Source: Paludisphaera mucosa (GTDB lineage: Bacteria; Planctomycetota; Planctomycetia; Isosphaerales; Isosphaeraceae). Taken from it: a DNA stretch of 64,000 nt. The stretch covers positions 1,726,808-1,790,807 of the forward strand of contig NZ_JARRAG010000001.1 in assembly GCF_029589435.1 (NCBI RefSeq), given 5' to 3'. The position numbers and the translations under genes are program-made. The notes under the pieces were generated by a model that saw nothing but the letters and a program-made list of their open reading frames with translations, ran no database searches and was not told the origin of the DNA. The first letter of the stretch is position 1. Each line of letters starts with the position of its first letter. Positions 1 to 64,000 of this stretch are shown here, one piece after another.

Positions 1-2376
1 CTTCAGGAACTGATCGGTCAGGGCGGTATGGGTCGCGTCTACCGCGCGAAGGACACTCGTCTCGATCGCCACGTGGCGTTGAAGATCCTCTCGCCCGAGC
101 GAATGAACAACCCCCGAGCAATCGCGCGATTCCAGCGTGAGGCGAAGGTCGGGGCACAGCTTCAGCACGAAAACCTCGTTCGACTGTACGACTTCGGCGA
201 ATCTCAAGGTCGTCATTTCCTGGTCATGGAGTTCATCGAGGGCAAAACCCTCGGCTTCTACATAGCGACTCAGGGACGGATCCCGCCAGCGGTCGCGGCG
301 CGGTTCTGTCGACAGGTGGCGCTCGGGCTCGATCACGCCCACGGCAAAGGGCTGATCCACCGGGACGTGAACCCGTATAACGTCATCGTGACCAAGGAAG
401 GGATCGCCAAGCTCGCCGACATGGGCCTGGCCATCGACCTGGCCGACGAGGGGAAGGTCACACGCGATGGCGCGACGGTCGGTACGTTCGACTACGTCGC
501 ACCGGAGCAGGCCCGACACTCCCACTCGGCCGACATCCGAAGCGACATCTATTCATTGGGTTGCACCTTCTATCACATGGTCGCGGGTCAGGTCCCGTTT
601 CCGCATCCAGGGCTCGCCGAGAAGCTTTTCGCACACCAGTCCCAGGAAGCAGCCCCACTTGCCGGCCTGACACCTGACGTCCCTCCCGGATTGGCCGAAG
701 TCGTCGGGAAGATGATGCGGAAGAAACCTGAGGAGCGTTTCCAGAATCCGCAGGAGGTCGCAGCAGCCTTACGCCCCTACACGGAGAGAAGTCCCGTCGA
801 ACGCGAGGCCGTCATCGCGGTCGGAGCGACGGGCGGGGACGTGCGAGCCCCTGAACGCGGCGATCTCGGGTCGGGAGACGCGCCGACGAGCACGACGGGC
901 GGGAGCGACGTCGGGAACGAGGCGTCACAGGAATTCTCGATCCAGGTCGACCTCGGACCGGCTCCCTCATTGACCGGATCAGTGCGCAATCCCCGGCCCT
1001 GGTTCGGAACAGCCGGACCCAGGCCTCCCTCCGGGTGCGACTCGACTTCCTCGGGCTCGGACTCGGGTTCCGCCGTATCCGCGTCACGTCTCGACTTACC
1101 GGCCGGCCCCGGCCGCCCCCGCTGGCAGAAGGCCGCCATGCTTCTCGGCCTCCTCGCGAGCGGCCTCGCCGTCGAGGAGGGCGTGCGACGATCGCTTGGA
1201 CGGGGCGACGCCCAAGTCAGACGCCCGACTCTCTCCGCGAATGTGGCAAAAGGAGCTTCGCCGGGTCGAGTCATGCCGCCGATCGACTGGGACAAGTCGC
1301 CGGTGGCGGTCTTGCAGCCTGACGGCTCCATGGCGTCCGCCCCCGACCTACTTCGTGCGATGGAGACGGCCCTCGGCGGCAAGGGTATCGTGGTCCTGCG
1401 GGGTGGGACGCCCATCGAACTCCAGGCCGGCGAAGGCCATTCGATCTCGGGCCGCGGCACTCTTCAGATCCAGGGCGTCGAAGGCGAGACGACGGTGTTG
1501 AAAATCGCCCTCGACGCCGCGAAGCCATTCCTGGCGACCGGGTCCGGCGTGAATCTCGTGCTGAAGAATCTGACCATCGAGGTCAGTCGTCCTGCGGTTC
1601 CGAGCGTAGCGGCCTCTCCCGCTCCCGCGCCACCTGCTTTGATCATGGCCGCCGGCAAGGCCCTCCTGGAGCACTGCGCCATTCGGACCGCGCCGACTCA
1701 TGGGTATCCGGGCTCGTGTGCGATCGTCTCGAACGGTGGAGGCTTGAGCGTCACCCACTGCTGGTTCGAAGGATTCGAGACGGCCGTCGAGATCAGGGCG
1801 TTGGCGGGCAACGATCACATCCTGAGACAGTCCATGTTTGTCCCCGGCGGCACTCCCTCGGAAGCGGTGAAGTCGGGAAAGCCCGTGCGGCGGGGCTGGG
1901 CGGCCCGGATCGTCTTCGAGGGGGGGGGAGTCCCGAGAGGGGGGCGATCGGTGCGTTTCGATCACTGCACCTTCGTCGGCGAGGGCCTCTCGCAGATTGT
2001 GGGTTTTACGGGCCGTTCCCCGTTGCGACTGGATGCGGTCGGCTGTGCGGCGCGCGTCGAACGCCTGCTCGGCTGGTCGGGCTCGCCGTCGGACGCATCC
2101 TGGACCCCAAAGTCCCTGACGTGGACGGGCGTCGATAACCAGTTGGACGTCGCCGGCGATGTATGGATCTCGACGGCCGAGGCCGCCCCGACCGTGTCGG
2201 GGGCCGACGAATGGGCCCGGATCTATTCGGAAAAGGGGCTGAATCGGGCGGCGATCCAGTTCACTATGGCCCCCCTGACGCCCGACGGCCGACTGAGTCC
2301 GCAAGCTTACTCGATCGTCCGAGCGACTTCACCGACGCCAGGGGCGGACCCCTATGAGGTCGGACCCAAGCCGTGA
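1..2376 (+). CDS. Ser/Thr protein kinase with C-terminal beta-helix-like region (5' partial)
   Basis: The reading frame is open from base 1, so the true start lies outside the window; the glycine-rich loop GQGGMGRVY straddles the first in-frame Met at 28. Numbering from that Met, the kinase domain covers about residues 1-250, with the ATP lysine in VALK (K19), the catalytic loop HRDVNPYN (111-118) and APEQA. Two motifs are atypical: the HRDLKP lysine is Asn115, and DFG reads DMG (131-133). A Ser/Gly/Pro-rich linker and one short hydrophobic segment (about 365-381) follow. The C-terminal 350 residues are rich in G, V and short turns like right-handed beta-helix proteins and probably lie outside the cytoplasm. 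The protein likely senses an external signal and phosphorylates cytoplasmic partners, but the catalytic changes leave its activity open. Confidence 0.85.
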   Translation, partial: LQELIGQGGMGRVYRAKDTRLDRHVALKILSPERMNNPRAIARFQREAKVGAQLQHENLVRLYDFGESQGRHFLVMEFIEGKTLGFYIATQGRIPPAVAARFCRQVALGLDHAHGKGLIHRDVNPYNVIVTKEGIAKLADMGLAIDLADEGKVTRDGATVGTFDYVAPEQARHSHSADIRSDIYSLGCTFYHMVAGQVPFPHPGLAEKLFAHQSQEAAPLAGLTPDVPPGLAEVVGKMMRKKPEERFQNPQEVAAALRPYTERSPVEREAVIAVGATGGDVRAPERGDLGSGDAPTSTTGGSDVGNEASQEFSIQVDLGPAPSLTGSVRNPRPWFGTAGPRPPSGCDSTSSGSDSGSAVSASRLDLPAGPGRPRWQKAAMLLGLLASGLAVEEGVRRSLGRGDAQVRRPTLSANVAKGASPGRVMPPIDWDKSPVAVLQPDGSMASAPDLLRAMETALGGKGIVVLRGGTPIELQAGEGHSISGRGTLQIQGVEGETTVLKIALDAAKPFLATGSGVNLVLKNLTIEVSRPAVPSVAASPAPAPPALIMAAGKALLEHCAIRTAPTHGYPGSCAIVSNGGGLSVTHCWFEGFETAVEIRALAGNDHILRQSMFVPGGTPSEAVKSGKPVRRGWAARIVFEGGGVPRGGRSVRFDHCTFVGEGLSQIVGFTGRSPLRLDAVGCAARVERLLGWSGSPSDASWTPKSLTWTGVDNQLDVAGDVWISTAEAAPTVSGADEWARIYSEKGLNRAAIQFTMAPLTPDGRLSPQAYSIVRATSPTPGADPYEVGPKP

Positions 2377-2396
2377 AAGGCATTCCCTCGCGGGCG

Positions 2397-2843
2397 TCAG
2401 GTCCCTTCTTCGCCAAGCAGGTGCTGGCTGGACTTCAAGATCCGCTGCTGACGCGACCGGGAAGCGTTGCCAGCCGACGGGGCGATGCTCTGCGCCTCGA
2501 GGTCGGCGAGGTTGGCCTGGCAGAACGGGCACTCGACGATTTCGAGGTGGAATTGGAAGTAGGCGCCCAGATCGGGATCGAGCGCGTCGAGTAGATAGCT
2601 GCCGAGCTGCTGACGGGTCGGGCAGGTCAACCGAGAGCGACGCCAGATGGCGCCCAGGCTGTGTAGCTGGAAATCGTCGCGGTCGTTCCGGACGTCCTCG
2701 AGGCGGGCTCGCAGCACGGCCGATTCTCGCAAAGTCCGCTCGACTCGCGCCATTTCCTCAGGGGGGAGCTGGTCGGCCAGGTAGGCGCGGAGCGTCTCCT
2801 CGTCGATCGAGGAGGGCCCAGGGATCGGGTCTTCGCGAGTCAT
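2397..2843 (-). CDS. Putative anti-sigma factor, Cys/His zinc-binding type
   Basis: A 148-residue soluble protein whose start lies 7 nt after the stop of the ECF sigma factor gene, so the two are almost certainly cotranscribed. The N-terminal part (about 12-50) is acidic and helical. The C-terminal half has Cys74, then His99, Cys105 and Cys108, an HX5CXXC cluster like the zinc-binding motif of zinc-finger anti-sigma factors. I see no transmembrane segment. A role as sigma-factor partner is inferred from position and the metal-binding cluster; it could instead be a cytoplasmic regulator that does not bind the sigma factor. No close family name is claimed. Confidence 0.65.
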   Translation of the reverse strand: MTREDPIPGPSSIDEETLRAYLADQLPPEEMARVERTLRESAVLRARLEDVRNDRDDFQLHSLGAIWRRSRLTCPTRQQLGSYLLDALDPDLGAYFQFHLEIVECPFCQANLADLEAQSIAPSAGNASRSRQQRILKSSQHLLGEEGT

Positions 2844-2850
2844 GCCGCCG

Positions 2851-3480
2851 TCACCCCTCGTTCAGGTCGTCGAGGCTCATCCCGGAGCGACGAGCCATGT
2901 CCTTGAGCCGCGCGATCGTCTGGAACTTGTAGCTGGCCACCGCCTGCTCCGTAAGGCCCAACTTCCGGGCGGCGTCCTTGTTGGCCCAGCCCTTCACGAT
3001 GAGCAATTCCATGCAACGGATGCGGTCGTAGTCGCCGCGCGCCAGCCATTCGCGGACAAGTTGGCCCATCGATTCGCTGAGAACCCGTTCTTCCTCGCGA
3101 CGGCGCTCGCCGCTCCGAGCGATGCTCGACGCGGCGCGGGCCCCGCCGGGCACCTCGTCGAGCGGCCGGCCGTGATCGTCGGAACCGAACTGGTCGATCG
3201 GCCGTCGGCCCTGTTTGCGCAGGTGGTCGGTCAGCTTGTGCGCGGCGATTGAGAAAAGGTAGGCTTCGATGTCTCGCTTCTCGTCGTAGTGAGGCAGACT
3301 GGTCAAGAAGCCGATGAACGTCTCCTGGACGACGTCCTCGCTCGCGGCTCGATCGCGGAGGCGGCTGTCGACGAAGGCCAGGAGCCGACCCTCGAAACGC
3401 TCGATGAGTTGTCGCCACGCCAGGGAGTTTCCCGCGCGGACCTGCCGGACGACAAGGGCGTCGGAATCGGACGTCGCCAT
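2851..3480 (-). CDS. ECF-type RNA polymerase sigma factor
   Basis: A 209-residue sigma factor of the extracytoplasmic-function type, which directs RNA polymerase to alternative promoters. Region 2 covers about residues 20-95, including the DVVQETF motif and the segment EAYLFSIAAHKLTDHLRKQ typical of region 2.3-2.4. Region 4 covers about 140-200, with the helix-turn-helix ending NKDAARKLGLTEQAVASYKFQTIARLKD. Length and domain order match SigK/RpoE-like ECF factors. The linker between the domains is long and charged. It is the first gene of a two-gene operon with the zinc-binding protein downstream. The neighbouring kinases on both sides make control by phosphorylation possible, but nothing in the sequence shows it directly. 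Confidence 0.9.
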   Translation of the reverse strand: MATSDSDALVVRQVRAGNSLAWRQLIERFEGRLLAFVDSRLRDRAASEDVVQETFIGFLTSLPHYDEKRDIEAYLFSIAAHKLTDHLRKQGRRPIDQFGSDDHGRPLDEVPGGARAASSIARSGERRREEERVLSESMGQLVREWLARGDYDRIRCMELLIVKGWANKDAARKLGLTEQAVASYKFQTIARLKDMARRSGMSLDDLNEG

Positions 3481-3622
3481 CAGTGGAGGTGTCCCGACTG
3501 GATGTGGCCCGATTCCACGGTTCGCCGTCGGGCCTCAGAGAATTCTAACTCCGCCGATGGCTTGTTGGCTATGAAATCCCGTAGCACCCATGCGCGGGGC
3601 CCGCCGTTTGCGACAGGCATCG

Positions 3623-4330
3623 TCAGGCGAGGAACTGATACAGCAAAACCCCCGAAGCCCCGACGGCGGCCGCCGCCGCGAGGCGGAGCCGGGCAGTGTA
3701 ATAGCCCTTGGTCGCCTCATCGGCGCGGATATAGCCCGACGTGGCTCCCAAGCAGATCAGGAGGAAGCCGAGCAAGGCCCCGAGTTTGAGAGTGCGAGAC
3801 TCGACGACGTCGCGACGATAGGCGTCGACCAGCCGCTCGCGCCGGCCGGCCCCGAAGTCGGCGTCGAACACGGCGGTATAGACGGTTCCATACGGCTTCA
3901 CTTGTGGCGTGATCCGGGTTTCCTCGACCATCTCGTCGATCAGGTGTGCCGGGGACGACCAGGTCGTCGGTACCTGCGGATCCAGCCAGGTCGCTACCTC
4001 GCGTTCGAGGGCCCGCCTGGCGTCGGCCTTGGCACGTTCCTCGGTCGCCGAGACCTGGCCGGCGACCTCACGCACGTTCGTCTCACCCTCAACGGAGGCC
4101 GGCGAGGTCCTCGTCTCGGGTGATCTTCGAGGATGCATCGAGTTCACGACTCGACGGACTCGCTCGAGGACGGGCCGTCGGTCGGCCTGATTCATGCGGT
4201 GATGCGAGATCGAATACAGCACGACCGCCGCGAGTCCAGCCAGGATCAGGAATTTCAGCAAACGTTTCATGGGAGTCAGTCCATCTCCGACGTCGGGGCC
4301 CGTTCGACGATTTCGTCCGTCCGGATTCAC
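3623..4330 (-). CDS. Membrane protein of unknown function
   Basis: A 235-residue protein from a GTG start that overlaps the stop of the upstream kinase gene (GTGA, 4327-4330). An internal ATG at 4270 would begin directly with the hydrophobic stretch MKRLLKFLILAGLAAVVLYS and is an equally plausible start. There is an N-terminal membrane anchor, a charged middle of about 120 residues, and two hydrophobic segments near the C-terminus (about 182-202 and 215-233). I recognise no family. The translational overlap with the kinase gene suggests that the two proteins are made together and may act in one complex, for example as kinase substrate or anchor; that is inference. Confidence 0.65.
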   Translation of the reverse strand: MNPDGRNRRTGPDVGDGLTPMKRLLKFLILAGLAAVVLYSISHHRMNQADRRPVLERVRRVVNSMHPRRSPETRTSPASVEGETNVREVAGQVSATEERAKADARRALEREVATWLDPQVPTTWSSPAHLIDEMVEETRITPQVKPYGTVYTAVFDADFGAGRRERLVDAYRRDVVESRTLKLGALLGFLLICLGATSGYIRADEATKGYYTARLRLAAAAAVGASGVLLYQFLA

Positions 4331-6216
4331 GCCGCCCGGGTCCGCCCCTGGGCCTTCTCAAGGGTGCGTAGGTACCGCGTGTAAAGCGACGCCTGTTCGC
4401 TCCACGGGCTGACGACCTGGACGACAACGACCATGATCGTCGCGAGCGCCACACCCTCGGCGGGGTGGTTTTCCCAGAGCGGGCTCACGAGACCGGCCAG
4501 GACCAACGTCCACGCGATCGGCGCGAGGCGGAATCGCTTCGTTCGGTCTCGAGCGGCCTGGCCCGACCAGCCCGACGCGACCCCGAAGAGCGCCGCGAAG
4601 TAAATCGGGGCGAGGCCGGCCGAGCGCTGGTCCAGCATCAGCCCCTGGGACAGCAGGAAGGCCCCGCCGCCCACGGCCGCCCCGGCGATCAGCGCGGCGA
4701 CGCGGCGGCCGACGGCGTCGACGTTGCGTCCCTCCAGGAACTTGTTCAGGCCTAGCGACGCCCAGGTGCCGAGTAGCGCCGTGCCATACAGGAAGACGAT
4801 CCTCGGGACGTCGTGGGCGAGATCGACGTCGAGCAGGGCGGCCGCCGGCGGTACGAGCAAACCTATCATCAAGGCCGCCCAGAGCATCGAGGCGGTGACC
4901 TCGGCAACGCGCGCCCGGCCGGTCGTCTCCGGCGGGGGTTCGGGGGGTCGAGGGACGGGCCGCTCGGCGACGGGCGCGACGTATTCGGGTACTCGAGGGG
5001 CCTCGCGTAAGAATCCCGCCGCCCGCACGGGGGGTCGCGTCCCCTGACGCTTCGCCGCCCCACGCATCCGTTTCCAGTCGGCTTTGAGTCGATCCTGGAG
5101 TCGGGGTTCCGTCCGCGGCGGCAGAGTGTCGGGTCCGATGTAGAAGACCGGCTCTTCGGCCTCGATGCGGTGGACATCCTCGGGGCGGCCGGCCGGCGGT
5201 TCGCCGACCCCCTTGGCGCCGATGATACGGATGTCGGGCGAGCGCGGGGTGTCGGCCGGGAGCAGCAGGTCGTAAATCTGCGCGGGCCTTTGATTCGGGT
5301 CCTTTGCCAGCGCCCGCGAGACGATCCCCCGGTATTCCGCGGGCAAGGTCGAGACGTCCGCCCGCGCCGTGAGGTGCTTCATCAGGATCTCGTTGACCGT
5401 CTCGCCGTCGAAAGGCACGCGACCCGTCAACATCTCATAGAGAATAACTCCGACGGCGTAGATGTCGATCGGCTTGTTGTATTTGCCAGACCCGATCTCC
5501 GGGGCCATGTAGTGGCAGGTGCCGATGCTCTCGGAGTGCTCGCTGCCATGGCTCGCGGTGATGAGCTTCGCCAGGCCGTAGTCGCCGATCTTTACTGTCC
5601 CTTCCTCCATGAACAGATTGGCCGGCTTGAGGTCGCGGTGGACGACGCCGTGGTCGTGCAGGTAAGCGACGCCCTCGGTCAGCCCTTTCAGCCAGTGGCG
5701 CACCTCGTCCGACGGCAAACCCCGCGGATGCTGACGCAGCACGTGGGCCAGGCTGGGCCCCGCGACGTACTCCATGACCACGAACGCGTCGCCGGCGTCG
5801 TTGGTCTTCAGGTCGAAGATGGTCAGGAGATTCGGGTGTTTCAGGTTCATGCACTGCACGACGCCGCGACGCTCGACGTCGAGGTTGCGGAGGATGAGCT
5901 TGAGGGCCACTTCCTTGCCCGAGTCCGAGGTCGCGTAATAGACCTCGCCGAACCCCCCGCGGCCGACGGCGCGCTTGATCGTGTAGCCGTCGAGCGGGCG
6001 GTCTCCGGAGCCGAACGCGAAACGACCGTTGAGCTGTCTCGAAGACGAGGATTCCGGCATTGAGGTGTTTCCCGTCGCGCTTCCGGAGCCAGGGCCCGAC
6101 TCCTCATCGGTATGGTAAGGGGCCGTCTCAGCCATGGGGTTCCCGACTCGGTCGGCGGCCGTGGCGTTCATCGGTTGCTCAGCTCCAGGGGCCGGTTGCT
6201 GTTCGCGTCGATCCAC
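4327..6216 (-). CDS. Ser/Thr protein kinase with C-terminal membrane segments
   Basis: A 629-residue PknB-like kinase. The glycine loop is GRGGFGEV (85-92), the ATP lysine K106 in VALK, the catalytic loop HRDLKPAN (193-200) and DYG replaces DFG (212-214). An APE motif and the rest of a full kinase fold follow to about residue 330. After a proline-rich linker, the C-terminal third has several hydrophobic helices (from about 435), so the kinase domain is probably held on the cytoplasmic side of the membrane. The start is GTG at 6216 with AAGGA upstream; ATG at 6171 is an alternative. It lies between an FHA-domain gene upstream and a membrane protein gene that overlaps its stop, all on the same strand. 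Confidence 0.9.
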   Translation of the reverse strand: MDRREQQPAPGAEQPMNATAADRVGNPMAETAPYHTDEESGPGSGSATGNTSMPESSSSRQLNGRFAFGSGDRPLDGYTIKRAVGRGGFGEVYYATSDSGKEVALKLILRNLDVERRGVVQCMNLKHPNLLTIFDLKTNDAGDAFVVMEYVAGPSLAHVLRQHPRGLPSDEVRHWLKGLTEGVAYLHDHGVVHRDLKPANLFMEEGTVKIGDYGLAKLITASHGSEHSESIGTCHYMAPEIGSGKYNKPIDIYAVGVILYEMLTGRVPFDGETVNEILMKHLTARADVSTLPAEYRGIVSRALAKDPNQRPAQIYDLLLPADTPRSPDIRIIGAKGVGEPPAGRPEDVHRIEAEEPVFYIGPDTLPPRTEPRLQDRLKADWKRMRGAAKRQGTRPPVRAAGFLREAPRVPEYVAPVAERPVPRPPEPPPETTGRARVAEVTASMLWAALMIGLLVPPAAALLDVDLAHDVPRIVFLYGTALLGTWASLGLNKFLEGRNVDAVGRRVAALIAGAAVGGGAFLLSQGLMLDQRSAGLAPIYFAALFGVASGWSGQAARDRTKRFRLAPIAWTLVLAGLVSPLWENHPAEGVALATIMVVVVQVVSPWSEQASLYTRYLRTLEKAQGRTRAA

Positions 6217-6330
6217 GTCTTGGTCCTTCCCGGCCTATCGTCAGTTCGCCGAGGATGAGAAAATGTTGATCGACGGGGACGGATTTTCCCGACTCACCGG
6301 GGCCGCGTCCGCGTCTCGCGCGACGGTCCA

Positions 6331-7911
6331 TCAGACCGGGTTGGAGCCCAGCGGCTCCAGGCTGAACGAGAAGCCCTCGCCCAGCACGCTGGATGTCAGA
6401 GTCAAGGGCGCGCGAGAGACGCAGGGGCGGCCGTCGACCTCGAATCCACCCTTGGCCCGGCACCACAACGAGGCGCCCTGGCGATAGAGGACGACGGGGT
6501 CGCGAAGCGTCGGCGCCGGTATGTGGGCCTGGCTCGCAGGGCCTACGATGCAGGTGTCGGCCATGAGCAGCACCCCGTCGACCGCGATCGGCAGGCGATG
6601 TCGGCTGATGATGGCCAACCGGGCCGTCGCACTGAAGGGGCTGGGCTGGCGGAATTCCAACTCGACCGTCGATCCCAGGCGGATCACGTCGCCGCTGCGT
6701 AGCACGGTCGGCTCGTTCACGCGGCGGCCGTTGACGAACGAGTCGCGATGCGGCTCGAGCATGTAGCTCTCGCTGCCGCGGACGAGCGTGGCATGGTTGC
6801 GGGACAGGTCTCCCATCAAGGGGACGTCGGCTGGGCTGTCGGCCCCCGCCCGACCCAGGACGATGCGGTCTTCAAGGCAGACGAGGAAGCCGCCGACGGC
6901 GTCCGCCCACAGGAGGAATCGTCCCCGAGGTCCCGTCGCCGAGGCGCGGGCGAGAGGCCGGACCGGCGCGGGATCGACGCGACGGCTGGCTGGGGCGGCG
7001 GGCCCCAGGATCGGGAACACGCGGCATTCGCCTTCCCCCTTCTGGGGCGGGGCCTCGTCGCCCGGGTCGGCGACGGGGTTCGACGTTCGAACGACGCGCG
7101 CCGGCTCGGCCGGCCGGCGCGCCCATTGCGAACCGCTAGAGGGGCCGATGGCGGCGATCTGCTGCCATGCCTTGGCCCGCGCTTGGCGCGCAGCAGGATG
7201 TTCCGGGACGCACGCGACGACGGCTTCCGCCGCGGCCAGGATCTTTGGCCAGTCGCCGCCGGACAGGGCCGTGTAGAGGGCTTCGACCATCGGGGCGGCC
7301 GTCTTTTGGCGGGCCTCCAGGTCGCGTCGGGCCGAGGCGACCGCGTTCTGGGCGGCGATCGCGCCGGCACCGGCGGCGAGGCGCTCGGCGCGGTCGAGAT
7401 TCTCGTGGGCCTCGCCGAACTCGCCGCGGCGGGCCTCGGCCGTGGCCAGCCGCCAGGCCTCGGCGATCTCGCGGAAGCGGCGGAGAGCCGGCCCGCTGAT
7501 CTTGTCCCGGGCCAGGGCTTCGATCCGCTCCAGCGCCCGGATCGGCTCGCCGACGTCGAGGTCGGCGCGGATCTCGTCGGCGACCCGGTCGGCCATGCCG
7601 AGCCTCGCGGCGGCCAGCGAGTCGGGCGGGGCGCCCAGCCGCTCGGCCAGGTGAAGGTCCTCGACGGCCCCGGAGATATCGTCGCTGCCGGCGCGGCGGG
7701 CGGCCCGTGCGATCAGGTCGAGGCCGAGGCGACCACGGAACTGCACCGCCTGCTGATGGTCGGCGACCTCGGGCCGGCCGGCCAGGGCGTAAGCTTCCTC
7801 GAACTTCCCACCCCGTGCGGCCTCTTCGGCCTGCCGCAGGAGGATCCGCCATTGCCCCATCATGGTTGATTCGCCGCCCGGAGTGGCCATGGGGTTTTCA
7901 TTCTCCGCCAT
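6331..7911 (-). CDS. FHA-domain protein with helical N-terminal region
   Basis: A 526-residue protein. Residues about 15-260 are Ala/Arg/Glu-rich helical repeats resembling tetratricopeptide-type scaffolds. A forkhead-associated domain lies at about 345-425, with the characteristic order LGR, SRNHA, NG and VN. FHA domains bind phosphothreonine, so this is a likely reader of the kinase encoded 114 nt downstream on the same strand. The C-terminal 100 residues look like a second small beta domain. No signal peptide or membrane helix is visible. The start is uncertain: ATG at 7911 has no clear Shine-Dalgarno, and further Met codons occur within the first 18 residues. The precise role is not known. 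Confidence 0.8.
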   Translation of the reverse strand: MAENENPMATPGGESTMMGQWRILLRQAEEAARGGKFEEAYALAGRPEVADHQQAVQFRGRLGLDLIARAARRAGSDDISGAVEDLHLAERLGAPPDSLAAARLGMADRVADEIRADLDVGEPIRALERIEALARDKISGPALRRFREIAEAWRLATAEARRGEFGEAHENLDRAERLAAGAGAIAAQNAVASARRDLEARQKTAAPMVEALYTALSGGDWPKILAAAEAVVACVPEHPAARQARAKAWQQIAAIGPSSGSQWARRPAEPARVVRTSNPVADPGDEAPPQKGEGECRVFPILGPAAPASRRVDPAPVRPLARASATGPRGRFLLWADAVGGFLVCLEDRIVLGRAGADSPADVPLMGDLSRNHATLVRGSESYMLEPHRDSFVNGRRVNEPTVLRSGDVIRLGSTVELEFRQPSPFSATARLAIISRHRLPIAVDGVLLMADTCIVGPASQAHIPAPTLRDPVVLYRQGASLWCRAKGGFEVDGRPCVSRAPLTLTSSVLGEGFSFSLEPLGSNPV

Positions 7912-8122
7912 CTTACGCTGTGTGCCTGACGTCGCTCAACCCGTCGAGCGAGGCGTCCTGAGGGCCGGGGTCCGTCGTTCAGGCCTCGCGTCGGCGGGAC
8001 GCGAAAGGCGGGGAGGTCGTGATCGCCGGCCCGCCCTCCCGAGAGGGAATCGGACGAGGCCGGCCGGTCGCCGCGAAATCGGGCGGCCGACCGGCCCCGG
8101 AGGGTTCCGCGGGTCGCGGGCG

Positions 8123-8950
8123 TCAGAGGCTCTTGCCGTTGGCCTTGGCCTCGGGGCTCGGTGTCGACGCGGGCGTGAACTCGGCGTCGATCTCCTTGAC
8201 CACGTCGCGGCCGGGGGCGACCTCGACCGGGACGCCGGATTCGGCGTAGCGGCCCTCGATCTCGGCGTTGCGGGCCATCACCTCGAGCCGCTTCTCAAGG
8301 TCGTTGACGGTCTCCTTGGCGTGCGACAGGGCGCTGCCGTCGAGCTGGACGTCGTTCGTGGCCTGGGTGGCCTCGATCTGCCGCAGCCGGGCCTCGATCT
8401 CGTCGAGCTTGGTGGTGAGGGTCTTCTTCTGGGCCATCATCGTCGTGAGCTGCTTGCGGAAGGCGACGATCTCGCTCTGTTTGGCCTTGAGGGTCGACTC
8501 CTTGGCCTCGAGGATCTTCTTGACGTTGTTGTACGAGTCGTAGCGGCGGGCCAAGTCGTTCTTGACCTCGTCCTCGGTGTACGCCACGCGGCTGTGGCCG
8601 GCGAGGCGGTACTCGCCCGACTTCAGGCTCTCGCGGAGGGTCAGCATCGCGGTCTTCTCGCCGTCCATGTTGGAACGGATCGCGACGATCTCCTTGTCGA
8701 GGTGCTCGACGTCGACCTCGGCGCGGGCCAGCCGCTCGATGTTCTCGCGGATCGCCGGCTCGAGGCTGGCGATCTCCTCGCGGGCCCGGTCGATGTCGAA
8801 GGGCAGCGGGACGGACCCCTTCACATCCCGACGAACCTTGTGGAAGGCGGTCTTCACGTAGCTGGGGGCGTGTGAGCCGAACACCAGGAACAACGTCCCG
8901 GCGCCGAGGGCCGCACCAAGCAGCGACTTCTTGATCAACGAGCAGGCCAT
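8123..8950 (-). CDS. Membrane-anchored coiled-coil protein
   Basis: A 275-residue protein using ATG at 8950, which has AGGAGA upstream; the open frame extends further to 9076 but without a ribosome site. The N-terminus MACSLIKKSLLGA leads into one hydrophobic segment of about 18 residues, a signal anchor. Residues about 45-235 form long heptad-like helices rich in Glu, Lys, Arg and Leu, a predicted coiled coil. The tail is Pro/Ala/Glu-rich and ends in GKSL. I recognise no family. The architecture suits a structural protein projecting from the inner membrane, or a surface or secretion-related tether; this is inference only. It is transcribed divergently from the CAP gene. Confidence 0.75.
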   Translation of the reverse strand: MACSLIKKSLLGAALGAGTLFLVFGSHAPSYVKTAFHKVRRDVKGSVPLPFDIDRAREEIASLEPAIRENIERLARAEVDVEHLDKEIVAIRSNMDGEKTAMLTLRESLKSGEYRLAGHSRVAYTEDEVKNDLARRYDSYNNVKKILEAKESTLKAKQSEIVAFRKQLTTMMAQKKTLTTKLDEIEARLRQIEATQATNDVQLDGSALSHAKETVNDLEKRLEVMARNAEIEGRYAESGVPVEVAPGRDVVKEIDAEFTPASTPSPEAKANGKSL

Positions 8951-9598
8951 GCTGAGTCTCCTGAATCCCGGGAACCTTGGCGTTCGTCCGCGGACGACCT
9001 GAGCTTCTACGAACTGGATCGGCGGCGGTCGCATCGCAACCCGTCCGCCATACACAGGTAATTCGACGGGCCCCAATGTTTATTGAGCGAAAGGTCGCGT
9101 CGGAGATGCGAACCGTGGAACCCAGCCCTATACCTAACGACCTCGACCCGGAGACCGATGGCACCCGACCAGACCGACGACGTCGGATGCCGCACAGGAA
9201 GATTCGCCAAGGAGGTCGGAATTCCAGGGGGATTTTTGACTTGCTTTGTAAATACTCGTCCGGCCGATACTCACGAAGCGGCTGGAGAGGCCTTACGACC
9301 AGTCCAATCGTTGCAGCTTCAAGTCTTTTTCTAGACAAGAGTTCCATCTTGGCTTCGGCACGTGTCTTGCTCTGGTGGAAGCCGTCTTTCGGATCAGGCC
9401 GCCGTCGTCGACCGACTCGCGCGGCCTAGCCATGACGCCTCGCCCGCACCGATTTCCTCCGGCTCATCCGATCCCCGGCCGCTTCGACGCCTACCACGAC
9501 GGATTTCGCCTCACGGCCGACCAGCGGACCGTGCTCGAGTCCCGAAGCGCTCCCGGTACGCCTTATCGAGTCTTCATCCAGAGAAAGGCAGGATATCC
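8951..9598. other. Divergent intergenic region, no gene seen
   Basis: This 648-base stretch separates the divergent coiled-coil and CAP-domain genes. It is less GC-rich than its surroundings, especially around 9230-9350. Short frames in it show no coding character. A TTGACT at 9236-9241 has no acceptable -10 at normal spacing, so I assign no promoter, although promoters for both genes should lie here. Confidence 0.5.
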
Positions 9599-10300
9599 AT
9601 GTCGAAGCTTCACTCCCCCTGGATCCTGACGCTCCTCTTCGCCGCCGCGTCTTCCAGCGCTAGCGCCCAGGACGCCGGATCCGGTCCCATCTCCCGTCTC
9701 GTCGGACGCCTCCGTCAGCCGTCGCACCAGCATCACCACGTCCACACTCAGCCGACCTCGCCGGCTTACACATACAACTACGCCCAGGCTCAATCCGCAG
9801 TCGCCCCGCAGGTCGCGAGCGTCGCCCAGCAGGCCGAGCCGGTCGCTCCCTCGACCGAGACTGCTGAGCAGGAGGCTGCCGACGCGGCCGCGCCTGTCGC
9901 CGAAGCCGCTCCCGCTAGCGAGTCGACGCCCGTCGCGGACCCGGCCACCGCGGCCGAGCCTGCCGCAGCGTACACCTATGCTACGACTGGCGACCCCTAC
10001 GGCTTCATGAGCGTCCTGAACCGTATCCGGGCCTCGGCCGGGCTGCACCCGTTGGCTTACGACTCGGACCTGTCTTCATGGGCGCACCAGAACAACGCCG
10101 AGCAGTGCCGACGGGGGCTGGGTCATCACGTCAATCCTTCAGGCATCCAGAACTGTGCGTACAACTACACCGACGCCGATTCGACGGCGGCCGGCTGGAT
10201 GAACTCGCCGGGCCATCGCCGCAACCTGCTCTCGCCCTCGGCGACCCATTTCGGCATCGCATTCGGTCCTGGCCCATACTGGACGCTCAACGCCCGCTGA
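9599..10300 (+). CDS. Secreted CAP-domain protein
   Basis: A 233-residue protein starting at ATG 9599 with AGGA upstream; the frame is open from 9362 but only this start gives a signal peptide (residues 1-22, ending SASAQ). A His/Gln-rich stretch and an Ala/Pro/Glu/Val-rich low-complexity linker (about 45-125) follow. The C-terminal 95 residues are a compact CAP/SCP-like domain with LNRIRASAGLHPL, WAHQNN, GHH and the WMNSPGHRRNLL motif typical of this superfamily. CAP proteins are extracellular; bacterial members have varied or unknown functions. A strong bidirectional terminator follows directly. Confidence 0.85.
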   Translation: MSKLHSPWILTLLFAAASSSASAQDAGSGPISRLVGRLRQPSHQHHHVHTQPTSPAYTYNYAQAQSAVAPQVASVAQQAEPVAPSTETAEQEAADAAAPVAEAAPASESTPVADPATAAEPAAAYTYATTGDPYGFMSVLNRIRASAGLHPLAYDSDLSSWAHQNNAEQCRRGLGHHVNPSGIQNCAYNYTDADSTAAGWMNSPGHRRNLLSPSATHFGIAFGPGPYWTLNAR

Positions 10301-10322
10301 AACGAACTGCCGCGAAAACGAG

Positions 10323-10360
10323 AAACGAGCCCTCCCAATCGGGAGGGCTCGTTTGCTTTT
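10323..10360 (+). terminator. Intrinsic terminator, probably bidirectional
   Basis: A perfect 14-bp stem (10323-10336 with 10341-10354) and AATC loop, followed by a T-rich run on the plus strand. On the minus strand the same hairpin is followed by TTTCTCGTTTT. It separates the convergent CAP and LysM genes and can end both transcripts. Confidence 0.85.
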
Positions 10361-10396
10361 CGAAATCAACCTCGGGAATTCACGAGCTCGCCGAAC

Positions 10397-11770
10397 TCAG
10401 GGACCGGAGGCGGGAGCGCGATTGGCTGTCTCCGTCGAGGGTGCGGGGAGGATCAAGCATTGTCCGACTCGAGGGCGTCCCTCGCGAGACAGGGCGTCCC
10501 GGTTCAACGCCATGATATCGAGGGCCTTCCTCTCGTCCCCGCACTTTTCCCGGGCGATGATGCGTAGCGTGTCGTCCGGCCGGACGATATGCACGGCGAA
10601 CCCGCCCGACTCCGTCGATTCGGTCGACTGCACCGGCGTCGGGTTGAAGGAGGCCCGGACCGTCTCCTGATCGCGGCGCGGTCCGATCGGCTCCAGCCGC
10701 GGCACGGCGTCGTTCGACGGCGTCGACTGGGTCATGACCATCTTCGGATCCAGGTCGCCAAGACCTGGAACGACGAGGGCTTTGCCCGCCGTCAGGGCGT
10801 CGGGCCAGGTCACTCGATCTCGGTTTGCCCACCACAGAGCCCAGGCGTAACGGCCGTCTCCGTAAAACCTTCGGGCCAGCCCGTCGAAGGTCTCACCCTT
10901 GGCGGCCAGATGGCGTTGTGGAGCGGCCTTCGCCACCGCCTCTTCGTCGCGGCCCGTCCGCGAGACGTCGAAATCCTGAGGAGAAACCGGAACCTCGTCG
11001 GCGGAAGGCGTCGGCCAGGGCGAATGGATCGGCTTGACGACCGTCGGCTGCCCGCTGGCGAGCGCCTCGATGTGCGAGCCAGGATTGAGGGCTGTCGACG
11101 GTAGCCATGGCTGTGAAGACGCCCCCACCGGAATCGAGCTCGGTTCGGGTCGAGGACTTTCCAGAGGAACGACATTGCGCCCGTTGTGTCGTGGCAACGC
11201 ATCGGCCACGGTCTCTCTCCGGTCGTTCGGCCCAGTAGTCCTACGGGCAATCCCAAGGAATCGACCCAGTGCGGCCAGTCGAGGAAATTCGGGCATGCTC
11301 GCCGTCGAAAACGCTTGAAGCGCCGACGACATGCGTTGCGGATGCCCTTCGCCGTCGCGAGGGGGACCGACGACGAGTTTCGGCGCTGTCGGCGAATCGG
11401 GCCGCGTCAGTGCGAGGGTTCCTCGCGATCCGGTGACGACGAGAGCGGGCACTCCGTCGCCGGCTTTCGATGAGACGATGTGGATCACCCCGTCGACCTT
11501 CTCGACGACGTCGACCAGCCTCAGAAGCTCGTTGATCGTCACCTTATCGAAGTCGACCGTGATCGTCCCATGGACCTTCGAATCGGAGGCGGCGACGCTC
11601 GGCTTCGCGGTCGCGAGGGGGGGGCCGTCGGTAACCGCTCGCCTCCCGGAAACTGCCGCGGCCGGGGACGCGAGAGAGTCCTGGGCGGGAGCCGAAGTCC
11701 CGACGACGCCCGCGGCGAGCCACAGCCCCAGGGCCGGGAAGATGATCCTCTTGCGTCGGATTCGGTTCAA
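10397..11770 (-). CDS. Exported LysM-domain protein
   Basis: The preferred start is TTG at 11770, preceded by GAGGA at good spacing. It gives a 457-residue protein with a textbook signal peptide (MNRIRRKRIIFPALGLWLAA). The open frame begins at 11860, but the extra 30 residues look non-secretory. The middle is long, Ser/Pro-rich and probably unstructured. Two LysM modules lie in the C-terminal half: about 283-335 (GETFDGLARRFYGDGRYAWALWWAN) and about 390-445 (PDDTLRIIAREKCGDERKALDIMALN). LysM modules bind N-acetylglucosamine-containing glycans such as peptidoglycan. No catalytic domain is visible, so it is more likely a wall-binding or scaffold protein. Confidence 0.8.
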   Translation of the reverse strand: MNRIRRKRIIFPALGLWLAAGVVGTSAPAQDSLASPAAAVSGRRAVTDGPPLATAKPSVAASDSKVHGTITVDFDKVTINELLRLVDVVEKVDGVIHIVSSKAGDGVPALVVTGSRGTLALTRPDSPTAPKLVVGPPRDGEGHPQRMSSALQAFSTASMPEFPRLAALGRFLGIARRTTGPNDRRETVADALPRHNGRNVVPLESPRPEPSSIPVGASSQPWLPSTALNPGSHIEALASGQPTVVKPIHSPWPTPSADEVPVSPQDFDVSRTGRDEEAVAKAAPQRHLAAKGETFDGLARRFYGDGRYAWALWWANRDRVTWPDALTAGKALVVPGLGDLDPKMVMTQSTPSNDAVPRLEPIGPRRDQETVRASFNPTPVQSTESTESGGFAVHIVRPDDTLRIIAREKCGDERKALDIMALNRDALSREGRPRVGQCLILPAPSTETANRAPASGP

Positions 11771-12046
11771 GGGAACGTCCTCGCCGCTACGCTTGCCCCA
11801 CCTCGCGCAGCACCATCGATGGCGCAAGGCGTCGAGGCCGGGCCGATGTCTTCCGTCCATCGGCGATGAACGGAGGCGTCGTCAGCCGGGCGACGTCCGC
11901 ACGGCCATCGATGCTCTTCCTCCAATTTCGACCGCACTCGCTGGGAACTTAAAGGATTGCGCCGCCCTGGTGGATCGGTCGGGTCGATTCCATCGTCGGG
12001 GAAGTGACGATTTGAGTAGGAGGACCGGAAAAAGAATTGGACTAAC

Positions 12047-12075
12047 TTGACGGGGTTTTCGGAATGATCTATGGT
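12047..12075 (+). promoter_or_regulatory. Sigma-70-type promoter
   Basis: TTGACG at 12047-12052, a 17-base spacer, then TATGGT at 12070-12075, within a locally AT-rich stretch. No protein gene follows on this strand before the terminator at 12295-12334. The expected start of transcription is near 12082. Confidence 0.6.
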
Positions 12076-12081
12076 TAAATC

Positions 12082-12334
12082 AGACAGAGTTCGGAAGAAC
12101 GAGGTTGCTCTGAGCGACAGATTCCGATGACCCTCGCACGAGACTGATAAGATCGAGCTACTGTGACGGGTAGCTCAGATCGACACAAACTCCCGCGAGG
12201 TTCTGTCTTAGGTCCAGTATCCTGCAAGCATTGATCGCTCTATCGAAAAGGCCTGCTATTCCGAATCGATATCGCTGCAGTGCTCGAACAGGATAAGCGG
12301 GCGCCGGGGTGACACCCGCCGCCCGCTTTTTTTT
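12082..12334 (+). ncRNA. Candidate structured non-coding RNA, about 250 nt
   Basis: This interval runs from a sigma-70-like promoter to a strong intrinsic terminator and has no credible protein frame. It can fold extensively. The first ten bases (12082-12091) pair with 12199-12208, including three G-U pairs. Inside, 12151-12161 pairs with 12170-12181 as an 11-bp hairpin with one bulge, and CGGAA 12092-12096 pairs with TTCCG 12122-12126. A second domain closes by TATCCTG 12218-12224 with CAGGATA 12289-12295. I do not recognise the conserved cores of RNase P, tmRNA or SRP RNA. A 6S-like RNA remains possible, as does a new small RNA. Confidence 0.45.
12295..12334 (+). terminator. Intrinsic terminator of the candidate RNA
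   Basis: A GC-rich hairpin (12297-12308 with 12315-12326, one mismatch) followed by eight T residues at 12327-12334 on the plus strand. No plus-strand protein gene lies upstream, which is why a non-coding transcript is proposed. Confidence 0.8.
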
Positions 12335-12372
12335 GCGTCTTGCCTTGCGAGGACGCATGACGGCAGGGAATC

Positions 12373-13260
<888 letters not shown>

Positions 13261-13309
13261 CGTCGGGTCCTTGTCGAGGGGATGGTGCCGCGGCGCGCCC
13301 AGGCTCGGG

Positions 13310-14659
13310 TCAGATTGAGGCCGTCGCGGGGTGGATCCAGGGGCTGCGATAGGGGCGCTGGAGCAGGGCGTTGGCCTCCTCGTCGCCGACGATCTTGTGA
13401 TTGTCGGCGTCCCACGCCAGCGATCGGCCGAGCTTCTGCGACATGTTCGCCAGGATGCACGCGGTCGTCGAAAGATAGCCTTGCTCGATGTCGGCCACGG
13501 GCTTGCTTCGCCTGGCGATCGCGGAGAGGAAGTCGAGCATGTGGTAGCGAACCGCCGGTGCGACCTGCCGCTCCAGGTCCTTCTCCGTCTTGTCGACCGG
13601 ATACTGTTCCAGCTCCATGGTGACGTCGCGGTGGAGCGCCGGCCCTTCATTGGGGATGAAGTCGTAACCGTTGATGCTGAACTTCAGGGTCCCCTTGTCG
13701 CCGTAGAGCGTGCCTCCCCAGGGATACTTCGGATCGGGCGAGGAGCCCCACGTCCGGTGCTGCCAGACGACGTCGAGCCCGTCGAACCGGAAGGTCGCGA
13801 CCTGGGTGTCGGTCGTGTTGCTGGAACCTCCCTTCGCCATGACGATGCCCCCCTCCGAGGCGACCGTCCGGGGGGCGCCCAGGTCCAGCATCCAACGCAC
13901 CGTGTCGAGCATGTGGATGCACATGTCGCCGATGATCCCGTTGCTGAACTCCATGTAGCCGCGCCAGCCGCGGGGGTGGATGCTCGGGTTGTAAGCCCGC
14001 ATCGGGGCGGGGCCGACGAACATCTCCCAGTCGAGGTATTCCGGGGGCGGCCCTTCCGGGGGCGATCCGTCACTCCTCATGTGGTAATAGCAGTAGATTT
14101 CCGCGAGTCCGACCTTGCCGAGCTTACCCGCCTTGACGATGTCGTCGCGGGCCTCGATGAGATGCGGCGTGCTCCGGCGCTGGGTGCCCACCTGGACGAC
14201 CCGGCCGTGCTTCCGTGCGGCGCGGAGCATCGCGGTCCCTTCGGCGATGTCGTGGCTGACCGGCTTCTGGACGTAGACGTCCGCCCCGGCCTCGACGGCG
14301 GCGATCATCGCCAGCGCGTGCCAGTGGTCGGGCGTGGCGACCAGGACGATGTCCAGGTCCTTCTCTTTGAGCATCTCGCGGTAGTCGCCGTAGGTCCGCG
14401 GCTTCTTCCTGGACGCCTGACGTTCCGCGACGATGTCGGCCGCGCCCGCCAGCATGTGCTGATCGACGTCCGCCATCGAGACGACCTCGACCGGGGCGAC
14501 CTGGATCAGGCGGAGGAGGTCGATCTTGCCGTACCAGCCGGGACCGATGATCCCGACACGTTTCACCGGCTGGTCCCCGGCCTCCTCGGCCATGGCCCGG
14601 AAGGCCGTAGGAACCGACAGCCCCATCGCACCCGTCCTGAGAAAACCACGACGATCCAT
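13310..14659 (-). CDS. Exported Gfo/Idh/MocA-family oxidoreductase
   Basis: A 449-residue protein with a twin-arginine-like leader (MDRRGFLRTGAMGLSV). An N-terminal Rossmann domain starts at VKRVGIIGPGWYGKIDLL and carries TPDHWHALAMIAAVEAGADVYVQKPVSHD, the lysine-proline motif of this family. The C-terminal substrate domain includes GIIGDMCIHMLDTVRW. Members oxidise or reduce sugars and inositols with NAD(P), and exported planctomycete members often have unknown substrates. It is the first gene of a two-gene operon with the sugar isomerase downstream. The start is ATG at 14659; the 180-bp gap to the divergent nucleotidyltransferase gene should contain both promoters. Confidence 0.9.
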   Translation of the reverse strand: MDRRGFLRTGAMGLSVPTAFRAMAEEAGDQPVKRVGIIGPGWYGKIDLLRLIQVAPVEVVSMADVDQHMLAGAADIVAERQASRKKPRTYGDYREMLKEKDLDIVLVATPDHWHALAMIAAVEAGADVYVQKPVSHDIAEGTAMLRAARKHGRVVQVGTQRRSTPHLIEARDDIVKAGKLGKVGLAEIYCYYHMRSDGSPPEGPPPEYLDWEMFVGPAPMRAYNPSIHPRGWRGYMEFSNGIIGDMCIHMLDTVRWMLDLGAPRTVASEGGIVMAKGGSSNTTDTQVATFRFDGLDVVWQHRTWGSSPDPKYPWGGTLYGDKGTLKFSINGYDFIPNEGPALHRDVTMELEQYPVDKTEKDLERQVAPAVRYHMLDFLSAIARRSKPVADIEQGYLSTTACILANMSQKLGRSLAWDADNHKIVGDEEANALLQRPYRSPWIHPATASI

Positions 14660-14839
14660 GAGATGCCCTCTTTCGACGCTTCCCCGAGCGGATGGCCGGC
14701 CCCTCGCATTGGCCCCACTGTATTCCCTTCGCGTCCGCCTCGCGAGAGTCTAGATGGGAAAACACCCCGCCCCGGATCGCGTCCGAGCCGAACCTCGACG
14801 TAGCCCGGCGCGTCGGATCGTCGAGAGGGGTCGCAGCCC

Positions 14840-15544
14840 ATGAGCACAGTCCAGCGATTGACCGACCGAGGGCTGATCCGACCGCCTCGATGGCTGCCGG
14901 GAAACGTGCAGTACGAGACGATCATGGGGAGCGTGGCCTACGGCGTGTCTTCCGACGCGAGCGACCTCGACGTCTACGGCTGGGCGATCCCACCGAAGGA
15001 CGACCTCTTCCCGCATCTTCGGGGCGAGATCCCCGGCTTCGGGATCCCGAGCAAGCGATTCGAAGTCTTCCAGGAACATCACGTCGCCGATCGCGACGCC
15101 CTGGCGGGGCATGGACGCACGTACGACGTGACGATCTTCGGCGTCGTCCGTTTTTTCGACCTGGCGATGCAGAACAATCCGAACGTGCTCGACTCGCTCT
15201 TCACCCCGATGAACTGCGTCTTGCACTCGACGCGGGTCGGGAACATCGTCCGGGAGGCCCGACGGTTGTTCCTCCACAAGGGAGCCTGGCCCAAGTTCAA
15301 GGGGTACGCTTACTCGCAGCTTCACAAGATCGCCACCAAACAGCCCGAGGGTCGCCGCGCCGATCTGGTCGCGAAGCACGGCTACGACGTGAAGTTCGCC
15401 TACCACGTCGTCCGCCTCATCGGCGAGGTCGAGCAGATCCTGACCGAAGGCGACGTCGACCTCCAGCGTGATAATGAGCGACTCAAAGCCATCCGCCGCG
15501 GCGAGTGGAGCGAAGAACGTCTCCGCCGCTGGTTTAGCGATTAG
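14840..15544 (+). CDS. RlaP-like nucleotidyltransferase, interrupted by in-frame TAG
   Basis: A 234-residue polymerase-beta-type nucleotidyltransferase. The active-site motif is MGSVAYGVSSDASDLDVYG (about 29-47), the GS...SDxD signature that binds metal and NTP. A conserved helical part includes KFKGYAYSQLHKI. It resembles the RNA-repair-associated polymerase-beta family (RlaP, PF10127). The frame stops at TAG (15542-15544) but continues without interruption for 65 codons of coding-quality sequence to TAA at 15740-15742. The family's usual C-terminus therefore appears to be cut off by one nonsense codon. The core active site is intact, so the shortened protein could still fold. Confidence 0.8.
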   Translation: MSTVQRLTDRGLIRPPRWLPGNVQYETIMGSVAYGVSSDASDLDVYGWAIPPKDDLFPHLRGEIPGFGIPSKRFEVFQEHHVADRDALAGHGRTYDVTIFGVVRFFDLAMQNNPNVLDSLFTPMNCVLHSTRVGNIVREARRLFLHKGAWPKFKGYAYSQLHKIATKQPEGRRADLVAKHGYDVKFAYHVVRLIGEVEQILTEGDVDLQRDNERLKAIRRGEWSEERLRRWFSD

Positions 15545-15742
15545 GAATCCCAGCTCGAGAGGGCGTGCGCCGAGAGCAAGCTGCCCGCCACCCCCGACCA
15601 GGCCCGGATCAAGGACCTCCTCATGCGATGCCTGGAGGAGCATTACGGCAACCTGGACGCCTGCCTGGTCGAACCCGATCGGGCGGTCGTGGCGCTAAGG
15701 GCGGTCCAGGCGGAGCTGGATCGCGTGAAGGACATGATGTAA
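15545..15742 (+). pseudogene. C-terminal remainder of the RlaP-like gene beyond the amber codon
   Basis: Sixty-five in-frame codons directly after TAG 15542-15544 read ESQLERACAESKLP...LEEHYGNLDACL...ELDRVKDMM and end at TAA. Composition and helical pattern match the preceding protein, and there is no start codon or ribosome site of its own near 15545. It is either lost from the protein, reached by stop-codon readthrough, or an artefact of a one-base sequence error such as CAG, AAG or GAG read as TAG. Confidence 0.65.
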
Positions 15743-15754
15743 GGCGGAATACCC

Positions 15755-16507
15755 ATGAACGCGGAAGAACGACTCCTGACCGCGACGGCCGAGCATCCCT
15801 TCTCGCTGATTTTCGCAACGATCAGCGGTGCGCATCTATATGGCTTCGCATCTCCTGATTCCGACTACGACCTTCGCGGCTGCCACGTGTTGCCGACGGC
15901 GAACGTCGTCGGTTTGGAGCCTGGTCCGTGGACGGTTCAGAGCGAACGGAGGGACTCCGACGGCTTCGAACTCGACCTCGTTACCCATGACGCCTTCAAG
16001 TTCCTCGGATTGATGCTCAGGAAGAACGGCTACGTCCTGGAGCAGCTGCATTCGCCTTTGATCGTCCACACGACGCCGGAGCACACCGAGCTGAAGGCGG
16101 TCGCCCTGGGTTGCGTCACCCGCTACCACAGCCACCACTACCTCGGCTTCGCCGAGACCCAGTGGCACTTGTTCGAAAAGGGGCGTCCTCGACGCATCAA
16201 GCCGGTGCTCTACGTCTATCGCGTCCTGTTGACCGGGATCCACCTCATGCGCACGGGCGAGGTCGAGGCCAACCTGGTCCGACTGAACGAGACGGCACGG
16301 CTCTCGCATGTCGCCGACCTGATCGCCCGCAAGGTCGCCGGTCGCGAGGGCGAGACTCTCGACGACGACGTCGCCTGGCATCGCCGCGAGTACGAGCGAC
16401 TTCGCCAGGAGCTGGAATCCGCCGATCGGTCGAGCTCGCTCCCCGAACGGCCGACGGCCCGCGCCGCGTTGGATGAGCTTCTCGTCCGGATTCGCATGCG
16501 AACGTAA
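15755..16507 (+). CDS. RlaP-like nucleotidyltransferase
   Basis: A 250-residue protein with ISGAHLYGFASPDSDYDLRG near residues 23-42, the GS/GA...SDxDxRG active-site motif of polymerase-beta-type nucleotidyltransferases. A conserved C-terminal helical section includes RRIKPVLYVYRVLLTGIHLM. It matches the same RlaP-like family as the preceding gene but is a clear paralogue, not a duplicate. It begins 12 nt after the TAA that ends the preceding tail, so the two form an operon. RlaP proteins are found with RNA ligase repair systems; no ligase is present here. The nucleotide used and the target RNA or protein are unknown. Confidence 0.85.
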   Translation: MNAEERLLTATAEHPFSLIFATISGAHLYGFASPDSDYDLRGCHVLPTANVVGLEPGPWTVQSERRDSDGFELDLVTHDAFKFLGLMLRKNGYVLEQLHSPLIVHTTPEHTELKAVALGCVTRYHSHHYLGFAETQWHLFEKGRPRRIKPVLYVYRVLLTGIHLMRTGEVEANLVRLNETARLSHVADLIARKVAGREGETLDDDVAWHRREYERLRQELESADRSSSLPERPTARAALDELLVRIRMRT

Positions 16508-16560
16508 TTTTCGACGCGAACTTCCGATGGATTTTCAGAATCTTGGGAGAGCTGTGAGGC

Positions 16561-17106
16561 ATGAGCATGGGATCGGACTCAAATGCGGCGGCTCGCTGCT
16601 TCCTCGACGAGGCTCGCGCTCGGCTTGAGGAGAGCGTCGGCCTCATTCACCATTGCGTCGGCCAGCTCGACGACGCACAGCTGTGGTGGCGGCCGCGCGA
16701 GGGAATGAACAGCATCGCCAACCTGTCGCTGCATCTCGCGGGCAACCTGCGGCAGCGGTACCAGGTCGATCTAGGCGGCGAGCCGGACATCCGCGACCGC
16801 TTCGGCGAGTTCACCGATCGCGGGGCGACGCCGAAGGCCGAACTGCTGCGACGATTCGACATAGCCGTGGCTGGCGCGATCGAGCGTTTGGATGCCCTTG
16901 CTCCGGAGGATCTCGTCGGAACACGTCGGACGCAGCGGATCGCCGGCGAGGTCGAGAAGTCGGTGCTCGCGATCCTGTTCCAGACCCTGACGCATCTGAA
17001 CGGCCATGCCCAAGAAATTCTTCACATAACCCGGATGCAGCTCGGCGACCGGTACGCCTTCCAGAATCCGGACGGCGTCCCGCCCGAAATGCGTTCCCGC
17101 AGCTGA
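16561..17106 (+). CDS. DinB-superfamily protein (DUF1572-like)
   Basis: A 181-residue four-helix-bundle protein of the DinB/YfiT superfamily. The pattern DAQLWWRPREGMNSIANLSLHLAGNLRQRY supplies the first conserved histidine, and LTHLNGHAQEILHITRMQ supplies the two-histidine region near the C-terminus, which together usually bind a metal. Members include thiol transferases and stress-related proteins, but most bacterial ones have no known reaction. It is followed 25 nt later by a PNPOx-like gene on the same strand, so a small detoxification or stress operon is possible. Confidence 0.8.
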   Translation: MSMGSDSNAAARCFLDEARARLEESVGLIHHCVGQLDDAQLWWRPREGMNSIANLSLHLAGNLRQRYQVDLGGEPDIRDRFGEFTDRGATPKAELLRRFDIAVAGAIERLDALAPEDLVGTRRTQRIAGEVEKSVLAILFQTLTHLNGHAQEILHITRMQLGDRYAFQNPDGVPPEMRSRS

Positions 17107-17131
17107 ATCGACGAGTGATCGGAGGGAGTGT

Positions 17132-17701
17132 ATGGGCAAGGTCTACGACGAGATCGACGGCAGGATCGGGGAGTTCATCGCCCGTCAGCATCTCTTCTTC
17201 GTGGGTACGGCTCCCACGAGCCTGGAGGGCCGGCTCAACATCTCGCCGAAGGGGTTGGACACGTTTCGCGTCCTCGGCCCACGGTCGGTCGCCTATCTCG
17301 ACCTCACGGGGAGCGGCGTGGAGACGATCGCCCACCTCCGCGAGAACGGACGGATCACGATCCTCTTCTGCGCGTTCGAAGGACGGCCAATGATCCTTCG
17401 GCTCCAGGGCCAGGGCCGCGTCGTCGAGCCGGACGACGCCGAGGGGGAGCATCTCTTCGGTCAATTCCCCGTCACCCCTGGAGCCCGCGCCGTGATCGTC
17501 GTGGAAGTTGAACGCATCGCCGAGTCGTGCGGATTCGCCGTCCCGCTTTATGATTACCGTGGCGATAGGACGCAACTGCTCGATTTCGCGCGAAAGAAAG
17601 GGCCTGAAGGTATGAAGGCCTACCGACGCGAGAAGAACGCCCGCAGCATCGACGGCCTAACCGCGATGGAAGAGCCGGGGAGCCCGACGCATGGTCGCTG
17701 A
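17132..17701 (+). CDS. Pyridoxamine 5'-phosphate oxidase-like flavin/F420-binding protein
   Basis: A 189-residue split-barrel protein. The N-terminal part HLFFVGTAPTSLEGRLNISPKGLDTFRVL and the following GSGVETIAHLRENGRITILFCAFEGRPMILRLQGQGRV are typical of the PNPOx-like superfamily of FMN- or F420-binding proteins. True PdxH has a different substrate-binding C-terminus, so vitamin B6 synthesis is unlikely. The end of this gene overlaps the start of the GNAT gene by 11 nt. The substrate is unknown. Confidence 0.85.
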   Translation: MGKVYDEIDGRIGEFIARQHLFFVGTAPTSLEGRLNISPKGLDTFRVLGPRSVAYLDLTGSGVETIAHLRENGRITILFCAFEGRPMILRLQGQGRVVEPDDAEGEHLFGQFPVTPGARAVIVVEVERIAESCGFAVPLYDYRGDRTQLLDFARKKGPEGMKAYRREKNARSIDGLTAMEEPGSPTHGR

Positions 17702-18194
17702 GCCGCAGATGCGACTGAGGATCGCCGAAGTCGTCGACGAGAGGGATGTGGCGCGGGTCCGAAGTCTGCTCGTCGCTTATGCGGCGGAATTCGAGAGCAC
17801 GATCCGCGAGACCTTGCGTCTTCAATGCTTCGACCCCGAGTTGGCAGGCCTTCCGGGGCGGTACGCCGGACCATCCGGAATCCTGCTGCTGGCGACGGTC
17901 GATGAGGTCCCCGCCGGCTGCGTCGGCCTCCGCGACCTGGGCGAAGGCGTCTGTGAGATGAAGCGTCTCTACGTCGATCCGGCCTTCCGCTCTCTGGGCC
18001 TGGGGAAGCGGCTCGTGGAAAACTTGATCGAACGGGCGAGTCAAATCGGCTACAATCGCATGGTTCTCGACTCGACGCCCGAGATGACTCGCGCCGTCGC
18101 CCTGTACGAATCTCTAGGGTTCCGCACGATCGAGCCCTACGGGGAGAGCGGGCACGCGCTCTACTTCGGCAAGCCGCTCGACCGCCCCGAGTGA
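17691..18194 (+). CDS. GNAT-family N-acetyltransferase
   Basis: A 167-residue acetyltransferase. The acetyl-CoA-binding motif A is KRLYVDPAFRSLGLGKRLVENLIERA (about 93-118), followed by NRMVLDSTPEMTRAVALYESLGFRTIEPY, a standard GNAT end. The chosen start at 17691 overlaps the upstream gene and has GGGGAG before it; ATG 17709 is possible. The substrate cannot be told from sequence. It ends the three-gene run from 16561. Confidence 0.85.
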   Translation: MVAEPQMRLRIAEVVDERDVARVRSLLVAYAAEFESTIRETLRLQCFDPELAGLPGRYAGPSGILLLATVDEVPAGCVGLRDLGEGVCEMKRLYVDPAFRSLGLGKRLVENLIERASQIGYNRMVLDSTPEMTRAVALYESLGFRTIEPYGESGHALYFGKPLDRPE

Positions 18195-18277
18195 ATGCCT
18201 CAGAGCGGGACGAGACGCCGAAATCCGTGAGCGAGGATCACCGGATACAGGGCTAGATTCCGGCCGAGAGCGGCGGG

Positions 18278-19237
18278 TCACGAATAGCCGGGCACCGGAT
18301 GCGGCCGTCTCCGGGCGCGATCGTCCAGACACGCTGCGAGTTTTCGCAAGTGGCTCGGCCCGAACGGTCGGTCGTGGATTCGATCGAGCAGTGCGGCGGG
18401 CAGCCTGTGCAGGCCGCTGCGGGCACCTGCCCAGGCTCCTGCGATCGCGGCGATCGAGTCGGTGTCGCCCCCGGCGGCGACGACTTCCGACACCGCTTTC
18501 AACGGATCATCGCCGTGGCGTGCGAAGCAAAACGTCGCGAAGGCGGCCGTCGCGACGACGAACCCCGAAGTGCCGCAGGCCTGAGCCGCCTGGTCGGTCG
18601 TTCGACCGGCGTCGGCCATTGCGAGCGCCTCGTCGATCGCCCGGCCCAGCTGCTCGTCCTGGATGACGATCCGTGCCTCCCGAAGCAGGGCCGGCGTCGG
18701 AGCGTTCTCGTCGCTGACGGCGCACACCGACGCGACTTCGGCGACGTATAAGGAACCGTCGATGGCTCGTGAATCGCGATGCGTGACCTCGGCGAGCGCA
18801 CGCGCGAACCTCCGGCGACGCTCCGGCTGGTCGCGGAAGAAGACGCCGACGATCGCGGACCGCATCGCCGCCCCGTTGCCCGCCGACCGGACTCCCGACG
18901 GCGAGATCCCAGCCCCGATCCGGAGGCACGACAGGATCGTCGCCTTGCCGATCCCCCAGGGCAGTCGGCAGAACCATCCGAACAACGCGCGCCGGAAGGC
19001 CCGGACGCAGGCCACGACATCGTCGGGATGCTGCGCAAGGCTCTGGGCGACCAGGGCCGACTGCTCGGTGTCGTCCGAAACGTATCCCGTGCGACCCAGC
19101 AACCGGAAACGATCGATGGGCCCGAAACGCCTCGCGATCGTCCGTGGCGAGAGGCCTTCGCAAGGCAGTCCGAGGGCGTCGCCGAGGGCCGTCCCCAGGA
19201 GCGTGGCGGCCAGCCGATCTCTACGGTCATCCCGCAT
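18278..19237 (-). CDS. ADP-ribosylglycohydrolase family protein
   Basis: A 319-residue protein starting at ATG 19237; the frame is open much further upstream but that part overlaps the divergent gene's promoter and does not look like this family. The N-terminus RLAATLLGTALGDALGLPCEG, the SDDTEQSALVAQ motif and the C-terminal GGDTDSIAAIAGAWAGA are the metal-binding signatures of DraG-type hydrolases. These remove ADP-ribose from proteins, small molecules or nucleic acids. It stands alone, convergent with the GNAT gene and divergent from an oxidoreductase gene. No ADP-ribosyltransferase or nitrogenase gene lies near, so the target is unknown. Confidence 0.85.
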   Translation of the reverse strand: MRDDRRDRLAATLLGTALGDALGLPCEGLSPRTIARRFGPIDRFRLLGRTGYVSDDTEQSALVAQSLAQHPDDVVACVRAFRRALFGWFCRLPWGIGKATILSCLRIGAGISPSGVRSAGNGAAMRSAIVGVFFRDQPERRRRFARALAEVTHRDSRAIDGSLYVAEVASVCAVSDENAPTPALLREARIVIQDEQLGRAIDEALAMADAGRTTDQAAQACGTSGFVVATAAFATFCFARHGDDPLKAVSEVVAAGGDTDSIAAIAGAWAGARSGLHRLPAALLDRIHDRPFGPSHLRKLAACLDDRARRRPHPVPGYS

Positions 19238-19399
19238 GAGTCGCACCTTGCTCGAGTCGGCGGTCTTCAGCCCCAGGAAAACTCTACGACATTTGCCAGA
19301 GGCCGTGACGCCACCCTCTGCCGGCCCCTGGCCGGCGTTCATCTTTTGTTTTACCATCGGGCCGTCCGTCCGGTTCCCACCCTCCCGAAGGAGCAAGCC

Positions 19400-20605
19400 A
19401 TGTCGTCGCGCCGCGAGTTCCTGGAATTCCTCGGTGTCGGTTCCCTGGGCCTGGCCGCTACGTCGAGCGTGTCGGGCTCGGCCAGAGCGCAGCAGGCCCC
19501 TGGCGCGGAAATCCTGGGGGCGGAGGGGGTGAAGACTTCCGCGAAGACGAACAAGATCTGGAGGCCGATCTCCGATCGAAAAATCCGCGTTGGCGTGATC
19601 GGCTACGGGGTCTGCCAGTTCGGGGCGGCGTTCGGGTTCCAGGATCATCCCAACGTCACGGTGGCGGCGGTCAGCGACCTGTTCCCCGACCGCTGCAACG
19701 GCCTGGCCAAGGCGTGTCGTTGCGAGAAGACGTACCCGTCGCTGGAAGAGTTGGTGAAGGACGACTCGATCGAGGCCGTGTTCATCGCGACCGACGCGCC
19801 GAGCCACGCCCGGCACGCGATCGAGGCCTTGAAGCACGGCAAACATGTCGCGTCGGCGGTCCCGGCGGTCTTCGGTTCGGTGGACGAGGCCCACGCGTTA
19901 TACGACGCGGTGAAGTCCAGCGGCCTGACCTACATGATGTTCGAGACCTCGGCTTTCCACGAAGACTGCTATGCGATGCGACAAGTTTATCGAGCCGGCG
20001 GTCTCGGCAAGTTGGTCTACAGCGAGGGCGAGTACTATCACCACAGCGTCGAGCAGATCGCCTCCTTCCGCGAGTGGCGCGTCGGCCTGCCTCCCCTCTG
20101 GTACCCGACGCACGCCACGGCTTATTACGTCGCCGTGACGGGCGGCAGTTTCACGGAGGTGACGTGTAAGGCGATGCCCAGCCTCGTGAAGAAGTTCCTG
20201 CCGGGTAACAACAGATACGACAACCCCTTCGGTACCGAGATCGCGCTCTTCCGGACGAGCGAGGGGGGCATGTCGCGGATGGGCGTGAGCTGGGACACGT
20301 TCGTCCCCGGCATCGAGTCCGGCCGCATCTACGGGCAGCGAGGGTACATGACCGGTCTCGACTATCACGGCGAGGAAAAATCGCTGCCGGATCTCACGCG
20401 TCCGGCGTTGCCCTCGCAGGTCGCGTCGGGAGGCCACGGCGGTTCGCACGGTTACTTGACCGATGAGTTCGTCTCGGCCATCCTGGAAAAGCGCCTCCCG
20501 ATGGTCGACGTCGCCGCCGCGCTCAACATGACGGTCGCGGGTGTCGTCGCCCACCAGTCCGCGCTGAAAGACGGCGAATCCCTCAAGGTGCCCCAGTTCG
20601 CGTGA
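19400..20605 (+). CDS. Exported Gfo/Idh/MocA-family oxidoreductase
   Basis: A 401-residue protein starting at ATG 19400 with a perfect AAGGAG site; the frame is open upstream without coding signal. The leader MSSRREFLEFLGVGSLGLAA is twin-arginine-like. The Rossmann domain begins RKIRVGVIGYGVCQFGAAFGF and includes FIATDAPSHARHAIEALKHGKHVASAVPAV; the usual lysine-proline pair is replaced by AVP, which is common in subgroups of this family. The C-terminal half contains YHHSVEQ and WYPTHATAYYV. It differs clearly from the oxidoreductase at 13310-14659. The substrate is unknown. Confidence 0.88.
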   Translation: MSSRREFLEFLGVGSLGLAATSSVSGSARAQQAPGAEILGAEGVKTSAKTNKIWRPISDRKIRVGVIGYGVCQFGAAFGFQDHPNVTVAAVSDLFPDRCNGLAKACRCEKTYPSLEELVKDDSIEAVFIATDAPSHARHAIEALKHGKHVASAVPAVFGSVDEAHALYDAVKSSGLTYMMFETSAFHEDCYAMRQVYRAGGLGKLVYSEGEYYHHSVEQIASFREWRVGLPPLWYPTHATAYYVAVTGGSFTEVTCKAMPSLVKKFLPGNNRYDNPFGTEIALFRTSEGGMSRMGVSWDTFVPGIESGRIYGQRGYMTGLDYHGEEKSLPDLTRPALPSQVASGGHGGSHGYLTDEFVSAILEKRLPMVDVAAALNMTVAGVVAHQSALKDGESLKVPQFA

Positions 20606-20644
20606 GTCTCGCGGCGGGCCTCACCCTTCAGACGTCCCGCCCCC

Positions 20645-21310
20645 ATGCAACTTCGCGGCGTGCTCTTCGACCTCGACGGGACCCTCCTGGATACGCTGGA
20701 AGACATCGGCCGGTCGGCCAACCAGGCGCTCCAGGAGGGCGGTTTCCCGTCGCATCCGATCGCCTCCTATCGCCATTTCATCGGCGATGGCGTGGCCGTA
20801 CTCTTCCGACGTGCGCTCCCTCCCGAGGCGGCCGGCGATCTGCAGGCCGTCGAGGGATGCGTCCAGGCATTCGGACGGCTCTACGACGCCGGCTGGCGCA
20901 CCGCCACTCGGCTCTACCCCGGGATCGCCGAGCTGCTCGACGCGTTAAGGTCGCGATCGATCCCGGCCGGCGTGCTCTCGAACAAGCCCGACGTTTTCAC
21001 GCGAAAGTGCGTCGAGTATTACCTCGCCGCCTGGCCGTTCTCCGTCGTCCTCGGACAACGTGAGGGCGTTGCACGGAAGCCCGACCCGGCCGGCGCGTTC
21101 GAGGCAGCTGAATCCATGGGCCTCGCTCCGTCCGAGATCCTCTACCTGGGCGACACCTCCGTGGACATGATGACCGCCCGTCGCGCGGGAATGCTGGCCG
21201 TGGGGGCTGCGTGGGGGTTTCGTCCGATTGAAGAGTTGCGAGCCCACGGTGCCTCGGCGATCGTCGCAGCGCCGATCGAGGTGCTGGACATCCTGGACGT
21301 CAACGCCTGA
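20645..21310 (+). CDS. HAD-family hydrolase, phosphoglycolate phosphatase-like
   Basis: A 221-residue HAD phosphatase. Motif I is LFDLDGTLLDTLEDI with the nucleophile and acid aspartates, motif II is VLSNKP, motif III lies in RKPDPAG and motif IV is LYLGDTSVDMMTA. The cap domain sits between motifs I and II, as in Gph-type enzymes that clear 2-phosphoglycolate. The exact substrate is not certain from sequence. It begins 40 nt after the oxidoreductase gene and 70 nt before another HAD gene, all in the same direction. Confidence 0.88.
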   Translation: MQLRGVLFDLDGTLLDTLEDIGRSANQALQEGGFPSHPIASYRHFIGDGVAVLFRRALPPEAAGDLQAVEGCVQAFGRLYDAGWRTATRLYPGIAELLDALRSRSIPAGVLSNKPDVFTRKCVEYYLAAWPFSVVLGQREGVARKPDPAGAFEAAESMGLAPSEILYLGDTSVDMMTARRAGMLAVGAAWGFRPIEELRAHGASAIVAAPIEVLDILDVNA

Positions 21311-21380
21311 CAGGGCATGTGAGTTGCAATGGCAGTCCTGGGTCGATCGCATTCGCACTTTGAATCCAGGAGCCCCCTTC

Positions 21381-22070
21381 ATGCAGCCCTTCCAAGGCGT
21401 CCTCCTCGACGTCGACGGGACGCTCGTCGACAGCAATGACGCCCATGCCGACGCCTGGGTCCACGCCTTTCGCGAACACGGTTTCGACATCTCCTTCGAC
21501 GCGGTACGCGATCGGATCGGCAAGGGCGGTGACAAAATGGTCATCGAACTCGTCGCCCTGGATGAGGAGGATCCCACGGCGAAGGCCATCCGTGAAGCCC
21601 GATCGAAGCGATTCCTCGAGGAGCTCGCCCCCAAGCTCCGAGGCTTCCGGCAAGCCCGCAAGTTGATTCAGCGCATGAAGGACGACGGCCTCGCCGTGGC
21701 CGTGGCCAGTTCGGCCGAGTCGAAGGAGTTGGACACGTTGCTGGCGATCGCCGAGGTCGACGACCTGATCGACGACCAGACGTCGTCCGACGATGCCGAG
21801 AACTCGAAGCCCGATCCCGACATCGTCATAGCCGCCCTCCAGGGGATAGACCTGACCGCGCCGCAGGTCGTCATGCTGGGCGACACGCCCTATGACGTCG
21901 AGGCCGCCACCAAGGCGGGAGTCGCCGTCATCGCGGTCCGTTCGGGCGGATGGGCGGATGAGGATCTCCGTGGCGCCATCGCGGTCTACGACGACGTGGC
22001 CGACTTGCTCGCGCATTACGACGACTCGCCGCTGGGGACCGCGGCACGCGACACGCCTTCGGAAGCGTGA
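21381..22070 (+). CDS. HAD-family hydrolase
   Basis: A 229-residue HAD phosphatase from ATG 21381 with AGGAG eight bases upstream. Motifs are LLDVDGTLVDSNDAHADAW, VASSAESKEL, SKPDPDI and VMLGDTPYDVEAA. It belongs to the beta-phosphoglucomutase/phosphatase-like subgroup. It is distinct from the preceding HAD gene. The substrate is not known. Confidence 0.88.
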   Translation: MQPFQGVLLDVDGTLVDSNDAHADAWVHAFREHGFDISFDAVRDRIGKGGDKMVIELVALDEEDPTAKAIREARSKRFLEELAPKLRGFRQARKLIQRMKDDGLAVAVASSAESKELDTLLAIAEVDDLIDDQTSSDDAENSKPDPDIVIAALQGIDLTAPQVVMLGDTPYDVEAATKAGVAVIAVRSGGWADEDLRGAIAVYDDVADLLAHYDDSPLGTAARDTPSEA

Positions 22071-22090
22071 ACGTGCGAGTAGCCGAAGTG

Positions 22091-22928
22091 ATGAGCATCC
22101 CCATCGGCATGACGTGCGGCGTTCAGTACGGCGAGACGTCGAAGCCTCGACGCACCGGCGCGTTCTGCGAGGTCGTACGCCTGTGCGACGGTGGGAATGG
22201 GCAGCGCAGACGCCGCTCGAAAGACTTCGCGCTTCACGCAGGAACATCCTGGCGACGCAAGAGTCGCTTCTCACGAGCTTGATCGAAACGCCCAAGTACG
22301 GGGTCGCCCAGCCCGCGTCCCTCGTGAACTCGCGGAGCGGCAATACCCTGCGGGACGGCATATCCTTGTTCGACGACGAGGCCATCGGGGCCGCGGAACG
22401 CTCGGCGGCGTGTCCGGGATCACGGTTTCGCATACGCGAGATTACAGCGCGATGATCGAACGGAGTCGCACATTCGACAGGGTCCCCGTTTAACTCCACG
22501 CGGTCGCTCATCGGTGGCTCGCGCGAAACGACGCCGCCATCCGAGTCTGGGAGAGAGAGAATTGGACGCGACACGAGGCCACCACGCTTCTCCGCTGCGG
22601 GAGCCGTTTCGAAGGCGCGTCCGTGGTGCACTGGCCCGACGGGACCAGAGGGCATGGGATCATCTTGTCCGGCGACGTGCAACAGGTCCGTTCCGACCCG
22701 AAGCACTTCAGCTTCATGGATTCTCATCCGAACGACATGCTTTTTCCCGCGGCCCTCGTCTGCCGGATCGTAGGCACCGACGAGCCGTTCGACTCCAATC
22801 GGATCTACGACTTCCTGCCCGCGCTCAAGATTGATCGGGACGCCCAGCACGCGGTCGCCCGATCGGCCGACGGCCATCTCAAAGCCATCGGTGCGGTCTC
22901 GTTTGATCCGGGGCCTAGGCCCCCGTGA
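22091..22928 (+). pseudogene. Decayed MBL-fold metallo-hydrolase gene
   Basis: Three reading frames in turn carry parts of one protein. Frame one has MSIPIGMTCGVQYGETSKP, a Cys-containing N-terminus. From about 22185 a second frame has WEWAAQTPLERLRASRRNIL and YGVAQPASLVNSRSGNTL. From about 22400 a third frame has LGGVSGITVSHTRDYSAMIERSR and continues to 22928 through VVHWPDGTRGHGIILSGDVQQV and HFSFMDSHPN. In the third frame TAA at 22491-22493 replaces a probable Tyr codon in VPV-stop-LHA. From memory of the family, the order and spacing match a metallo-beta-lactamase-fold hydrolase with an N-terminal Cys region. Two frameshifts and one nonsense codon make it non-functional unless the sequence has errors. 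Confidence 0.7.
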
Positions 22929-22968
22929 ATCGCGGCTCGCTCGGGGACGTGAACTCAAATGAGACGTA

Positions 22969-24348
22969 TCAATCGCGCAGGAGCGTCTGGATGGCGTCCA
23001 TGACGACGCCTTCCACGGTCGGGGCCACGAGCGAGACGTGGTGGGACGTCTCATAGCCGCCCTGGCTATAGGCGGCTTCGGTTCCGATGTAGCCCGGCCC
23101 GTAGTCGCCGTAGGCGGCCATCGCGACGAAAAGGTCCGGTTTGAACTTCTGCGCGGCGAGCTGATATTCGACGAACAATTCGCCGGGCATGAGCAGCAGA
23201 CGCGCGGCCCCCAGCTTCAGGCACGAGGCGTCGACGGCGTCGCCGGCCTGGCAGCGTCGGACCCAGGCCAGCTCGCAGGCGGCCTTACAACGCTCTCGAC
23301 CGGGCTGCGTCTTATCGGCGACGACCGCCGCGAGTTTCGTCGCGTCCAGTTTCGGGTCGACGGGCAGCTTGATCGCGATCGTCTTCCAGGCTAAATCGGC
23401 CGCGGAGACCGGCGACTTGACGGTCGCGGCCCAGGCCTTGTTCATCCCCTCGGCGACGCGGTCGGCGAGCACCTGGCGATTCGCGGGGGAGCCGTCGTTG
23501 TACTTGCCCGCGGTGATGTTGCCGCCGGCTCCGTCGAAGTGGACGTGGAAGACGCCCGTCGCCTCCTGGCGTTGATCCCGCGCGATCCCGGGGAAATCGG
23601 GATTCGAGAGCCCCGTCCGGTAGTAGCTCTGAGGATGGGTCGCATAGAAGGTGAGGACCGCCACCGGCTTGTCGCCTTCCCAGAGGCTGACCATCTTGAG
23701 CAGCGGGTCGATGAGGCCTTCGGGCTTGTCGCGGACCTTCGGATCGGTGGTGGCGGAGTAGCGAACGTGCTCCACCTTCTTGCCCGAGGCGTCCAGGACC
23801 CTGCGGTTCGACGCGACCTTCTCCACGACGCCCGCGCCCAGCCCCACATGGCTGATCGGCCGCGCCTCGGCCGTCGCCTTCTTGACCGCGTCGGCGGTCC
23901 GTGCGATCACGTCGCGTGCGAGCGCCGCATCGAAATAGTCCTGATTGATGCCCTGTTCGGCGAGGATTGCGTCCGCGGTGAAGTCGCAGGCCGGCGCGTC
24001 GTGCTGGTGCAAGGCGTGCACGACGACGCGATCGGGGGTCGTCCCCGCGGCCGTGGCCAGAGACCGGCGGAACTCGCGCTGGCCGTCATTCGCCACGCCG
24101 ATCCAGTCGATCGCGCAGAGGACCACGGGGCCGCCTTCGGCGATCAGGACCACGCCCTTGCAGCTCAGCGGGTGCGCGCTTCCCTTGGTCGGGTCGTAGG
24201 CCAAGGGGCTGCCCACGGCCGGAGTCGCGTCGACGGCGAAGACGCCGGCCTTCAATGCCGGTGGCGAGGCGAAGGCGGCGGCGGGCGTCGATACGAGGAG
24301 TGAGACCGTGGCGAGGACGAGACCGAAGGACCATCGATTCATGATCAC
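22969..24348 (-). CDS. Exported neutral ceramidase-like hydrolase
   Basis: A 459-residue protein with a cleavable signal peptide (about 1-28). The start may be GTG 24348 or ATG 24342. The region KAGVFAVDATPAVGSPL, the ALHQHDAP motif and the THPQSYYRTGLSNPDFPG segment match the N-terminal domain of neutral/alkaline ceramidases, in which such histidines bind zinc. Later comes HVHFDGAGGNITAGKYND, which resembles the active-site serine loop. Many planctomycete members of this superfamily probably hydrolyse substrates other than ceramide. It is the last gene of a four-gene minus-strand block with DUF1501, DUF1549/1553 and a large exported protein. Confidence 0.8.
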   Translation of the reverse strand: MIMNRWSFGLVLATVSLLVSTPAAAFASPPALKAGVFAVDATPAVGSPLAYDPTKGSAHPLSCKGVVLIAEGGPVVLCAIDWIGVANDGQREFRRSLATAAGTTPDRVVVHALHQHDAPACDFTADAILAEQGINQDYFDAALARDVIARTADAVKKATAEARPISHVGLGAGVVEKVASNRRVLDASGKKVEHVRYSATTDPKVRDKPEGLIDPLLKMVSLWEGDKPVAVLTFYATHPQSYYRTGLSNPDFPGIARDQRQEATGVFHVHFDGAGGNITAGKYNDGSPANRQVLADRVAEGMNKAWAATVKSPVSAADLAWKTIAIKLPVDPKLDATKLAAVVADKTQPGRERCKAACELAWVRRCQAGDAVDASCLKLGAARLLLMPGELFVEYQLAAQKFKPDLFVAMAAYGDYGPGYIGTEAAYSQGGYETSHHVSLVAPTVEGVVMDAIQTLLRD

Positions 24349-24365
24349 ATAATCCTTGCTCGAAT

Positions 24366-25820
24366 TCAGGAGGACCGGAGGATTTCCTTCACGACGCGCG
24401 CCTCGCGGCCGTCGATGAGGCGTTGGGCGCGGCCGTTCGACTGGTACGTCAGCCGCGAGTGGTCGAGCCCGAACAGGTCGAGGACGGTGGCCTGGAAGTC
24501 GTTCGGAGTCACCACGTTCTCGACGGCGCGGTGGCCGACCTCGTCGGTCGAGCCGAAAGTCATGCCTGGCTTGATCCCGCCGCCGGCCATCCAGATCGTG
24601 AAGCCCTGGCCATTGTGGTCCCTGCCCGCGTTGGCGTCCAGGGCCCCTTCGACGACGGGGAGGCGGCCGATTTCGCCCCCCCAGTGGACGAGCGTCGTAT
24701 CGAGGAGGCCGCGTTGCTTGAGGTCCTTCACCAGGGCCGCCGAAGGCTTATCGGTGCGGCGGCAGATTTGCGGTAGCCCCGACTGGATGCCGGTGTGGTT
24801 GTCCCAAGGCTGGTTCCCCAGGAAGATCTGCACGAACCGCACGCCTCGCTCGACGAGCCGACGGGCGATCAGGCAGCGGGTCCCGTAATCGCGAGTCGCG
24901 TCGTCGTCCAGGCCGTAAAGTTCCTGGATGTACCTCGGCTCCTGCGTGACGTCAAGCGCCTCCTTCGCGGCGGTTTGCATTCGGGCCGCGAGCTCGAAGC
25001 TATGGATCCGAGACTCCAGGTCGGCTTCGCCCGGGTGACGAGCCAGGTGTGCGCGATTGAGGCGATCGAGGAAGGCCAGATTCTGCTCCTGGAGGGGCCC
25101 CTTGAGCGTGGGCGGGGGGTCGAGGTTGAGGATCCGGGGCTCCTCGGGGCGGAGGACGGTCCCTTGATAGAGCGCGGGCATGTAGCCGCTGGACCAGTTC
25201 ACCGGTCCGTCGACGGGGGGCCCGCCGGGGTCGGAGAGGACCATGTACGCGGGCAGCTCGCGGGACTCGCTCCCCAGTCCGTAGACGAGCCAGCTCCCTA
25301 TCGTCGGCCGACCGGTCTGGGCCGGCTGGCCGTTGTGGAAGAACCGGATCGAGACCTCATGGCCGTTGTGCCCCGTATGCATGGAGCGGATGACACACAG
25401 GTCGTCGACGCAGCTCGCGATCTCGGGCATCAGCGACGAGACTTCGGTCCCGCTCTCGCCGTGCCTGGCGAACTTCCACGGGCTGCCGAACAGCTTCTTG
25501 CTCGCCCGGTTCACGAAGCTGAATCCGACCTCGCCTTCGTAGTCGACGCCGTGACGCTTCGACAGCTCGGGCTTGGGGTCGAAAAGGTCGACGTGCGAGG
25601 GCCCGCCGTGCATGAACAGCGAGATCATCGCTTTGGCGCGGGGCGCGAAGTGAGCCGGCCGCGGCTCCAGGCTGAGCGGATGGTTCTCTGGCAGCGCCTT
25701 GCCCGGATCGGCGAGCAGGCCCTCCTCGCGTAAGAGCTGCGCCAGGGCGACCGCCCCCACCCCGAAGGCCGAGTTCGCCAGGAAGGACCGCCGCGTCGGG
25801 TATCGAGGGTCAGTCCACAT
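24366..25820 (-). CDS. DUF1501 protein, twin-arginine exported
   Basis: A 484-residue protein with a twin-arginine leader (TRRSFLANSAFGVGAVALAQLL). The body contains MISLFMHGGPSHVDLFDPKPEL and DTTLVHWGGEIGRLPVVEG, signatures of the DUF1501 family, which is related to sulfatase/alkaline phosphatase folds. The 5' end overlaps the stop of the upstream DUF1549/DUF1553 gene by 11 nt. This pair is a recurrent planctomycete arrangement of unknown function, thought to act outside the cytoplasmic membrane. Confidence 0.92.
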   Translation of the reverse strand: MWTDPRYPTRRSFLANSAFGVGAVALAQLLREEGLLADPGKALPENHPLSLEPRPAHFAPRAKAMISLFMHGGPSHVDLFDPKPELSKRHGVDYEGEVGFSFVNRASKKLFGSPWKFARHGESGTEVSSLMPEIASCVDDLCVIRSMHTGHNGHEVSIRFFHNGQPAQTGRPTIGSWLVYGLGSESRELPAYMVLSDPGGPPVDGPVNWSSGYMPALYQGTVLRPEEPRILNLDPPPTLKGPLQEQNLAFLDRLNRAHLARHPGEADLESRIHSFELAARMQTAAKEALDVTQEPRYIQELYGLDDDATRDYGTRCLIARRLVERGVRFVQIFLGNQPWDNHTGIQSGLPQICRRTDKPSAALVKDLKQRGLLDTTLVHWGGEIGRLPVVEGALDANAGRDHNGQGFTIWMAGGGIKPGMTFGSTDEVGHRAVENVVTPNDFQATVLDLFGLDHSRLTYQSNGRAQRLIDGREARVVKEILRSS

Positions 25821-28359
25821 ACAAGAACTCGTTCGAGTTGAAGAGTTGCTGGCAGAGGTCCGCGAGGACGGCCCGTTCGGCCTCCTTCACGACCGGATTC
25901 CGGGCGACGGCGGCCCGCTGCGCCACGAGGAACTCGCGGGCCCAGGCCAACTCCTCGTCGGATGGCGGCCGCAGATAGGCGGCTCGCCAGGCGGCGGCGA
26001 CCCGTCGGTCGCTGGCCGCCGCGTCGTCGCCGGGAGACTCGGCGAGGCACCGCGCGGCGAGCAATTCGGCGTGCTTCATGACGAAGTCCCCGTTCATGAG
26101 CATGAGGGCCTGCGGCGCCGAGGTCGCGTCGATCCGCCGATCGCAGTTGACGGCCATCACGGGCGCGTCGAACGTGGTCAGGAAGGAGACCGGCCGCGAG
26201 CGGCGTACCTGGAGGTAGATGCTCCGTCGCGCCGAATCGCCGAGCGCGTTCACCAGGCCGACGGCGTCCTCGACGACCCCGACCGACGGCCCGTAGAGTG
26301 TACGGTCGAGTCGGCCGGAAACCTGGAGAATCGCGTCGCGGAGCGATTCCGCTTCGAGCCTACGGACGGGGAAACGGCTGAGGAGCGCGGAATCGCCGTC
26401 GAGCCGATCTCGCACCGAATCGCGGAGCGAGGATTGGCGATAGACGGTCGAGGTGAGGATCAGGCGGTGAAAGCGCTTGAGGCTCCAGCCCGAGTCGACC
26501 AGTTCCGAGGCCAGCCAGTCGAGCAATTCGGGATTCGTAGGCTTGCCGCCGAGCGCGCCGAAGTCGCCCGGCGTGTCGACGATCCCGCGTCCGAAATGGT
26601 GCATCCAGAACCGATTCGCGAGCGCGCGAGCCAGGAGGGGGTGCTTGCCGTCGGTCAGGTGGCGAGCGAACGCCAGTCGGCGGCCGCTGCTCGGGGCTTT
26701 CGGGTCGGCGTCGCCGGCCTCGAAACGCGCCCCATCGGGGCTCGCGATGGTCAGGTCGCCGGGCGTCACCAACTTCGTGGCCTGGCGGTAGTCGCCGCGA
26801 TGGAAGACGCGCGTCTCGGGTCGGACCCCGGGCTTCTCATCGAGCACCGCCACGAAGTCTTCCGCCGGCTTTTCGGCGCGCTTCGCCGCGACCCCTTCGT
26901 TGTCCTTCTTCAGCTCCTCCGCCGCCTGGGCGTTGTACTGGTAGAGGACCCCGGCCGAGATGCTGAGGCTGGGATTGTTGGCCAGGAGCGTCTTCTGCTC
27001 TTCCGTCCGCTTGTCGGCCGCGGCGTTCAGCGCCTCGCGGAGCTTCACTTGCATCGGATCCGGGAATTTCTTGAGCTCGACCTCCAGCGCCGCGGCTAGG
27101 AATTTGGCCGTCTTCTCGTCGACGGTTTTCTGCAGGATCGTTGCCTCGGCGTCCACGGCGGCGGCCTTGGCGCGGTCGGCGTCCGTATAGAGCGAGACCA
27201 GCCGCTCTCCGGGGCGTCGCCAGTGGGCCGGATCGAGGGCCGGCTCGAAGACGGCGCGGAGGCGGTAGTAATCCTCGTGGGTGATCGGGTCGTAGCGATG
27301 GTCGTGACACTGCGCGCAGCCGATCGTCAGGCCGTAAAGCGTCGACCCGACGACCTTCATGGCGTCGGCGACCAGCTGGTTCGAGGCCATCGGCAAGTCG
27401 CCTCCGCCGTTCGAGGTCCCATCGGCGACCATGCGGAGAAAGCCCGTTGCGGATAGAGTCTCGATCTCCTCGGGCGACACCCCGTCGCTCCGTTGCACGA
27501 GCTCGTCGCCTGCGAGTTGCTCGACGAGGAAACGATCGAGAGGCTTATCGGCGTTGAGCGAACGGATCACGTAATCGCGGTACTTGTAGGCGTAGGGTCG
27601 CAGGGTGTCGCTGCTGCCGTCGCCGTCGGAATCCGCATATCCGGCGACGTCCAGCCAATGCCGTCCCCAGCGCTCGCCGTACTGCGGGCTCGCCAGGAGG
27701 CGGTCGACGAGTCGCTCGTAGGCGTCCTCGCGGGGATCGTCGACGAACGCCTGGGTGTCCTCCCAGCTCGGCGGCAGGCCGGCGAGGTCGAAGCTGACCC
27801 TGCGGATCAGCGTGCGACGGTCCGCGTCGGGCGCGAGGTCCAGGCCCTTCTCGCGGAGCTTGGCCAGGGCGAACGCGTCGATGGGAGTCCTCGCATGCCC
27901 TCCCTCGACGGCGGGCGGCGTGGGCTTCCTCATCGGCTGGAAAGCCCAATGGGCGCGGTCTTCGGCAGTGATGACGGGCCCGGGGGGTAGGGACTCCGGC
28001 TCCTCGCGGAGCGTCGGCGCGCCGGCGGCGATCCATGCGGCGATGACGGCGATCCGATCGGCGGGGACCTTCTTCTCGCCGGGCGGCATCTCGCCGTCCT
28101 GGATCCGCGCGAGGAGATAACTCTCATCGGGATTGCCGACGACGAGCGCGGGGCCGCTCGTCCCCCCCTTGGCGGCGGATCGCTTGAGCCTGAGGTCGAG
28201 CTTGCCCTTCAAAGCCTCGCCGCCGTGGCAATCGAAGCAATACGCCTTGAAGATCGGCCGCACGTCCTTCTCGAACGAAGGCGGCTCACCGGCCTGGACC
28301 GCGGCGACCGCCCAGGCGGTCAGCAAGGCCGTCGCGATCCTTCGTCGAACGTCCGCCAT
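25810..28359 (-). CDS. PSCyt1-DUF1549-DUF1553 cytochrome-like protein
   Basis: An 849-residue exported protein with an N-terminal signal peptide (about 1-23). A planctomycete-type cytochrome C domain follows with the haem motif CFDCH (Cys41, Cys44, His45) and GEMPPGEKKVP near its end. DUF1549 covers about 160-370 (RRVSFDLAGLPPS, YGERWGRHWLDVAGYADS, AGDEL) and DUF1553 covers about 560-820 (NRFWMHHFGRGIVDTPGDFG, RLEAESLRDAIL). A Lys/Glu-rich helical insertion lies between them. Its role is unknown, though exported electron transfer or polysaccharide-related work is often proposed. It overlaps the DUF1501 gene and lies 103 nt downstream of the large exported protein gene. Confidence 0.92.
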   Translation of the reverse strand: MADVRRRIATALLTAWAVAAVQAGEPPSFEKDVRPIFKAYCFDCHGGEALKGKLDLRLKRSAAKGGTSGPALVVGNPDESYLLARIQDGEMPPGEKKVPADRIAVIAAWIAAGAPTLREEPESLPPGPVITAEDRAHWAFQPMRKPTPPAVEGGHARTPIDAFALAKLREKGLDLAPDADRRTLIRRVSFDLAGLPPSWEDTQAFVDDPREDAYERLVDRLLASPQYGERWGRHWLDVAGYADSDGDGSSDTLRPYAYKYRDYVIRSLNADKPLDRFLVEQLAGDELVQRSDGVSPEEIETLSATGFLRMVADGTSNGGGDLPMASNQLVADAMKVVGSTLYGLTIGCAQCHDHRYDPITHEDYYRLRAVFEPALDPAHWRRPGERLVSLYTDADRAKAAAVDAEATILQKTVDEKTAKFLAAALEVELKKFPDPMQVKLREALNAAADKRTEEQKTLLANNPSLSISAGVLYQYNAQAAEELKKDNEGVAAKRAEKPAEDFVAVLDEKPGVRPETRVFHRGDYRQATKLVTPGDLTIASPDGARFEAGDADPKAPSSGRRLAFARHLTDGKHPLLARALANRFWMHHFGRGIVDTPGDFGALGGKPTNPELLDWLASELVDSGWSLKRFHRLILTSTVYRQSSLRDSVRDRLDGDSALLSRFPVRRLEAESLRDAILQVSGRLDRTLYGPSVGVVEDAVGLVNALGDSARRSIYLQVRRSRPVSFLTTFDAPVMAVNCDRRIDATSAPQALMLMNGDFVMKHAELLAARCLAESPGDDAAASDRRVAAAWRAAYLRPPSDEELAWAREFLVAQRAAVARNPVVKEAERAVLADLCQQLFNSNEFLYVD

Positions 28360-28462
28360 GTGCGTCTTACTCCCACGCTCGATCGCAGTCGGCCCCAGGA
28401 TCGTCCCGGAGTCGGCCCCGTTGAATTATTGTTCAACGAGGTCGTCGACGCAAGTCCCGGAT

Positions 28463-30844
28463 TCAGCGGCTGCTTCCCGCAGCCTGAACCTGGATTCCGA
28501 GCGGCGGGATGGCCGCCCCCTCGGGAGTGCGGTGCGGCCGGTCGCCGAAGTTGACGAGGACGGACTCGCCGTTTGCAAACCGCGTGCGCTGGACCGAGTG
28601 GTCCTTCGACAGCCATTCGTGGCCGACCATCTCGCTGTAGCCGGCGTCGCGAGCGACGCGGGCTGCGGTCTGGTAGCTCTTCACGAACCGATCTCGGTCT
28701 TGACGCCAGGACTCGGCCGTGAACATGAACATCGGCGGCGTGCCGTAGAGGGCGTTGAAGAGGTCACGTCGGTCCCACACGGCGGGGAGCTTGTTGTTGT
28801 AGTCGCCCCAGTACCACTGGGCCACGACGCAGTCGTGGTAAACCAGCTCCCACAGCGGCAGTCGGTAGTAGGCGCCGACCTGGAACTTCTCGATCTGGGG
28901 CGGGACCTTCTCGACGACTTGGATCATGTTGCGGCCGGCGTCGTCGACGCGATAGGGGCCGAGGCTCAGCATCCCCTCGAAGTAGTCGACGAACGGCACG
29001 GCTGCGTCGTGCCCGGTTTCGGAACCGGTCACCAGGTTGAAGCGGCCGTGGACGACGTCCAGGAGGTCCACCTTGAACTTGCGGCTCTCGCTGCGAGTGG
29101 CCGGGTGCTGCGTCGAGTAGCATTCGCGCCAGGGGGCCGCGGTGGTGGTATCGATGAACCGAGAGCCGTAGGGATGGTTCGCAAGCTCTTTCCCGATCCG
29201 CTCGATCGCATAGGCCGGCGCCTGCCGATCGCAGGTCACGCCGCAGGGGTACATGCCGCCGTCCTTACCCTCGATCTCCCAGCCTCGGATCCAGTCGCCC
29301 CGAGCGTCGATCATGAGGTCGGCGGGCCAGGCCTTGGTGGGCCAGTCGGAGTGCGTGTACTGGAGCTTCGGGAACGTCGCGGGGTCCATGACGTCCTGGT
29401 AGATGTCGTACCGACTCGTCAGGACGCCCATCTCGTTCATCTGCTTGAGCTGATCCGGCGCGGCGGCGTTCGACCAAAGGATGCGATCGATCCCCGCGTC
29501 CTTCATCTCGCGCACGATCGAGGCCGGGTGGCGGTCCCAGCACCAGACGTTGACCGCGCCGACGAGCTTGTCGATGTTCGGGTTCGCCGCGCGTTTCTCG
29601 GCGAGCGTCTTCAGGAGGCCGATGGACTTCGCGTATTCACGGTATCGCTTGGCCATCGCCACGTAGCCGCCGTCGTCGATCGCCACATAACGGAGTCGTC
29701 GGGACGGGCCGAAGGCGTTCTTCTGGGGGTCCCAGAGCGGGGCGAGGCACAGACGGCCATCCACCCGGGGGACGCGGATGGAGGCGTCGTCGGGGGTCTC
29801 GACGATGGCCATCAAGCCCTTGGGACCGTCGACGACGCCCCACCAGGCCATGCAGAGGCCGTGGCCGCCGTAGAGAATGTACTGCATCGCCGGCAGGGCC
29901 GGATCGTCGACGGGATAGCTCATCCCCTCGTTGACGGGCAGGATCAGGGTCGAGCCCGTCTCCGTCGCGAACGGGTAAGGGAATCCGATCGAGGCCGACA
30001 GCGGCCCGTCGCCCGTCAACTCGACGATCAGTTCGGGGCGGGATGGATCGAGTCGGAGCGTCGCGCGGAGCTTCAGGATCGTGCGCGGATCGACGAGATC
30101 GAGGCTAACCTCATCGGCTTTCGCCCCGGCGCCAGTCACCATGAGGGTCGACCCGTGCGGCTTTTGCGTCCATTCGCGTCCCGACCGTAGGTCGCGGAGC
30201 CGGAAGGCCGCCGTGGCGGGATCGACGTCGACCCGGAGGCGGGCGTCGGCCAGCACGAGCTTCCGGCCGTCGAGGCTCGAGGCGATGGCGATCGACTCGG
30301 GGTCGAGAGTCAGCGACGGCTGGCAGAGCCAGGCCGTCGCCGGGCCGTCGCCGATGACGCGAGGCTGCATCGTGACCGCGCCTCGGGGAATCATGAAGCG
30401 GGACTCGACGAGGGTCCATTCGGGGGCCGTAGCCACGGCCTCGCCGTATGACCAGTCGATCGTCCCGCCTTGAGCGTCGCGGAGGACGACCGACAGCACG
30501 GCCCTCGATTTTTCGGCGACCTTGACCCACGCGGAGAACCGAAAGACCTGGCCGGTGGAGACGGATTCCAGCGTCTGCCGCCCCAGGCTCCAATCCCGAG
30601 CGCCCTTGTGTTCGATTCGGATCGAGGGGCGGCCGTCGCGCGAGGCCGAGACGTCGACGAGGGCGCGGCCCTCGTTCGCCACGCGCGACCAGAAGGGGCT
30701 CCAACCTTTTAGAGGATCTTTCGGATCCTCGACGATTCGTCCCACGGGCTGGACGCCTTGCTTGACGTCCGATTGGGCCTGGGATGCCGCCGGGAAGAGG
30801 AGCACGAAAAGCGCGAGGAAACGCAGGCGCGGGGCCGCTCGCAT
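28463..30844 (-). CDS. Large exported glycoside hydrolase-like protein (DUF5696/GH101-like)
   Basis: A 793-residue protein with a signal peptide (about 1-23) and an AAGGAGG site before ATG 30844. The N-terminal 190 residues look like a carbohydrate-binding beta sandwich. A second beta-rich region follows, then from about 420 a TIM-barrel-like section (NVWCWDRHPASIVREMKDAGIDRILW, DRQAPAYAIERIGKELANHPYGSRFIDT, VTGSETGHDAAVPF). This layout resembles DUF5696 and the GH101 type of retaining alpha-glycosidases, but I cannot confirm the catalytic pair by eye. It is the first gene of the minus-strand block ending at 22969, so a role in degrading an external glycoconjugate is plausible. Confidence 0.65.
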   Translation of the reverse strand: MRAAPRLRFLALFVLLFPAASQAQSDVKQGVQPVGRIVEDPKDPLKGWSPFWSRVANEGRALVDVSASRDGRPSIRIEHKGARDWSLGRQTLESVSTGQVFRFSAWVKVAEKSRAVLSVVLRDAQGGTIDWSYGEAVATAPEWTLVESRFMIPRGAVTMQPRVIGDGPATAWLCQPSLTLDPESIAIASSLDGRKLVLADARLRVDVDPATAAFRLRDLRSGREWTQKPHGSTLMVTGAGAKADEVSLDLVDPRTILKLRATLRLDPSRPELIVELTGDGPLSASIGFPYPFATETGSTLILPVNEGMSYPVDDPALPAMQYILYGGHGLCMAWWGVVDGPKGLMAIVETPDDASIRVPRVDGRLCLAPLWDPQKNAFGPSRRLRYVAIDDGGYVAMAKRYREYAKSIGLLKTLAEKRAANPNIDKLVGAVNVWCWDRHPASIVREMKDAGIDRILWSNAAAPDQLKQMNEMGVLTSRYDIYQDVMDPATFPKLQYTHSDWPTKAWPADLMIDARGDWIRGWEIEGKDGGMYPCGVTCDRQAPAYAIERIGKELANHPYGSRFIDTTTAAPWRECYSTQHPATRSESRKFKVDLLDVVHGRFNLVTGSETGHDAAVPFVDYFEGMLSLGPYRVDDAGRNMIQVVEKVPPQIEKFQVGAYYRLPLWELVYHDCVVAQWYWGDYNNKLPAVWDRRDLFNALYGTPPMFMFTAESWRQDRDRFVKSYQTAARVARDAGYSEMVGHEWLSKDHSVQRTRFANGESVLVNFGDRPHRTPEGAAIPPLGIQVQAAGSSR

Positions 30845-30891
30845 GGTGGGCCTCCTTGGGGGAGGATGGAGAGCAAGGGAGGAGGTAGAGG

Positions 30892-30917
30892 GCCCCCCGG
30901 CGCGACGGCCGGGGGGC
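30892..30917 (-). terminator. Strong hairpin after sdhB, possible terminator
   Basis: A perfect 10-bp GC stem (30892-30901 with 30908-30917) around a 6-base loop, 22 bases after the end of sdhB. There is no T run on either strand, so it may stabilise the transcript end rather than terminate by itself. Confidence 0.4.
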
Positions 30918-30938
30918 GGGGGGTGCGCAGGGCGCGGT

Positions 30939-31748
30939 TCAGCCCGCGCCGCCGGACGTGGCGGCGGCGCGTGGCTGCCGCATGCTGGCGCGACGGTAGT
31001 CGCGGTTCAGGCGGGCGATGAAGCCCATGCTGATTTCCTTGGGGCATACGGCCTCGCACTCGCCGTGGTTGGTGCAGTTGCCGAACCCCTCGCCGTCGGC
31101 CTGGTCGATCATCGCCAGCACGCGGCGGTCTTTCTCGGGGGCTCCCTGGGGGAGCAGGTTCAGGTGCTCCGCCTTGGCGGCGACGAAGAGCATCGCCGAC
31201 GCGTTCGGGCAGGCGGCCACGCAGGCTCCGCAGCCGATGCAGGCGGCGGCGTCCATCGCCAGGTCGGCGTCGTCCTTGGCGACCGCGACGTCGTTGGCCT
31301 CGGGCGCGTTGCCGGTCCGGACCGAGATGAAGCCGCCGGCCGCGACGATGCGGTCGAACGCGCCGCGGTCGACCATCAGGTCCTTGATCACCGGGAAGGC
31401 CGAGGCCCGCCACGGCTCGATGGTCAGCTCGGCGCCGTCGCTGAAGCTCCGCATGTGGAGCTGGCAGGCCGTCGTCGCCCGCCGCGGGCCGTGCGGGCTG
31501 CCGTTGATCACGACGCCGCACTGGCCGCAGATGCCCTCTCGGCAGTCGTGGTCGAACGCGATCGGCTCGCGGCCCGACTTGATCAGCCGCTCGTTGACGA
31601 CGTCGAGCATCTCCAGGAACGACATATCGGTGCTGATGCCGCGGGCTTCCTCGCGGTACGTCACGAACTCGCCGGCGGCCTTACGGTTCTTCTGCCTCCA
31701 GACGTGCAGGGTCAGGTCCAGGAGCTTCTCTTCGGCTTGTCCGGCCAT
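30939..31748 (-). CDS. sdhB: Succinate dehydrogenase/fumarate reductase iron-sulfur subunit
   Basis: A 269-residue protein from ATG 31748, which has GAGAGG upstream; ATG 31793 is less likely. It has the three iron-sulfur sites of the family: [10 protein letters not shown] for [2Fe-2S], [14 protein letters not shown] for [4Fe-4S], and [15 protein letters not shown] for [3Fe-4S]. It passes electrons between SdhA and membrane quinone. It is the third gene of sdhCAB, 58 nt after sdhA. The Ala/Gly-rich C-terminal tail is slightly longer than usual. Confidence 0.95.
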
Positions 31749-31806
31749 CGCAATCCTCTCGGATGATTCGCTGGGGGGAAGGGAGAACGCCAAGAGCCCG
31801 CTCTCC

Positions 31807-33723
<1,917 letters not shown>

Positions 33724-33735
33724 GAGAGGCTCCGA

Positions 33736-34437
33736 TCACTTGAGGATGCCGGTCAAGACGGCCAGAGGGAGGGTCGCGAACCCGATCACCACCAGCGCCG
33801 TGAAGAGGGTGGCGCCCCTCCTCCCCAGCGACCGGTAGCGGCCCTCGGGCAGCCCCAGCGTGAGCAGCATGCTCCAGACGCCGTGCCAGAGGTGGAACGC
33901 CAGCATGGCCATCGCGAGGATGTAGATCACGCCGTTGACCCCGCCGAGGCCGGTCACGAGGTTGTGGTAGACCTCGCCCTCTCGGTACTGGGGATGGACC
34001 GTCCCGGTCGTCAGGTGCAGGATGTGGTAGATGATGAAGGCGAGCAGCAGCGGCCCCGTCAGCGACATGGAACGCGATGCGTAGCTGGACTCGCGCCATT
34101 TCCGCTGGCGATATCCGACCGGCCGGGCGGAGGTGTTCCGCCGGGTGAGTGCGAGGAAGGCGTAGATGTGGAGCGCGACCAAAGTGAGCAGGCCGACCCG
34201 GGCCGTCCAGAGGAGCGCCGGCTCCTTGCGGAGCAGCTTGCCGTAGTCGTCGAGCGCCTGCTGGCCCTGGTAGGCCTGGAGGTTGCCGAGCATGTGGCCC
34301 AGCACGAAAAAGGAGAGGAAGACGCCGGAGAAGGCCATGATCAGCTTCAGCCCGATCGACGAGGTCAGGAACCTCTGGACTCGATTTCGGGGGGCCGGCC
34401 TCCGCCCGGCGGCGGGACTCGAGGCAACCGCGCTCAT
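33736..34437 (-). CDS. sdhC: Succinate dehydrogenase cytochrome b subunit (b558-type)
   Basis: A 233-residue membrane protein from ATG 34437 with AGGA upstream. It has five hydrophobic segments and histidines in the expected helices (VLGHMLGNLQ, LVALHIYAFL, YHILHL, AFHLWHGVWSM), which ligate two haems b in the single-anchor class B succinate:quinone oxidoreductases. There is no separate sdhD, consistent with this class. It anchors SdhAB and exchanges electrons with quinone, most likely menaquinone. Confidence 0.93.
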   Translation of the reverse strand: MSAVASSPAAGRRPAPRNRVQRFLTSSIGLKLIMAFSGVFLSFFVLGHMLGNLQAYQGQQALDDYGKLLRKEPALLWTARVGLLTLVALHIYAFLALTRRNTSARPVGYRQRKWRESSYASRSMSLTGPLLLAFIIYHILHLTTGTVHPQYREGEVYHNLVTGLGGVNGVIYILAMAMLAFHLWHGVWSMLLTLGLPEGRYRSLGRRGATLFTALVVIGFATLPLAVLTGILK

Positions 34438-34515
34438 GTCGTTTTCCTGTGGGCCAAGGAGGGGAGCACGCACGCGCCGGGGGGCGGCGCCGAGGGCTCG
34501 GAAAGCCGAAGGAGG

Positions 34516-34543
34516 CGCGAGGGAGGTCGGGACCTCCCTCGCG
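34516..34543 (-). terminator. Perfect hairpin between the epimerase and sdhC genes
   Basis: A perfect 12-bp stem (34516-34527 with 34532-34543) and a 4-base loop, about 70 bases past the epimerase stop and 79 bases before the sdhC start on the minus strand. The bases after it are C/T-rich but lack a clean T run, so it may be an attenuating element rather than a full terminator. Confidence 0.45.
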
Positions 34544-34612
34544 ACTTCGTCACATTCTATGCGACGCGGTCCAGGCGGGGGAGGAGGCCCCGCCGTTTCG
34601 ACGCGCGGCGGC

Positions 34613-35032
34613 TTAGTGGGGGGTCTTCGTCACTTCGCACAATTCGGTCAGGACGCCGAAGGTGCTTTTCGGGTGGACGAAGGCGATCTGCAGGTGGTGC
34701 GACCCGGGGCGGGCCTTCTCGTCGATCATCCGCAGGCCCTGGGCCTTGACGTCGGCGATCCGGGTGGCGATGTCGTCGACCTCGAGCGCGACGTGGTGCA
34801 GGCCCTCGCCCTTCTTCTCGATGAACGCGGCGACCGTGCTGGACGGGTCGGTCGGCTCCAGCAGCTCCATGCGGACGTCGCCGATGCGGAAGAAGGCCAC
34901 CTTGACCTTCTGGTCGGCGACGACCTCTTCGCCTTCGAACACGGCGCCGAGCACGTTGGTGTAATAGTCTTTCTGCGCGTCGATCGACCGGACGGCGATG
35001 CCGATGTGATTGACGGCCTTGACGGGGCTCAT
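34613..35032 (-). CDS. mce: Methylmalonyl-CoA epimerase
   Basis: A 139-residue glyoxalase-fold enzyme from ATG 35032 with AAGGAG upstream. It interconverts (R)- and (S)-methylmalonyl-CoA, linking the carboxylases to the mutase. The metal ligands His9 (NHIGIAV), His80 (GLHHVALEV) and Glu130 (LTELCEV) are at the expected places; Glu56 in MELLEP may be an additional metal or active-site residue. The length is normal for the family. It is the last gene of the transcarboxylase operon, 62 nt after the biotin carrier gene. Confidence 0.95.
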   Translation of the reverse strand: MSPVKAVNHIGIAVRSIDAQKDYYTNVLGAVFEGEEVVADQKVKVAFFRIGDVRMELLEPTDPSSTVAAFIEKKGEGLHHVALEVDDIATRIADVKAQGLRMIDEKARPGSHHLQIAFVHPKSTFGVLTELCEVTKTPH

Positions 35033-35094
35033 TTCTCGCTCCTTGACCTGCGATGTCTCGACGGGACGCGCCGGCGGGGCGCGTCCCGAGGGTT

Positions 35095-35478
35095 TCATTC
35101 GAACTCGATGAGGACCTGGCCCTGCTTCACGGCGTCGCCGGCGGCCACGGTGATCCTGGCGATCTTGCCGGCCGCCGGGGCGGTGATGGAGGTCTCCATC
35201 TTCATCGCCTCGATGACGACGAGGACCTCGTTGGGATGGATTTTCTGGCCGACCTGGGCCTCGACCCGCGAGACGGTGCCGGCGAACGGGCTTCGGCAGA
35301 CCTTGGCCTCATCGGCGACGGATTCGACGGCGGTCGACGCGGCGGGGGCGGCGACGGGGGCGGCGGGGACGCGGACCTGGCCGATCGGCGGCACGAAGCC
35401 GGGCTTGGCCCGCTCGGGCTCCGAGACCTCGACGTCGACCTCGTACAGCTTCCCGTCTACGGTGATCTTGAGTTTCAA
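35095..35478 (-). CDS. Biotin carrier subunit of the transcarboxylase-like enzyme (1.3S)
   Basis: A 127-residue biotinyl protein. The N-terminus MKLKITVDGKLYEVDVEV and a Pro/Ala linker lead to a biotinyl domain with the EAMKMET motif, biotin on Lys93. Size and layout match the 1.3S subunit of transcarboxylase and the gamma subunits of biotin decarboxylases. Its start overlaps the stop of the small upstream gene by four bases (35475-35478). Lacking a biotin carboxylase partner in this operon, it probably carries CO2 between the 12S and 5S subunits. Confidence 0.92.
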   Translation of the reverse strand: MKLKITVDGKLYEVDVEVSEPERAKPGFVPPIGQVRVPAAPVAAPAASTAVESVADEAKVCRSPFAGTVSRVEAQVGQKIHPNEVLVVIEAMKMETSITAPAAGKIARITVAAGDAVKQGQVLIEFE

Positions 35479-35798
35479 GGCTGGCTCCTCGCCGTGCTCA
35501 GGGCGTGCGACGCCTGGATGGTGACCCGGCCCTGCTGGGCCCAGGCGGCGGAGCCGAGCAGCTGAATCTGGCGGATGTGGGCTTTCTTGCCGAGATAGGC
35601 CGCGATGACCGCGCCGATGATGAGCACGACTTCGTCGCTCAGGGGCTCGGCGAGCTTCGCGACCGGGGGGGCGGCGGGCGCGGGCCGCGCCTGATGGGTT
35701 TCGAGGGCGGCGATTCGGTCCCCCAGGCGGGCGACGTCGGCCTGGATCGCGGCCAGGGCCTCCAGGACGTCGGCCAGGCTGGGCGTTTCCGTCTTCAT
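35475..35798 (-). CDS. Small protein of unknown function in the transcarboxylase operon
   Basis: A 107-residue protein. The N-terminus (about 8-38) is a heptad-like helix, then a Pro/Ala linker, then a conserved-looking C-terminal part: LSDEVVLIIGAVIAAYLGKKAHIRQIQ and AAWAQQGRVTIQASHAL. One moderately hydrophobic helix is present but it does not look like a classical OadG anchor. The four-base overlap with the biotin carrier gene and the 18-nt gap from the 12S gene show that it belongs to the complex. It may dock the carrier or hold subunits together. No named family is claimed. Confidence 0.7.
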   Translation of the reverse strand: MKTETPSLADVLEALAAIQADVARLGDRIAALETHQARPAPAAPPVAKLAEPLSDEVVLIIGAVIAAYLGKKAHIRQIQLLGSAAWAQQGRVTIQASHALSTARSQP

Positions 35799-35816
35799 AA
35801 GAGGTCGGGCTCCAGC

Positions 35817-37376
35817 TTAGAGGGGGATGAGGCCGTGCTTCTTCGGCGGCCTCTGCTCGCGTTTGGTGCTGAGGTACTCGAGCGCCTGCGCCAGATGCTT
35901 GCGGGTCTCGGCCGGCTCGATGATGTCATCGACCAGCCGGCGTCCGGCGGCGGCGGTGGGGGTGGAGAAGGTCGATTTGTACTGCTGGATCAGCTCGGCC
36001 CGCTTCGCCGCCTTGTCCTCGGCCTTGTCCACCTCTTTGCGGAAGACGATCTCGACGGCCCCCTCGGCGCCCATGACGGCGACCTCGGCGGTCGGCCAGG
36101 CGAAGACCCGGTCGGCGCCCAGGTCCTTCGAGCCCATCGCCAGGTGGGCTCCCCCGTACGACTTTCGGAGGATGACCTGGATCTTGGGGACGGTCGTGGC
36201 CGAGTAGGCGAACAGCAGCTTGGCGCCGTGGCGGATGATCCCGCCGTACTCCTGCTGGACCCCCGGCAGGAAGCCGGGCACGTCCACGAACGTGATCAAC
36301 GGGATGTTGAACGCGTTGCAGAATCGGATGAAGCGGCTCCCCTTGGTCGCCGCGTTGATGTCGATCGCGCCCGACATCGCCTGGGGCTGGTTGGCGACGA
36401 TGCCCACCGACCGGCCCAGGATGCGGGCGAAGCCCACGACCATGTTCATCGCGTAGCCGGCCTGGACCTCCAGGAAGTCGCCCTGGTCGACGATCCCCGC
36501 GATCACCCGGCGGACGTCGTACGCCTGCTTGGGTTCGACGGGCACGATCGAGTTCAGCTCGGGGTTGGGGTCGACGTTGTTCGGGGCCTTGAGCCGGGGC
36601 GCGTCCTCGAGGTTGTTCGAAGGCAGGAAGCTCAGCAGGCGACGGCAGAGGTACAGGGCGTCCTTGTCGTCCTCGGCGACGAAGTGGACGACGCCCGAGT
36701 TGCCCATGTGGGAGTCGGCCCCGCCCAGGGCCTCGGCCGTGATCTGCTCGCCCGTCACCTGCTTGATGACCTGCGGCCCAGTGATGAACATCTGGGCTTT
36801 GCGGGTCATGATGATGAAGTCGGTGAGGGCCGGTGAGTACGCCGCCCCGCCCGCGCAGGGGCCGCAGATGAGCGAAATCTGGGGGACGGCCCCGGAGAGC
36901 GAGACGTTCGTGAAGAACACCTTGCCGTAGCCGGAGAGCGAGTCGATGCCCTCCTGGACGCGGGCGCCCCCCGAATCGTTGATGAAAACGAACGGGCTGC
37001 CGGTGTGCAGCGACATCTCCATGACCTCGGCGACCTTCAGCGAGTGGACCTCGCCGGCCGAGCCCCCCAGCACGCTGAAGTCCTGGCTCGCCAGGTGGAC
37101 GAGGCGGCCGTCGATCGACGCCGCGCCGGTGACGACGCCGTCGGCCGGGACCTCCTTGCCGAGCATGCCGAACTCGGTCTGGCGGTGGCGGGCGAACAGG
37201 CCGATCTCTTCGAAGCTCCCCTCGTCGACGAGGGTCTTGACGCGTTCGCGGGCGGTGAGCTTGCCTTCGCTCTTCTGCTTTTCCAGCCGCGCGTGGCCGC
37301 CGCCTTCTTCGAGGTGGGCCCGCGCGGCGCGAAGCTCTTCGACGAGCTTCTCCATCGATTTGGGTGCCGTGCTCAT
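35817..37376 (-). CDS. Acyl-CoA carboxyltransferase, 12S/PccB-like subunit
   Basis: A 519-residue carboxyltransferase with two crotonase-like halves. It contains FINDSGGARVQEGIDSLSGYG, GPCAGGAAYSPALTDF and FVDVPGFLPGVQQE, all conserved in methylmalonyl-CoA/propionyl-CoA carboxyltransferases. It transfers the carboxyl group between methylmalonyl-CoA and biotin. Context (a 5S gene upstream, a biotin carrier downstream, no biotin carboxylase) favours a transcarboxylase 12S role. A second, separate PccB-like protein is encoded at 45577-47109. Confidence 0.92.
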   Translation of the reverse strand: MSTAPKSMEKLVEELRAARAHLEEGGGHARLEKQKSEGKLTARERVKTLVDEGSFEEIGLFARHRQTEFGMLGKEVPADGVVTGAASIDGRLVHLASQDFSVLGGSAGEVHSLKVAEVMEMSLHTGSPFVFINDSGGARVQEGIDSLSGYGKVFFTNVSLSGAVPQISLICGPCAGGAAYSPALTDFIIMTRKAQMFITGPQVIKQVTGEQITAEALGGADSHMGNSGVVHFVAEDDKDALYLCRRLLSFLPSNNLEDAPRLKAPNNVDPNPELNSIVPVEPKQAYDVRRVIAGIVDQGDFLEVQAGYAMNMVVGFARILGRSVGIVANQPQAMSGAIDINAATKGSRFIRFCNAFNIPLITFVDVPGFLPGVQQEYGGIIRHGAKLLFAYSATTVPKIQVILRKSYGGAHLAMGSKDLGADRVFAWPTAEVAVMGAEGAVEIVFRKEVDKAEDKAAKRAELIQQYKSTFSTPTAAAGRRLVDDIIEPAETRKHLAQALEYLSTKREQRPPKKHGLIPL

Positions 37377-37401
37377 GATCGATCGATCTCTCTTTCTGGG
37401 G

Positions 37402-38910
37402 TCAGGCCGGTTGGACGGTCACCTTGTGCATCTTGTCGCCGATCTGCACGTCGTAGGTGACCGGGCCGGTGATCGACCCCGCGCCGTCGACGCCCTTGGC
37501 TCCGGGGCTCGCCGCCTTGGCGGCCGCCGAGGCCGGGCTCTTGCAAGGGTCCTTGGGGCCCTCTTCCCGGTGGGCGAAGAACTTGGGGGCGACTTGGGGG
37601 AACATGGCGTACGTCAGAGTGTCTTCGGGGCTGCCGTTGTCGCCGGGGAGCGCCTTGGCCGCCTTGTCGAGGACCTCCCACTCGGGCTTGAGCAGGTCGG
37701 CGGGGCGACAGGTGATCGGCGACTTCTTGGCGTGCTTCTCGGCCGCGGCGATCACTTCGGGGGCGCGCTCGGCGATGGTCTCGCCGTAGTAGCCCAGCAT
37801 GAGGTCGGCGAACTCGCCCGTGAGAGCCTTGTATTCGCCCATCAGCACGTTGAAGACCGCCTGGGTGCCGACGATCTGGCTCGACGGGGTGACCAGGGGG
37901 GGATAGCCGGCGTCTTTTCGCACCCGGGGGACCTCGGCGAGCACCTCTTTCAGACGGTCGCCGGCGCCTTGCTGCCGGAGCTGGCTCTCCATGTTGGAGA
38001 TCATGCCGCCGGGGATCTGGCTGTCGAAGATCTCGGTCTCGACGCCGTAGATCTTCGACTCGAACTCGGCGTATCGCGGGCGGACCTTGGCGAAGTGCTC
38101 CTTGATCTTGAGCAGCCGGCCCTTGTCGAGCTTGGTCTCGTAGCCGGTCCCCTTGAGCATCTCGATCAGGGCCTCGGTCGGGTTGTGGCCCGGGCCCAGG
38201 CTGAGCGAGGAGATGGCCGTGTCGACGATGTCGGCGCCGGCCTCGATGGCCTTCATCAGGCTGACCAGGGTCACGCCGGTCGTCGAGTGGACGTGGACGT
38301 GGACGAGGGTGTCCTCGCCGCACTTCTCCTTGATCCCGCGGACGATCTCGTAGGCCGGCTCGGGGCGGAGCAGGGCGGCCATGTCCTTGATGCAGATCGA
38401 GGCGGATCCCATGTCCTTGAGACGCTGGGCCAGTTCGACGAATTTCTCGACCGTGTGCAGCGGCGAGGTCGTGTAACAAATCGTCCCCTCGGCCCACTTG
38501 CCGGTCCGCTTGACGGCTTCCATCGAACGCTTGAGGTTGCGCGGGTCGTTGAGGGCGTCGAAGACGCGGAACACGTCCATGCCGTTTTCGGCCGACTTGT
38601 CGACGAACCGGTCGACGACGCTGTCCTCGTAGTGGCGATATCCCAGCAGGTTCTGGCCGCGGAGCAGCATCTGGAGGCGCGAGTTGGGCATCAGCTTGCG
38701 GAAGGTCCGCAAACGCTCCCACGGATCTTCATTCAAGAATCGGATGCACGAGTCGTACGTGGCGCCGCCCCAGCATTCGACGCTCCAGAAGCCGGCCTTG
38801 TCGATGTCTTCGCATGCGGGGACCATGTCCTCCATCGTCATGCGCGTGGCCATCAGGCTCTGGTGGGCGTCGCGGAGGACCAGCTCCGTGACCTCAACCG
38901 TGCGTGACAT
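37402..38910 (-). CDS. Pyruvate/oxaloacetate carboxyltransferase, transcarboxylase 5S-like
   Basis: A 502-residue HMGL-like TIM-barrel enzyme. Asp14 (LRDAHQSLMAT), the carbamylated-lysine candidate Lys175 (SICIKDMAALL) and the metal ligands His206 and His208 (HVHVHSTTGV) are all in place. It matches the 5S subunit of transcarboxylase, oxaloacetate decarboxylase alpha and pyruvate carboxylase B, which move CO2 between biotin and pyruvate/oxaloacetate. The C-terminus carries a short piece like the start of a biotinyl domain (VTYDVQIGDKMHKVTVQ) but no AMKM lysine. It is first in the operon. No membrane beta subunit of a sodium-pumping decarboxylase is present. Confidence 0.92.
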   Translation of the reverse strand: MSRTVEVTELVLRDAHQSLMATRMTMEDMVPACEDIDKAGFWSVECWGGATYDSCIRFLNEDPWERLRTFRKLMPNSRLQMLLRGQNLLGYRHYEDSVVDRFVDKSAENGMDVFRVFDALNDPRNLKRSMEAVKRTGKWAEGTICYTTSPLHTVEKFVELAQRLKDMGSASICIKDMAALLRPEPAYEIVRGIKEKCGEDTLVHVHVHSTTGVTLVSLMKAIEAGADIVDTAISSLSLGPGHNPTEALIEMLKGTGYETKLDKGRLLKIKEHFAKVRPRYAEFESKIYGVETEIFDSQIPGGMISNMESQLRQQGAGDRLKEVLAEVPRVRKDAGYPPLVTPSSQIVGTQAVFNVLMGEYKALTGEFADLMLGYYGETIAERAPEVIAAAEKHAKKSPITCRPADLLKPEWEVLDKAAKALPGDNGSPEDTLTYAMFPQVAPKFFAHREEGPKDPCKSPASAAAKAASPGAKGVDGAGSITGPVTYDVQIGDKMHKVTVQPA

Positions 38911-39255
38911 CTTCGCAAACTCCTCTGCAAGAGTCCGGCCCGCATCGCCGCGCAGGAACGAGCCCGACGGCGGGCCGAGGATTCAACAAGTGCGGGAGGG
39001 CGGGGGGGCCGGTATGGTCCGGCGCCGCACTCTCATCGGCTTGTCTTGGGAAGGGCGGGCGGCCGTGAGCCCGAAGGCCCGGACGCCAGATCTCCATCAT
39101 AGACGAGCAATCCCCTCAGTGCTACCTCGGAGACGCCCGCTTTCACGTTTATTTTTCGATATTCCGGTATAAACTGCAAAGAGTGCGGAGCCGCGTCGAC
39201 ATTGCGGCGCAACAGGCGTCGACGTCGACGCGAGCCAGTCCTTGGAGCACGCGAA
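38911..39255. other. Divergent intergenic region
   Basis: This 345-base gap separates the transcarboxylase operon from the thioesterase gene. Its right half is AT-rich, with TATAAA at 39168-39173 as a possible -10 for the thioesterase gene but no good -35 at normal spacing. The rest is GC-rich with no gene or repeat seen. Confidence 0.4.
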
Positions 39256-39654
39256 ATGAAGGAAACGAGCCTGGACGTCATTGTCCGACCGACCGAGATC
39301 GACGTCAACGCGCACGTCAACAACGCGAAGTTCGTCGAGTACCTCGAATGGGGCCGGGAGGAGTGGTACGACCTCAACGGCCTCGAATACGACCGGCTCA
39401 AGTCGCTGGGAGCGGCGACGGTGACGGTGAACGTCAACGTGAACTATCGGGCCGAGTGCCGACAGGGCGAAGTCCTATCGATCGTCACCCGTCCCGAGCG
39501 GCTGGGGCGGACGAGCTTCACGTTTCATCAGGAGATCCGCAAGCCGGACGGGACCGTCGCGGTCGACGCCGCCGTCACGCTCGTCACGATCGATCCGACG
39601 ACGCGCAAGCCGCGGGTCGTCCCGGCCGAGTTGGCCGCGGCGCTCACGTCCTGA
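39256..39654 (+). CDS. Acyl-CoA thioesterase, 4-hydroxybenzoyl-CoA thioesterase type
   Basis: A 132-residue hot-dog-fold protein from ATG 39256; the frame is open 54 bases further but without a better start. EIDVNAHVNNAKFVEYLEWGREEW carries the Asp and Asn-His features of the YbgC/FadM-like active site. It hydrolyses acyl-CoA thioesters, perhaps clearing acyl-CoA pools that arise in the flanking propionyl-CoA pathway; this is inference. It is convergent with glpX, only 15 bases apart. Confidence 0.85.
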   Translation: MKETSLDVIVRPTEIDVNAHVNNAKFVEYLEWGREEWYDLNGLEYDRLKSLGAATVTVNVNVNYRAECRQGEVLSIVTRPERLGRTSFTFHQEIRKPDGTVAVDAAVTLVTIDPTTRKPRVVPAELAAALTS

Positions 39655-39669
39655 GGGTCGATCGGCCGC

Positions 39670-40749
39670 TCAGGCGCCCTCGCCCGGGCTCGGCGTCTCG
39701 CCCTTGCGCAGGAGGGGTGGAAGGCGGTGAGCGGGGCGTTCGCGATTCGTATCGTGCTCGGCCGCCGGGTGTGCTCCCAGCGCCTCCCAGCGATGCTCGG
39801 CCTTGATCGTGCGGATCGTCCCGGATCGGGAGCGCATCACAACCGACTCGGTCGTCGCCCCTTCCGGGCTGTAGCGGACGCCCCGCAGGAGCGAGCCGTC
39901 GGTGATGCCGGTGGCGGCGAAGAAGACGTCCTCCCCGCGCACCAGGTCGTTCGTGGTCAGGATGCGTTCCAGGTCGAATCCGGCGTCGAGGACGGCCTTG
40001 CGCTCGGTATCGGTGCGGGGCCGGAGCCGGCCCTGGATCTCGCCGCCCAGGCACTTCAGGGCCGCCGCGGTGATGACCGCCTCGGGCGTGCCGCCGATCC
40101 CGTAGAGCAGGTCGATGCCCGTCCCGGGCGTGGCCGCGGCTATGGCCCCGGCGACGTCGCCGTCGGTGATCAGGTAGACCCGGGCGCCGATCGCCCGGAT
40201 CCGCGCCATCGCGTCGTGGTGGCGTTCGCGGTCGAGGATCACGACGGTCAGGTCCTCGACCTCCATCCCGCGGGCCCGGGCGACGTTCTTGACGTTTTCC
40301 TCGATGGGCGCGGCGACGTCGAGCACGCGGCCCCCTTCGCGGCCGGCGGCGATCTTCTCCATGTAGAAGCAAGGTCCGGGGTCGAACATCGTGCCCCGTT
40401 CGGAGACCGCGACCACGGCCACGGCGTTCGCCTGGCCCCCGGCGACGAGCTTCGTGCCGTCGATCGGGTCGACCGCGACGTCGACCCGGGGGCCCTCGGC
40501 GGTGCCCAGGCGTTCGCCGTTGAAGAGCATCGGCGCCTCGTCCTTCTCACCCTCGCCGATCACGACCACGCCGTCGAACTGCATGGCGTTGAAGAGCAAC
40601 CGCATGGCGTCGACCGCCGCTCCGTCGGCGGCGTTCTTGTCGCCGCGACCCACCCAGCGGGCCGCCGCGAGCGCCGCGGCCTCGGTGGTGCGGACGAGGT
40701 CGAGCGCCAGGTTGTGGTCGGGCGTGATCTGCAGTCGCTGCCGGGTCAT
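39670..40749 (-). CDS. glpX: Class II fructose-1,6-bisphosphatase
   Basis: A 359-residue protein from ATG 40749 with AGGAG upstream; the frame is open further but without family similarity. The conserved regions GRGDKNAADGAAVDAMR, IGEGEKDEAPML, VDPIDGTKLVAGG and GIGGTPEAVITAAAL are those of GlpX-type enzymes, which hydrolyse fructose-1,6-bisphosphate in gluconeogenesis. The C-terminal tail of about 40 residues is Arg/Pro-rich and longer than usual. An SDR gene precedes it on the same strand. Confidence 0.95.
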   Translation of the reverse strand: MTRQRLQITPDHNLALDLVRTTEAAALAAARWVGRGDKNAADGAAVDAMRLLFNAMQFDGVVVIGEGEKDEAPMLFNGERLGTAEGPRVDVAVDPIDGTKLVAGGQANAVAVVAVSERGTMFDPGPCFYMEKIAAGREGGRVLDVAAPIEENVKNVARARGMEVEDLTVVILDRERHHDAMARIRAIGARVYLITDGDVAGAIAAATPGTGIDLLYGIGGTPEAVITAAALKCLGGEIQGRLRPRTDTERKAVLDAGFDLERILTTNDLVRGEDVFFAATGITDGSLLRGVRYSPEGATTESVVMRSRSGTIRTIKAEHRWEALGAHPAAEHDTNRERPAHRLPPLLRKGETPSPGEGA

Positions 40750-40850
40750 CGTTCGGCTCCTGGGCGGAGGGGCGTCGAGGGCGTCCGGCTCCGGGGGCTG
40801 GGCGGCGAGGCGGCGGCGCGCCGCCCCGGGGGGGAAGGGAGCCTCTGCGT

Positions 40851-41666
40851 TCAGGCCTGGGGGTGCCAGCCGGCGTCGGCCCAGAGCTGGCCGCTGACGG
40901 CCGAGTTGCAGATCAGGAAGTAGATCGCGTCGGCGATCTCGGATGGGGCGATCAGGCGGCGGAGCTGGGTGTAGGGCAGGATGTTTTTCTTGATGTACTC
41001 CTCCCCCAAGGCCCGGGTCATCGGCGTGTCGGTGTATCCGGGATGGATGACCGCGCAGCGGACGCCGAAGTTGATGGCCTCCTTGGCGAGCGTCGAGGCG
41101 ACGCCTTCCAGGCCCGACTTGGCGGCGGCGTAGGCGACCTGGCCGGAATTGCCGTGCGACGAGACGGCGCCCAGGAAGATGATCGTCCCCTGGATTCCCT
41201 CGTCCGGATTCCAGCTCGTCTTGCCGCGCTTGTGGCGTTCCTCGGCGATCCGCGCGATCATCTCGATGGCCCACGCGGCCGGGGCGATCATGTTGACCTC
41301 GGCGACCTCGCGGAACTTCTCCAGCGGGTAGGTCACCGCGCGGCCGGTCTTCTCGTCGATGGCGACGGCGGGCTGATCGCGGCTGACGCCCGCGGCGGGG
41401 ATGCATATGCTCGGAGCGCCGTACTTGCCGGAGATCAGGTCGAAGGCGTGCGAACGGAAGACGGGGTCGGTGACGTCGCCGATGATGGCCTCGGCCACCG
41501 GCCGCTCCATCCGGTCGTTGATCGCGCGGGCCACGTTGATGACGTTCTCGCTGCTGTCGATCAGGCCGACGGCGCCGACCCCGCGATCGGCCAGCTCCAT
41601 GGCGACGGCCTGGCCGATGCCGCTGCCGGCGCCGGTGACGACGGCCGATTTACCCTTGATGATCAT
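40851..41666 (-). CDS. Short-chain dehydrogenase/reductase
   Basis: A 271-residue SDR. The NAD(P) motif is TGAGSGIGQAVA near the N-terminus and the catalytic Ser and Tyr-Lys lie in LGAVSSHGNSGQVAYAAAKSG. Its closest look is FabG-like or 3-hydroxyacyl/sugar dehydrogenase. A longer-than-usual stretch lies before the catalytic serine. The substrate is not known. It precedes glpX by 101 bases. Confidence 0.88.
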   Translation of the reverse strand: MIIKGKSAVVTGAGSGIGQAVAMELADRGVGAVGLIDSSENVINVARAINDRMERPVAEAIIGDVTDPVFRSHAFDLISGKYGAPSICIPAAGVSRDQPAVAIDEKTGRAVTYPLEKFREVAEVNMIAPAAWAIEMIARIAEERHKRGKTSWNPDEGIQGTIIFLGAVSSHGNSGQVAYAAAKSGLEGVASTLAKEAINFGVRCAVIHPGYTDTPMTRALGEEYIKKNILPYTQLRRLIAPSEIADAIYFLICNSAVSGQLWADAGWHPQA

Positions 41667-42207
41667 GGCGGAACTCCGGAAGGTCGCGCGGACGTGGTTC
41701 GATGGCCTTCAGCCTAACCCAACCCGGGTCGGCGGGGGAGGAAGAGGCGCGTTTCCTCGCCCTCCGGGCGGCGGCGCCCAGTTCCATCGTGGCAGATTCC
41801 CGGGTCGTGTCAAGGCCGTCGCGAAGTCAACGTCCATGAATCCTTTGATTCGACCGGGGGCCTCCGCCGGGGCCGTAACGGCCGCCGTTTTCGAAATCCG
41901 CGAAATGCCAGGAATCTCACCGCGGGGCCGTTTCCACGATGGCCGACGCCCCGCCGACCGGTTATCCTGAAGGGAGAGCGATGACCCGGGCCGCCCGCGA
42001 ACGGCGAGTCCCGGGAATCCCGTCTCCTTTCGCGAGGTGGGCCGACGCCGTCCGCGTCCGACGGGCGGGACGCACACTTCCAGGGGCCAAGCGTCGTCGA
42101 CGACCGCTTTGCCGCGGGCCGAAAGGGCCCTCGACATCCCCGGCGCGACCATGGGCGTCGCGGCGGCCCCCACGTCACCCCACAGAGGGATGAGAGGTCC
42201 GATACCG
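41667..42207. other. Intergenic region upstream of the mutase operon
   Basis: A 541-base GC-rich gap between divergent SDR and methylmalonyl-CoA mutase genes. Frames in it lack coding character. I looked for a cobalamin riboswitch before the B12-dependent mutase and saw no B12-box-like sequence. A 17-base motif at 41722-41738 also occurs at 51982-51998. Confidence 0.5.
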
Positions 42208-44364
<2,157 letters not shown>

Positions 44365-44471
44365 TACCGCGACCGTGACCGATCCCGGCGGCCTCACGAC
44401 CAGGCCGGGGCGGAATCCCGTCCCGGCCTTCGTACTCCACCCGACCGCTCCTCCCGGATCCCAGAGCCACC

Positions 44472-45542
44472 ATGTTGAGCGATCCCGCGGAACCGCCCCG
44501 CGAACCCTCGGCCCTCCCGGCGGGGCCGACGGACGACGACCGACCGAGCAAGGCGACCCTCGACGAAGCGGACCGGGCGCTCGTCGAAGGGGTCCTCAAG
44601 CGACAGCCCCGCGCCCTCGCCAAGGCCATCACGCTCGTCGAGTCGACCCGAAGCGACCATCGTCGTCGCGCGGCCGGGGTCCTCGACGCCCTCCTGCCGC
44701 ACACGGGCCGATCGATCCGGCTGGGGATCAGCGGCTCGCCCGGGGCCGGCAAGTCGACGTTCATCGAGGTGCTCGGGCTCGAGCTGATCCGGCTGGGGCA
44801 TCGCGTGGCCGTCCTCGCCGTCGACCCGTCCAGCTCGATCTCGGGCGGCTCGATCCTGGGCGATAAGACGCGCATGGAGCGCCTGTCGGTCGACCCCGAC
44901 GCCTATATTCGGCCTTCGCCCTCACGGGGCTCTTTGGGCGGCGTGGCCGACAAGACGCGCGAGGCCATGCTGATCTGCGAGGCCGCCGGCTTCGACGTGT
45001 TGCTGATCGAGACCGTCGGCGTCGGCCAGTCCGAGACGACCGTCGCCGGCATGGTCGACGCCTTCGTCCTGATCCAGCTCCCCAACGCGGGCGACGACCT
45101 CCAGGCGATCAAGAAGGGGATCGTCGAGGTCGCCGACCTGATCGTGGTGAACAAGGCCGACATCGACCCCGACGCCGCCGAGCTGGCCCGCCGCCAGCTC
45201 GCCGGCGCCTTGTCGCTGCTGCGACGTCCCACGGCCGGATGGAGGCCCGTCGTCGTCTCCGTCAGCGCGGCCAGGAATCAGGGCATCGACAAATTCTGGG
45301 GCGAGGTCGAACGGCTCCGCGCGGCGCTCCAGGAGAGCGGCGAGCTGGATGAGAAGCGTCGCCGCCAGTCGGTCGACTGGATGTGGAGCCTGATCGACCA
45401 GGGCCTCCGCAGCCGATTCCGCGAGAATCCCCGCGTCCGACGCGAACTCGAGCCGGCCAGCCGTTCCGTGGCCGAGGGCCGGACGACGGCCGCCGCGGCG
45501 GCCTACCGCCTGCTCGATTTCGTGGAGGCCGCCGGGCCCTGA
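44472..45542 (+). CDS. meaB: Methylmalonyl-CoA mutase-associated GTPase (MeaB/ArgK)
   Basis: A 356-residue G3E-type GTPase. The P-loop GSPGAGKS is at 88-95, followed by AVDPSS, a DKTRM switch-like region and NKAD for guanine specificity. MeaB guards the mutase by loading and protecting its B12 cofactor. It lies 107 bases after the mutase gene, the expected partnership. Confidence 0.94.
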
Positions 45543-45576
45543 TCCCTACGCGACGAGGCCGCCGAGCGAGATCGCC

Positions 45577-47109
<1,533 letters not shown>

Positions 47110-47122
47110 GACTGAGCCCGGC

Positions 47123-49111
47123 ATGTTCCAGAAGATCCTGATCGCGAACCGGGGCGAGATCGCCTGCCGGATCGTCCGCACCGCCCGCAGGATGGGGGTC
47201 GCCACCGTCGCGGTCTTCTCCGAGGCCGATCGCGACGCGCTCCACGTCGACATGGCGGACGAGGCCGTCGCGATCGGCCCGCCGCCGCCGCGGCTGTCGT
47301 ACCTCGACGTCGATCGGATCGTCGCCGCCTGCAAGCAGACCGGCGCGGAGGCCGTCCACCCCGGCTACGGGTTCCTCTCCGAAAACGAGGCCTTCGTGCG
47401 CCGGCTGGACGCCGAGGGGATCGTCTTCATCGGGCCGACGGCCGACGCGATCGCGGCGATGGGCGACAAGATCGCCTCGAAGCGGATCGCCCGCGAAGCC
47501 GGCGTGAACGTCATCCCGGGCGTCGACGAGGAGATCGCCTCGCCGCGGCGGGCCGTCGAGATCGCCCGCGAGATCGGCTATCCGGTCATGATCAAGGCGT
47601 CGGCGGGGGGCGGCGGCAAGGGCCTGCGCGTGGCCCGCGACGACGCGGCGGTCGCCGAGGGCTACCAGGCCTGCCGCGCCGAGGCAGCCGGCGCATTCGG
47701 CGACGACCGGGTCTTCATCGAGAAGTACATCGAACACCCGCGCCACATCGAGATCCAGGTCCTGGCCGACGCCCTCGGCGCGACCGTCCACCTCGGCGAA
47801 CGCGAGTGCTCGCTCCAGCGGCGGCACCAGAAGGTCATCGAGGAGGCCCCGTCGCCGTTCCTCGACGACGCCACGAGACTCGCCATGGGCGAGCAGGCCG
47901 TCGCGCTGGCGAAGGCCGTCGGCTATCGCTCGGCCGGCACGGTCGAGTTCGTCGTCGGCAAGGATCGGGGCTTCTATTTCCTGGAGATGAACACGCGGCT
48001 TCAGGTCGAGCACCCCGTCACGGAGATGATCACGGGGCTCGACCTCGTCGAGAAGATGATCCGGATCGCCGCCGGCGAGCCCCTGGGCTTGACCCAGGAC
48101 CAGGTTCGTCGCGACGGGTGGGCGATCGAGTGCCGGATCAACGCCGAGGATCCGTTCCGCAACTTCCTGCCGTCGACGGGCCGTCTCGTCCGCTACCGGC
48201 CGCCCCACGAGGAAGCCGGCGTCGTCCGCGTCGATGCGGGGGTCGTCGAGGGCGACGAGATTTCGATCCATTACGACCCCATGATCGCCAAGCTCGTCAC
48301 CCACGGCTGGACCCGGAAAGAGGCTATCGGGCGGATGCACGAGGCGCTCAACGCTTTCCTGATCCGGGGCGTCGCGTCGAACCTCGCGTTCCAGTCGGGG
48401 CTGACGCGGCACCCGCGGTTCCTCAGCGGCGACATCGACACGGCGCTGATCGCCGAGACCTACCCCGACGGCTTCCACCCTTCGAGCCTCGCCCACGAAG
48501 ACCCGCTGCTGTTGGCGGCCGTCGCCGCCTACGCCCGCCGCCGCTACATCAAGCGGGCGACGGGGACCAGCGGTCAGCTGGAGGGCCACGCCCGCCGGGT
48601 CGACGCCGACTGGGTCGTCATCACCCCCGAGGGCCGCTACCAGCTGGCCGTGTTCCTGGACGCCCAGGGCTGCGAGATCCTTTACGAGGGCAAGGTGCAC
48701 CACCTCAAGACGAACTGGAAGCTCGGCGACCCCCTCCTGAAAGGGACGTGGGACAAGAACGCGATCTGCGTCCAGGTCGAGCGGATGGGCCTGAAGTACC
48801 GGATCTCGCACTGGGGGACCCAGGTCGACGCCGTCGTCATGACGGCGCGCGCCGCGGCCCTCCTCGACCTCATGCCCCAGAAGCCGCCGCCGGACCTTTC
48901 GAAGCTGCTCCTGTCGCCGATGCCCGGCCTGCTGGTGGAGGTCGCCGCGACGACCGGCCGGGTCGTCCGAGCAGGCGAGATCCTGGCCGTGGTCGAAGCC
49001 ATGAAGATGCGGAACGTCCTCAAAGCGGAGCACGACGGCGTGATCGCCGAGGTGCTCGCCGCGGCCGGCGACAGCCTGGCCGTCGACCAGCCGATCCTCC
49101 GCTTTGAGTGA
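47123..49111 (+). CDS. Acyl-CoA carboxylase alpha subunit: biotin carboxylase plus biotin carrier
   Basis: A 662-residue protein. The biotin carboxylase domain (about 1-450) begins MFQKILIANRGEIACRIVRTAR and includes GGGGKGLRVAR for ATP binding and EMNTRLQVEHPVTEMITG. A linker domain that holds the beta subunit follows, then a C-terminal biotinyl domain (about 590-662) with EAMKMRN, biotin on Lys628. It carboxylates biotin using bicarbonate and ATP. It ends the four-gene operon and is convergent with the next gene, with only 4 bases between stops. Confidence 0.94.
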   Translation: MFQKILIANRGEIACRIVRTARRMGVATVAVFSEADRDALHVDMADEAVAIGPPPPRLSYLDVDRIVAACKQTGAEAVHPGYGFLSENEAFVRRLDAEGIVFIGPTADAIAAMGDKIASKRIAREAGVNVIPGVDEEIASPRRAVEIAREIGYPVMIKASAGGGGKGLRVARDDAAVAEGYQACRAEAAGAFGDDRVFIEKYIEHPRHIEIQVLADALGATVHLGERECSLQRRHQKVIEEAPSPFLDDATRLAMGEQAVALAKAVGYRSAGTVEFVVGKDRGFYFLEMNTRLQVEHPVTEMITGLDLVEKMIRIAAGEPLGLTQDQVRRDGWAIECRINAEDPFRNFLPSTGRLVRYRPPHEEAGVVRVDAGVVEGDEISIHYDPMIAKLVTHGWTRKEAIGRMHEALNAFLIRGVASNLAFQSGLTRHPRFLSGDIDTALIAETYPDGFHPSSLAHEDPLLLAAVAAYARRRYIKRATGTSGQLEGHARRVDADWVVITPEGRYQLAVFLDAQGCEILYEGKVHHLKTNWKLGDPLLKGTWDKNAICVQVERMGLKYRISHWGTQVDAVVMTARAAALLDLMPQKPPPDLSKLLLSPMPGLLVEVAATTGRVVRAGEILAVVEAMKMRNVLKAEHDGVIAEVLAAAGDSLAVDQPILRFE

Positions 49112-49115
49112 GCCG

Positions 49116-50480
49116 TCAAATCCGGTTGGGCGTCGGGTCGGTCAGGCTTGAACGGATGAACCCCGAATCGGCCGGGGCCTGGTAGTCGATCGCCGCCAGG
49201 TCGGGCGTCTCGATGCGTCGGTAGCCCTGGATCCGGCTCTCGAGGGCGACGTCGAGCACGCCGCCGGTCAACTGCGTGCGTCGCACGGGGTAGGGAGGCG
49301 AGCCGCTGCGGAAGAAGTCTTCGACCCGCAGTACCAGCGGGTTGAAGAAGCTCGCTCCCGGGGGCGCTGGGAGATACGTCAGCGTCGACACGATCGACTC
49401 GCGGCCCGCGCCGTCGACGGTCCGTACGGCCACCGTCGTGTCGTCGACGTGGCCGTTGAGGATCAGGACCGTGCCGCGGAGGCCGTCGACGTATTCGACG
49501 ACGAACGCGACGGGGACGTCCAGGATCGTCTCCTTGTCGCGGACTCCGGGACGCTTGAAATCCTTCGTGTTCTGGCGGACGTCGCCCGGGTTCACCGTGT
49601 GACTGCGTCCCAGGGCGTGAGTGAGCAATTCCCACGACCAGACGCCGCGGTCGCCGGCCTCCCAGACGGCGTCGCCTTCCAGGTAGGTCACGGCAGCGAC
49701 CCCCTGCGGCATGCCGCGAAGGTCGCGACGCTCGGCCATGACCTGGAGCGTCTCGAGCGCGTGGAAGCCGAAGATCTCCAGGTTGCCGCGTGACGCCACC
49801 AGGACGTCCTTCATCGGCCGACCCAGGGGGATCTCCAGCTCGGGGAGCCGCCAGGTGACGGGCAGGCTGGAGCCGGCCATGAGCGGCACCTTGAGCGCGT
49901 CGGCCTGAGCGATCATCTCGGCGGCCTCGGCCCGACTGTATGAGAGGTGCTTGTCGATGAAGACCGGGGCGACGCGGCCCGAAGCCCGGAAGACGTCCAG
50001 GACTTGACGAAAATAGTCGTACCGGGGGTATAGCTTCTGGAGCTTCTCGTTGAGCGGATACTCGCCGTGCTCGGCGATCAGCAGGACGGCGTCGACCGCG
50101 AGCCGGCCCGTCCCGAGCGTCAGCGCGTCGGCGATCGTCGGGCTCTGGCGCACACCCTGCCGGGCGGCCTTGGCGCGACCCAGGTCGGTCGCGTCGGCCT
50201 GCTCGATGTACAGGCTGGCGACGTCGAACGGCGGCCTGTGCAGGTTCTGTTCGGGCGTCCGACCGGGCCCGCCGTCGTAAACCGGGAAGCCGTCGAGGAA
50301 CCGACCGACGATGTGGTAGCCGTGCGAAAGGTAGAAATACGTCGAAGCCAGCGCGGCGATCTTGGGCCGCCGCGCGGGCTCCTCCGCCGCGCCCATGGCG
50401 CCCGGACCCAACCCCGCCCCCACGCCGGCTGCGACGCCGAGCCCTTCCAAGAATCCACGACGCGACGTTCCCGACTTCAC
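49116..50480 (-). CDS. Exported protein of unknown function
   Basis: A 454-residue protein. The preferred start is GTG 50480 with AAGGGGGA upstream; the frame is open to 51833 but there it only runs antisense to and across other genes. The leader GTSRRGFLEGLGVAAGVGAG is twin-arginine-like. The body includes IAALASTYFYLSHGYHIVGRFLDG, a Rossmann-like opening, and later VFIDKHLSYS and MAGSSLPVTWR. This look recalls Gfo/Idh-type oxidoreductases without a recognisable nucleotide motif. I do not assign a reaction. It starts 26 bases after the end of the AI-2E-type transporter gene, probably one operon. Confidence 0.75.
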   Translation of the reverse strand: MKSGTSRRGFLEGLGVAAGVGAGLGPGAMGAAEEPARRPKIAALASTYFYLSHGYHIVGRFLDGFPVYDGGPGRTPEQNLHRPPFDVASLYIEQADATDLGRAKAARQGVRQSPTIADALTLGTGRLAVDAVLLIAEHGEYPLNEKLQKLYPRYDYFRQVLDVFRASGRVAPVFIDKHLSYSRAEAAEMIAQADALKVPLMAGSSLPVTWRLPELEIPLGRPMKDVLVASRGNLEIFGFHALETLQVMAERRDLRGMPQGVAAVTYLEGDAVWEAGDRGVWSWELLTHALGRSHTVNPGDVRQNTKDFKRPGVRDKETILDVPVAFVVEYVDGLRGTVLILNGHVDDTTVAVRTVDGAGRESIVSTLTYLPAPPGASFFNPLVLRVEDFFRSGSPPYPVRRTQLTGGVLDVALESRIQGYRRIETPDLAAIDYQAPADSGFIRSSLTDPTPNRI

Positions 50481-50506
50481 GGCGATCCCCCTTCGATGAT
50501 CACGTT

Positions 50507-51673
50507 TCAACTCCGGCCCGAGCCGACGCCGTCCGGCTTGCCCGCCGGCGACGTCGCGGCGGCCTTCGCGAGCGCATCCAGATCGTCCTCGGTCGTGACG
50601 CTGATGTATTGCGGCGACCGCCAGTCCACGCTCATCAATTCGGCCCAACGGTTCAGCTCGGGCACGGTCTGGCAGACGATCTTGAGCGTCGCGGTGATCG
50701 GCATCGCCAGGATCAGGCCCGACAGCCCCCACAAGTAGCCCCAGAAGAGGCAGGCGATCAGGACGGTCGTGCCGTTCAGGTCGAGCGACTTCCCCATGAC
50801 CATCGGCGTGACGACGTAGCCCTCCACGCCCAGGACCGCCAGGTACATCGCCGCGACGATCAGCGCGTCGCCCAGCGAACCCGTCTGCCCCAGCGCGATG
50901 AGCGTCGGCAGGGCCCCGCCGGCGAGCTGGCCGATGTAGGGAATGTAGTTCGTCACCGCGGCGAACAGTCCTAACGACAGCGCGAAGTTGACCCCCAGGA
51001 ACCAGAGTCCGAGCGCCACGACCAGGCCGACCCCCAGGTTGATGATCGTGCGGGCGATCAGGTAAGCCCGGACTTTCCGCGTCACCTGATCCAGGATCGA
51101 CCGGGCGTTGCGTCCCGATTCGGGCGTGCGGGCGAAGAATCGCAGGACCTTGGTCGTGAGCATCTCGCTCTCGATCAGGAGGAAGATCACGAGCACGAGG
51201 ACGATGAACCCCTGGACGACCCAGGCGGTGACGTCCGTCAGCCCCACGCTCAGCTTCTCGATCAGGAGCGCCCGGTTGGTGTCGCCGAGGCGGTCGATCG
51301 TCCCGGGCTCGGGCAGGATCACCCGCAGCGAGGGCTGGTCCCGGATCAGGTCCGTGATCCGCCTGCTGACCTGGCCGGCGAGCCGCTCGATGTCCGTCGG
51401 CAGGGTGTTGGCGGCCTGGATCAGGCTCTCGGCGGTCAGGCTGGCGAGGTAGAGGGCCCCCAGCACGATCATCAGGAAGACCGCCAGCACGCCGAAGGGT
51501 CCATAAGGCAGCCGCCGACGGAAGAACGCGGCGAGCGGCGAGAAGATGCTGGCCAGCATCAGGGCGAACGCGACGGGCGCCACGATCGGCTTCAGCAGGT
51601 AGAGCGCGGCGACGACCCCGAGGACCGCCAGCACCACCTGGGAGGACGCCGCGTACTTCGCCGCTCGATCCAA
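50507..51673 (-). CDS. AI-2E-family transporter
   Basis: A 388-residue membrane protein starting at TTG 51673 with GGGAGAG upstream. It has about seven hydrophobic segments. The pattern VLAVLGVVAALYLLKPIVAPVAFALMLASIFSPLAAFFRR, the long periplasmic or cytoplasmic helix with LPTDIERLAGQVSRRI, and LWFLGVNFALSLGLFAAVTNYIPYIGQ are typical of the AI-2E/PerM family. Members export varied small molecules or act as Na+/H+ antiporters; the substrate here is unknown. Confidence 0.9.
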   Translation of the reverse strand: MDRAAKYAASSQVVLAVLGVVAALYLLKPIVAPVAFALMLASIFSPLAAFFRRRLPYGPFGVLAVFLMIVLGALYLASLTAESLIQAANTLPTDIERLAGQVSRRITDLIRDQPSLRVILPEPGTIDRLGDTNRALLIEKLSVGLTDVTAWVVQGFIVLVLVIFLLIESEMLTTKVLRFFARTPESGRNARSILDQVTRKVRAYLIARTIINLGVGLVVALGLWFLGVNFALSLGLFAAVTNYIPYIGQLAGGALPTLIALGQTGSLGDALIVAAMYLAVLGVEGYVVTPMVMGKSLDLNGTTVLIACLFWGYLWGLSGLILAMPITATLKIVCQTVPELNRWAELMSVDWRSPQYISVTTEDDLDALAKAAATSPAGKPDGVGSGRS

Positions 51674-52094
51674 GACGACTCTCCCGGTGACGGGGCCCAG
51701 GGAACGGTCGGATCCGACCGCAGGGGACGGGCCCGTCCATCATCCGGCCCGCTCGCCCGGTCCGCAAGCCCGGCGACGGCCGCCGACCGCCCCGCTGCGA
51801 GGATTGCTGGAAGCGTCGAGACGTGCTCACCACATATCACCATCGGCGCCGACGCGGCCCGGCTCGTCGGCACGGGCGGTGGGGATGTTCGGGGCTTGCC
51901 GGATGAAGAACTTGCGACGGAGATGACGGCCGACGGGGCCTGGCTCGCGCCGGCCGCGCACGCCGGCGATCAGCCCCTTTGACCCGGGTCGGCGGGGGGA
52001 GTACGATCCATGGTGAAGACACGATGATGGCGACGAGACCCCTCGGGCCCGCCGCGTATCCTTTCTCAATTCTTGGTGCGAAAGGGAGTCGATC
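51674..52094. other. Intergenic region, no gene seen
   Basis: A 421-base gap between the transporter gene and a small plus-strand gene. I see no coding frame or tRNA. It contains a 17-base motif (51982-51998) also present at 41722-41738. The ribosome site AAGGGAG of the next gene is at its right end. Confidence 0.45.
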
Positions 52095-52418
52095 ATGCCT
52101 CTCTTCGAGGTCGAAACGACGTCACATATCATGATTGCGTCGGCCGACGATGAGGCCACGGCCCGGTCGTTCGCGCAGACGAACTACCCGGCCGAGGAGA
52201 TCATCCGGGTGGCCCATCGTCCCCGCGACGCCTGGGTCATCTCCAAGAATCTGCTCGGGGTGCAGTCCGACGTCGACCCGTGCTCGGCGGCCCGGGAATG
52301 CCTGGCCAAGGCCGCCGGCGACAAGCTGCACGCCGTCCGGCTGTACATGCAGAAGACCGGGGCGGACCTGGAACAGGCCCGCAAGGTCGTCGAGACGAAC
52401 ATGTCGCGCGGCTGGTGA
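52095..52418 (+). CDS. Small protein with L7/L12-like C-terminal segment
   Basis: A 107-residue protein with AAGGGAG before the start. The N-terminal half (FEVETTSHIMIASADDEATARSFAQTNYP) looks like a small alpha/beta domain. The C-terminal LHAVRLYMQKTGADLEQARKVVE resembles the helix pair of the ribosomal L7/L12 C-terminal domain, also found alone in bacterial small proteins. It may bind a translation factor or simply share the fold. It stands alone between an AI-2E gene and glgC. Function unknown. Confidence 0.7.
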   Translation: MPLFEVETTSHIMIASADDEATARSFAQTNYPAEEIIRVAHRPRDAWVISKNLLGVQSDVDPCSAARECLAKAAGDKLHAVRLYMQKTGADLEQARKVVETNMSRGW

Positions 52419-52695
52419 GCGCGGGTCGCCGGTCCGAGGAGGGCCGGCCGGACGCGCGCCGATGCGGTCGACGTCGTGGACGCGAAGGATTCCCCGAGGT
52501 CGGGCCTTCCCGATCGATCCCCGGAAACGTCGGGGCGACGAGAGAGCGGGCCCTTTCGGCCCATCGGCAGCCCGGGGCGCGAGAATTGTATATTCGGAAG
52601 ATCGCCCGATGAATCGTGAACGTCACGAATCCTCAAGCCGCATCCGCGACCGTCGCCCGAGTCGACGGCCCGCCACGCCCTGAAGGAGGGGTCCC

Positions 52696-53982
52696 ATGCC
52701 TCGGGTCATCTCGTTGATCTTGGGAGGGGGAAGGGGCACGCGCCTCTACCCCTTGACCAAGTCGCGGAGCAAGCCCGCGGTGCCCATCGCCGGGAAGTAT
52801 CGTCTCATCGACATCCCCGTGTCGAACTGCATTCACTCCGGGCTGCACCGCATCTTCGTCGTCACCCAGTTCAACTCCGTCAGCCTCCACCGCCACATCT
52901 ACAACACCTACAAGTTCGACCCGTTCGAAGGCGGGTTCGTGGAGATCCTCGCCGCCCAGCAGACGATGCAGAGCGAGACCTGGTACCAGGGGACCGCCGA
53001 CGCCGTCCGCCGCAACATCCCCTACTTCACGGACAAGGACTACGACCTGGTGTTGATCCTGTCGGGCGACCAGCTCTACCGGATGGACTTCCAGGAGATG
53101 ATCAAGACCCACGTCGAGAACAAGGCGGTGGTGACGATCGCCGCCCTGCCGGTGCCCGAGTCCGAGGCCCGCTCGTGCGGCGTCATGCGGATCCAGGCCG
53201 ACGGCCGCGTCATCGACTTCGAGGAGAAGCCGAAGACGCAGGAGAAGCTCAACCGCGTCCGCACCGACCCCAACTGGCTCGACAAGCTCGGCCTGAAGGC
53301 CCACGGCCGGCCCTACCTGGCGAGCATGGGCATCTACGTCTTCAACACCAAGACGCTCGTCGACCTCCTGGCTTCCAGCAACGCGACCGACTTCGGCCAC
53401 GAGCTGCTCCCGCAGATCATCACCCAGCAGCGCGTGCAGGCCCACCTGTTCGACGGCTACTGGGAAGACATCGGCACCGTCGGGGCCTTCCACCAGGCCA
53501 ACATCGACCTGACCCTGGACCACCCCCCGTTCGACTTCACGCACGGCGAGCAACCGATCTTCACCAGGCCCCGATTCCTCCCCAGCTCGCGAATCCTGGG
53601 CGCGACCGTGCGCAACAGCCTGATCTGCGACGGCTGCGTGATCGGCCGGGGCTCGGTCATCGAGAACTCGGTGATCGGCGTCCGCTCGATCATCGGCGAC
53701 AACGTCACGATCCGCGACTCCTACCTGATGGGGGCGGACCTCTACGAACAGCCCGACGACGTCAGGCGGAATCAGGGCGAGGGGATCGTGAACCTCGGCG
53801 TCGGAGCGGGGTCAGTGATCGAGCGGGCGATCGTCGACAAGAACTCGCGGATCGGCCGCAACGTCAAGGTCGTCAACGAGACCGGGATCGTCGACTCCGA
53901 GGAATGCCCCACCCACGTGATCCGCGACGGCGTCGTGGTCGTCCCCAAGCATACGATCTTGCACGAAGGCAGCGTGATCTGA
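52696..53982 (+). CDS. glgC: Glucose-1-phosphate adenylyltransferase
   Basis: A 428-residue ADP-glucose pyrophosphorylase, first step of glycogen synthesis. ATG 52696 has AAGGAGG upstream. LGGGRGTRLYPLTKSRSKPAVPIAGKYRLIDIPVSNC is the nucleotide and sugar phosphate site, and a left-handed beta-helix domain (about 290-400) carries repeated hexapeptides. The length is standard. It is followed 60 bases later by an ABC transporter operon with no obvious link to glycogen. Confidence 0.95.
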   Translation: MPRVISLILGGGRGTRLYPLTKSRSKPAVPIAGKYRLIDIPVSNCIHSGLHRIFVVTQFNSVSLHRHIYNTYKFDPFEGGFVEILAAQQTMQSETWYQGTADAVRRNIPYFTDKDYDLVLILSGDQLYRMDFQEMIKTHVENKAVVTIAALPVPESEARSCGVMRIQADGRVIDFEEKPKTQEKLNRVRTDPNWLDKLGLKAHGRPYLASMGIYVFNTKTLVDLLASSNATDFGHELLPQIITQQRVQAHLFDGYWEDIGTVGAFHQANIDLTLDHPPFDFTHGEQPIFTRPRFLPSSRILGATVRNSLICDGCVIGRGSVIENSVIGVRSIIGDNVTIRDSYLMGADLYEQPDDVRRNQGEGIVNLGVGAGSVIERAIVDKNSRIGRNVKVVNETGIVDSEECPTHVIRDGVVVVPKHTILHEGSVI

Positions 53983-54042
53983 CGGCGAGAGTCCGCCGAG
54001 GCGGGCGGAAGGATCCGGGTCGAACCTGCCGAGGAGGACTGC

Positions 54043-55053
54043 GTGACGACGGAGCCCGCGATCCGCGTGAAGGACCTGCGCAAGGAGTATCCCGGCCGCG
54101 ACGGGCCGGTCCACGCCGTCGCCGGCGTCGACCTGGAGATCCCTCCCGGCGAGTGTTTCGGCCTGCTCGGCCCCAACGGGGCGGGCAAGACGACCACCGT
54201 CGAGATCCTGGAAGGCCTGAACCGTCCGACTTCGGGCGAGGTCGAGGTCCTGGGCCGACGCTGGGACGTCGAGCCCACGGCGATCCGCGAGCGGATCGGC
54301 GTGACCTTGCAAGAAACGCGTTTCCCCGACAAGGAGACCGTGCGCGAACTCCTGACCGTCTTCCGGAGCTTCTACAGCCACGGCCTGACGGTCGACGGGG
54401 CCATGGCGCGGGTCTCGCTCGAATCCAAGGCCAACGCCCTGATCGAGCAACTCTCCGGCGGCCAGCAGCAGCGCCTGGCGGTGGCGGTCGGGCTGATCGG
54501 CGACCCCGAAATCCTCTTCCTCGACGAGCCGACCACCGGCCTCGACCCCCAGTCTCGCCGACAGCTCTGGGACGTGATCCTCGACCTCCGGGGCCGGGGG
54601 CGGACCGTCCTGTTGACGACCCACTACATGGACGAGGCCGAGCGTCTCTGCGACCGCGTGGCGGTCATCGACCAGGGGAAGATCATCGCCCTGGGATCGC
54701 CCGCCGAGTTGATCGCCAAGCTCGGCGGCGAGCACGTCGTCGAGTTCGGCGTCGAGGGCGAGCCGATCGATCCCGCGACGTTCGCCGCGCTCGACTCGGT
54801 GCTCGCCGCCCGCGCCGAGGCCGACGGCTACTCACTGACCGTCGGCGAGCCCCACCGAGCCATCCCCGCGCTGCTGGACGCACTGGACGAGGTGGGCCGC
54901 CCGCTCGCCCGCCTGACGACCCGCCACGTGAGCCTGGAGGACGTCTTCGTCGCCCTCACGGGCCGTCGCCTCCGCGACGACGAGATCGAGGAGCCCGCCG
55001 TCGGCGGCCGCAACGGCCGTCGCTGGGGGCGAAAGGCCCGCGCCGCCCGCTGA
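54043..55053 (+). CDS. ABC transporter ATP-binding protein
   Basis: A 336-residue ATPase of the ABC-2 (drug/polysaccharide export) type from GTG 54043 with GAGGAGGA upstream. Walker A is GPNGAGKT (43-50), the signature LSGGQQQRL and Walker B EILFLDEPTTGLDPQ follow, and a C-terminal extension after about 225 resembles the CcmA-like subgroup. It is followed 52 bases later by its membrane partner. The substrate is unknown. Confidence 0.93.
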   Translation: MTTEPAIRVKDLRKEYPGRDGPVHAVAGVDLEIPPGECFGLLGPNGAGKTTTVEILEGLNRPTSGEVEVLGRRWDVEPTAIRERIGVTLQETRFPDKETVRELLTVFRSFYSHGLTVDGAMARVSLESKANALIEQLSGGQQQRLAVAVGLIGDPEILFLDEPTTGLDPQSRRQLWDVILDLRGRGRTVLLTTHYMDEAERLCDRVAVIDQGKIIALGSPAELIAKLGGEHVVEFGVEGEPIDPATFAALDSVLAARAEADGYSLTVGEPHRAIPALLDALDEVGRPLARLTTRHVSLEDVFVALTGRRLRDDEIEEPAVGGRNGRRWGRKARAAR

Positions 55054-55105
55054 ACCGGTCGGGCCGCGCGGCCCGGGATCCGACGCACCGCATCAAGGAT
55101 CGTGC

Positions 55106-56197
55106 ATGCTTCGCAATTCCCCCTTCGTCCAGCTCTATCTCGCCCGCCTGAGAGAGTTCATCCGCCAGCCCGCGCGGATCTTCTGGGTCTACGGCTTCCC
55201 GATGCTGTTGGCGATCGTCCTGGGCTTCGCCTTCCAGAGCCGCCCCCCCGCACCAGTCGCGGTCGACGTCGTCGAAGGGCCGGGGCTGGAGAGGGTGCGG
55301 TCGGCCGTCGCGGCCCACAACGACCGGCTCAAGTCGACCGCCGCGACGGCGGCCGGCGCGGCGACGGCGATCATCCTGGACGTCCATCCCGAGGCCGACG
55401 CCCTGAACCGCCTGCGGACCGGCCGGACGCCGGTGGTGGTCACTCCGGGGGAAGGCTCGGCGGTCACCTACCGCTACGACCCGACCCGGCCCGAATCGGC
55501 CGCCGCGCGAGGGGCGATCGACGACGTCCTCCAGAGGGCGGCGGGCCGCGTCGACCCGATCGCCTCGAACGACGTGCTCGTCACCGAGCCCGGCTCACGC
55601 TACATCGATTTCCTCATCCCGGGCCTGATCGGCCTCAACGCGATGGGGGGCGGGCTCTGGGGGGTTGGATTCTTCCTCGTCAACCTTCGCATCGGCAAGC
55701 TGTTGAAGTGCTACGTCGCGACCCCGATGCCCCGGCGCGACTTCCTCGGGGCGATCCTGGCGTCCCGGATGACCTTCCTGCTCCCGGACCTCGGCGTGCT
55801 CTTGCTGCTGGGCGTGCTCGCCTTTCACATGCCGATCCGCGGCAGCCTGGCCCTGGTCATCCTGCTGGACGTCGTGGGCGCGCTGGCGTTCGCCGGGCTG
55901 GGCCTCCTGATCGCCAGCCGGGCGGCGACGACCGAGACCGTCAGCGGGCTCATGAACCTCGTGATGCTGCCGATGTGGCTCCTCTCGGGAGTCTTCTTCT
56001 CCTCCGAACGGTTCCCCGCCGTCGTCCAGCCGATCATCCAGGCCTTGCCGCTGACCCAGCTCGTCGGCGGGCTCCGGCTGGTCCTGCTGGAAGGGGCCGG
56101 CCTGGGACGGTTCGAAGTCTGGCGAGCCCTGGCGATCCTCACCGCCTGGGCCGTGGGGACCTTCTGGCTCGCCCTCCGGCTCTTCAAGTGGACCTGA
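55106..56197 (+). CDS. ABC-2-type transporter permease
   Basis: A 363-residue permease. One N-terminal helix (about 24-42), a soluble loop of about 150 residues and then five helices (from about 175) follow the ABC-2 layout, with the typical MLPMWLLSGVFFSSERFPAVVQPIIQALPLTQLVGGLR near the C-terminus. It partners the ATPase upstream. An open frame on the opposite strand covers about half of this gene. Confidence 0.9.
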   Translation: MLRNSPFVQLYLARLREFIRQPARIFWVYGFPMLLAIVLGFAFQSRPPAPVAVDVVEGPGLERVRSAVAAHNDRLKSTAATAAGAATAIILDVHPEADALNRLRTGRTPVVVTPGEGSAVTYRYDPTRPESAAARGAIDDVLQRAAGRVDPIASNDVLVTEPGSRYIDFLIPGLIGLNAMGGGLWGVGFFLVNLRIGKLLKCYVATPMPRRDFLGAILASRMTFLLPDLGVLLLLGVLAFHMPIRGSLALVILLDVVGALAFAGLGLLIASRAATTETVSGLMNLVMLPMWLLSGVFFSSERFPAVVQPIIQALPLTQLVGGLRLVLLEGAGLGRFEVWRALAILTAWAVGTFWLALRLFKWT

Positions 56198-56869
56198 GTC
56201 GTACTCCCGCGGCCGGCGGAAGGTCGGCCGCTTGAAGACGAGACCCAGGTCGTGCAGCCAGCCCCGTCGCCAGGACGTCCCCGCGAGCGGCGGGATGGCC
56301 GGCTCGTCGAGCACGTGGCCGAGGAACGTCGCCTTCGCGAGGACCTCGACGTCCACGAACGACGAGCCCGACTGCAGCGGGATCTCCCGAAGCTTCTCCG
56401 CCCGGTGCAGACGGAACGGCGAATGGACGTCGGCGATGGGGACGCCGAAGACGACCTGGCGGACGATCCGGGCGAGGCGACGACCGAAGGCGCCGGCCGG
56501 CGACGTCGGTCGACCCCCGACGACGTGGTCGGCCTGGTCGAGCGCCTTGAGCAACGGCCCCCAGTGCAGAGGATTCGGCGGTCCGACCGCCGTGGTGATC
56601 GCGACGATCGGATGCGACGCGGCTCGGAGCGCGTCCTGGACCAGGGCGTTCAATCGGGGCGCCGACCGGTCGAGGGCCTCGAAAACGACTTCGATGGGTC
56701 GGCCCGAGGATCGCAGCCAACCGACGCTCTCGTCCCAGGCGGTCGAGACTTCAGGAGCGAGCGGAGCGTCATGAAGGACGATCAGGCTGACTCCGACGAC
56801 GCCCATCGGCTCGCGATGGAAATGCGCCGCGAAGGGATCGTCGGGGTCGAACGGCTCGGGCGTCGTCAT
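55595..56869 (-). CDS. Glycosyltransferase-like protein with doubtful C-terminal run-on
   Basis: The frame gives 424 residues, but only the first 220 or so (56200-56869) look like a protein: GVVGVSLIVLHDA, VGPPNPLHWGPLLKALDQADHVVGGRPT and FGVPIADVHSPFRLHRAEKLREIPLQSGSSFVDVEVLAKA fit a GT2-like sugar transferase fold. The remaining 200 residues are the antisense of the ABC permease gene and are strongly Glu/Gln/Pro-rich. A stop in another frame at 56184 suggests that the real gene ends near 56200 and that one base has been lost or misread. Its ATG overlaps the stop of the aminotransferase gene by four bases (56866-56869). Confidence 0.6.
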   Translation of the reverse strand: MTTPEPFDPDDPFAAHFHREPMGVVGVSLIVLHDAPLAPEVSTAWDESVGWLRSSGRPIEVVFEALDRSAPRLNALVQDALRAASHPIVAITTAVGPPNPLHWGPLLKALDQADHVVGGRPTSPAGAFGRRLARIVRQVVFGVPIADVHSPFRLHRAEKLREIPLQSGSSFVDVEVLAKATFLGHVLDEPAIPPLAGTSWRRGWLHDLGLVFKRPTFRRPREYDSGPLEEPEGEPEGPHGPGGEDRQGSPDFEPSQAGPFQQDQPEPADELGQRQGLDDRLDDGGEPFGGEEDSREEPHRQHHEVHEPADGLGRRRPAGDQEAQPGERQRAHDVQQDDQGQAAADRHVKGEHAQQQEHAEVREQEGHPGRQDRPEEVAPGHRGRDVALQQLADAKVDEEESNPPEPAPHRVEADQARDEEIDVA

Positions 56870-57768
56870 GAGACCTGCGCCGGCGCTTCCTTCGTCTCAT
56901 ACGAGGCCGCCTCGGCGAGCCAGGCGTTCAAATCGTCCGTGTAGGCGGCCTGGAGCTTGGCCGCGATCGGGCCGGGTCGACCAGATCCGACCGGGCGGCC
57001 GTCGATGGTGGCGACGGGCATGATTTCGGTGGACGTCCCGACCAGGAACACCTCGTCGGCCTTGAGCAGTTCGGCGAGCGTGACGCGACGTTCGACGAAC
57101 GGCACGTCGATTTTCTTCACCAGGCGCTGGGTGAGGTGGCGGGTCATCCCGATCAGGATCTCGTGCCCCTCGGGCGTCCCCTCGATGCGGCCGTCGCGGA
57201 CCCAAAGCAGGGACGTGTGCGTGGCCTCGGTGACGTGGCCTTCGGCGTCGATCAAGACCGCCTCATAGGCCCCCTCGCGATGGGCCGATTCGTTCGCCAG
57301 GACGTTTCCCAGGAGGTTCGTCGTCTTGATGTCGCAGCGCTTCCAGCGGATGTCCGGCCGGCTGACGATCGGCACGCCCGACTTGCGGAGTTCGGCCATC
57401 GGGCCGTCGTCGTACGGGCGGACGATGATGACCTCGGTGGGCTTGACGGGGGGGTGCGGAAAGGCGTGCGTCCGGGGCGCGACCCCGCGGGTGATCTGGA
57501 CGTAGACCAGGCCTTCCTTCACGAAACTCGCCCGGATCGTCCGGTAGATCCGCGCCACGAGCTGGTCGAGGTCGTAGGGGGGGAATTCCAGCTCCTTGAG
57601 GCTGCGTTTGAGCCTCGCGAGATGGTCGCCCTCCAGCCAGCAGCGGCCCTGGTAGATCCGGCAGACCTCATAAACCGAGTCGCCGAAGAGGAAGCCCCGG
57701 TCGTAGATCGGGACGGTCGCCTGTTCGGGCGCCATCAGGTCCCCATTGACGCAAGCCAAGTCGCCCAT
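56866..57768 (-). CDS. dat: D-amino acid aminotransferase (class IV)
   Basis: A 300-residue PLP enzyme from ATG 57768 with AAAGGA upstream; the open frame extends to 57843 without a good start. Lys148 in CDIKTTNLLGNVLANE binds PLP. The TRGVAPRTHAFP segment supplies Arg100 and His102, which in D-alanine aminotransferase hold the substrate carboxylate, so the D-amino acid form is favoured over BcaT. It may supply D-amino acids for the cell wall. It precedes the glycosyltransferase-like gene with a four-base overlap. Confidence 0.85.
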   Translation of the reverse strand: MGDLACVNGDLMAPEQATVPIYDRGFLFGDSVYEVCRIYQGRCWLEGDHLARLKRSLKELEFPPYDLDQLVARIYRTIRASFVKEGLVYVQITRGVAPRTHAFPHPPVKPTEVIIVRPYDDGPMAELRKSGVPIVSRPDIRWKRCDIKTTNLLGNVLANESAHREGAYEAVLIDAEGHVTEATHTSLLWVRDGRIEGTPEGHEILIGMTRHLTQRLVKKIDVPFVERRVTLAELLKADEVFLVGTSTEIMPVATIDGRPVGSGRPGPIAAKLQAAYTDDLNAWLAEAASYETKEAPAQVS

Positions 57769-57865
57769 CCGCTCGATCCTTTCGCAAGTCGTCGACGCAC
57801 CTTCACCACGGCCAGGATAACCCCCGGTGGTCGCGTGGGGCAATGGCGGCGGGGAGGGGGGGCGG

Positions 57866-59038
57866 TCAGCTCTCGATGACCTCGCTGCGCGGGTACGAGC
57901 CGAGGACGTCGAGGCGTTCGCAGCGCTTGCGGATGGAGTCGACGGCCTTCTGGACGATCGGGTCGTCGATGTGCCCCTCGACGTCCAGGAAGAAGAGGTA
58001 GGCGGGATTCTTGTCGCCGGCGGCCGACGGGATCGGGAAGGACTCGATCCAGGTCATGTTCACCCCCATCTTCTCCAAGGGGGCGATCGTCTTGACGAGC
58101 GAGCCGGGATCGTTGGGGATTCGGGCCATCAGCGTCGTCTTGTCACGGCCGGTGCGGGCCTCGGGGGTTTCGGCGATCACGGCGAACCGCGTGACGTTGT
58201 TCGACTGGTCCTCGATGTTCTCGGCCAGGATGTTGAGCCGATACGCCTGGGCGGCCGGCTTGCTGGCGACGGCGCCCGCGAACTCCTCGCGCTGAGCCAG
58301 CTCGGCCGCGGCGGCCGTCGAGACGACCTCGATCTTGGCCGCCTGGGGCAGATTCTTCCCCAGCCAGTTGCGGCACTGCGAGATCGCCTGCGACTTCGAG
58401 TAGACCCGGCGCATCTGGCTCCACTCGCAGCGGCCCAGCAGGCAGTGGTGGATCCTCAGTCGGACCTCGGCCCGGATCTTGAGGTTGGGCAGCTTGGTGA
58501 ACATGTCGAGCGTGTCGGCGATGCGGCCGTCGGTCGAGTTCTCCAGCGGCACGATCCCGAACTGGACGTGACGGCGGTTCAACTCTTCGAAGACCGCGGC
58601 GATCGAGCCCAGCGGCACATGCTCCACGGCCTCGCCGAATTTGGCCACGGAGGCCAGGTGGCTGTAGCTGTACTTGGGCCCCAGGCAGGCCACGCGGAGC
58701 GTCCGCTGCAGGGAACGCGTCCCGCTCATCAGCTCGCGGAAGATCAGCCGCAAGGTGTCCTGCGGCAAGGGCCCCTGGCTGGCCCCGAGGACCTTGGCCA
58801 GCACCTCCTCCTCGCGGGCCGCCGAGAAGATCTCCATGCCGTTGGAGTTCTTGACCTTGCCGATTTGCACGGCGATCTCGGCGCGACGGTTGAGGATCGC
58901 GACCAGTTCCTTGTCCATGCGGTCGATCTCGCTGCGTAGAGACGCCAGGGAAGGCGTTTTCTTCGCATCCGGAGGCTCGGCCGCGGCGGCGGGAGTGGAC
59001 GATGCGGGAGGGACCGGCGATGAGGACTTGCGGGCCAT
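57866..59038 (-). CDS. pheA: Bifunctional chorismate mutase/prephenate dehydratase
   Basis: A 390-residue P-protein of phenylalanine synthesis. An N-terminal Ala/Pro tail precedes the chorismate mutase domain (about 26-110, LRSEIDRMDKELVAILNRRAEI). Prephenate dehydratase covers about 115-295 with PLENSTDG and NNVTRFAVI. The ACT domain (about 305-385) has IPNDPGSL, but the ESRP motif that binds feedback phenylalanine reads ESFP. A near-consensus sigma-70 promoter lies about 130 bases upstream. Confidence 0.94.
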   Translation of the reverse strand: MARKSSSPVPPASSTPAAAAEPPDAKKTPSLASLRSEIDRMDKELVAILNRRAEIAVQIGKVKNSNGMEIFSAAREEEVLAKVLGASQGPLPQDTLRLIFRELMSGTRSLQRTLRVACLGPKYSYSHLASVAKFGEAVEHVPLGSIAAVFEELNRRHVQFGIVPLENSTDGRIADTLDMFTKLPNLKIRAEVRLRIHHCLLGRCEWSQMRRVYSKSQAISQCRNWLGKNLPQAAKIEVVSTAAAAELAQREEFAGAVASKPAAQAYRLNILAENIEDQSNNVTRFAVIAETPEARTGRDKTTLMARIPNDPGSLVKTIAPLEKMGVNMTWIESFPIPSAAGDKNPAYLFFLDVEGHIDDPIVQKAVDSIRKRCERLDVLGSYPRSEVIES

Positions 59039-59174
59039 CGGTACACTCGGAGAAAGACCAATCCATCCGGCGGGCAGGCGCGACCGGCCTCGATCCAGCT
59101 CATACGCGCCGGGCTCGACGCGGCCGAGAACCCTTCGCGTCGCCTGGGCTTGGACGCAAGGTTCACGTGGATAA

Positions 59175-59203
59175 GGTATTAAAAGAATAGTCGACCTCTG
59201 TCA
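59175..59203 (-). promoter_or_regulatory. Near-consensus sigma-70 promoter for pheA
   Basis: On the minus strand TTGACA (59203-59198), a 17-base spacer and TAATAC (59180-59175). Transcription would start near 59168 and leave a leader of about 130 nt before the pheA start at 59038. Confidence 0.75.
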
Positions 59204-59303
59204 AGCAATTTCCCCGGCGACCGGCAGTGGATTCTCTCGGCCCATGGGATCCCCTATGATTGGGTTTGAGTCCTCGGCATAGAACGCGGGACGTTGTCGC
59301 ACG

Positions 59304-59320
59304 ACTGCCAAAACGGCGGT
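59304..59320 (+). promoter_or_regulatory. Inverted repeat, upstream copy; possible activator site
   Basis: ACTGCCAAAACGGCGGT, an imperfect inverted repeat with the pattern ACTGC-N6-GGCRGT. It matches a second copy exactly 40 bp downstream at 12 of 17 positions and in both arms. It lies about 165-181 bases before the expected sigma-54 start, where bacterial enhancer-binding proteins usually bind. Confidence 0.45.
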
Positions 59321-59343
59321 GAGGGGAAAGCCACTTGAGAGCG

Positions 59344-59360
59344 ACTGCTATATCGGCAGT
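59344..59360 (+). promoter_or_regulatory. Inverted repeat, downstream copy; possible activator site
   Basis: ACTGCTATATCGGCAGT, a perfect 5-bp arm repeat that extends to 8-bp arms with one mismatch (59341-59348 with 59356-59363). It lies about 125-141 bases before the expected sigma-54 start site. Confidence 0.5.
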
Positions 59361-59458
59361 TGCAGATCGAGCAAAGGAGCGATGCCAAGAATATCCTCGT
59401 TTCCATAAACCACTAGCATATAGCCATTTAGATAAAGTTTTCGAGAAAAAAATCGGTC

Positions 59459-59473
59459 TGGCACGACGCTTGC
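59459..59473 (+). promoter_or_regulatory. Sigma-54 (RpoN) promoter upstream of dnaK
   Basis: TGGCACGACGCTTGC matches the RpoN consensus TGGCACG-N4-TTGC at every fixed base. The -24 GG (59460-59461) and -12 GC (59472-59473) have the required spacing. Transcription would start near 59485, giving a leader of about 158 nt to the dnaK GTG. An AT-rich stretch (59380-59456) lies between it and the two inverted repeats. Confidence 0.7.
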
Positions 59474-59642
59474 GATTCTGGAGATAGCATCGGTTGAGAC
59501 TCGGTTGACCTCTTGATGAACGGCCGTCGGCCGGCGAATCCGATTCGGAACGTGAGCGTCGTTCCCGGTCTGGTCGCCTCGCGCAACGTCGTGACGCGCG
59601 GGTACCCTCGTCACCGCTCAACGTGGAAGAAGGAGATCGGAC

Positions 59643-61568
<1,926 letters not shown>

Positions 61569-61601
61569 CCCGCCGGGACCCGAGCGGCGTCCGACGACCC
61601 C

Positions 61602-61642
61602 GGGACGAGGCCCCGACTCCGTCGGACGCCTCGTCCCGTTTT
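61602..61642 (+). terminator. Intrinsic terminator after dnaK
   Basis: A 10-bp perfect outer stem (61602-61611 with 61628-61637) with an inner 5-bp stem (61613-61617 with 61621-61625), followed by GTTTTC. It should end most dnaK transcripts before clpB. Confidence 0.7.
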
Positions 61643-61789
61643 CACGCGCGTCCCGCGCCTCCGGCGACGGGCCGCGGAATCGCCCGAACCCGAAGTCGCA
61701 TGGAGACGTAAAAGAATATTACCTCCCACGTGCGTCGAGGGGCGGACGGCCCGCCGCCCGACGCGTAACCCGAAAGGCGGTCGACCCTC

Positions 61790-64000
<2,211 letters not shown>

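Follow-up and report, generated by a model that had tools for sequence, protein, structure and literature searches.

Heat-shock control usually rests on sigma-32 in Proteobacteria and on HrcA/CIRCE elsewhere, and the locus described here raises the question of what drives dnaK where the promoter recognized upstream of the gene is of the sigma-54 type. The window, the whole 64-kb stretch of DNA analyzed, comes from an 8.2-Mb genome of the family Isosphaeraceae. Our best explanation, which we regard as likely, is that an enhancer-dependent sigma-54 promoter drives dnaK as one member of a Planctomycetota heat-shock regulon with a shared activator site; binding, heat dependence, and the activator remain inferred.

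The dnaK locus and its upstream region

The dnaK gene occupies positions 59643..61568 on the plus strand and encodes 641 amino acids from a GTG start, matching Pfam HSP70 and scoring above the cut-off of the NCBIfam DnaK equivalogs. After a gap of 221 bp it is followed by clpB (61790..64000, plus strand), truncated at the window end. The best NCBIfam match of the latter is ClpB TIGR03346, with a score of 1133 bits that falls below the cut-off of 1232 bits because the gene is cut. No sigma-54 module, by which we mean the -24/-12 element together with an upstream dyad, was found in the gap between the two genes, and clpB lies at most 1500 nt downstream of dnaK in 21 of 30 Isosphaeraceae loci. 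It is possible that clpB is transcribed by read-through from dnaK. We considered and rejected the possibility that the sites serve the divergently transcribed pheA-like gene on the minus strand (57866-59038; identified by eye), as that strand of the window has no module. Elsewhere in the genome, two neighboring, diverged Hsp70-like frames of 696 and 663 residues were seen at G000:C2:1987519-1992332 (L002-L004, L007, and L008).

The first-pass annotation, made without database searches, had described a consensus sigma-54 element, TGGCACG-N4-TTGC, preceded by two inverted repeats exactly 40 bp apart and by an AT-rich segment, and all three parts held. The element, at 59459..59473 on the plus strand (TGGCACGACGCTTGC), is an exact match and the sole one in the window; nine exact matches are present in the whole genome and none when the pattern is read backwards. 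The repeats, which we treat as putative distal and proximal upstream activator sites, lie on the plus strand at 59304..59320 (UAS1; ACTGCCAAAACGGCGGT) and 59344..59360 (UAS2; ACTGCTATATCGGCAGT), 40 bp from start to start, and their 13-bp cores begin 153 and 113 bp, respectively, ahead of the -24 element. The pattern originally given for them, ACTGC-N6-GGCRGT, fits both copies and was refined across relatives to a dyad with the core TGCCA-N3-TGGCA within ACTGCCA-N3-TGGCAGT, which describes the sites better; measured against this core, both window dyads are imperfect, with two mismatches each. The AT-rich spacer between UAS2 and the promoter (59390..59458, plus strand) is likely, by inference, to be a bend region. 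With a start ~12 nt past the -12 GC, as inferred from the promoter geometry, the predicted dnaK mRNA 5' leader spans 59485..59642 (plus strand) and contains AAGGAG at 59630-59635.

Taken alone, the promoter element could be a chance match of a short consensus. In support of this rival, the -24/-12 pattern with up to two mismatches occurs 19 times in the window against 17.2 expected from shuffles; in this relaxed form it is no commoner than in shuffled sequence, and the element by itself is therefore weak proof. The evidence against chance comes from conservation and from the genes at which the module is found.

Within the genus, we compared the footprint of the region in six genomes, the present one included. 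Invariant columns made up 12/15 of the -24/-12 element, 8/13 of the UAS2 core, and 7/13 of the UAS1 core, compared with 5/98 between UAS2 and the promoter, 1/23 between the two sites, and 20/124 upstream of UAS1. Ahead of the predicted start, the sigma-54 parts thus stand out as islands of conservation in otherwise eroded DNA. The predicted leader also shows fair conservation in these genomes, with 63 invariant columns among the 135 that span 59486-59620. An RNA thermometer in the leader was considered and rejected, given that no Rfam match was obtained up to an E value of 1 and that the leader folds less stably than shuffled sequences (z = +1.85).

A second exact TGGCACG-N4-TTGC in the same genome, at G000:C2:4028201-4028215, belongs to htpG (L034) and has a dyad with two mismatches 112 bp upstream of it. 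The remaining seven of the nine exact matches lack a dyad within 220 bp, and none of them precedes a recognized heat-shock gene.

The module upstream of dnaK in Planctomycetia

A lack of the -24/-12 element in relatives had been named beforehand as a possible refutation of the sigma-54 reading. Our sample of dnaK upstream regions numbered 100 and covered 14 families of Planctomycetia: 40 came from Isosphaeraceae (of 42 genomes with a dnaK match, two being excluded for a missing 5' end) and 60 from 13 further families (taken from 93 genomes with a dnaK match). To these we applied one fixed rule: the -24/-12 pattern with TGCCA-N3-TGGCA, at up to two mismatches, 45 to 175 bp upstream. The -24/-12 element was present in 96 of the 100 regions and the complete module in 94, leaving 6 main dnaK upstream regions that fail the rule. 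The condition named as a refutation was thus not fulfilled. Under the same rule, dinucleotide shuffles gave 5 matches in 2,000 (0.25%), and neither the reversed sequences nor the opposite strands gave any (0/100 each).

The sequence and the geometry of the dyad are both specific. Seven alternative half-sites matched only 1 to 8 of the 100 regions; the near variant TGTCA-N3-TGACA matched 79, as expected from its resemblance to TGCCA-N3-TGGCA. With at most one mismatch, a half-site spacer of 3 gave 82 matches and other spacers gave 0 to 5. Paired repeats, which the first-pass annotation had proposed to look for in related dnaK upstream regions, were found: 62 of the 94 regions with the module carry at least two sites, and 32 carry a single site at the threshold used. 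In the 62 multisite regions, 40 bp is the commonest spacing (19 regions), followed by 43 to 45 bp (23 together). The proximal core most often starts at -113 or -112 (26 of 94), matching the window, and the AT-rich segment recurs as a similarly placed peak, with a mean AT content of 0.56 to 0.61 at -60 to -21 from the start of the -24 element versus ~0.42 further upstream (94 relatives).

Second dnaK copies occur in four Isosphaeraceae genomes (L073, L074, L077, and L070). The three whose upstream regions could be read have no module, and the start of the fourth was not located; second copies may therefore be under different control.

The relatives in these counts are not independent samples. 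Moreover, the rule was shaped after the dnaK upstream regions had been viewed, so that a genome-wide search is the more independent test.

Genome-wide searches for the module

We ran the dyad plus -24/-12 pattern over whole genomes while ignoring gene labels. The pattern was first written on Isosphaeraceae and then, slightly altered, applied to the other families and after that to genomes outside the class. Pfam searches bore out the reference proteins used for labeling, which match the Cpn60, Cpn10, HSP20, HSP90, HSP70, and ClpB/AAA_2 models.

In Isosphaeraceae, 25 matches were obtained in 22 of 45 genomes, compared with 1 for the backward control, and 24 of them lie before heat-shock genes (20 dnaK, 3 hsp20, and 1 htpG), with a single match before another gene. 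The other Planctomycetia yielded 67 matches in 42 of 80 genomes and none for the backward control; 63 of the 67 are at heat-shock genes, namely, 44 of the 47 whose genes were read and 19 of the 20 left unread, which lie beside dnaK by coordinates. Those 44 precede groEL, groES, dnaK, hsp20, clpB, or the gene of a receiver protein ahead of groES. The three exceptions among the read matches are secA (L210), an unidentified gene (L183), and a locus cut by a contig end (L211), and the sole unread match not beside dnaK (G093:C1:3388483) is unidentified. Outside the class, the search returned 41 matches in 35 of 139 genomes, spread over 16 families, and 38 of the 39 that were read precede heat-shock genes; the backward control gave 1 match over all 156 genomes.

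Taken together, the targets of the module are dnaK, groEL, groES, hsp20, htpG, and clpB, with secA once, and 98% of the matches with an identified gene are chaperone loci. Among the few nonchaperone matches, three of them unidentified, no nitrogen gene was recognized. With conservation upstream of dnaK in 94 of 100 regions, the genus footprint, and this specificity for one kind of gene, a chance match is all but excluded.

The genome-wide pattern is strict, and its misses are therefore not absences. The stricter form used outside Isosphaeraceae misses even the two sites of the window and returns no match in the genome that carries it (G000). These counts, in which 35 of the 139 genomes from other classes have a match, do not show the reach of the regulon over the whole phylum.

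At several loci, in Planctomycetia and in other genomes of the phylum, the gene that directly follows the sigma-54 module encodes a small receiver-domain protein, and groES comes after it. At the receiver-protein loci (L169, L207, L208, L289-L294, L429, and L436-L438), groES was found downstream in 13 of 13, and PF00072 was matched in the two proteins tested.

A set of at least 80 titled dnaK loci was also searched; some of them come from the G-numbered genomes, and Rhodopirellula baltica is not among them. The main planctomycete dnaK copies in this set (L340-L349, L351, and L353) carry the module in 12 of 12 cases, and two "Candidatus Scalindua" records are among the phylum members with the module at dnaK. 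The module was not found at the Aquisphaera insulae paralog (L350) or at L352, L354, and L355. None of the 64 loci titled as other groups (L356-L419) has it, and 7 of these 64 have the -24/-12 element alone.

HrcA, CIRCE, and other promoters

Control by HrcA/CIRCE would require that the genome encode the repressor and that a CIRCE site lie close to dnaK, and the searches support neither. HrcA (PF01628) had no match in the genome under study and matched 1 of the 156 phylum genomes, weakly and inside a 1,197-residue frame, compared with 7 of 14 control genomes. No CIRCE-like site was found in the window with up to five mismatches. RpoN, on the other hand, was found in 154 of the 156 genomes, including this one, where its DNA-binding domain lies at G000:C2:2048412-2048888. 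In one genome (G212), the module precedes a receiver-groES operon (L438) and yet no RpoN DNA-binding domain was matched; this genome is possibly incomplete.

It could still be argued that dnaK is driven mainly by a housekeeping or RpoH-like sigma factor and that the sigma-54 element is secondary. In favor of this rival, rpoH is present in R. baltica (PMC2754498) and RpoH has not been excluded in the present genome; moreover, the hrcA-grpE operon of Chlamydia, a relative in the PVC group, has tandem sigma66-sigma54 promoters (PMC8762339). Against it, no sigma-70-type promoter was found in 59150-61900, the CIRCE search of the window was negative, and the islands conserved upstream of the predicted start are the sigma-54 parts. 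We therefore consider it unlikely. The Chlamydia operon resembles our locus in having a sigma-54 promoter ahead of a dnaK-type operon but differs in that HrcA and CIRCE also act there, whereas here no HrcA was found and the conserved element is the sigma-54 promoter.

The criteria for an enhancer-dependent promoter, namely, -24 GG/-12 GC spacing, activator-site dyads at least ~100 bp away, and the presence of RpoN and of activators (bEBPs), are met, with protein binding to the dyads being inferred. The layout that the first-pass annotation had proposed is thus supported by conservation far beyond chance, by the presence of RpoN, and by the failure to find HrcA in the genome and CIRCE in the window.

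Comparison with known systems

Sigma-54 on these chaperone genes is not new as a prediction. A 2025 study (PMC12316311) reported predicted sigma-54 enrichment at the GroEL, IbpA, GroES, GrpE, DnaJ, and DnaK groups in Planctomycetia, with a weaker enrichment of chaperone groups in Phycisphaerae and a presence also in Bacteroidota. That work shares with ours the class, overlapping genes, and the sigma factor, and differs in scoring -24/-12 promoters; it notes that EBP specificity is not documented for every organism studied, and neither UAS nor "upstream activat" appears in its main text. The open-licence literature searched yielded no description of the shared enhancer dyad, of its geometry, or of a shortlist of two activator genes.

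Like the NtrC box TGCACCAnnnTGGTGCA (PMC8743547), the dyad spans 17 bp, is built around CCA-N3-TGG, and lies upstream of sigma-54 promoters. It differs in its outer bases (ACTG...CAGT here, TGCA...TGCA in the NtrC box) and in its targets, which here are chaperones. Of the 100 dnaK upstream regions, 1 contains TGCAC-N3-GTGCA as a dyad. The criterion for an NtrC regulon, the presence of the NtrC box, is not fulfilled.

When R. baltica is moved from 28 to 37°C, the induced proteins include ClpB, GroEL, DnaJ, GrpE, Hsp20, DnaK, ClpP, Cpn10, Cpn60, FtsH, and SecA (PMC2754498). This set overlaps the genes that bear the module in our searches, dnaK, groEL, groES, hsp20, clpB, and, once, secA; R. baltica promoters were not included in them. 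The same study found that rpoN was not heat regulated, and its authors suggested a "significantly different response cascade"; the words HrcA and CIRCE are absent from its main text. An unchanged rpoN level is what would be expected for an activator-controlled sigma-54 system but lends no support to it.

These comparisons bear on a further rival, in which the promoter does depend on sigma-54 but responds, by way of a two-component activator, to nutrition or growth and not to heat. This rival is favored by the NtrC-box frame of the dyad and by the receiver domain, recognized by eye, of one universal activator clade (L013, described below). Against it, nearly all matches with an identified gene are chaperone loci with no nitrogen gene recognized among the rest, and much the same genes are heat induced in R. 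baltica. We regard this rival as very unlikely.

Candidate activators

The genome encodes 11 strong bEBPs among 19 PF00158 matches. In a tree of 72 proteins (matches to an E value of 1e-30) from eight genomes in seven families, only two clades, L013 and L016, contain all eight genomes. The L013 clade has a support of 100/100; its member here has its AAA+ part at G000:C2:2355852-2356349 and carries the receiver domain seen by eye. L016 (G000:C2:4490953-4492152) has ~400 residues, with an AAA+ domain and a Fis-type HTH, and no sensor domain was found in it.

The helix INRNTLHKK, or one closely similar to it, is retained in the L016 orthologues of the class. The R and N of this helix correspond to two of the three positions at which 1NTC, the structure of an NtrC mutant in its DNA contacts, differs from an approximate NtrC reference sequence. 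Most members of the L013 clade have the helix GERTLYRK, in which the RN pair of NtrC is absent. L016 is preferred over L013 because of its RN-type recognition helix together with a dyad that shares the frame and core of the NtrC box. This is an inference from sequence without binding data, and we consider L016 as likely as not to be the activator of the module. The rival view, in which the actual activator is L013, the bEBP with the receiver domain, paired with a histidine kinase, is less likely but cannot be discounted: its clade holds all eight genomes with full support, and only the indirect evidence of its helix, also without binding data, stands against it.

The distribution of L016 leaves its role outside the class unsettled. 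At an E value of 1e-95, L016-like proteins were found in 17 of 17 Planctomycetia in the phylum sample and, outside the class, in only 13 genomes (families f19, f22, f50, f52, f58, and f60), although this limit may hide diverged orthologues. Of these families, f50 and f58 carry the module; so do 14 families that lack an L016-like match at this limit. One L016-like match (L338) has a different helix. The closest L016 homologues in some families outside the class (L327-L335) have a longer N-terminal part, in frames of ~540 residues, and the Planctomycetia form may therefore be a shortened version.

Other candidates were rejected. The L011 clade, the next best after these two, lacks G053, a single-contig genome with the module at dnaK and groEL. 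A bEBP gene adjoining dnaK was not supported, as a motif search of loci outside the bEBP set gave only one bEBP frame, at the "Ca. Scalindua" locus L351, with another HTH. No GAFTGA-type motif occurs in the window, and no dyad with at most one mismatch was found near bEBP genes (13 loci of ~3.5 kb). The genes around L016 were also compared across eight genomes. Some of them (an argH-like gene and others, all identified by eye) recur, in at most four genomes, and none of the neighbors was noticed to be a heat-shock gene.

L016 resembles PspF-type sensorless bEBPs in that it pairs AAA+ with a Fis-type HTH and yielded no sensor domain, and differs in that its score of 286 bits is below the NCBIfam PspF cut-off of 443.6. 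To our knowledge, no partner protein of L016 has been described. In Myxococcus, HsfA/lonD is reported to be a case of a heat-shock gene under an NtrC-like activator; it differs in belonging to another phylum and in involving one gene and a response-regulator activator.

A proposed sigma-54 model for chaperone control

In the mechanism that we favor, sigma-54 RNA polymerase would be held closed at the -24/-12 element, and a bEBP, with the sensorless L016 as leading candidate, would bind both ACTGCCA-N3-TGGCAGT dyads. Looping over the AT-rich spacer would carry the AAA+ ring of the bEBP to sigma-54, and, when unfolded protein accumulates, ATP hydrolysis would open the promoter so that dnaK, and perhaps clpB, is transcribed. 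The promoter, the sites and their spacing, their conservation, the near-exclusive presence of the module at heat-shock genes, the presence of RpoN, and the lack of an HrcA match are seen in the sequence. Binding, looping, heat induction, and the identity of the activator are inferred, with no transcript start, rpoN mutant, or binding data at hand. The earlier proposal that an activator couples chaperone synthesis to a signal likewise remains an inference, the transcript start, the dependence on rpoN, and the activator being without direct evidence.

A bolder reading is possible, in which a sigma-54 switch replaced repressor and sigma-32 control in Planctomycetota. One bEBP (in Planctomycetia PspF-like and sensorless), acting at one enhancer sequence ahead of the chaperone genes, would be held inactive by free chaperones and released by unfolded protein, and the ATP-driven opening of the promoter would make the response all-or-none.

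Sigma-54 control, which the first-pass annotation had presented as unusual for dnaK, is not peculiar to this dnaK and is better described as belonging to a broader heat-shock regulon in the phylum. The scope of the finding is thus much larger than first stated, although the extent of the regulon within the phylum is not shown. For the reading of genomes, the dyad plus -24/-12 provides a key that marks chaperone genes, and the search for the activator in Planctomycetia is narrowed to two candidate genes, L016 and L013. A sigma-54 heat-shock regulon would also account for the different response cascade suggested for R. baltica (PMC2754498). In a phylum where HrcA was hardly found, the chaperone genes seem to be controlled by sigma-54 promoters that depend on an activator and share a single conserved enhancer.
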